Below, piece after piece: positions 1-25,595 of a stretch of DNA of 25,595 nt (positions are counted from its first letter, which is position 1; each line of letters opens with the position of its first letter). This DNA comes from a virus, in IMG/VR virus record IMGVR_UViG_3300044613_001899, positions 1 through 25,595 of that record, one strand, 5' to 3'. A program made the position numbers and the translations under genes. A model generated the notes under the pieces. The model made no database searches, was not told the DNA's origin, and saw nothing but the letters and a program-made list of their open reading frames with translations.

Positions 1-374
1 ATGTTGATGGTGATCCCGCCGAACCCAAAGGATGTTGGAGCTTCCTGCTGCCCCCAGATGCGGCGCTGCTCCCTCTCTGCTCTCCAAGCGTAGGCCTTCC
101 ATAGTGCGGATGCTGCTGATGCTCTTTGAGCGCGCGAGGTTGCGTCTTCATGAGTGGCAGCCTCCAAGATCATCTGTTCGGCTTGGTCTAAACGTGTTGC
201 GTGGTACTCGATCTGTGCTTCTAGGTATTCGGGATCGTCTTTAAGGCCGCGAGTGATTTGGGACTTGTGGCAGCCTAGTTCCTTTGCGATTGAGGCGGCG
301 GTTTCGCCGTGGCTGATACGGTGAATAATTTCGTCGCGGTGCAGTTGAGCTATTGGAACTGATACGTTAGGCAT
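1..374 (-). CDS. Terminase small subunit-like protein (partial)
   Basis: The gene reads leftward from the ATG at 374 and leaves the window still open after about 124 codons. It begins MPNVSVPIAQLHRDEIIHRISHG. Residues roughly 10-45 form a helix-turn-helix of resolvase/terminase type (ETAASIAKELGCHKSQITRGL). A helical stretch follows with DDPEYLEAQIEYHATRLDQAEQMI, typical of phage terminase small subunits that recognise pac/cos DNA and recruit the large subunit. The large-subunit gene would be expected next, outside the window. The HTH and position are seen; the terminase role is inferred. Another small HTH protein is possible. Confidence 0.55.
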   Translation of the reverse strand, partial: MPNVSVPIAQLHRDEIIHRISHGETAASIAKELGCHKSQITRGLKDDPEYLEAQIEYHATRLDQAEQMILEAATHEDATSRAQRASAASALWKAYAWRAEREQRRIWGQQEAPTSFGFGGITIN

Positions 375-528
375 GTTGTGTTATCCCATAGAACCACGCT
401 CGCCATGAGGGCGAACGATTTAATTGATCTTAGCGGCGCGGCGTTTATACAATCAGGTCTAGCCTGTCTTGTGCCTTTGTGTTGCGGCCTTGGGCTGCTT
501 TGCTTTCGCATTCTTGCCCTGTTTATGC

Positions 529-1005
529 TTACGCGGACTGAGCTATGGTCCCGCTGGTGCGCCAATCAATTGAGTCTGTATTGCCTTTTCCTAGGTTGCA
601 TTCCCTGCACAGTATTTGCAGGTTGTTCAGGTCTAGCTCCAAGTGCGGATACTTTGACCTTGGTTTGATGTGATCCACGTGCAATTCTGTATTCGTCGCG
701 CCGCAGCAATGGCAAGTTTTGCCGTACAGCTTGTAGGCCTTGTAGCGAAGAATCTGCCATTCTTGCGTATCGTAAAACTTACTACCCAGACCAGGCCGGT
801 ATGGAATGATTGCCCGGCGGTAATTCTTTGGTTCCTTCGCCCTCTTCGCCTTGGGTTTCTTTGGAAGCTTTGGCAGGCCTTTCTTTACCTGCTTTGCCTG
901 ATCGATTGCCCATTGGCGGCGGCGCTTCTTGTCGGCTTCGTGTAATTGCCGATCCCGCGCAGCTTCAGCGGCCTTGACATCAACTAAATACAGCCTTTGT
1001 CCCAT
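529..1005 (-). CDS. HNH endonuclease
   Basis: 158 residues. The first 65 residues are very lysine/arginine rich. Residues 95-142 form an HNH domain: a C98/C101 zinc pair, the HVDH core at 109-112 (catalytic His), then C133 and C136 with a following asparagine and GKGN. Small HNH proteins of this type sit beside terminase genes in many phages and can act as nicking partners in packaging, or may be free-standing homing endonucleases. The gene lies just upstream of the terminase-small-like gene on the same strand. The basic C-terminal reading frame after the stop (codons for KHKQGKNAKAK) could indicate a lost extension by frameshift. The start is the ATG placed directly at the predicted transcription start. 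Confidence 0.85.
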   Translation of the reverse strand: MGQRLYLVDVKAAEAARDRQLHEADKKRRRQWAIDQAKQVKKGLPKLPKKPKAKRAKEPKNYRRAIIPYRPGLGSKFYDTQEWQILRYKAYKLYGKTCHCCGATNTELHVDHIKPRSKYPHLELDLNNLQILCRECNLGKGNTDSIDWRTSGTIAQSA

Positions 1006-1012
1006 GCCTTAG

Positions 1013-1040
1013 ATTCTACCTATCAATTTCATCTTGTCAA
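1013..1040 (-). promoter_or_regulatory. Sigma70 promoter giving a leaderless HNH transcript
   Basis: On the minus strand TTGACA (1035-1040) and TAGAAT (1013-1018) are separated by 16 bases. Only seven bases lie between the -10 box and the ATG of the HNH gene, so transcription should start at or next to the start codon. No Shine-Dalgarno can fit. The rest of 1019-1258 is the divergent spacer to the plus-strand operon, with no other clear signal. Confidence 0.65.
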
Positions 1041-1258
1041 TAGCCTGCCAATTCTCAAATGTGCCCTTTTTCGTCACTTCGATACCAATCGCGGCACATT
1101 AGCTAAGTCATTGATAAGCGCGGATTCTGCGCTTTTCATGTGATCATTTACGTCACGTCGTCTTAGTGGGCATTCTGCTAACTAGTTGATTCTATTGTAT
1201 TTCAATATCTGGCACGGTGAGTGCATGTAATAGGGCAAGACAAACAGGAGAATCAATC

Positions 1259-1471
1259 ATGACCGACAGATCAAAACAGCTACAAGCTACAAGACAGACC
1301 ATTCTTGACTTGCTGAACTCGATGGGTCCGTGCTGCGTGCTGGATATTATAAGCGAGTGCAAAGAGCAGGCTTATGCGGGAATGATTCCTCTAGCCATCA
1401 ATCAACTAGTAATCGAGCAGGCTATCTACTTTGACCACGATAGCGGCACGTTTGATACGATTTCCGACTAA
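1259..1471 (+). CDS. Small early phage protein
   Basis: 70 residues starting MTDRSKQLQATRQTILDLL. The ATG at 1259 is preceded by AGGAG at a good distance; a longer in-frame GTG start at 1217 has no such site and was not chosen. The sequence looks like a small winged-helix-like fold (ILDLLNSMGPCCVLDIISEC ... PLAINQLVIEQAIYFD), the pattern of proteins with a helical DNA-binding head and a short beta wing. I do not recognise a family. It is first in a plus-strand run of tiny, closely packed genes, which is usual for early host-takeover functions. Confidence 0.7.
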   Translation: MTDRSKQLQATRQTILDLLNSMGPCCVLDIISECKEQAYAGMIPLAINQLVIEQAIYFDHDSGTFDTISD

Positions 1472-1504
1472 CCATAGCAGTCTGACTAGATAGGGGATTT
1501 AATC

Positions 1505-1660
1505 ATGAGGGTTACAGTCTTTCAAGTCACTGAATACGATGTTGGCTATAACGGCAACACCCGTCGCGACGTTGGCAAATGGTGCGTAGTCTCATGCGGC
1601 TGCACATATTGGCGCAAAACAGAATCCGATGCGCGAGAATTGGCTGCATACATCAGCTAG
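1505..1660 (+). CDS. Small hypothetical protein
   Basis: 51 residues, MRVTVFQVTEYDVGYNGNTR, ending in RELAAYIS. It has a GGGG-type ribosome binding region about ten bases upstream and sits between two genes of the same operon. It contains the motif WCVVSCGC with three cysteines close together and several aromatic residues, suggesting a compact beta fold that may bind metal. No family recognised. A stem-loop follows directly after the stop. Confidence 0.6.
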   Translation: MRVTVFQVTEYDVGYNGNTRRDVGKWCVVSCGCTYWRKTESDARELAAYIS

Positions 1661-1670
1661 ACCCTAGCGT

Positions 1671-1688
1671 AAAGCCCTTAGGGGCTTT
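1671..1688 (+). terminator. Weak stem-loop between small genes
   Basis: AAAGCCC and GGGCTTT form a perfect seven-pair stem with a TTAG loop, followed by only TTTCC. The U-tract is poor, so this may be a weak terminator or a transcript-stabilising hairpin rather than a full stop. Confidence 0.4.
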
Positions 1689-1728
1689 CCGGTGGCGTTT
1701 AGACCATCAATTCTATAGGGGTAAGATC

Positions 1729-2061
1729 ATGAAAACCACAATCAGCCAATCCGCTTTTATTGACGCATTCCGCCGTTATGACCGTTATGAGCAATTCGGT
1801 TATGACGCGCTCTGTAGCCTGTTCGATTACATGGAACAGATGGAACAGGATACCGGCGAAGAAATCGAGCTTGACGTAATCGCGCTCTGTTGCGATTACA
1901 GCGTCGACAGCGTTGAGGACATCGCCAGCAGCTACAGCATCGACATCGAAGGCATGGACGATGACGAAGCGCGGGAAGCTGTTCTCGACTACCTAAACGA
2001 CAATACTACGGTAATCGACGAAGACTGTAACGGCCAGATTCTCTACTGTTCCGCGTTCTAA
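1729..2061 (+). CDS. Acidic phage protein (MKTTISQSAFIDAF family)
   Basis: 110 residues. I chose the ATG at 1729, which follows AGGGG(T); a longer in-frame start upstream would run through the preceding hairpin. The protein is strongly acidic (EEIELDVIALCCDY, DIEGMDDDEAREAVLDYL, DEDCNGQILY). Similar proteins with the FRxYDRxxQFGYDAL and IELDVIALCCDY pattern are common in proteobacterial phages and plasmids, often near antirestriction genes, and are annotated only as hypothetical. The high negative charge could mean DNA mimicry, but that is inference. Confidence 0.75.
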   Translation: MKTTISQSAFIDAFRRYDRYEQFGYDALCSLFDYMEQMEQDTGEEIELDVIALCCDYSVDSVEDIASSYSIDIEGMDDDEAREAVLDYLNDNTTVIDEDCNGQILYCSAF

Positions 2062-2071
2062 GGGGTAAAAC

Positions 2072-2230
2072 ATGAACATATGCAAACAAGCCCGCATCGC
2101 CGCCAATATCGCCCGTCTGTGGCCTTCCCTTGGCCGGGAAGCTGGGAACCAGATAGCGGCCCGATTTGGGGTGAATCCTTCGATTCTGACATTGGCCAGG
2201 ATACTGGCAGAAAGTGAGCGTTCATCGTGA
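2072..2230 (+). CDS. Small HTH-like protein
   Basis: 52 residues, starting MNICKQARIAANIARLWPSL. Preceded by GGGG(TAAAAC) about six bases before the ATG. Residues 25-45 (GNQIAARFGVNPSILTLARIL) fit a helix-turn-helix. It overlaps the next gene by four bases (GTGA), implying translational coupling. Function unknown; a small regulator is plausible. Confidence 0.6.
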   Translation: MNICKQARIAANIARLWPSLGREAGNQIAARFGVNPSILTLARILAESERSS

Positions 2231-2484
2231 GTGCTTGCATTGAAATGACAGCGGATAGCTATTGGAAGCAAGGACAGAAAGTTACCGGGTTCTATTGCGG
2301 TAAGGCTTTTACGGGAGTTATAAACAATAACACTCGCCCAACTCCAGATGGAAGAAACGTAATTTTTGGGGTAACTCTTGATTCTCCAATTGAAGTATTC
2401 GGACAGATGCGCGAACGGATCGAGATTAGTCCGCGTGTTTATGGGTTTCACGCCGATAAAGAACATGGAATATATCAATTCTAA
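2227..2484 (+). CDS. Small hypothetical protein
   Basis: 85 residues from the GTG at 2227, which overlaps the stop of the preceding gene. An ATG at 2245 (MTADSYWKQG) is a possible alternative. The body reads like a small beta-barrel: GQKVTGFYCGKAFTGVI, RNVIFGVTLDSPIEVFGQMRERIEI. Short phage proteins of this design are frequent and uncharacterised. The next start lies only eleven bases after the stop. Confidence 0.6.
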   Translation: MSACIEMTADSYWKQGQKVTGFYCGKAFTGVINNNTRPTPDGRNVIFGVTLDSPIEVFGQMRERIEISPRVYGFHADKEHGIYQF

Positions 2485-2495
2485 AGGTGGGGACA

Positions 2496-2747
2496 ATGGA
2501 CATTGTTGAAAAGCTGAGAAACAACAGCGGGTCGCATATTTCAGGAACATATGACGTGGATGCAGCAGATTTGATTGATAACCTGCGCAGCACTATCCGA
2601 GAATTTGGAACTGTTGTAATCGAATACTTGGCCGCATATGACGCAGCATTAGACCCGAAAGCTGTTGGCTCAACTTGCCGACTTATTAGGGCGGAAAGCA
2701 ATTTGCGCTACATAGTCGGCGCTGGTGATACGGTGACTAAGCCATGA
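2496..2747 (+). CDS. Small hypothetical protein
   Basis: 83 residues starting MDIVEKLRNNSG. The ATG at 2496 has AAGGTGG upstream; an in-frame GTG nine bases earlier was not used. Mainly helical, with DVDAADLIDNLRSTIREFGTVVIEYLAAYDAAL in the middle. It resembles the many short phage proteins that begin with xDIVExLR and carry coiled-coil helices. No function can be assigned. Its last codons overlap the next start. Confidence 0.6.
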   Translation: MDIVEKLRNNSGSHISGTYDVDAADLIDNLRSTIREFGTVVIEYLAAYDAALDPKAVGSTCRLIRAESNLRYIVGAGDTVTKP

Positions 2748-2875
2748 TCCCCTACTCTCACCACATCATTGCCCAGGGTAAGGCTATCTGTGAAGCTTTC
2801 GAGATGGCTCGCCCATTCTCTGACCGGATTACGCATAGGTCGTTCTTCTGGTTTCCTACCCGTAAACCCCAATGA
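2744..2875 (+). CDS. Very small hypothetical protein
   Basis: 43 residues, MIPYSHHIIAQGKAICEAFE through PTRKPQ. It overlaps the previous gene (ATG inside its end) and the next gene by ATGA, so all three are probably translated together. Contains many aromatics and histidines. No family recognised. Confidence 0.5.
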   Translation: MIPYSHHIIAQGKAICEAFEMARPFSDRITHRSFFWFPTRKPQ

Positions 2876-3057
2876 CTCCTACCCATCAACAAATCCGCGA
2901 TGTACGGGCTTTGCTCGGCCTAACTCAAGCCGAAACCGCCAAGCTGCTGCATATGGCGCTACGGACATATAACGATCAGGAACGAGGCAAGGCTAAGATG
3001 CCTGGCGCAGCATGGGAATTGATGCAGATTAAACTAACCGAAAGGATCGATAAATGA
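2872..3057 (+). CDS. XRE-type helix-turn-helix protein
   Basis: 61 residues. Residues 5-45 are a classic lambda-repressor-like HTH: QQIRDVRALLGLTQAETAKL then LHMALRTYNDQERGKAKMP. Proteins of this size with this pattern are common DNA-binding regulators in Burkholderiales phages and prophages. There is no dimerisation domain, so it may act as a Cro-like protein. It is coupled by ATGA overlaps to the genes on both sides. Confidence 0.75.
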   Translation: MTPTHQQIRDVRALLGLTQAETAKLLHMALRTYNDQERGKAKMPGAAWELMQIKLTERIDK

Positions 3058-3143
3058 CAATCAACGGCCAGCTTATTGTTTCTGCCTATGCCTTCGCGCT
3101 TGGCGCCATATTCGGCTATTGCGTGAGGATGTTTCTAGGGTAA
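3054..3143 (+). CDS. Single-pass small membrane protein
   Basis: 29 residues, starting MTINGQLIVSAYAFALGAIF. Nearly the whole protein is one hydrophobic segment. The ATG overlaps the end of the XRE gene (ATGA). It is the last gene before a strong terminator. Its size and position fit an early phage membrane peptide, but nothing more specific can be said. Confidence 0.45.
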   Translation: MTINGQLIVSAYAFALGAIFGYCVRMFLG

Positions 3144-3159
3144 AATACAGTCTCCCCCT

Positions 3160-3214
3160 AGCGGCTGAAATGCCGCTTTTGACCCGGTTTGAGTTTCTCG
3201 CCGGGTCTTTTTTT
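3160..3214 (+). terminator. Rho-independent terminator of the early operon
   Basis: Two stem-loops in tandem. AGCGGC (3160-3165) pairs with GCCGCT (3172-3177). GACCCGG (3181-3187) pairs with CCGGGTC (3201-3207), followed by seven T residues (3208-3214). The second is a textbook intrinsic terminator for plus-strand transcription. Confidence 0.9.
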
Positions 3215-3218
3215 GTCT

Positions 3219-3551
3219 ATCACTTAAGCATGTATGTTAGCACTCACTTACATCAATACCATTGTGCAGCAATTGATTCCGATATGACAACAACTGTATG
3301 TAAGTAATCACTCTCACATAAAGCCGAGCCAGCGCTTGTCAATACCTTTTTCGCCAGCATCCAGCCGCATAAATCCTAGCTATCGCAATCAATATCACGA
3401 TAGTAAGCACTGACTAACAGGATTTCGATAAAAAAGTAGATATATACTGACAAATATCGGGTTTTTGCTAAGGCTGCAACCCTCCCGAACAACAGGGGAT
3501 TAGCTCTCATCCCCTAACCCCTTCTCTCAAAACGTTGCTACTGATTGTCAA
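3219..3551. other. Non-coding AT-rich spacer between convergent operons
   Basis: I find no credible gene here. CTATCG (3379-3384) and CGATAG (3397-3402) form a short inverted repeat, followed by an AT-rich stretch (about 3430-3475). AGGGGAT (3494-3500) and ATCCCCT (3509-3515) make a seven-pair hairpin that lies at the end of the minus-strand recombination operon. It lacks a U-tract on either strand, so a terminator role is only possible. Confidence 0.5.
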
Positions 3552-4148
3552 CTAGTTGCTTGACAATGCTTTCAGCTTGGCTTTGTACTCAGCCTCGATC
3601 TGTTGACATTCTTCTCGCGTCCACTTCCTTGACCGTGGCGCATTCTTGAGTCGGTCGGCTTCCTCTTGCCCGATCCTTGCGGGTAGTCTCATGGCGTACT
3701 CGGCTTGATTTCCGCCTAGATGGATGTTGCACTGATTACACTGCTTATGGATGTTAGCAGGGTCAAACCGTAAAGCACTGGATGCGCCGACAGATATATG
3801 GTGGCCCGCATGAAATGCCTGAGCTTCAAACCTCCCACAAGAAATACAGCCCTGTTCCCTATCCCTAGCCAGTACCCACGAATTACAAGCCTTCTCTGCC
3901 TTTTTAAGCCAGTATTGCAAGGGCTTTAGTTCAAGTTTGCGCTCTTTGATCCGCTGGCGCTCGATCTTGTCCTGCTTTTCCTGTTCTTTTGCCTTCCTGC
4001 TGTCGATCAATTGTTGCGCGCAAGATGGAGAACAAACCGTCTGTAACGGTCTGGCAGGGGTAAATAGCTGCTTACAGTTCCGGCATTTTTTCTGCTTGAC
4101 CCGCTTTAATCCGAAAACCCCCATTATGGCATCAGCCTGCGCATTCAT
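3552..4148 (-). CDS. ninG: NinG-type recombination protein
   Basis: 198 residues from the ATG at 4148 (MNAQADAIMGVFG), which overlaps the previous gene by ATGA. The N-terminal part has a zinc motif KCRNCKQLFTPARPLQTVCS with further cysteine. A lysine/glutamate-rich helix follows (about residues 55-90). The C-terminal part is HNH-like: CISCGRF, HAGHHISVGASSALRFDP, HKQCNQCNIHLGGN. This matches lambda NinG (Rap), a structure-specific endonuclease acting on recombination intermediates in the Red pathway. It fits with ERF, SSB and NinB encoded elsewhere in this window. Confidence 0.9.
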   Translation of the reverse strand: MNAQADAIMGVFGLKRVKQKKCRNCKQLFTPARPLQTVCSPSCAQQLIDSRKAKEQEKQDKIERQRIKERKLELKPLQYWLKKAEKACNSWVLARDREQGCISCGRFEAQAFHAGHHISVGASSALRFDPANIHKQCNQCNIHLGGNQAEYAMRLPARIGQEEADRLKNAPRSRKWTREECQQIEAEYKAKLKALSSN

Positions 4149-4345
4149 AGGTTTTTTATTGCGCGATCCGCGATCTTCAATGCTTCCCTGATTTCTACAG
4201 AACACCCCTCACAATTAGGCGCTTCCGGGCCTAATACATTAACAATCTGCATCAGAGCATACTTCATCTTCAGGGCGTGCTCCAAAGCGTCCTTGACGAA
4301 TACATGGTTGAGTTCATCCATGATCTTGCGTGTTTTGTCTTTCAT
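4145..4345 (-). CDS. Small hypothetical phage protein
   Basis: 66 residues, MKDKTRKIMDELNHVFVKDA to AIKNL. Helical and mixed charge, with a GPEAPNCEGCSVEI turn carrying two cysteines. Similar short proteins with LNxxFVxDALEHALKMxxAL occur upstream of recombination genes in phages. A Shine-Dalgarno GAGAGGA lies seven bases upstream, within the repeated leader described at 4346-4457. Confidence 0.65.
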   Translation of the reverse strand: MKDKTRKIMDELNHVFVKDALEHALKMKYALMQIVNVLGPEAPNCEGCSVEIREALKIADRAIKNL

Positions 4346-4457
4346 AGTTCCTCTCAGGGTTTCCTGGGTTTTAGTAGGTTAACAAGTTGATTTAATTACG
4401 CTTCGACTTGTTTGGAATCCGTATATTCAGGCGTCCGTGCTGTAGAACTTACGTTAG
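4346..4457 (-). repeat. Repeated leader module, copy A (attI-like site plus SD leader)
   Basis: Read on the minus strand this segment starts with the attI-like core and ends at the ATG of the 66-residue gene. Its last part (CCTACTAAAACCCAGG, AAACCCTG, AGAGG) closely matches the same part of the copy at 17640-17754. The copy at 8092-8208 is more divergent but has the same order and length. The frame entering from the cassette side reads NVSSTARTPEYTDSKQVEA and stops at 4396. Confidence 0.7.
4437..4457 (+). other. attI-like recombination site A
   Basis: GTGCTGTAGAACTTACG (4437-4453) is followed by TTAG; the inferred crossover lies between 4453 and 4454, in the G/TT of a GTTAGAG core. The identical 21-base string occurs at 8188-8208 and, inverted, at 17640-17660, always at the 3' end of a cassette array. 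This copy lacks the upstream GTTATGCAGC box seen in the other two. Confidence 0.65.
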
Positions 4458-4963
4458 AGCGCATCAACGCCATTGACCAGCGGGCCGCCGACGAATCCAA
4501 CGAGTGACGGTGCCCATCCGCCCTGCGCCACGCGCAGCCAGCCTTCATAGCCTGCCGTGCTGTCTCCACATGCGCTGGCCCCCGTGTCGGTCAGCCATCG
4601 CGCCAATTCTTCAGGTGTAGCGAATGCCGGGCTTATCGGCGTTCCCTCGCTGGTGTCCTCGTACATCATCAGGTGCGTGCGCTGCTCTACTGGCCAGTCC
4701 GGCGTGTAATCATCCCGGTGCGGGCGCTGGCCGCTGTACTGCTCGTAGGTCATGGCGCGAGTCTCTGCGTCGGTGCAGTGGTCTGGCCGCCATCCGGCCT
4801 TCCACTTGGCGCATTCCTCATCCCATTCGTCCACAGCGGGCTGGTAGCGCTGGCCTGGATACAGCGGTTTGTAACGCTCCACCATGCGGCCCGTGCGCCA
4901 GTCCGGCACTTGTTCCTTCGGGTGTTGCCAGTTGGCCGGAACTCGTCTTACTTCTCTTCCCAT
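4454..4963 (-). CDS. Cassette gene: phage-type hypothetical protein (MGREVRRVP family)
   Basis: 169 residues. It starts MGREVRRVPANWQHPK and continues with YKPLYPGQRYQPAVDEWDEE, a pattern I know from many phage hypothetical proteins. The middle is rich in Trp, Tyr and acidic residues; the C-terminal third is WLTDTGASACGDSTAGYEGW then glycine-rich. No enzymatic motif is evident. The start has GGAG eight bases upstream, just after the R' box of its attC. The TAA stop lies inside the terminal R'' box (CTCTAAC), directly against the attI-like core. GC-rich compared with flanking phage genes. Confidence 0.8.
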   Translation of the reverse strand: MGREVRRVPANWQHPKEQVPDWRTGRMVERYKPLYPGQRYQPAVDEWDEECAKWKAGWRPDHCTDAETRAMTYEQYSGQRPHRDDYTPDWPVEQRTHLMMYEDTSEGTPISPAFATPEELARWLTDTGASACGDSTAGYEGWLRVAQGGWAPSLVGFVGGPLVNGVDAL

Positions 4964-4986
4964 CGTTCTCTCCTAGTTGAAACAGC

Positions 4987-5049
4987 GCTCTAACACGGCG
5001 GTCAACAGCGACCGCGCTGAAGCGCGGCGCGTTACCTTATGCGTTCGGC
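4987..5049 (+). other. attC-like site A1 (63 bases)
   Basis: Plus strand: GCTCTAAC, then GGTCAACAGCGACCGCGC, a short loop, GCGCGGCGCGTTACC and finally GTTCGGC. The arms pair as GGTCAAC-A-GCG-A-CCGCGC against GCGCGG-CGC-GTTACC, leaving extra bases (C, A, A) only on the first arm. The extra C in TCAAC is the hallmark extrahelical base of the L'' arm. It separates the two cassettes of array A. Confidence 0.8.
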
Positions 5050-5285
5050 GTCTTCATCGCGGCATCGATCGCAGCGTCAAGATCGTCTGAGCGCAGAGTG
5101 TCTCCAATGCCGTCGATTACGCTCCAGTGCTGGCCTCGCCGCAGTAGCCTGTAGCGCTCGGCGTCCAGTCGCAGTTGGTCCGCTTCTGCCGTAACAATAT
5201 CCCCGTATTTGTGCTTGCCGGCATGTCCTTTCTCAAGTACACATGCGGACGGTCCGGCAAAGCCCTGCGATCCACAAAAAGTCAT
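5037..5285 (-). CDS. Cassette gene: small phage-type protein with CxxxxGHxGxH motif
   Basis: 82 residues. The N-terminal part, CGSQGFAGPSACVLEKGHAG followed by KHKYGD, has two cysteines and histidines in the C...GHxGxHxY arrangement frequent in short phage proteins. A helical linker then leads to RYRLLRRGQHWSVIDGIGDT and DDLDAAIDAAM, a motif found at the C-terminus of many phage hypotheticals. Excellent Shine-Dalgarno (AAGGAGAT) before the ATG at 5285. The last codons (PNA) and TAA lie within the attC that follows. Function unknown. Confidence 0.8.
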   Translation of the reverse strand: MTFCGSQGFAGPSACVLEKGHAGKHKYGDIVTAEADQLRLDAERYRLLRRGQHWSVIDGIGDTLRSDDLDAAIDAAMKTPNA

Positions 5286-5309
5286 GTTCTATCTCCTTAG
5301 TTACCATAC

Positions 5310-5377
5310 GCCGAACCCATCCATCAACCCGGACGCAAGCGATAAGGCCGCTTGCGCCGGTTATGTCAAACGTTATC
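5310..5377 (+). other. attC-like site A0 (68 bases)
   Basis: Plus strand: GCCGAAC, CATCAACCCGGACGCAAGCG, loop, CGCTTGCGCCGGTTATG, then GTTATC. The arms pair over more than 15 bases with unpaired C, C and A on the first arm only. Its last core GTTATC belongs to the phage (end of ninB), so this attC joins array A to the backbone. Confidence 0.8.
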
Positions 5378-5764
5378 TCCCAATTTCACACCGTGTGATA
5401 TAGCAAAAGCTGTTGCATACTCGATAAGGCTTGAGCTTCGTTTCTTGCTCATCAGCGCAGTTGATTCCCGGATGTTCACGAATTCAGACTCTAATCCAGG
5501 CACTACCTCTGCTCCTTCTTTTGTAGCTATAGCATGACCAGAAACAAGTAACACCTTCCACTGCGCTGCTGTTCTCGGCTTACCAGCCCATTGAAGCCCT
5601 GACTTGGCTATGTCTCCCACGATGGCATGAAACCGTGCGGACTGTTCTAGGCTTCTAGTCGGTTCAGATAGGCGCACAACGTATCCATCAGGAGATGAAT
5701 CAATGGCGTCCTTCGCAAGCTGTCTAGCCTGTTGATGGGCTAATCTGAAGAATTGTTTAGCCAT
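5366..5764 (-). CDS. ninB: NinB recombination protein, C-terminus altered by cassette insertion
   Basis: 132 residues from the ATG at 5764 (MAKQFFRLAHQQARQLAKDA). Typical NinB/Orf features: VRLSEPTRSLEQSARFHAIV, LQWAGKPRTAAQWKVLLVSG, VVPGLESEFVNIRESTALMS, LIEYATAFAISHGVKL. NinB binds single-stranded DNA/SSB and can replace RecFOR in phage recombination. The last codons GDNV and the TGA stop arise at the junction: the bases after AACG belong to the attC. Without the insert the frame would continue into SSTARTPEYTDSKQVEA. The missing tail is beyond the conserved core, so the protein may still work. Confidence 0.88.
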   Translation of the reverse strand: MAKQFFRLAHQQARQLAKDAIDSSPDGYVVRLSEPTRSLEQSARFHAIVGDIAKSGLQWAGKPRTAAQWKVLLVSGHAIATKEGAEVVPGLESEFVNIRESTALMSKKRSSSLIEYATAFAISHGVKLGDNV

Positions 5765-5913
5765 GATTTTTCGTGTTCTTCCGCGATCTTGGCGCATTCC
5801 TCGAATGTACCCTTTTCGGCTAAGAGTTCATTGTTGAACCATAGGCGGTAGCCAAGATGCCCATTCACCGAGTATTTCCCGATCCGATAGGGGTCAGAGA
5901 TTACGCCGTACAT
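5740..5913 (-). CDS. Small hypothetical protein between helicase and ninB
   Basis: 57 residues from the ATG at 5913 (MYGVISDPYRIGKYSVNGHL), chosen because GGGAG lies about nine bases upstream; a longer frame would overlap the helicase end by 70 bases. The motif GYRLWFNNELLAEKGTFEEC then KIAEEH is an antiparallel beta/helix unit seen in short phage proteins. It overlaps the ninB start by 25 bases. Function unknown. Confidence 0.6.
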   Translation of the reverse strand: MYGVISDPYRIGKYSVNGHLGYRLWFNNELLAEKGTFEECAKIAEEHEKSWLNNSSD

Positions 5914-5930
5914 TGATTTACGCTCCCACT

Positions 5931-6803
5931 TCAAAATTGAACATCGTCTGAAAACCGCATGAAGTCGGGAGAGTAGAAAAGCCCTATGTTCCCTTCCCAT
6001 TCCCCATTTCTCTGCTTATCACAGATCAGCAGGCAATCAGGCTCATCAATCAATGCAAGTTTATTGGCTTCCTTCTTCTTGTTTCTCCATACCGTAATCA
6101 CGTTGTCGACTTGGTCTGTTATCGTCCCAGTCCCTTTAACGTCCATCTTTCCGGGGGGCGCTAGTTCATCCTTTGCCTTCCTCGAATGGGCTACAAGGTG
6201 GATGTGCATTCCGGTATCCCTCCCGATTGAGCATATCTGGTCAAGGAAATGCTTTTGGCCGTTGTAGTCATCTTCTCCAATCCCGCATTTCATCAAACTG
6301 TCAATAATGAAATGATCGGCCTTCAATACGTCAGCGCAGTACCTTAGAACGGCAAGCATGGTCTGAGACTTCACCGCGCCAACTTGGTCATATAGCCAAA
6401 GGTGTTTGTCGGTCCATGTGTGAAACTGCCCAATAGCATCGGCGCTCGGAATCTTCCCGTATTCCTGTCGGCACATCCTGGCGAGAGTTATGTGCGGCTT
6501 CATTTCCATAGAAGCTATGATGATCCTCTGCCCCTGCCGGATGAATCCTAGACACGCCTGACCAAGTATCAGGCTTTTACCGTGACCATTCATCCCGCCC
6601 CATAGCGTGACCTCGCTCGGCCTGAATCCTATTTTACCCGCTGCCTTTGACCACGGGAGAGACTTACCATGATTTATTCCATTCCCGTGGAAGTAGTCAA
6701 TCACAAGGTCTTTGTATTCGACCGCACTTCTTACCTTGTGTTCCGCCTCTGTTTCATTCAGGTAGGCAGAGAAATCTATCGTGTCGTTTATGAAGTGTGC
6801 CAC
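5931..6803 (-). CDS. DnaB/Twinkle-type replicative helicase ATPase
   Basis: 290 residues from a GTG. RecA-like core: Walker A GGMNGHGKS (69-77), H1a-like SMEM (about 97-100), Walker B HFIIDSLMK (163-171), and the H3/H4 region LVAHSRKAK (202-210) followed by DVKGTGTITDQVDNVITVWR. The order matches the C-terminal ATPase of DnaB-family helicases; the N-terminal primase/collar domain is absent. At 290 residues it resembles phage helicase/ATPase versions that work with a separate loader. It follows the DUF1376 replication protein and one unknown gene with coupled starts, making a replication operon. Confidence 0.88.
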   Translation of the reverse strand: MAHFINDTIDFSAYLNETEAEHKVRSAVEYKDLVIDYFHGNGINHGKSLPWSKAAGKIGFRPSEVTLWGGMNGHGKSLILGQACLGFIRQGQRIIIASMEMKPHITLARMCRQEYGKIPSADAIGQFHTWTDKHLWLYDQVGAVKSQTMLAVLRYCADVLKADHFIIDSLMKCGIGEDDYNGQKHFLDQICSIGRDTGMHIHLVAHSRKAKDELAPPGKMDVKGTGTITDQVDNVITVWRNKKKEANKLALIDEPDCLLICDKQRNGEWEGNIGLFYSPDFMRFSDDVQF

Positions 6804-7147
6804 GTCTTATCCCCGAAGTCTTTTACTCCATGATCCCGATGCCAGAAATAGCCTATGTCACTCCCGTAATCAGCGCACATCACAGTTATTTCCTCGGCGT
6901 ATCCTTTGAGCTTTTCAAGAACGTCAGCAGAAAGCTGGTTCCACGATCCAGAGTACAGGGTTATCTGCATATCCTTGAAAGCCCGGAAATCATCATGGGC
7001 CACCGACTCATGTACGGTAAGTTCCATATCCTCAAAGTCGTTGATGTATTTCGGACGCTTGTAGGGGCATTCAATTGATACAACCAGGCTTCGCGGACGA
7101 AGCCCTGCTTTTCTAAGCGTTAGCAAGTGATGAAGTCCTTCGATCAT
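6788..7147 (-). CDS. Conserved hypothetical protein in the replication operon
   Basis: 119 residues from the ATG at 7147 (MIEGLHHLLTLRKAGLRPRS), chosen because it overlaps the DUF1376 stop by ATGA. An in-frame start at 7240 would overlap that gene by about 100 bases. Alternating strands and helices (RSLVVSIECPYKRPKYINDF, DMQITLYSGSWNQL, EITVMCADYGSDIGYFW) suggest an alpha/beta fold. I do not recognise the family. Its position between replisome organiser and helicase points to a replication role, such as primase-like or loader function, by context only. Confidence 0.65.
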   Translation of the reverse strand: MIEGLHHLLTLRKAGLRPRSLVVSIECPYKRPKYINDFEDMELTVHESVAHDDFRAFKDMQITLYSGSWNQLSADVLEKLKGYAEEITVMCADYGSDIGYFWHRDHGVKDFGDKTWHTS

Positions 7148-7812
7148 ATGTAGGGAACCGAGATTGAGGATTGCGAGTTGATAACTCTTGGGGCTTTGTC
7201 CTGCGCCCTCGATAGCCAACCATTGATGAATCTTGCCCACTGTTTTTTTGTGTTCTTAGGATTTGATAGAATCCATGCCGCCGCTTTAGATAGTTCAACT
7301 TCAATGTTCAAAGCAGGGTATGCAGCTTCCCACGCTTTTAGATGGCCGTTTATATTCTGAAACTTGATACCGTCGAACACGATTTTTTCGTGTGAGATAG
7401 AAGAACTTGGTTCTTGGTTCTTGGTTCTTGGTTGCAACCCACTGGGTTCCTGCTGGGTTCCTGCTGGGTTAGCTAAAATAACCTGCTGGGTTTTCTTTGG
7501 CCTCCCGCCTAGCTTTCCGTTGATTCTGGAAACTTCTGCAAGGCGTTTATATGCCTTAATTTCAGCATCGCAGCGCGAATTGTGCCAGCAATTATCATCT
7601 TCAAGAGTGAAGAATTCGGTAAGAATTGACTCCAAAATTAACCCAGAAGAACCCAAGCGTAACCTGCGGATAACCTGCTGGGTTTCGTTTGGTATTGGTT
7701 GTTCTGTCTCCATATATAGGTCGATCAGTCGTCGATAAACGCAATCTTCGATCAGATCAAGGTGAGCGGTAGCTCGTATGTAATCCCCTACATGGAAAGG
7801 ATAGTGGTGCAT
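7144..7812 (-). CDS. DUF1376 (YdaU-type) replication protein
   Basis: 222 residues from the ATG at 7812 (MHHYPFHVGDYIRATAHLDL). Residues 1-100 are the DUF1376 domain: HVGDYIRATAHL, EDCVYRRLIDLYMETEQPIP, then WHNSRCDAEI. This domain is found at the N-terminus of phage and prophage replication initiators that act like lambda O. A low-complexity linker (about 105-140, rich in Gln, Pro, Asn) is encoded by DNA tandem repeats. The C-terminal domain AWILSNPKNTKKQWARFING is typical of the DNA-binding tail of such proteins. The start has no strong Shine-Dalgarno and lies 19 bases after a small upstream frame. Confidence 0.85.
   Translation of the reverse strand: MHHYPFHVGDYIRATAHLDLIEDCVYRRLIDLYMETEQPIPNETQQVIRRLRLGSSGLILESILTEFFTLEDDNCWHNSRCDAEIKAYKRLAEVSRINGKLGGRPKKTQQVILANPAGTQQEPSGLQPRTKNQEPSSSISHEKIVFDGIKFQNINGHLKAWEAAYPALNIEVELSKAAAWILSNPKNTKKQWARFINGWLSRAQDKAPRVINSQSSISVPYI
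7407..7492. repeat. Iteron-like direct repeats inside the replication gene (candidate ori)
   Basis: CCTGCTGGGTT occurs at 7449-7459, 7460-7470 and 7482-7492, with a fourth exact copy at 7674-7684 and a partial ACTGGGTT at 7441-7448. Next to these TTGGTTC is repeated at 7407, 7414 and 7421, with TTGGTTG at 7428. The arrangement resembles the lambda origin, where iterons lie within gene O. The repeats encode the linker of the DUF1376 protein. Confidence 0.55.
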
Positions 7813-7830
7813 AGTCAATTCACTTTGGGG

Positions 7831-7911
7831 TCAGCCGACGTGCCGGGTGAGAAATGCCCGGCCAAATGATAGACGAACGAGGCCACGCCAGATCAATCTG
7901 GTGTCGGCTGA
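7831..7911 (-). ncRNA. Structured leader element upstream of the replication gene
   Basis: A closing stem TCAGCCGAC (7831-7839) with GTCGGCTGA (7903-7911) encloses two more perfect hairpins: GCCGGG with CCCGGC, and CCAGAT with ATCTGG. The element lies in the mRNA leader of the replication operon, ending about 19 bases before its start. It overlaps a 36-codon frame on the same strand. It is not a tRNA and I do not recognise a known riboswitch. Confidence 0.45.
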
Positions 7912-7941
7912 CGCTAAAGAAAACTGATTGTAGTGCAGCAT
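7831..7941 (-). CDS. Small leader peptide upstream of the replication gene
   Basis: 36 residues, MLHYNQFSLASADTRLIWRG to TRHVG, with a strong Shine-Dalgarno (GAGGA, about six bases before the ATG). The peptide is basic and hydrophobic. Its codons overlap the structured element exactly, and its stop is 19 bases before the weakly preceded ATG of the DUF1376 gene. This suggests translational coupling or attenuation. It may equally be only a regulatory frame with no protein function. Confidence 0.45.
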   Translation of the reverse strand: MLHYNQFSLASADTRLIWRGLVRLSFGRAFLTRHVG

Positions 7942-7992
7942 TATTTTCCTCGTTTCGTATCGGATTTCCAGCCCGACACAATTACTATACGC

Positions 7993-8091
7993 CTACTTTT
8001 TCAGGGAAGCAATCAACTTTTCCCGCATCTTCCTGACCAGGATCAACCGTTGAAGCTGATTCCATCGCTTCATTTGGTATTTTGTGACCAT
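7993..8091 (-). CDS. Small basic protein after array B
   Basis: 32 residues, MVTKYQMKRWNQLQRLILVR to LIASLKK. It begins right after the repeated SD leader (CCTGCAAGGAG in sense orientation). Very basic and amphipathic. It is the first frame of the replication operon downstream of the attI-like site. No family recognised. Confidence 0.45.
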   Translation of the reverse strand: MVTKYQMKRWNQLQRLILVRKMREKLIASLKK

Positions 8092-8208
8092 TTCAACTCC
8101 TTGCAGGGTTTATCGGATTGTTTACTGTACTGATTCATTTAATGTCAAAGACTTACAGTTTGTCGATGGAAAGGTTATGCAGCACGGGTGCTGTAGAACT
8201 TACGTTAG
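8092..8208 (-). repeat. Repeated leader module, copy B
   Basis: On the minus strand it runs from the attI-like core to the ATG at 8091. The 13 bases AAACCCTGCAAGG (inverted at 8099-8111) match those at 17736-17748 exactly. They lie 76 bases from the core here and 75 at copy C. In both, GCTGCATAACC follows the core closely. The cassette-side frame ends NVSSTAPVLHNLSIDKL. Confidence 0.7.
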
Positions 8209-8938
8209 GTGCCTTGGGTTCGCACCGTTTGCTATTCCGTACCACAACCCAAAAACAGTGCGTGTTCTTGGCGTGGTGCGCCCGTTGCCACCGTCCGCTT
8301 TTCAGGTTCCCGCCGCAGGGGTCGCGCTTGATAATCAGGTCACACGGCATCAACCCGGCTTCGCGCACCGCCGCGTTGAACAGTTCAAGGTTCCACTGGT
8401 ATTTGTGGTTGTGGACGTAATCCTTGATCTTGGCGAAAACCAACCCGTCATGCTTCAGCACTCGCTTGGCTTCGGCCAAAAACGGCGCGTGCAGTTCGCC
8501 CACGTTGTCCGCCTTCACGCCCTTACCGAGTCCGTAGTCCTTGCCGTATCGTGCCAAAGACTGAGGGCTTGCCGCTGCGTCTGGTAGATGCGGCGGGTCA
8601 TACACCAGAACGTCCACCGTGCCGTCAGCATCAGGCATGTCGTGCCAGTGGGCAACAACATCTGGCCGCATCGCCGGGTCGCGGTCGTAGTACGCCACCT
8701 TTGCGCCGGTCGCGCTGCCTTTCCACATCCTGCGAGCGTTGCAGCAAACATCAATCACCCGCTTCGCCCTCGGCGCGTAAAACTCAAACATCGCGTCAAG
8801 CAGAGCATTGTCCTTGCCAATCCACACAGACTCCAGCCGCTTAAAAGTCGGTTCTGGCGGTACGGCACCTAACACGTCGGTCAAGTCGGACGTGCCGCAT
8901 GTGCCTCCGTCAAACGCTTGCAGTTGTTCCATCTTCAT
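8153..8938 (-). CDS. Cassette gene: DVCC/DPPH class I methyltransferase-fold protein
   Basis: 261 residues. Core of a class I SAM-dependent methyltransferase: RVIDVCCNARRMW in place of the usual glycine-rich motif I, VAYYDRDPAMRPDVV, then VDVLVYDPPHLPDA (DPPH, like the DPPY/W of DNA/RNA methyltransferases), RYGKDYGLG, and AKRVLKHDGLVFAKIKDY. A homolog is encoded at 16443. The first codons (to about GTSDLTDVLGA) lie inside a long attC, with GGGAG before ATG codons at 8938 and 8932. A later start, such as the GTG before WIGKDN, cannot be excluded. The frame has no stop of its own and ends PNVSSTAPVLHNLSIDKL in the phage leader. Confidence 0.75.
   Translation of the reverse strand: MKMEQLQAFDGGTCGTSDLTDVLGAVPPEPTFKRLESVWIGKDNALLDAMFEFYAPRAKRVIDVCCNARRMWKGSATGAKVAYYDRDPAMRPDVVAHWHDMPDADGTVDVLVYDPPHLPDAAASPQSLARYGKDYGLGKGVKADNVGELHAPFLAEAKRVLKHDGLVFAKIKDYVHNHKYQWNLELFNAAVREAGLMPCDLIIKRDPCGGNLKSGRWQRAHHAKNTHCFWVVVRNSKRCEPKAPNVSSTAPVLHNLSIDKL
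8174..8208 (+). other. attI-like recombination site B
   Basis: GTTATGCAGC (8174-8183) then GTGCTGTAGAACTTACG (8188-8204) and TTAGGT; inferred crossover between 8204 and 8205. The layout resembles class 1 attI, in which a GTTACGCAGC direct-repeat box lies about 30 bases before the G/TTAGG crossover. CAGCAC and GTGCTG form a small hairpin here. Confidence 0.65.
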
Positions 8939-8987
8939 CGCTCCCTTTTAGTCCTGTGGCGGCACGCCGCTTACCTTGGCGTTATGC
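8864..8987 (+). other. Long attC-like site containing a gene start (124 bases)
   Basis: Plus strand: GGCACCTAAC, GGTCAAGTCGGACGTGCC (8879-8896), a loop of about 60 bases, then GGCACGCCGCTTACC and GTTATGC. The arms pair GGT-C-AAG-T-CGG-A-CGTGCC against GGCACG-CCG-CTT-ACC, again with extra bases only on the first arm. The loop encodes the Shine-Dalgarno and start of the methyltransferase on the minus strand. Confidence 0.75.
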
Positions 8988-9278
8988 CGCTTCATACGTC
9001 GCCTCGAAGATGTCAGGCTTGCACGGGTACAGTTCTCCCTTCACGCCCTGGATTACCCAGTCTCCCCACGAAACCAAGTGCTGCCCTTCGAGCGTGCCAA
9101 TCGAGAGCGTGCCGTCGCCGGTGCCGGCTTCTGTCGGGTACAGCGATCCGGGCGTTTCGCGCTCAAGTTGCCAAGCGCGGTGCATCCATTCCGGCCAATC
9201 GGCATTGCTGGCCCTGCGTTCTTCGGTCATCTTGAAGGCTTCGATCACTACGGGCTTCTTGCGAAATTTCAGGTTCAT
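8982..9278 (-). CDS. Cassette gene: phage-type protein (RKKPVVIEAF family)
   Basis: 98 residues from the ATG at 9278 (MNLKFRKKPVVIEAFKMTEE), with AAGGAG seven bases upstream. The ending GTLEGQHLVSWGDWVIQGVK then GELYPCKPDIFEATYE is a very widespread phage motif whose biochemical role is unknown. Length is normal for the family. The TAA stop is part of the R'' box (GCATAAC) of its attC. Presence of this phage-typical family in a cassette suggests that cassettes circulate among phages. Confidence 0.85.
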   Translation of the reverse strand: MNLKFRKKPVVIEAFKMTEERRASNADWPEWMHRAWQLERETPGSLYPTEAGTGDGTLSIGTLEGQHLVSWGDWVIQGVKGELYPCKPDIFEATYEAA

Positions 9279-9319
9279 GTTTTGCTCCTTGGTTAAAAGT
9301 CGGTTCTGGCGGCACGGCT

Positions 9320-9389
9320 GCATAACACGTCATTCAACCGGACGCCTTCGGCCTGCCGGCCTCGTCGCCGGTTAATTCGGCGTTTGGGC
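9320..9389 (+). other. attC-like site B1 (70 bases)
   Basis: Plus strand: GCATAAC, CATTCAACCGG, a GC-rich stem-loop, CCGGTTAATTC, GTTTGGGC. The arms pair with one extra C on the first arm (TTCAACC versus GGTTAA). The last core GTTTGGG is slightly off consensus. It separates the 98-residue gene from the zinc-ribbon pair. Confidence 0.8.
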
Positions 9390-9390
9390 G

Positions 9391-9630
9391 TCAAAACACC
9401 GTCTGGTGCTTTCTCAGCCCCGTTCCACGACAACTATGGCATGTTCCATATCCAAATTCGTCGCAGTCGTCCCACATTGGGTCATCTACCTCTCGGTAGC
9501 CTTCTCCGCCACAATGGGTGCAAGCCCATTCCTCGTCGTCGTATTCGCAGTCATCATCAGTGCCGCCGCCCAACCCGGCAGTCGAGCGGGACTGCGGTTC
9601 ATCAGTCTTCGTTTTGTTTTCAGCTTTCAT
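9391..9630 (-). CDS. Cassette gene: small DnaJ-type zinc-finger protein
   Basis: 79 residues. Two CxxCxGxG-like repeats, CTHCGGEGY and CHSCRGTGL, flank an acidic aromatic segment (DDPMWDDCDEFGYG). They form one zinc site like that of the DnaJ cysteine-rich domain. The N-terminal 35 residues are polar and probably disordered. It overlaps the preceding gene by 11 bases in the same cassette and has only a weak Shine-Dalgarno, so coupled translation is likely. Partner unknown. Confidence 0.75.
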   Translation of the reverse strand: MKAENKTKTDEPQSRSTAGLGGGTDDDCEYDDEEWACTHCGGEGYREVDDPMWDDCDEFGYGTCHSCRGTGLRKHQTVF

Positions 9631-9904
9631 CGCCGCAGCCCCTGATTTTTGCGTTGGGGGTGATGCTGTGGCCGCATCGTTCGCACTTGAGGCAGTCGAT
9701 CAGTTTCCCCGGCCCTTCTGGCGACATCGTGACAACTGGGCCGCCAGCAAAATCCGGCGATCCTCCGTAAGTCTGAGCAATCGCCTTGCTTGGCTTCATC
9801 GTGCCGCCGCATCTCTGGCAAACCGTGAAGTCGTCGTTGTTGCAGCCGCACGGGCAGTCAGCCCAATGCGACGGGTTGTAGATGCCGCCACCTTCGTTTG
9901 TCAT
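9620..9904 (-). CDS. Cassette gene: zinc-ribbon protein
   Basis: 94 residues, MTNEGGGIYNPSHWADCPCG onward. Cysteine pairs CPCGC, CQRCGG, CLKCERCGHS suggest two zinc ribbons. The final residues are CGDES. The Shine-Dalgarno (GGTGAGG) sits within the R' side of the attC in front of it. With the next gene it forms the only clearly bicistronic cassette in array B. Short Cys-rich proteins like this may bind nucleic acid or a host protein; no family is recognised. Confidence 0.75.
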   Translation of the reverse strand: MTNEGGGIYNPSHWADCPCGCNNDDFTVCQRCGGTMKPSKAIAQTYGGSPDFAGGPVVTMSPEGPGKLIDCLKCERCGHSITPNAKIRGCGDES

Positions 9905-9910
9905 TCCTCA

Positions 9911-9978
9911 CCCCCAACACTTCCGTCAACCGGAGCCGCGCGATGATGCCGCGCGTCCCGGTTACGTTCGACGTTAGT
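9911..9978 (+). other. attC-like site B0 (68 bases)
   Basis: Plus strand: CCCCAAC, CCGTCAACCGG, stem-loop, CCGGTTACG, then GTTAG. One extra C on the first arm (GTCAACC versus GGTTAC). The last core overlaps the stop codon of the phage HTH gene, marking the upstream end of array B. Confidence 0.8.
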
Positions 9979-10132
9979 TTCCAATTTGCTTCGCCCTTTG
10001 CGGGGAGACGTTAAGAATTAATCCTATCTCCTTCCACGTTTTAGGCGGCTTCATAGACCGTAAGCCGCGAACCATCTTGCGACGTTCTTCGGCCTGCTTC
10101 TTAACATTCTTTTGGTAAAGATATTTTTCCAT
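9974..10132 (-). CDS. Small HTH protein, leaderless
   Basis: 52 residues, starting MEKYLYQKNVKKQAEERRKM. The C-terminal half, PPKTWKEIGLILNVSPQRAK then QIGN, resembles the helix-turn-helix of sigma factor region 4. There is no Shine-Dalgarno; the ATG coincides with the predicted transcription start of the minus promoter. It is the first gene of the replication/recombination operon and may autoregulate the divergent promoters. Its TAA forms part of the CTAACG motif at which array B is inserted. Confidence 0.65.
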   Translation of the reverse strand: MEKYLYQKNVKKQAEERRKMVRGLRSMKPPKTWKEIGLILNVSPQRAKQIGN

Positions 10133-10138
10133 GAACGA

Positions 10139-10167
10139 ATGCTATCACATCAAATAGTTCTTGACAA
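10139..10167 (-). promoter_or_regulatory. Minus promoter (leaderless) of the replication operon
   Basis: On the minus strand TTGTCA (10162-10167), 17 bases, TAGCAT (10139-10144) with an upstream TG. Six bases separate the -10 box from the ATG, predicting a leaderless transcript. The -35 overlaps that of the plus promoter. Confidence 0.65.
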
Positions 10168-10188
10168 GCCCTTTTTATTCTGTAGAAT
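10161..10188 (+). promoter_or_regulatory. Plus promoter with palindromic operator
   Basis: TTGACA (10161-10166), 16 bases, TAGAAT (10183-10188) with TG just before it. ATTCT and AGAAT (10177-10188) form a near-palindrome over the -10 box. A related ATTCTGTAGGAT lies at 10317-10328. A regulator bound here would control both directions because the -35 boxes are shared. Confidence 0.7.
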
Positions 10189-10575
10189 GATGAAACATCA
10201 GCACAGCGCATTGACCAAGCAACAACTGGTACTAGCTCCGCTATAAGGCCATAGATCATGCGATCACTGATAAGCGTCTGATGAAGCGGAAGCAGAAAAA
10301 CAATTGTGTCACGCTCATTCTGTAGGATGTTTCTGGTTCAGCCTACAGTCTTACCTGGTAACTAGATGCGGCCATGTTGCGCGGGGGCATGGTCAAAGGT
10401 AAGCGGGGCTTCCAAGACTTACGGCCCTGTTAGCCCGTGCCAATTTTAGATAGTTCAGTTAGTGGATCGAGTTAGCGCGGCGCGTAGTCGCGGTCTAACC
10501 AGCGAGATTGGATGGACTGGTTATCCACCTTTTGACTAGCTCGGTCCTCTAACTGCATTACAACAGGAGAAAGAA
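10189..10575 (+). other. Long untranslated leader of the plus operon
   Basis: No credible gene in about 385 bases. It holds the second ATTCTGTAGGAT element (10317-10328), a GGCCATG/CATGGTC hairpin near 10370, and GTTAG...CTAAC flanking a GCGCG/CGCG core (10466-10494). GTTAGCCC near 10428 matches the end of the cassette at 11968 by eight bases, which may be chance. The length suggests a structured regulatory leader. Confidence 0.4.
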
Positions 10576-10800
10576 ATGTCTAAAGAGTACGCAGAAAAGT
10601 TTTCCGAATCACTCTTCGTGATGATGAACGGGATCAACAGAGTCCGCGCGGCTGAAGTTCTCGACAAGATGGAAATGGATGCACTCAGGGCCAGGTTCGA
10701 GGAAGATAATAAACTTGAAGGCCGGAGACTCAACCGCGAAGCCCACGTTGACGACAGGCGGGAAGCTTCCGAAGTATGGGAGCGGATGCAGGAGCCGTGA
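10576..10800 (+). CDS. Small helical hypothetical protein
   Basis: 74 residues, MSKEYAEKFSESLFVMMNGI to VWERMQEP. Preceded by AGGAGA seven bases upstream. Almost entirely charged helix (AAEVLDKMEMDALRARFEED, RREASEVWERM), so a coiled coil is likely. First gene after the long leader. No family recognised. Confidence 0.65.
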   Translation: MSKEYAEKFSESLFVMMNGINRVRAAEVLDKMEMDALRARFEEDNKLEGRRLNREAHVDDRREASEVWERMQEP

Positions 10801-10842
10801 TTAACGCAGAGTTTGGCATCCTAGCTATTATGGAGAATAGAC

Positions 10843-11109
10843 ATGGATTGGACTGACGTTGAGATGGAACTTGGCGCAACTGGCCGCGATGATTTGGCCG
10901 AGTGGTGCAGCGACGAGGTTGCGAGGCTGACAAAGGAGCGGGACGCTGCGTTTGCTATGAGCCGATGCGAGTGCTCAAGCGATGAGGCGTGCCGCAACAT
11001 TTCCAAGTTGCGTGAAGCCCTAGACACGGTATCTAGGGTGAGCAATGACCCGGCGATTGTGGCGTGCGCAAAGCACGCCCTGTTGGGCCACATGGGTAGT
11101 GAACGATGA
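10843..11109 (+). CDS. Small hypothetical protein, Cys/acid rich
   Basis: 88 residues, with GGAG nine bases before the ATG. Begins MDWTDVEMELGATGRDDLAE; a helical segment ARLTKERDAAFAMSRCECSS follows, then ISKLREALDTVSRVSNDPAI. The last part is the helical unit (LREAL...) common at the ends of phage hypotheticals. Ends in an ATGA overlap with the next gene. Function unknown. Confidence 0.65.
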   Translation: MDWTDVEMELGATGRDDLAEWCSDEVARLTKERDAAFAMSRCECSSDEACRNISKLREALDTVSRVSNDPAIVACAKHALLGHMGSER

Positions 11110-11378
11110 AACTACCAAAGCAATGGCTGTATTGGGCGCAGAAGGCAGGGTTAAGGCCGGAGCGTAAGCGAGGACGAGGCAACAAACTTTACCTCGTAGG
11201 GAGGTCGCGGAGGTGGCGCGTGAACTGCCACAACGAATTTGAATGTTCCTGCCCGCTAGAACACTTCGACAGGTGGGCGAACAGTCGCGGCGCACAGTTG
11301 GGCGGAACACCAAAAACGGAAGCAGAATTTTTGGCTTCTGTGCGCGAACTGCGCGAACGGTCGAAGGATGCACGATGA
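11106..11378 (+). CDS. Small basic hypothetical protein
   Basis: 90 residues, starting MKLPKQWLYWAQKAGLRPER. The middle is very basic and aromatic (KRGRGNKLYLVGRSRRWRVN) with CHNEFECSCPLEHFDRWAN, giving histidine and cysteines that may bind metal. A nucleic-acid-binding role is plausible but inferred. Start overlaps the previous stop. Its end overlaps the GATAACG motif at which array C1 begins. Confidence 0.65.
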   Translation: MKLPKQWLYWAQKAGLRPERKRGRGNKLYLVGRSRRWRVNCHNEFECSCPLEHFDRWANSRGAQLGGTPKTEAEFLASVRELRERSKDAR

Positions 11379-11380
11379 GG

Positions 11381-11501
11381 GATAACGTGAAGTTAACTGG
11401 CGTGCCGCCCACGGACGCCACAAAGGAGCAGAACCATGAATGACACACAGAGCAACAACGAAACATCGAGCGGCATGTCCGCGTTGGACGACGGGCTAGA
11501 T
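11381..11501 (-). other. Degenerate long attC-like site containing a gene start (121 bases)
   Basis: Sense strand: GATAAC, GTTAACTGGCGTGCC, a loop of about 65 bases, GGCATGTCCGCGTTGGAC, then GCTAGAT in place of GTTAG. Both halves align with the long attC at 8864-8987 (GGCGTGCCGCC; GGCAxGTCCGxxTTG). The mutated core suggests it is no longer active. The loop holds the Shine-Dalgarno and start of the next gene, plus a 22-codon frame (11375-11443). Confidence 0.55.
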
Positions 11502-11801
11502 GGCTCGGCACGGATTGAGTACAGATACCTGAACATGGACACCGGGCGCTTTCACGAAACGCAGGAGGCCATGGTGAAATTCCTCGGTAAGGGATCGCTG
11601 CTTCGGGCCATCCCGAACTACCAGCACAACCAGTGCTTGATAGCTGGCGGGAGAAAAGAATTCTCGGAAGCGGCGGCGGTTCTCAAGTGCAAACGTCTGA
11701 CGGGGATTCTGACTTTCAAGGAGAAAGAACATGAGCAACAAATTCACCGCGATTTACACCGACTCTTGGATGAGTGGGAGCCATCGCATGACGCTGCCTA
11801 A
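11436..11801 (+). CDS. Cassette gene: hypothetical protein
   Basis: 121 residues; AGGAG lies before the ATG within the attC loop. The first 20 residues (MNDTQSNNETSSGMSALDDG) are encoded by attC sequence and are probably disordered. The body has RIEYRYLNMDTGRFHETQEA then MVKFLGKGSLLRAIPNY. The last 24 codons overlap the start of the next gene by 71 bases, which is unusual. Either the overlap is real or the C-terminus was extended by a lost stop. No family recognised. Confidence 0.6.
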   Translation: MNDTQSNNETSSGMSALDDGLDGSARIEYRYLNMDTGRFHETQEAMVKFLGKGSLLRAIPNYQHNQCLIAGGRKEFSEAAAVLKCKRLTGILTFKEKEHEQQIHRDLHRLLDEWEPSHDAA

Positions 11802-11958
11802 AATGAGGCGCACGGAACAGAAGGATGGCGAGACCGTAGCCGACATGCTGCGGCGCGAAGACATCGAAGACAGCGCCGTGTATCTGTTCCACGGGCACCC
11901 GCTGATGCAGGGCGAGGAGCCGCAGGAATACGAGCAGGCATGGCTGAACGCGGCATGA
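11731..11958 (+). CDS. Cassette gene: small phage-type hypothetical
   Basis: 75 residues with an excellent AAGGAG before the ATG. MSNKFTAIYTDSWMSGSHRM, LPKMRRTEQKDGETVADMLR, SAVYLFHGHPLMQGE: a pattern seen in short phage proteins of unknown role. The length is as expected. It overlaps the gene before it by 71 bases in another frame. The attC of the next cassette starts ten bases after its stop. Confidence 0.7.
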   Translation: MSNKFTAIYTDSWMSGSHRMTLPKMRRTEQKDGETVADMLRREDIEDSAVYLFHGHPLMQGEEPQEYEQAWLNAA

Positions 11959-11967
11959 TGGGAAAGA

Positions 11968-12038
11968 GGGCTAACGCAAAAAGTCAGGCGACTGACGCGG
12001 CTTTATCGCGGCAGGTCGCCTGCACTGACGGGTTAGCG
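11968..12038 (-). other. attC-like site C1-a (71 bases)
   Basis: Sense strand: GGGCTAAC, AGTCAGGCGAC, loop with GCGG...CGC, GTCGCCTGCACT, GTTAGCGG. Arms pair perfectly except for one extra G on the second arm (AGT-CAGGCGAC versus GTCGCCTG-C-ACT). The reverse complement is therefore the canonical attC orientation. Confidence 0.85.
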
Positions 12039-12057
12039 GTTTTTAGGAGCGAGAACG

Positions 12058-12291
12058 ATGGATTTCTTTTGCAGAAGAACACTTGAAGATGATGGACGCC
12101 GCGAGCAGCCGATGCCCGACCGACTGGCTGACATGGAGGCGGCCGGACACAGGCTGGCGCTTGAGCTTGAGTGCCTGCTGATGGACACACAAGACCTGCC
12201 GATACAAAGCCGCTGGTGGAGCACAGCGCTTGATGCTGTAAGCGAGTGGCAAAAATTGTTCCCGTACAACGGGCCGAGATTGGGGGACTGA
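12058..12291 (+). CDS. Cassette gene: small hypothetical protein
   Basis: 77 residues; AGGAG before the ATG, a few bases inside the cassette. MDFFCRRTLEDDGRREQPMP, then a helical middle (RLADMEAAGHRLALELECLL) and WWSTALDAVSEWQKLFPYNG. The C-terminal part is typical of phage proteins ending in helices with conserved Trp. It precedes the PAPS-reductase-like gene by one base and is probably translated with it. Function unknown. Confidence 0.65.
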   Translation: MDFFCRRTLEDDGRREQPMPDRLADMEAAGHRLALELECLLMDTQDLPIQSRWWSTALDAVSEWQKLFPYNGPRLGD

Positions 12292-12292
12292 A

Positions 12293-13036
12293 GTGGACTA
12301 TGTAATTTCAGCAAGCTACGGCAACGACTCGATGGCGATGATTCGATGGGCCTACGAGCGCGAGCTAAAGAATGTGGTGGTGGCCTACTGCGACACCGGC
12401 TGGGCTGCGCCGGGATGGTGGCAAAAAGTCGGCGCTGGCGAGACGGCGGCAAAGGCGATGGGGTTTGAGGTTGTGCAGTTAAAGAGCCTTGGAATGCCTG
12501 AACTGGTGAGGACGAAGCGCGGATTCCCCGGCAACGGAAAGCAGCAGTTTTGCACCATGCACTTAAAGGGCGTGCCGTTTCTGCAATGGATTGATGAGGC
12601 AGACCCCGATTGCAAAGCAATGGTGATGGTAGGCAAACGCCGCGAAGAAAGCCCAGCGAGAGCGAACACCCAGGAATTTGTTTATAACTCGGAGTACCAC
12701 GGAGGCCGGACGCTCTGGCACCCGCTGTACCTGCACACCGAAGCCGAGCGCGATGCGCTTTTGCAGCGGGCCGGGATTGAGAAACTGCCGCACCGAAGCA
12801 AGGAATGTAGCCCTTGCGTGAACGCGAACCGTGGCGACTTCCTCCGGCTGACACCCGGAGAGATTGAGCGGGTGAATGATCTTGAGGTTGAGATTGGACG
12901 CCCGATGTTTCGCGCCAAGCGGTTCGGGGCGATGGGGATTCACGGCGTAATGGTTTGGGCCAAAGAAGGCCGCGACCGTGGAGATTTTGAGGACGAAGAG
13001 GAATCCTGCTCCGGGCTGTTCGGGTGCGGGACATGA
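12293..13036 (+). CDS. Cassette gene: PAPS reductase-like / alpha-hydrolase ATPase
   Basis: 247 residues from a GTG one base after the previous stop. The N-terminus VISASYGNDSMAMIRWAYER contains the SxGNDS loop of N-type ATP pyrophosphatases (PAPS reductase/CysH, DndC). It continues with VVVAYCDTGWAAPGWW and CTMHLKGVPF. Cysteines in HRSKECSPCVNANRGDFLRL could hold a cluster or zinc; a C-terminal tail ends CSGLFGCGT. Phage relatives are numerous, but substrates are unknown; phosphorothioation- or base-modification-type chemistry is possible. With the neighbouring DNA methyltransferase cassette it suggests DNA modification against restriction, by inference. Confidence 0.8.
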   Translation: MDYVISASYGNDSMAMIRWAYERELKNVVVAYCDTGWAAPGWWQKVGAGETAAKAMGFEVVQLKSLGMPELVRTKRGFPGNGKQQFCTMHLKGVPFLQWIDEADPDCKAMVMVGKRREESPARANTQEFVYNSEYHGGRTLWHPLYLHTEAERDALLQRAGIEKLPHRSKECSPCVNANRGDFLRLTPGEIERVNDLEVEIGRPMFRAKRFGAMGIHGVMVWAKEGRDRGDFEDEEESCSGLFGCGT

Positions 13037-13108
13037 CCGCTAACGCCTAGCTAACCGGCGCGGGCGGCTTTATCGCCTGCGTCCGGGTTGAGCGACGTGT
13101 TAGCAGGC
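13037..13108 (-). other. attC-like site C1-b (72 bases)
   Basis: Sense strand: CCGCTAAC, GCTAACCGG, GCG-rich stem-loop, CCGGGTTGAGC, GTTAGCAGGC. The second arm carries extra bases (GCTCAACCCGG against GCTAACCGG). The R' end GTTAGCAGGCAAA recurs, inverted, at the end of this cassette (up to 13883), the longest such match in the window. Confidence 0.85.
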
Positions 13109-13124
13109 AAACGAAAGGATGATG

Positions 13125-13889
13125 ATGGCTGAGAAAGTGACAATCGGGAATTGCGAACTTTGGCACGGCGACTGTTTGGAGATACTGCCGACCATGCACA
13201 AGGGCGATGCCGACATGCTGCTGACCGACCCGCCCTATGGTGTGGCGTTTGTTGGCCGCGCTGGAGTGCATGAGGTTCTGCAAAACGACCACAAGGGGTT
13301 TGATGTTGCGCCGTACATTGACGCGGCACTGAAGGTCTTGCGGCGCGGCAGGCACGTTTATGTCTTTGGGCCGCTGGACGTTGCGAAGCACGCGCTTTGC
13401 TCTGAGATTGAACTGATTTGGGACAAGGAAATGTTTGGCCTTGGGAATCTCGAAATACCGTGGGGGCCGCAGCATGAGCGCATTACGTTCGCCATCCACG
13501 AAATAAGCAAGGCGAACCGCGACAAGGGGTTTGGTTCTTTGGCCGCAAGGCTTCGCCGTGGCAGCGTGTTGCGGAGCCTGCGCCCACACAGCGGGCGGGC
13601 GAAGTTCCACCCGACAGAAAAGCCGCTGGACATTCTGGCGCAGATGATCGAGAGCAGCACCACGATGGGCGAGACTGTTCTTGACCCGTTCATGGGGAGC
13701 GGCAGCACACTGGTTGCGGCAGTTCTTGAGCGGCGCAAGGCGATAGGGATTGAGATTGACCGGAAGCACTTTGACACGGCTTGCCGCCGAGTTGAGGAAG
13801 CGCAAAAGCAGGACTGCATGTTTTTCACAGAAGTCGGCGCTGGCGATACGGCGGTGCAGGGCGACATGCTTTTGCCTGCTAACGTGTGA
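13125..13889 (+). CDS. Cassette gene: N4/N6 DNA methyltransferase
   Basis: 254 residues from the third of three adjacent ATGs (13125), which is best spaced from AAAGG; 13119 is possible. Motif order is beta-class: IV DPPYGV (35-40) near the N-terminus, then HPTEKP (162-167) and motif I DPFMGSGST (187-195) near the C-terminus. It methylates adenine-N6 or cytosine-N4 in DNA. There is no nuclease partner, so it is probably a solitary methyltransferase shielding phage DNA. The last residues PANV and TGA come from the cassette/phage junction (CTAACGTGTGA). Confidence 0.92.
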   Translation: MAEKVTIGNCELWHGDCLEILPTMHKGDADMLLTDPPYGVAFVGRAGVHEVLQNDHKGFDVAPYIDAALKVLRRGRHVYVFGPLDVAKHALCSEIELIWDKEMFGLGNLEIPWGPQHERITFAIHEISKANRDKGFGSLAARLRRGSVLRSLRPHSGRAKFHPTEKPLDILAQMIESSTTMGETVLDPFMGSGSTLVAAVLERRKAIGIEIDRKHFDTACRRVEEAQKQDCMFFTEVGAGDTAVQGDMLLPANV

Positions 13890-13899
13890 TATACATCAC
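13886..13899. promoter_or_regulatory. Palindrome at the right edge of array C1
   Basis: GTGAT and ATCAC separated by ATAC directly follow the terminal CTAACG of array C1 and precede the ERF operon. It could be an operator or the C1 counterpart of the attI-like site. It does not match the 17-base core at the other arrays. Confidence 0.35.
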
Positions 13900-13939
13900 G
13901 CAATAAATTTGTAAATTAACTTGACTTGGAGAATATTAC

Positions 13940-14143
13940 GTGCCTACAATACCGGCAGACATAAGAATAAGCGTTAAACGCAAAGACAAAGCTACCCGTA
14001 AAATAGAACTCGTAGGGATACCTTTCTCGCAAAAGTTCTGGATCAGGATTGATGGTAAGAAGTCTCAGAAAACGGAAGCTGTATCGCTAACAGAAGTCAC
14101 TCACAAACTTCGTCAATGGCTATGCCAGGGGGTAAAGAAATAA
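13940..14143 (+). CDS. Small hypothetical protein before ERF
   Basis: 67 residues from a GTG, with GGAG nine bases upstream. It reads PTIPADIRISVKRKDKATRK then WIRIDGKKSQKTEAVSLTEV, a basic beta-rich small protein with LRQWLCQGVKK at the end. The stop overlaps the next start (TAATG). It belongs to the phage recombination operon by position. No family recognised. Confidence 0.65.
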   Translation: MPTIPADIRISVKRKDKATRKIELVGIPFSQKFWIRIDGKKSQKTEAVSLTEVTHKLRQWLCQGVKK

Positions 14144-14346
14144 TGGAACCGTTCGACATGGAACACATCATGGATGAGGCTGATTACAACGCCAGAATGC
14201 AACAGGAATCCGAGGCCGAACTTCACTTCGCCCTGCTGGATGCCATCGAACAAGCTAAACAGATTGGACTGCCGAAAGACTTGGTTCTCTTGTTGTGCTA
14301 CGCAACCGGGGTGAATTCGGATAACTTCTACAAGGAAGAAGCATGA
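14143..14346 (+). CDS. Small acidic hypothetical protein
   Basis: 67 residues from the ATG at 14143, sharing a base with the previous stop and preceded by AGGGGGT. MEPFDMEHIMDEADYNARMQ is strongly acidic; the rest (ALLDAIEQAKQIGLPKDLVL) is helical. It overlaps the ERF start by ATGA, indicating coupling. Small acidic proteins upstream of erf are common in phages but have no known role. Confidence 0.65.
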   Translation: MEPFDMEHIMDEADYNARMQQESEAELHFALLDAIEQAKQIGLPKDLVLLLCYATGVNSDNFYKEEA

Positions 14347-15029
14347 AACAGATCGCAGCAGCATTGGTTAATGCACAGCGTAACTTTGCGCCGGCATTGA
14401 AGGAAAGTCTTAACCCGCATTTCCGGTCAAAGTATGTTGATCTTGCTGGATGCGTTGAAGCGGTGATTGACGCCCTTAACACAAGTGGTATTTTCCTGAT
14501 GCAAGGAACCCATGAGTGTCCTGATGGGGTTATCGTGGAAACTTTGTTCATCCATGAATCCGGCGAACAGATTACAGCCGGGAAATTGCACGTCCCAGCA
14601 TCTAAACAAGACGCACAGGGATATGGCTCGGCATTGACCTACGCTCGACGCTATAGCCTCATGGCGGCTTGTGGGATCGCTCCTGAAGATGATGACGGTA
14701 ACGCAGCTTCAAAGAAGTCTGCTAACAAGAACGTACCGATCAAAGCGGCTACCACTGATATTCCTGTAAATCCAGAAGATGAAGAATATCTGAAAGAACT
14801 GGCCGCTTCGCTGGTTGAAGATATTGAAGTCGCTGGAAATGTGAATCTCGCCTTCAGCAAGATGGAAGATGCGAAACTCGATTCAGATCAAAAGCTAATC
14901 CTGTGGAACATTTTGCAACCAAACTCGAAAACACGATCGGCCCTGAAGAAAGAAGGCGAGGCACGAAGGGCAGCACATCAAGCAGCAGTCAAAGCGGCTG
15001 CTACCAATAACACATCAGGAGCAGCATAA
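14343..15029 (+). CDS. erf: ERF-family single-strand annealing protein
   Basis: 228 residues. The ERF signature is clear: [40 protein letters not shown], and [20 protein letters not shown] followed by [18 protein letters not shown] proteins form rings that anneal complementary single strands, as in phage P22 circularisation and recombination. The C-terminal 90 residues are helical, variable and alanine/lysine rich. SSB follows directly, as is usual for an annealase/SSB pair; NinB and NinG complete the pathway. Confidence 0.93.
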
Positions 15030-15031
15030 TC

Positions 15032-15460
15032 ATGGCATCTGTAAATAAAGCAATCATCGTCGGATCGCTCGGCAAAGACCCTGATATTCGCTACACAGCA
15101 GACGGCAGCGCAATTGCCAACATTTCTGTTGCAACTTCCGAATCATGGAAAGACAAGGCGAGTGGAGAAAAGAAGGAACAGACAGAATGGCACCGCGTCA
15201 GCTTTTTCGGAAAGCTCGCAGAAGTCTGCGGGCAATATCTGAAAAAAGGGTCACTGGTCTATATCGAAGGTTCTATCCACACTCGAAAGTGGAAAGACAA
15301 GGAGGGCCAGGATCGCTATACCACCGAGATTCGTGGAGACAAGATGCAAATGCTTGGCGGGAAGGGTGGAACTCGGGAAGAACCAGCGGAACCGGAACAG
15401 CATGATAATAAGCCTTCCTCTGGTGGATTCAATGATTTCGAGAACGACATTCCCTTCTGA
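15032..15460 (+). CDS. ssb: Single-stranded DNA-binding protein
   Basis: 142 residues. OB-fold [82 protein letters not shown] short disordered linker leads to the acidic tip ENDIPF, which recruits host and phage partners. Two bases after ERF, hence co-translated. It is the last backbone gene before array C2. Confidence 0.95.
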
Positions 15461-15495
15461 CATTGCCCGTTGTGTATCTGGTCATGCTTATTTGG

Positions 15496-15557
15496 GATAA
15501 CGTGGAGTTCAGCGGGGCGCAGCGCAGCGGAGCGTCCGCTGGAACGCAGGGTTAGAC
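15496..15557 (-). other. attC-like site C2-0 (62 bases)
   Basis: Sense strand: GATAAC, GTTCAGCGG, loop, CCGCTGGAAC, GTTAGAC. Perfect pairing with one extra G on the second arm. The first core GATAAC belongs to the phage flank, so this is the upstream edge of array C2. Confidence 0.85.
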
Positions 15558-15575
15558 AACATTTTGGAGAACAGC

Positions 15576-15974
15576 ATGAAATGGTGGAGAGTGTTTTTTA
15601 AGGGCGGAGATGAGGATAGGCCGCATGAGGAAGTGTTCGGCGTAAAGGCTGAAGATATTGATGGCGCAAGAGCGCAGGCTCTAAAAGAAATGCGGGAAGA
15701 ATTCATGATTCGCTACCCCGAAATTTACCGAATCGAAGAAAACGGCGATGACATCGTGACCGACAACATGACCGACGAAGACTTTGCAGCAGCGGTTGAG
15801 GCGACATGCAGCCCGACCGCCAAAGAGTTGGACAGGCTTCGCGCCATCGAAGCGGCGGCACGAAATCTGATAGCAGTAAAGGGACGACACCATTCAGAGA
15901 TTGCAATGTGCCGGCTCATTGAGGCATTGACGCACAACGCAGAAATAACCGGCCGCGCCAGCGGTCCGGGTTGA
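15576..15974 (+). CDS. Cassette gene: phage-type hypothetical protein
   Basis: 132 residues from the ATG at 15576, with GGAG nine bases upstream. N-terminal MKWWRVFFKGGDEDRPHEEV is a small beta unit with FGVKAEDIDGARAQALKEM; a middle part is acidic. The C-terminal LDRLRAIEAAARNLIAVKGR then HHSEIAMCRLIEAL is a helical module seen in many phage proteins. The last 14 codons and the stop are inside the next attC, so the tail EITGRASGPG is attC-encoded. Confidence 0.72.
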   Translation: MKWWRVFFKGGDEDRPHEEVFGVKAEDIDGARAQALKEMREEFMIRYPEIYRIEENGDDIVTDNMTDEDFAAAVEATCSPTAKELDRLRAIEAAARNLIAVKGRHHSEIAMCRLIEALTHNAEITGRASGPG

Positions 15975-15988
15975 TTGACGGGTTAGCA
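15932..15988 (-). other. attC-like site C2-1 (57 bases)
   Basis: Sense strand: GCACAAC, AATAACCGG, short loop, CCGGGTTGATT, GTTAGCA. The second arm has extra bases (AATCAACCCGG against AATAACCGG). Shortest attC here; it overlaps the end of the preceding gene. Confidence 0.8.
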
Positions 15989-16028
15989 GCCCGCCCGTTG
16001 AAGGCGCTGCGATTTTGGAGAACCACAG

Positions 16029-16367
16029 ATGCGAATTCATACCGACCACAACGGCGTTGCCGTGAATGCCATTTCCTCCCTGAGCGACGGCACCAACGTC
16101 GAAGGCCACCACTACCAAGTCCTTGCCGGACCGAAGATGCTGACTGTTGAATTTCAGATTGGCGGCGTTGCCGACAACGGCGTCAATGGCGTGACCAACG
16201 AAGCGTTGCTGGCGATCTTGATTCACCGGACGAAGTTTCTCGACAGCAAGTTCGGGTGCGACGAGAACAAGCGGGCCATCCAACACATGGAAGATGCGTT
16301 GTGCAACCTTGAAGTGCGATCGGCGCGGCGGATCGTTCGTGGCGTTGAAGGCAAGGAACTGGCGTAA
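16029..16367 (+). CDS. Cassette gene: probable Acb2/Tad1-type protein
   Basis: 112 residues; GGAG before the ATG. The N-terminal half is beta-rich (HHYQVLAGPKMLTVEFQIGG), followed by NGVNGVTNEALLAILIHRTK. The C-terminal half is a helical hairpin: GCDENKRAIQHMEDALCNLE then RSARRIVRGVEGKELA. This matches, as I recall it, the ENxxAIxxLxxAL...R.RGVEG pattern of phage proteins annotated with an Acb2/Tad1 domain, which sequester cyclic nucleotide signals of CBASS or Thoeris defence. The assignment is from memory and needs a profile search; the sponge activity is inference. Confidence 0.55.
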   Translation: MRIHTDHNGVAVNAISSLSDGTNVEGHHYQVLAGPKMLTVEFQIGGVADNGVNGVTNEALLAILIHRTKFLDSKFGCDENKRAIQHMEDALCNLEVRSARRIVRGVEGKELA

Positions 16368-16394
16368 CACTGGCTGCCGGTGCAAGTTTGGGCC

Positions 16395-16503
16395 GGCTGC
16401 TAACGTAGAGTTGAGCGCCGGGGAACGGCGCGAGGATAAACTATGATCGAAGAGAAAAACGACCACGCCGTTACCCGTGCGCTCGAACGCCGGGTTATGC
16501 CCC
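16395..16503 (-). other. Long attC-like site containing a gene start (109 bases)
   Basis: Sense strand: GGCTGCTAAC, GTTGAGCGCCGGGGAACGG, a loop of about 45 bases, then CCGTTACCCGTGCGCTCGAA and GTTATGC. The arms pair GTT-GAGCGC-CGGG-AACGG with three extra bases on the second arm. The loop contains GAGGA and the ATG of the next gene; the second arm is coding. Confidence 0.75.
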
Positions 16504-16997
16504 TGCCTCCGGTTTTGGATGTGTGTTGTGGGCCGCGTGGAATGTGGTTCAACAAGGCCGACAAAAGAGCGATGTTTGTAGATAGGCGAAGAGAGACTCA
16601 TATTTTTGACCATCCAAGCGGGTATCGTACCGATGTCATAGACCCTGACGAATTGGCGGATTTTACAAATCTACCATTCCCTGATGAAGTATTTTGGCTT
16701 GTGGTGATGGATCCGCCACATATAACACAGACTGCAAACACGGGACGCATAGTTAAACGCTACGGAATGTTAGAAGGTGATTGGCGCGAGATGTTGCGTG
16801 TCGGTTTTTTAGAGTGCTTTCGAGTACTGAAGCCAAACGGAACTTTCATATTCAAATGGAATGAGTGCCGCATACCTATCAAAGAGATTTTGCCATTAGC
16901 ACCGTTCCCGCCTCTGTTTGGGCATAAATCAGGGAAAGCAATGCAAACGCATTGGGTTACTTTCATGAAGCCCGGTGAAGATGATGATGGGGCATAA
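16443..16997 (+). CDS. Cassette gene: DVCC/DPPH methyltransferase-fold protein
   Basis: 184 residues. PPVLDVCCGPRGMWFNK is a motif I variant; AMFVDRRRETHIF follows; VFWLVVMDPPHITQTAN gives DPPH; RYGMLEGDWREMLRVGFLEC and FRVLKPNGTFIFKWNE complete the class I methyltransferase core. It is homologous in design to the protein at 8153-8938 and shorter at the C-terminus. Target unknown; DPPH suggests nucleic acid. The start at 16443 has GAGGA at good spacing and lies in the attC loop. An ATG inside the R' box (16496, MPLPPVLDV) is possible but lacks a site. The stop is part of GCATAAC. Confidence 0.75.
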   Translation: MIEEKNDHAVTRALERRVMPLPPVLDVCCGPRGMWFNKADKRAMFVDRRRETHIFDHPSGYRTDVIDPDELADFTNLPFPDEVFWLVVMDPPHITQTANTGRIVKRYGMLEGDWREMLRVGFLECFRVLKPNGTFIFKWNECRIPIKEILPLAPFPPLFGHKSGKAMQTHWVTFMKPGEDDDGA

Positions 16998-17055
16998 CGC
17001 CAAGGTAAGCGGCGGCGGTGCTTTTCCGCCGTCCGCTTGACCGACGTGTTAGGTG
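16992..17055 (-). other. attC-like site C2-3 (64 bases)
   Basis: Sense strand: GCATAAC, GGTAAGCGG, GGCGG...CCGCC stem, CCGCTTGACC, GTTAGGTGA. One extra G on the second arm. Its reverse complement (TAACACG, GGTCAAGCGG, CCGCTTACC, GTTATGC) reads like a standard proteobacterial attC. Confidence 0.88.
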
Positions 17056-17061
17056 ACGGCA

Positions 17062-17463
17062 ATGGCATACGCGAACAAGGACGACTACAAGAAGTGGTAC
17101 ATGGCGAACCGAGAGCGTTTGATTGCGAAGGCGCGGGCCGCAGAGTTGGCGAACCCAGAGAAAGCCGCACAGAAGAAACGCGAGTATTTGGAACGCCACC
17201 CGGACAAGCGCAAGGAAACAAACCGCCGTTATATGAAGAAGCCGGAAGTGATGGCAAAGCAGCGCGAACTAAGAGCAACACCAGAACGCAGGGCGAAAGC
17301 AAAGCAGTTGCGCGAACACTATCGGGACACGCTACACGATTGTTTTGTGCGCCGATGCTTGGCGCAGCACTTGAAGATCAAGGGCAGCGAGATACCGCAA
17401 ACGCTGGTTGATGCACACCGAGAACTGATGAGACTGAAAAGGGCACTGAATGAAAAACTGTGA
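17062..17463 (+). CDS. Cassette gene: basic coiled-coil hypothetical protein
   Basis: 133 residues from the ATG at 17062; AGGTGA within the R' box acts as Shine-Dalgarno. The first 90 residues are Lys/Arg/Glu-rich repeats (YKKWYMANRERLIAKARAAE, KKREYLERHPDKRKETNRRY) resembling the basic arms in front of HNH domains, but no HNH core follows. The C-terminus has HDCFVRRCLAQHLKIKGSEI then PQTLVDAHRELMRLKRAL, a module frequent in phage proteins. A nucleic-acid-binding role is likely but inferred. Confidence 0.72.
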   Translation: MAYANKDDYKKWYMANRERLIAKARAAELANPEKAAQKKREYLERHPDKRKETNRRYMKKPEVMAKQRELRATPERRAKAKQLREHYRDTLHDCFVRRCLAQHLKIKGSEIPQTLVDAHRELMRLKRALNEKL

Positions 17464-17701
17464 CGAACTACGGGCAGAACTTGCCATGACTTTCGAGAGA
17501 TTGAAGGCGGGAGAAATAAAACCAGGTGAAGCCGCTGAACTAGCCAACTTGGCCGGGAAGATGATCGGTAGCGCAAAGGTGCAGGTTGAGTATTACGCGC
17601 TGCGGAAAGAATCACCGCGCATCGAGTGGCTTGAGTCACCTAACGTAAGTTCTACAGCACCATCGCTGCATAACCTAGACACAAATCAAGGTAACTTGTA
17701 A
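17450..17701 (+). CDS. Cassette gene fused to phage-encoded tail peptide
   Basis: 83 residues. The cassette supplies about 62: MKNCDELRAELAMTFERLKA, GEIKPGEAAELANLAGKMIG, then KVQVEYYALRKESPRIEWLE. This is a helical pattern typical of small phage proteins. The cassette ends at GTCACCTAA/C without a stop. The frame runs through the attI-like site and ends PNVSSTAPSLHNLDTNQGNL in the leader. It overlaps the previous gene by 14 bases in the same cassette. Function unknown. Confidence 0.7.
   Translation: MKNCDELRAELAMTFERLKAGEIKPGEAAELANLAGKMIGSAKVQVEYYALRKESPRIEWLESPNVSSTAPSLHNLDTNQGNL
17640..17674 (-). other. attI-like recombination site C
   Basis: On the minus strand: GTTATGCAGC (17674-17665), then GTGCTGTAGAACTTACG and TTAGGT; crossover inferred between 17643 and 17644. 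Matches site B, including the GTTATGCAGC box and spacing. Located at the 3' end of array C2. Confidence 0.65.
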
Positions 17702-17754
17702 TCTTATCAACAGCTTGACCTACTAAAACTCGGGCAAACCCTGCAAGGTGAAAT
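17640..17754 (+). repeat. Repeated leader module, copy C
   Basis: From the attI-like core to the ATG at 17755. GCTGCATAACC, CCTACTAAAACTCGGG and AAACCCTGCAAGG recur in the same order in one or both of the other copies. The in-frame stop (TAA at 17699-17701) is at the matching position in all three copies. Confidence 0.7.
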
Positions 17755-17985
17755 ATGAACCAAATTACACTTCAAGCCGCTAAAAAGCTCATGGACAAGA
17801 TCGAGAGTGCCGACGTCCCTCTTGCCGTCTTTGCTTCCTATGGGTCGTGGCACGCTACTAAAGTAACCACTCAATCATTCAAGGATCAACTCAGGCTCAG
17901 ACCGAATAACTTCATCGGGGTGTTCGATGTTTATTGCAAGCTTGAAGACCTTGCCGAAGACCTAGAAGCGGCAGGCATCAAATGA
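17755..17985 (+). CDS. Small hypothetical protein
   Basis: 76 residues, MNQITLQAAKKLMDKIESAD to EDLEAAGIK, with CAAGGTG upstream in the repeated leader. Contains VPLAVFASYGSWHATKVTTQ and a helical end. First backbone gene after array C2, coupled to the next gene by ATGA. No family recognised. Confidence 0.65.
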   Translation: MNQITLQAAKKLMDKIESADVPLAVFASYGSWHATKVTTQSFKDQLRLRPNNFIGVFDVYCKLEDLAEDLEAAGIK

Positions 17986-18143
17986 CCAATAACGAACTAG
18001 CCTACCGCCTGGCCCTGATCGCTCTCATGCGAGAGTTTGAAAAGGTATGTGATGCAGGGAACAAGATCGCTACCAGAAACAAAGCCTATCGAGATGCCTA
18101 TCAACTTGTGGAGGTTAGAAGTGAAACCACTCCGACCGTCTGA
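17982..18143 (+). CDS. Small hypothetical protein
   Basis: 53 residues, MTNNELAYRLALIALMREFE to TTPTV. Helical, with two cationic segments. It overlaps the genes on both sides; the next gene's Shine-Dalgarno GGAGG lies within it. Unknown function. Confidence 0.55.
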   Translation: MTNNELAYRLALIALMREFEKVCDAGNKIATRNKAYRDAYQLVEVRSETTPTV

Positions 18144-18318
18144 ACTCGCTGAACGCATGATTCTTATCCTCTGCTGGTCTATTGCCTGTTTCTTTGCTGG
18201 TAAGTGGATGGGTGAAGAACAGATGGAGGCCAAGCCTTGCGAGATGAAGAAACAGAGTCTCGACATGACCAAGGCGCAGGAGAAACGCTGGATAACCTAC
18301 TGGAAGGCTAGGACATGA
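18121..18318 (+). CDS. Small single-pass membrane protein
   Basis: 65 residues from the GTG at 18121, chosen for the GGAGG nine bases upstream. Residues 13-30 (MILILCWSIACFFAGKWM) form one membrane helix; the rest is a charged helical domain with KKQSLDMTKAQEKRWITYWK. N-terminal anchor plus cytosolic helix is common in early phage proteins. Function unknown. Confidence 0.6.
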   Translation: MKPLRPSELAERMILILCWSIACFFAGKWMGEEQMEAKPCEMKKQSLDMTKAQEKRWITYWKART

Positions 18319-18473
18319 AATACTTTTACCGAATCATGCACTGGCTTACCGCGTGGGATTGTGATTTTGCAAGGAATACCGGAAGAAGTACGGAACACGT
18401 CGCCTACCTTGCAGAACGTAGGGATGAATGGGCGCTGCTGGCTTGGAAGCAAGATTACCCAATGAAAGGGTAA
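18315..18473 (+). CDS. Small hypothetical protein
   Basis: 52 residues, MKYFYRIMHWLTAWDCDFAR to YPMKG. Aromatic N-terminus and helical ERRDEWALLAWKQD. Start overlaps the previous stop (ATGA). No family recognised. Confidence 0.55.
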   Translation: MKYFYRIMHWLTAWDCDFARNTGRSTEHVAYLAERRDEWALLAWKQDYPMKG

Positions 18474-18477
18474 AGCT

Positions 18478-18651
18478 ATGCGTCAATTTAGAAATTCGCA
18501 ACGTCAAGATGCAACACTCGTTCTGGCGTACATTAACAGAAACCGAATTCATAAATATCCTCCTTGGAAAATACTTGGTAGGACAAATGAAGTAAAGGAA
18601 GGCGGAATCCGATTCTGGATTGACTTCAAGTGCGGAATGAAACGAATGTGA
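18478..18651 (+). CDS. Small basic hypothetical protein
   Basis: 57 residues, MRQFRNSQRQDATLVLAYIN to FKCGMKRM. Preceded by AAAGGG. A helix followed by KYPPWKILGRTNEVKEGGIR and FWIDF, resembling a small winged element. Last gene of the plus operon; it converges with Rz and leaves only two bases between the stops, with no obvious terminator. Confidence 0.55.
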   Translation: MRQFRNSQRQDATLVLAYINRNRIHKYPPWKILGRTNEVKEGGIRFWIDFKCGMKRM

Positions 18652-18653
18652 GA

Positions 18654-19100
18654 TTACTTCACTGGAAATCCAACCCAACTAGCCCACTCCTGCCACAGGC
18701 CTATCGTAGCGGCGTCTTGTGCACAGTCTTGGATGAATCCTGTTGAAGCAACCATGCGTTCTTCGCCGGCTGCATTAGTTCCATCGGGACTGTTGGAAGT
18801 ACCGGACACTCCACAACTACCGGAATCGACTGGCAAGCTGGCAATGTAGTTAGCAACAGCATTGGTACGAGCAGCAGCAACTTTCTTTTGTATCGCATCT
18901 TTAATCTCCTTGGTGATTTTTGAGTGTTCCCGTTCGATCCGCTCTTTCTCGACTTGCGCCGCCTTGCCCAAGGTCTCAACTTGCGCCTTGAATACCGCGA
19001 AGGAGCGTACTTCTTCTCTCCACAGCTTGTAGAACAACCCTGTAGCGATGATGAGCAGTCCGATGAGAACAAGTTTCCAGTTGGACAGTAAAAAGGTCAT
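18654..19100 (-). CDS. Rz: Rz-like inner-membrane spanin
   Basis: 148 residues. An N-terminal membrane anchor (residues 8-25, WKLVLIGLLIIATGLFYKLW) is followed by a long charged coiled coil (FKAQVETLGKAAQVEKERIE, EHSKITKEIKDAIQKKVAAA). The periplasmic end is variable. This is the i-spanin pattern. A second frame inside the gene encodes a lipoprotein of Rz1 type, which strongly supports the assignment. Spanins join inner and outer membranes to finish lysis of Gram-negative hosts. Start overlaps the preceding membrane gene (ATGA). Confidence 0.82.
   Translation of the reverse strand: MTFLLSNWKLVLIGLLIIATGLFYKLWREEVRSFAVFKAQVETLGKAAQVEKERIEREHSKITKEIKDAIQKKVAAARTNAVANYIASLPVDSGSCGVSGTSNSPDGTNAAGEERMVASTGFIQDCAQDAATIGLWQEWASWVGFPVK
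18701..18898 (-). CDS. Rz1: Rz1-like outer-membrane lipoprotein spanin, nested in Rz
   Basis: 65 residues in another frame entirely inside the Rz gene. MRYKRKLLLLVPMLLLTTLP then AC is a lipoprotein signal with cysteine 22 as the acylated residue. The mature part is short and proline-rich (CPVLPTVPM, LMQPAKN), as in Rz1. A Shine-Dalgarno GGAG lies seven bases before the ATG. This fully embedded arrangement is known for lambda-type spanins. Confidence 0.8.
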   Translation of the reverse strand: MRYKRKLLLLVPMLLLTTLPACQSIPVVVECPVLPTVPMELMQPAKNAWLLQQDSSKTVHKTPLR

Positions 19101-19330
19101 TTTCTCGACTCCGAGTATATTTTGAACGCAGCGGCTTGAAGTGATGCGAATGGAACCGTTACAGCGCCAATAACAGCAGCGGCCTCAAGTCCTGATGTAA
19201 GGCTGGTAGTAAATGCGTACTTCCATGCTTGGACAGTTACCTCCCAAGTCATCCATGTAGTGGCATACAGAAGGAAGGCGTGAACGCTAATGAAGTTCTT
19301 TCGCTCTATCCAAAGCCATATCACCTTCAC
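19097..19330 (-). CDS. Holin-like membrane protein
   Basis: 77 residues from a GTG overlapping the previous stop. Hydrophobic stretches at about 15-35 (ISVHAFLLYATTWMTWEVTV) and 45-65 (LTSGLEAAAVIGAVTVPFAS) give two membrane helices, followed by a short charged tail (KIYSESRK). Placed directly before Rz, it may be the holin or an accessory membrane protein. A second candidate lies at 21831-22004 next to the endolysin. Confidence 0.6.
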   Translation of the reverse strand: MKVIWLWIERKNFISVHAFLLYATTWMTWEVTVQAWKYAFTTSLTSGLEAAAVIGAVTVPFASLQAAAFKIYSESRK

Positions 19331-19527
19331 GCCGATTCTCCGTCAAAATAAGGCCAATTAGCGCAATCAGTGGCATCACGACGACAAATAGGACAGCCAC
19401 ATCGGACAAGTGTAAGACCATCTCGTATCTCCCTGACCTCTGCTACCCCGTGTGTAATCTCTGATGGGAATGGGGCATCTTCCCTCAGTCTCAGGTTCTC
19501 GATATGGTGTTCCAGTAAGGTAGTCAT
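19327..19527 (-). CDS. Small Cys-rich hypothetical protein
   Basis: 66 residues from the ATG at 19527, overlapping the previous stop (ATGA). MTTLLEHHIENLRLREDAPF, then VRCGCPICRRDATDCANWPY. Four cysteines with the spacing CxCPxC...C could bind zinc. Similar small Cys proteins occur near phage lysis genes. Function unknown. Confidence 0.6.
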   Translation of the reverse strand: MTTLLEHHIENLRLREDAPFPSEITHGVAEVREIRDGLTLVRCGCPICRRDATDCANWPYFDGESA

Positions 19528-19736
19528 TTCACCGCCCCCCATATCTCAGGTAGTTTGTTCGCGCTTCTCTCTATGTCATATGTCGTCGGATAGTGCCTCA
19601 AAGCCCTTGTAGCGGCTTCCAGGATGACTTTGGGGACTCGGATGAATTTCCCCTCACACTTGGCGTAGGGGATCAGTTCTTGGACTGCATCGCCCATCTG
19701 GATTACTGCATGGCTTCGTTCGTAAGGTAGCGTCAT
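19524..19736 (-). CDS. BPSL0761-like protein
   Basis: 70 residues, MTLPYERSHAVIQMGDAVQE, IRVPKVILEAATRALRHYPT, YDIE. The pattern MTxPxER.RAVxQ...LRHYPT..DIE is that of the BPSL0761 family, common in Burkholderiales and their phages. Its biochemical role is unknown. This supports a betaproteobacterial host. Confidence 0.7.
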   Translation of the reverse strand: MTLPYERSHAVIQMGDAVQELIPYAKCEGKFIRVPKVILEAATRALRHYPTTYDIERSANKLPEIWGAVK

Positions 19737-19931
19737 TTTCTTGTTTCCTGAAATGAGAATCAGGCTATAGATTGCTTTTCTGCTTGAATAAGCCGGTCAT
19801 AGCCTTCGTTCTCGATTTGGGTACGATCATGCCCATATTTGGATGGTGTTCCTATTTTTGCTTCATTTGTTCTCAATTTTGCTACGTTCGCGTTACGTGA
19901 ACATTCGCTATTTGCGAATTGCGAATGGCGA
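19737..19931 (-). promoter_or_regulatory. Spacer with inverted repeat upstream of the small lysis-region genes
   Basis: CATTCGC (19902-19908) and GCGAATG (19921-19927) form a perfect inverted repeat just after the metallophosphatase stop, and GTTCGCG/CGTGAAC (about 19886-19902) is a near-palindrome. An open minus-strand frame (RTNEAKIGTPSKYGHDRTQI...) without an ATG runs through; a TTG start is possible but unproven. Confidence 0.4.
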
Positions 19932-21092
19932 TTACTGAAGCATCTCTGGTGTTACCGTTGTTCTAGCTACCTGCCCATACTTTTCATGGTATGTAATTGC
20001 CGTCATTGCGCGGTCAGCAATCCACCCTCCACGGGCTGCATATGCATCCCTAGCTGCGATTGTCGGATGTTGGATAACCGTCATTCCATTATGCTCTTTT
20101 TCCTCAACATGATGCCTGTGTCCAGTGTGACAGTACCGTTTTGTGGTTTCCCCCCACATTTTGGGATAGGTTGCGGCGAATAGCATAGGTAGGGCAGTGT
20201 TCTTTGACAAATGCCCATGATGGAAAGCCAGCATGGTATTACCTAATGAAAGGGCAAAATAAGGGGTAACTTCGTCTATAACTTTAACCCGTGGCTCATT
20301 CTCGAACAGCAGGGAGAACAGATGTCTCAACCAGACACTTGATGCCATATCGTGGTTCCCCTCTGAAATCACTACGATAATCTGTTCATGCTTGGTTAGG
20401 GCCGTACTAATGATGTGCCTTAGTATTCTTACGGCTACAGATACCACCTTGGGGAATCTTGAATCGGAATCCAGCAAGTTCCTGTGTTGAGGGGTTACGG
20501 AATCCAGGCTATCAAAGTGGAGGAAATCCCCAAGTTGGTTAACGATCCCGATCTTTGCGGGTGGGCATGAGTCAATCAAATGTCCGAATGCAGCGGACAG
20601 TACCTGTTCTGCAATTGTCAAATCCCAATCATCCCCACATTCGGCGGCCCATGCCTTCATTCCTACATGGCAATCTGTAAGAGTGTAGAGATTCGCCAGA
20701 GATTGGCTTACATTCTTCGGTTTTTGTACAGGGTTAACCCTGATTACGTCTTGGGAGAGGGCGTCTATCGCCTCTCTTATGGCTTGTTCTACTCTTTCCT
20801 CATCAAGCCGAGTCTTGACCCATTGGAGCTTTGCTTTCCCATCTTCATCATATAGGGTAGAAGTCCCCCTAACGACAAAAGGAGATGGTACGGTATGCGT
20901 CATGTCATGCTTTGGTGAATACCCTTGTTTAGCAGCCCTTGCTTTTATGTTCTTGATTGAAGTCATCAGAACTTGATGACTGTTTATCCCAAGAGCTTTA
21001 GCGGCTTTCCTCCATCCCCCTGCTTTGTTGATTGCGTCGATATATTCAATCTGCCGGGGTGTAGCCCACTCTTTCAGCCCTTCGTCAATCAT
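19932..21092 (-). CDS. HTH plus calcineurin-like metallophosphatase-fold protein
   Basis: 386 residues from the ATG at 21092 (MIDEGLKEWATPRQIEYIDA), with GGAG seven bases upstream. Residues 1-50 are a terminase-small-like HTH (GGWRKAAKALGINSHQVLMT). From about 130 a metallophosphatase core appears: TLTDCHVGMKAW, NQLGDFLHFDSL, VVISEGNHDMASS, FHHGHLSKN, CHTGHRHHVEEKE. These fit the D-x-H, GD, GNHD, H and GHxH ligand set. Such fusions are common beside phage lysis and tail genes, with unknown substrate. Confidence 0.78.
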   Translation of the reverse strand: MIDEGLKEWATPRQIEYIDAINKAGGWRKAAKALGINSHQVLMTSIKNIKARAAKQGYSPKHDMTHTVPSPFVVRGTSTLYDEDGKAKLQWVKTRLDEERVEQAIREAIDALSQDVIRVNPVQKPKNVSQSLANLYTLTDCHVGMKAWAAECGDDWDLTIAEQVLSAAFGHLIDSCPPAKIGIVNQLGDFLHFDSLDSVTPQHRNLLDSDSRFPKVVSVAVRILRHIISTALTKHEQIIVVISEGNHDMASSVWLRHLFSLLFENEPRVKVIDEVTPYFALSLGNTMLAFHHGHLSKNTALPMLFAATYPKMWGETTKRYCHTGHRHHVEEKEHNGMTVIQHPTIAARDAYAARGGWIADRAMTAITYHEKYGQVARTTVTPEMLQ

Positions 21093-21430
21093 CAAAACTC
21101 CTTGAAGTTCCAGTTCCAAAGGTTGCAGACTTCAGCGCCCAGCTTGTTGAATTGCGCATCGTGGTTTGAATGATGCTCATATCCTACCCTGTCTAGTGCT
21201 AAGTGCGTCATTTCATGCGCTACGGTATGAACAACGTCCTGATAGTCTTTGTGCTGGTTTCTGCTGATTGTGATCGTATAAGGGTCTGGTTCGTAAGTTC
21301 CCTTTGCCATCCCTTTCTGTATTACCTTGAAGTGGATTACAGCGTCACTAGGTAGGTTATATCGGTCAAATGGAGGCATTGCAGCAAGCATAGAGTAAAT
21401 CCCTGCTAGATGACGCTGCGTTAGTTTCAT
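21092..21430 (-). CDS. SprT-like zinc metallopeptidase-type protein
   Basis: 112 residues. VVHTVAHEMTHLALDRVGYE contains HEMTH (72-76), with H90 in HHSNHDAQFNKLGAEV as probable third ligand. This matches short SprT-like phage proteins. The fold is that of SprT/Spartan proteases, but activity in phages is unproven. Overlaps the endolysin end by ATGA and the following gene by three bases. Confidence 0.75.
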   Translation of the reverse strand: MKLTQRHLAGIYSMLAAMPPFDRYNLPSDAVIHFKVIQKGMAKGTYEPDPYTITISRNQHKDYQDVVHTVAHEMTHLALDRVGYEHHSNHDAQFNKLGAEVCNLWNWNFKEF

Positions 21431-21834
21431 GGGCTAAATGTTCTCCGTCCAGAGCCAGGCGCACGATCAGAAAGATGGCACCATCCTTTTGTAGCCAAAG
21501 GAGATTCCCGATAAAGGCCATACTTCTCTAGTAAAGCATCTGTAAGCCAATTGTCAAGGGCATTCAATGGGTCGTAAATATCAACCCCGCGCCCTACCTT
21601 GTGGGAGGAGTTTGGGGAACCTTGCGGGCAGTCTTGTGGCCTGAATCCGCCGTAGGTTTTACCGGATATGAGAGTCCCCGTTGCCGGGTTGTCTACAAGG
21701 TCAATATCGTTCAGGAAGGCTTCATCTAGGAGATTTGCCACTTTCTCCAAGAGGACTTCGGCGTTCTTCTTTACTTCTTCGGTAGCGTCTTTATGATCAA
21801 CCCACGGCCCGAAGTAATCAGCGAGGAAGATCAT
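21427..21834 (-). CDS. M15-type endolysin
   Basis: 135 residues from the ATG at 21834. SPNSSHKVGRGVDIYD gives the SxHxxGxGxD motif (H78, D85) and KGWCHLSDRAPGSGRRTF gives the second zinc histidine (H120) of peptidase M15 L,D-/D,D-endopeptidases. No signal peptide. The length is normal for a phage M15 endolysin. The start overlaps the upstream membrane protein by ATGA, typical of a holin/endolysin pair. Confidence 0.85.
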   Translation of the reverse strand: MIFLADYFGPWVDHKDATEEVKKNAEVLLEKVANLLDEAFLNDIDLVDNPATGTLISGKTYGGFRPQDCPQGSPNSSHKVGRGVDIYDPLNALDNWLTDALLEKYGLYRESPLATKGWCHLSDRAPGSGRRTFSP

Positions 21835-22004
21835 TTGTGCCACCCATTTGCAGCAAGAACGAAGTAACACGCAGCAGCTACTACCATTGCAATAAACGAA
21901 TGAAGTGACCACTTTCCGAAAGTCGCATACTTCTCATCCAGCCATTCATGTAGAGCTTCTTTCACCGCGTCTTTCGATTCTTCCTTGCTCAATGGATCAA
22001 CCAT
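21831..22004 (-). CDS. Holin-like single-pass protein
   Basis: 57 residues with AAGGAACG upstream. The first 32 residues are charged and helical (MVDPLSKEESKDAVKEALHE). One membrane helix follows (SFIAMVVAAACYFVLAA), then NGWHK. One helix and an N-terminal cytosolic domain fit small class III-like holins or anchors. It is coupled to the endolysin start. Confidence 0.65.
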   Translation of the reverse strand: MVDPLSKEESKDAVKEALHEWLDEKYATFGKWSLHSFIAMVVAAACYFVLAANGWHK

Positions 22005-22040
22005 GATTCGTTCCTTCCCGCCCTATATTGGGCAGATGCG

Positions 22041-22100
22041 TTAGTAAAGTCCTTCGTGTTTTGCGGCACCCATCACGGCGGTGAAATGGGGTTCAGTCAT
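22041..22100 (-). CDS. Possible very small protein
   Basis: 19 residues, MTEPHFTAVMGAAKHEGLY, with GGAG eight bases upstream. It fills the gap between two conserved genes. Too short to judge by sequence alone. Confidence 0.35.
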   Translation of the reverse strand: MTEPHFTAVMGAAKHEGLY

Positions 22101-22102
22101 TT

Positions 22103-22408
22103 TTATTCTCCATTTGAAAAAACTTGTGACTTCAGCACCAACTCCCGCCCGCCCTCGTCATCCTCGATGCACCGCTGACAGTGATCCATCTTCCCGCCCT
22201 GCCAGATGAACAGCAGATTGATGACCAGCGCCAGCGGGTAGGCCAGAATGCTGATGACCTCGCCATGATCCCCGCGCTGGCACTTCCCGACCCGCGAAGA
22301 AAATGTCTCATCCGGATCTCCACCGATGATCGTGTTGACGAGTTGATCCACAGCGAGGAACAGGTTGTGGAAATACTCATACAGGACGAGTTTTATGCGA
22401 TGGGCCAC
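22103..22408 (-). CDS. Conserved phage protein (GGDPDET family)
   Basis: 101 residues from a GTG. FHNLFLAVDQLVNTIIGGDP then DETFSSRVGK is a pattern known from many podovirus and siphovirus genomes. A hydrophobic helix (SILAYPLALVINLLFIW) follows, and C-terminal DHCQRCIEDDE. Its role is unknown; it usually sits among tail and lysis genes. It overlaps the previous gene by 16 bases. Confidence 0.7.
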   Translation of the reverse strand: MAHRIKLVLYEYFHNLFLAVDQLVNTIIGGDPDETFSSRVGKCQRGDHGEVISILAYPLALVINLLFIWQGGKMDHCQRCIEDDEGGRELVLKSQVFSNGE

Positions 22409-22794
22409 AGCGCCGCCTGTGCCTGTCCGGCGAGAATCAGCGCCTCGGTAAGTTCCGCCACCGTTACCGGCGCGCTGATGTTGTTCGCCAGCGTCCAGTT
22501 GATCGTCGGCGCGCCGGCTGCCTGCATTCCGATGATGGCGCGCGCCATGCGGGTCTGGCTGGTTTCGTCGCCGTCGAAGACTTTGTCGCCGACCGTGACG
22601 GTGATCGCGGACACTGCGGAAGCTCTGGCAACTTTGGCGGCGGCACGGGCTTGTTCTACCACCTGTTCAGGCGCCGGAGGATGCGGTACGTTGCCAAGCT
22701 CTCGCCATGCAAGATACTCAGGATCAGACTCTGGATTCACAAACGCCCCATCCGACAAGCGTTTCGGCCAGCCTGTTGTAAATTGATAGACCAT
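22393..22794 (-). CDS. DUF4376-like tail fibre assembly protein
   Basis: 133 residues. An N-terminal part MVYQFTTGWPKRLSDGAFVN is followed by a linker and the C-terminal DUF4376 core: ITVTVGDKVFDGDETSQTRM, ARAIIGMQAAGAPTINWTLA, then VTVAELTEALILAGQAQAAL. Such domains occur at the ends of tail fibre or fibre-assembly proteins. Located directly after the tail fibre gene, it likely acts as chaperone or cap. GGAG seven bases before the ATG. Confidence 0.75.
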   Translation of the reverse strand: MVYQFTTGWPKRLSDGAFVNPESDPEYLAWRELGNVPHPPAPEQVVEQARAAAKVARASAVSAITVTVGDKVFDGDETSQTRMARAIIGMQAAGAPTINWTLANNISAPVTVAELTEALILAGQAQAALWPIA

Positions 22795-22803
22795 GTTGAT
22801 CTC

Positions 22804-24531
22804 CTAAAGCCGGGCGTAGGCCGCCCAGTGAACAGCAAGCGCGTACCCCGCGAGAGTCGAGGCATTTCCTGCACACTGGATCGGTACGCACTTCGTAGTC
22901 GCCGCACCCCCCGTCATAACCTGAGTGCTGCTGCACGACGCCGTTGCAATCAAGTCGTAGACCTCGCCGCTCGCAGCGGCAGGGCTGTAGAACGTCATCG
23001 CAGTCGGCGCAACCCGCTTTTCAACCTTGAATTCGATTTGCCCGTATTGACTGGTAGTCCCGGCGCGACCTGCCAAGTACATCCACGGCCCCGTGTTGAC
23101 CCCTGCGTTCTGCGCCGGGGCCGTGCCATACGGGAATGACGTTTCAAATTTCCGCTTGCACGCAGCCAGTTCGTCAGGGAATGCAGCGACCATCGCATCC
23201 GCTGCGGTCGCGCCCTTCGTCAGCGTGACGTACCCGCCAATGCGCAGGATGTCGGTCGTCTGCGTACTGGTAGTGTCATCCGCCCAGATCATGACGGCAA
23301 GGTTTGTTGCGCTGGCACCGATAGAAACATTCTCGACGGTGTAATCCGCCCAAGATGTAGTGACCGAAATCGCAGCTGGTGTGTTGACAAATGCCCATCC
23401 GGCGGCCAGCGTCGGATTTGTACCTTCCGCTCCCCAGGCACTGATCGGGTCGGCGGAAATCGCATCTGCTGTTCCCGTCCACTCCATGACGCCAATGCGA
23501 ATCTTCCCGGTCCCATCCGTCAAGCCAGCCGTGGCCTTGAGCGGCACACGCAGCGAACAGACCCCACCACGCAAATCAAGCATGTCCTTGTTCTCGACGG
23601 GGTGCCAAATGCCGAACTTGTTGTTATTGCCAGACCCCACGATGAGTTTCGCCGCGAAGCCCGCACCTGTTGGGACGTCGGCGGTGTCCTGAACAAATGT
23701 CGCCGCATTTGCCGCGCCAAGCAGGAGGCGCCATTCATCTATTGGATAACTGTTGTCAGTTGTGGTTGGAGTAACAACTTGGTTTACCGCGAAGCTGCCG
23801 TTGGTGATGTAGTTTTTAGAAGCTGCCGCCGAACTGGCCGCCACCACCACAGCCGTCCCGTTCGCCTTCCATATCGCCAGCCGTACCACCCCGGCCGGTT
23901 CCCCGATGGCAAGGATCAAATCACCCGCCGCGCAGGTATAGGACGCGCTACCCGGACAGATCAGACTGGCACCGTGCGTGATCGGCCAGGCGGCATTGGC
24001 GCGCAGGATTCGGGTTGCTCCATCGGCTAGAGTGATGGCAGTTGTTGCAGTGGTGCCGGTGACGTTGAGGGAGTGCGTTGTCGTCGCATCAAGGTTCAGT
24101 GTGGTGGCGGATGCGATGTCGGCGCGGGGGGCTTCGAGTTCGAGAGTGATGCGTACCGCAGCAGCGGTAGTGTCATCAAGAACGGTTTTTGCAAATGTCG
24201 ACACCCCGAGTGTAGTCAACTGATCGCTTGCTGTAGCGTCGTCCAAGATGGCCCTTCCTGCCGCAGTAATAGCTGACTCTGCCGCTGTATTCGCTGCGGT
24301 GGTGTAGATCATCTTGTCAGCAGCGGTTCCGAGCGTTGCGATAGACGTTAGAAACGCATCGTAGGCTTGAATAGAAGTCCCTACATCGGTCGAGTCGTAC
24401 TTGGTAGCAACAGCAACAGCAACAGCATCAAGGTCGGCCTTTATCTCGGTTCCCTTAACCAATTTGGCTGGGTTCCCTGTGAGCAAAGCATCCTTTGCTG
24501 CGTAGTCCGTAATAACGATGTAATCACTCAA
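22804..24531 (-). CDS. Tail fibre protein
   Basis: 575 residues from a TTG start with GGAG ten bases upstream. The N-terminal region (DYAAKDALLTGNPAKLVKGT and EIKADLDAVAVAVATKYDST) is the usual attachment/linker segment. Repeats follow (YDAFLTSIATLGTAADKMIY, AAESAITAAGRAILDDATAS, DQLTTLGVS), typical of phage fibres. From about 250 a carbohydrate-binding-like domain begins KNYITNGSFAVNQVVTPTTT and ends ALAVHWAAYARL. It should determine host range. Much more GC-rich than its neighbours, consistent with exchange. Confidence 0.88.
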   Translation of the reverse strand: MSDYIVITDYAAKDALLTGNPAKLVKGTEIKADLDAVAVAVATKYDSTDVGTSIQAYDAFLTSIATLGTAADKMIYTTAANTAAESAITAAGRAILDDATASDQLTTLGVSTFAKTVLDDTTAAAVRITLELEAPRADIASATTLNLDATTTHSLNVTGTTATTAITLADGATRILRANAAWPITHGASLICPGSASYTCAAGDLILAIGEPAGVVRLAIWKANGTAVVVAASSAAASKNYITNGSFAVNQVVTPTTTDNSYPIDEWRLLLGAANAATFVQDTADVPTGAGFAAKLIVGSGNNNKFGIWHPVENKDMLDLRGGVCSLRVPLKATAGLTDGTGKIRIGVMEWTGTADAISADPISAWGAEGTNPTLAAGWAFVNTPAAISVTTSWADYTVENVSIGASATNLAVMIWADDTTSTQTTDILRIGGYVTLTKGATAADAMVAAFPDELAACKRKFETSFPYGTAPAQNAGVNTGPWMYLAGRAGTTSQYGQIEFKVEKRVAPTAMTFYSPAAASGEVYDLIATASCSSTQVMTGGAATTKCVPIQCAGNASTLAGYALAVHWAAYARL

Positions 24532-24540
24532 GATATTCTC

Positions 24541-25595
24541 CTATTGCAAGCGTCCATTTTTGGTATATAGATCAATTCTCTGGATGGATAAATTATACCC
24601 GCCCACTTGTGCTTCAACGCCGAACTGGAGAACCTTGCCGGCGCTTGATCCGTTAACTGTTAGGGTGTTGATTGCCACATTTCCGGCGTATTCAGCCAAT
24701 CCGTACTCAGCAGTTCCATATTCAGCGGGAGTTGAAACCCCGGAAAGCACGGAAGTCTGTGAGAAGTAAGTTTGCATGAAGTCATACGCCCACTTGAACA
24801 CAACTGTCTGATTTGAAAGCCCAATAAGCGTCAGGATAACCTTCTTGAGAATAGAAGTCTGAATAGGGTTTCCGAAGTCAATCCACGTTGTGAAGTAGGA
24901 CATACGGTAGTTTGCCCCGTTGTCATAATATCCTTCATGGCTTCCTAGATACCCTGCTTTCCCAATGTAGAGAATCTTGTCCCGTGTTTCACAGAAGGCT
25001 TTTGGGTCAATATTTGTCCATGTGGTGATTCTTGCCGATCCGTCTTGAAGTGGGGATCGTAGGTCAAAACAGTAGGTCACAGCAGAGCTAGGGAAGGTAA
25101 TCAAGTAGAACGAATTACTCGGAGAATAAACAGCTTTGACGTTCTCCAATGTCTCCAGTGCAGCGTATCCTTGAATGTCGGAATGGACGTTCTTGCTGAA
25201 ATTCCGCATTGGGGCGGACTTCTCTTGAATCGTCCTTTGGACAGACCGAACCCCATCCCCCGACAGGAAGATGACATCCTCTCCCGTGGGCTGAATTGAG
25301 TCCCTTGCAATACACCCGATGTTCTCAAGAGAATCTTCAAGGGACATGCTTGATGGAGTATCTGCATCCTTGTAGATGAGGGTCTGTCTCTTTCCGAAGA
25401 TGAACAATCGATTGTTATGAGCGGCCAAACCTACGATTTCATCTCCGCCAATCGGCCAGATGTTTCTAAGATTGAGAGTCCCTGAAGTCCCACCCGTCCA
25501 GATATGAGGGGTCAAGAGGTCAGAGAACGCTATAGTTCCTTTATCTGTAGACGTGTCAGCCGCCCAAACTCTGCCGTAAGCACTGATGGCTGTAT
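24541..25595 (-). CDS. gp10-like tail/stabilisation protein (partial)
   Basis: The frame is open to the right edge; about 350 residues are present. Upstream of an internal TTG it still reads AYGRVWAADTSTDKGTIAFS, so the real start is outside. Repeated blades (DEIVGLAAHNNRLFIFGKRQ, IARDSIQPTGEDVIFLSGDG) resemble the propeller-like tail proteins of podoviruses that join the portal to the needle or fibre (P22 gp10 type). It is followed by the tail fibre gene, which fits. Family assignment is from memory. Confidence 0.65.
   Translation of the reverse strand, partial: TAISAYGRVWAADTSTDKGTIAFSDLLTPHIWTGGTSGTLNLRNIWPIGGDEIVGLAAHNNRLFIFGKRQTLIYKDADTPSSMSLEDSLENIGCIARDSIQPTGEDVIFLSGDGVRSVQRTIQEKSAPMRNFSKNVHSDIQGYAALETLENVKAVYSPSNSFYLITFPSSAVTYCFDLRSPLQDGSARITTWTNIDPKAFCETRDKILYIGKAGYLGSHEGYYDNGANYRMSYFTTWIDFGNPIQTSILKKVILTLIGLSNQTVVFKWAYDFMQTYFSQTSVLSGVSTPAEYGTAEYGLAEYAGNVAINTLTVNGSSAGKVLQFGVEAQVGGYNLSIQRIDLYTKNGRLQ

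Follow-up and report, generated by a model that had tools for sequence, protein, structure and literature searches.

Introduction

Leader-peptide coupling of plasmid rep genes is a known arrangement, exemplified by the tap-repA pair of IncFII plasmids and the repY-repZ pair of ColIb-P9. A second, quite different class of relevant elements comprises the MITEs, which are small non-autonomous insertions bounded by inverted repeats. In I-complex and other plasmids, rep mRNA translation is additionally subject to inhibition by the antisense stem-loop RNAI, as described in PMC10724649.

The locus considered here lies on a 25.6-kb virus contig, analysed over its whole 25,595-nt stretch (hereafter the window), and invites comparison with both classes. 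As in tap-repA and repY-repZ, a small frame ends just 5' of a replication gene, a predicted structure hides the start of that gene, and ribosomes translating the small frame would unfold the structure. Unlike those systems, the gene involved is a phage primosomal gene, an antisense promoter was undetected and relatives were not found, the arrangement being known here from sequence and folding. Judged by analogy and by the folding model, the leader would work most like plasmid rep leader-peptide coupling. The resemblance to MITEs lies in a short element with inverted ends and flanking direct repeats, carrying no recognised gene and placed at a gene start; the differences are that the element is single-copy where searched, that its direct repeats are imperfect, and that a partner transposon was not found. 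Taken on its anatomy, the element looks most like an apparently one-off small insertion.

Results

Gene neighbourhood

The sole other copy found of the locus was that in IMGVR_UViG_3300002835_000819, identical to the window (100%) over both compared stretches of 12.7 kb and 8.8 kb. A blastn search of window positions 7000–9000 against phages gave no match, and the leader was absent from the titles and opening lines of abstracts in the literature on DUF1376 with phage or on MITEs in bacteriophage genomes. The DUF1376 gene (Table 1) encodes a product of 224 aa, the likely start being ATG 7812, with TTG 7818 as an alternative; from ATG 7812 the N-terminus reads MHHYPFH. A DnaB-like helicase gene is located further downstream at 5931–6803, and the 150-aa frame between the two matched no Pfam or PHROG family. 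Short tandem repeats were present inside the DUF1376 gene at 7404–7470, consisting of three exact TTCTTGG heptamers at 7411–7431 followed by an 11-nt repeat of the CTGGGTTCCTG type; any change in the heptamer count would shift the reading frame.

Table 1. Coordinates of features at the DUF1376 leader of the window.
Feature	Position	Strand	Basis
DUF1376 / primosomal-protein gene	7144–7818	-	PF07120 E 9.4e-22; PHROG primosomal proteins; start context
Flanking direct repeat copy 2, ATGCACCACTA, start of DUF1376 gene	7802–7812	-	9/11 versus copy 1
Inverted-repeat arm 1, 22/29 with the other arm, inner 10 perfect	7811–7839		repeat scan
36-codon frame, putative relic of the gene's original start under the insertion reading	7831–7941	-	no relatives in searched loci or families
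Inner hairpin 1, GCCGGGT..GCCCGGC (plus strand)	7842–7862		fold, pairs 7842–7848/7856–7862
Inner hairpin 2, GCCAGA..TCTGGT (plus strand)	7887–7902		fold, pairs 7887–7892/7897–7902
Inverted-repeat arm 2	7903–7931		repeat scan
Flanking direct repeat copy 1, ATGCTGCACTA, start of 36-codon frame	7931–7941	-	9/11 versus copy 2
Separate 9-bp hairpin in leader, 5' of 36-codon frame	7956–7980	-	fold
Possible promoter TTGCTT-17-TATAGT, good -10, poor -35	7984–8012	-	read by eye; putative

Anatomy of the leader

The initial annotation had drawn attention to a 36-codon frame with a strong ribosome site, lying just before a replication gene with a poor one, and both observations were borne out. The frame runs on the minus strand from ATG 7941 to a TGA stop at 7833–7831, with GAGG 6 nt 5' of its ATG, while the DUF1376 gene immediately 3' of it is devoid of a Shine-Dalgarno site at ATG 7812 and at TTG 7818 alike; the frame that ends just 5' of the gene thus has a ribosome site and the gene itself has none. 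Only the window's own copies matched the 36-aa peptide when it was compared with related loci, and no PHROG family did so. A scan of 7600–8300 against the sigma-70 consensus called no promoter-like site, the candidate read by eye (Table 1) included.

The closing stem reported in the initial annotation was present, although with ten perfect pairs (7830–7839/7903–7912) rather than nine, and it extends outwards into the longer imperfect arms listed in Table 1. The two hairpins said to lie within it were both recovered in the plus-strand RNA fold, but only one of them in the minimum-energy RNA fold of the mRNA strand: inner hairpin 2 was missing from the minus-strand RNA structures but appeared on that strand in the fold calculated with DNA parameters.

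A proposed insertion at the start of the gene

We tentatively propose that the DUF1376 gene had its start duplicated, and separated from its ribosome site, by a small MITE-like insertion, so that the small frame is a relic and the gene has become dependent on coupling. The insertion, of ~118 nt and with inverted ends that are imperfect and 29 nt long, would have landed within the first codons of the primosomal gene, where 11 nt of target sequence were duplicated so as to flank it, each copy with an ATG. The upstream duplicate would have kept the original Shine-Dalgarno site and would open the 36-codon frame, a putative relic that stops at the far arm of the insert, while the downstream duplicate would have kept the MHHYPFH start with loss of the ribosome site. 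Translation of the DUF1376 gene would then proceed mainly through coupling, ribosomes on the small frame opening the stem and restarting 12–18 nt downstream. Such an event would account in one step for a small frame with a good Shine-Dalgarno site, a gene with none, and an inverted repeat between them.

Terminal inverted repeats are evident in the matching of the two arms, and the inverted repeat at 7811–7931, found independently of the direct repeats at 7802–7812 and 7931–7941, fits nearly exactly between these and overlaps them by 2 and 1 nt, respectively. When 22-nt flanks were paired at random, 53 of 4000 pairs gave a direct repeat as good as that at the ends of the element; given two ATGs, at least six of the next eight bases match with a probability of 0.004, a value that assumes equal base frequencies and a length chosen post hoc. 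One relative (L022) begins ATGCACCACTATCC, 14 letters identical to the downstream copy, and for this reason the downstream start copy looks conserved and the upstream copy drifted. Against an insertion stand the mismatches at 2 of the 11 positions of the direct repeats, and the poorer pairing of the outer than of the inner arm ends, a pattern that is the reverse of that usual for transposon ends. An empty site was likewise absent from the data examined, in which viral contigs gave DUF1376 relatives of at best 41–47% identity.

No further copies of the element, of the kind expected of a MITE, were found in viral contigs, species genomes, plasmids, phages or a sample of 399 genomes. The exact two-arm pattern occurred in seven viral contigs besides the identical one and in nine stretches among 84,980 species genomes, in all cases with flanks and interiors unlike those of the element, and one-arm patterns occurred in none of the species genomes and in seven other viral contigs, all of which lacked the second arm; such exact-pattern searches are blind to diverged copies. 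Using blastn, the element matched nothing in plasmids and gave one 24-nt match in phages (E 0.3), while the 399 genomes, all of one bacterial order and each with few candidates scored, yielded one 21-nt match.

Departure of the structure from chance expectation

The principal competing explanation, which we consider somewhat unlikely, is that the palindrome is incidental: an ordinary phage-leader spacer that happens to fold well and to hold a chance small frame, with weak translation from ATG 7812 or TTG 7818 and no special control. Perfect 10-nt arms are indeed to be expected by chance, the window holding two where 60 shuffles averaged 2.4. The extended repeat is another matter: it scores 15, and repeats scoring at least 15 averaged 0.025 per dinucleotide-shuffled window (1 in 40 shuffles) as against two in the real window. 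Folding energies were moderately low: z-scores for the 111-nt element were -2.7 on the plus strand and -2.2 on the minus strand, and that for the 191-nt minus-strand leader was -4.1, a further point against mere coincidence, as is the coincidence of the direct repeats with the ends of the inverted repeat. Among 2548 windows of 120 nt, those starting at 7801, 7821 and 7841 ranked 5–7 on the plus strand but just 87–149 on the mRNA strand, the latter in keeping with an ordinary spacer. The structure is, in short, partly beyond chance.

The frequency of small frames also speaks for coincidence. Small frames preceded by a Shine-Dalgarno site numbered 23 in the window as compared with 18.1 in mononucleotide shuffles, and one ended 0–40 nt upstream of 22 of the 489 ORFs of at least 150 aa in 79 related loci; such frames are common. 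The orphan status of the element among the sequences searched also favours an incidental palindrome.

Predicted translational coupling

Accessibility was computed by folding 7980–7740 with and without a ribosome footprint on the stop of the small frame. The mean unpaired probability of the 15 nt before ATG 7812 rose from 0.24 to 0.97 with the ribosome in place, a rise that is in part built in since the footprint covers most of those 15 nt, and the corresponding values for the DUF1376 start itself were 0.29 and 0.56. On computation, then, the downstream start is buried in a structure that gives way once a ribosome occupies the small frame, and because of this predicted rise the anatomy of the leader favours translational coupling, whatever the origin of the element.

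The suggestion in the initial annotation that the structure may be an attenuator is, to this extent, consistent with the model, in which a start lacking a Shine-Dalgarno site is hidden by the fold and exposed by a ribosome at the small-frame stop, as would fit a translationally coupled attenuator; it sits poorly with the failure to detect the element in 79 related loci. Nothing indicates the sensing of replication protein levels that was offered as the alternative role. A dedicated translational attenuator, in which translation of the leader peptide opens the stem and permits that of the primosomal gene, with an antisense RNA or the replication protein possibly adjusting the response, seems to us unlikely. 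Besides the predicted accessibility shift and the missing Shine-Dalgarno site, it is favoured by the still better folding of the plus strand, as might be expected of an antisense RNA; set against it are the leader peptide, for which the loci and protein families compared gave no relatives, and the scans of 7600–8300, which found neither promoter-like nor terminator-like sites. Decidedly improbable is the fuller scheme in which translation of the leader frame opens a clover-like RNA, and the opposite strand, which folds better, supplies an antisense RNA, so that a phage replication module would have its copy number controlled in the manner of a plasmid, possibly by way of a recruited insertion.

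Leaders of related loci

Further evidence against a dedicated attenuator comes from relatives. DUF1376 relatives in viral stretches were represented by the best 80 of 87, of which one was the identical contig, leaving 79 others; 64 annotated phage records contained a DUF1376 relative. A covariance model combining the structure and sequence of the element returned nothing credible from these 79 loci (best other E = 2.6), and gave no hits at E ≤ 10 among 90 further loci, 80 of them viral and partly on the same contigs, the other 10 drawn from the 15 bacterial genomes in which DUF1376 was matched and searched with the covariance model alone. Conserved structure with covariation was accordingly not seen: no homologous structure was detected in the 79 and 90 loci, and the other copy, being identical, offers no changes to compare. 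Searching the related loci with the element by blastn recovered, apart from the window's own copies, a single 19-nt match (E 0.83). No relative examined shows a conserved control switch by sequence comparison.

The leaders of the nearest relatives were plain (z -0.8, 0.8 and 0.7 for L003, L004 and L005), and 49 of 58 distinct leaders, drawn from the 79 with duplicates dropped, contained a Shine-Dalgarno match of at least 4 nt located 3–12 nt before the DUF1376 start, a point in favour of the insertion reading given that the window's gene has none and the ATG of its small frame has GAGG. As a class, DUF1376 leaders did not differ from control starts: for 45 hand-picked representatives of the 79 versus 258 controls, mean z was -0.71 versus -0.38 (p = 0.24), the shuffle seeds being not exactly reproducible. 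Values of -3 or below were recorded for 4 of the 45 and 5 of the 258, the window's own leader scoring -3.1 in this comparison. Some support for dedicated control is provided by the four strongly structured leaders of L057 (z -7.9), L035 (-5.1), L017 (-3.7) and L016 (-3.0), each with a structure of its own. Seven of 107 repeats scoring at least 13 fell in DUF1376 leaders, which occupy 15.7 of 691 kb, and these represent about three lineages as judged by eye and are given no weight as proof. At L057, a 26-nt-arm inverted repeat with inner hairpins was observed at 3806–3909, its 3' arm containing the Shine-Dalgarno site and abutting the DUF1376 ATG.

A different type of leader in another phage clade

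Three of these structured leaders belong to a phage clade of 16 loci (L121–L136), which includes the contigs of L016, L017, L024–L026 and L035. All 16 loci have a TTGACA box and a hairpin with a G-stem and T-run shortly before the Shine-Dalgarno site 5' of the DUF1376 gene, and a second small-hairpin motif, GGAAGCGCGAA, is exactly present in 15 of the 16. The layout can be seen at L016 5800–6007 and L035 3440–3640, where the TTGACA box is followed by two small hairpins, a long-arm hairpin with a T-run and the Shine-Dalgarno site. Simple scans of L016 and L035 called no promoter and did not report the long-arm hairpin, the loop of which is longer than the scans allow. A long-arm repeat scoring at least 13 was found in 9 of 53 distinct leaders of the locus set of this clade, two more having an unrelated repeat, and between L016 and L017 the closing stem shows a paired substitution that preserves the match (AACCCC/GGGGTT versus AACCTC/GAGGTT).

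Like the window's leader, those of the clade have a long-arm hairpin just 5' of a DUF1376 family gene; unlike it, their hairpins end in a T-run and the Shine-Dalgarno site is kept after the hairpin, and no sequence match to the window's element was found. The put site of HK022 consists of two stem-loops, according to PMC9378689, and the leaders of the clade similarly have two small hairpins after a promoter-like box. By analogy, they are possibly put-like antitermination leaders with a terminator, and attenuator-like leaders before DUF1376 genes may thus exist, though of another kind than that of the window.

Rejected identities and other elements of the window

That the palindrome acts as DNA, as a cruciform or single-strand site for phage replication (an origin or a point of primosome loading) adjoining the primosomal gene, is highly improbable, for although primosomal and DnaB-like genes are near and DNA-parameter folds gave z -4.1 (plus) and -2.9 (minus), no iteron array was present, 7700–8160 holding just three two-copy direct repeats of 8–9 nt, and the element was undetected in the 79 and 90 loci.

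Three established identities were rejected. An intrinsic terminator or transcription attenuator was excluded by the lack of a T-run after the arm, and a scan of 7600–8300, restricted to loops of 3–8 nt, found none; an integron attC site by the absence, as judged by eye, of RYYYAAC and GTTRRRY boxes from the arm ends; and an Rfam family by the return of no matches at the gathering score in the window, or at E ≤ 5 in 7750–8050.

Sites resembling attC do occur elsewhere in the window, between small genes (13043–13106, 15497–15560, 16994–17053, 5314–5363 and others), with forms such as ATAACG, a hairpin, and GTTAGAC or GTTAGGT; these were judged by eye, an over-strict attC scan having missed them. 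Phages with clustered attC sites are described in PMC9892861. A 43-nt element at 8172–8214 and 17634–17676 is 91% conserved in inverted orientation, and forms the 3' end of each of two frames that otherwise differ, PNVSSTAPxLHNL being present in both proteins.

A second inverted repeat (10451–10475/10536–10560, plus strand) has an equal score to that of the leader and a similar size, encloses further hairpins, and lies shortly 5' of the Shine-Dalgarno site and ATG of a 74-aa frame at 10576–10800. It had no credible Rfam match, and a pattern search for further copies recovered only the identical contig. The idea that 7811–7931 and 10451–10560 share a repeat was dropped because their local alignment was no better than those of shuffled sequences, 84 and 199 of 300 shuffles reaching the alignment score.

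Biological implications

The leader is currently one orphan locus. If the reading as a dedicated leader were correct, a mode of control familiar from plasmids would extend to the replication modules of phages. If the insertion reading that we tentatively prefer is true, the locus would be a small example of a simple gene start becoming a coupled leader through an insertion at its start codon, and would thereby illustrate a possible origin of leader-peptide control.
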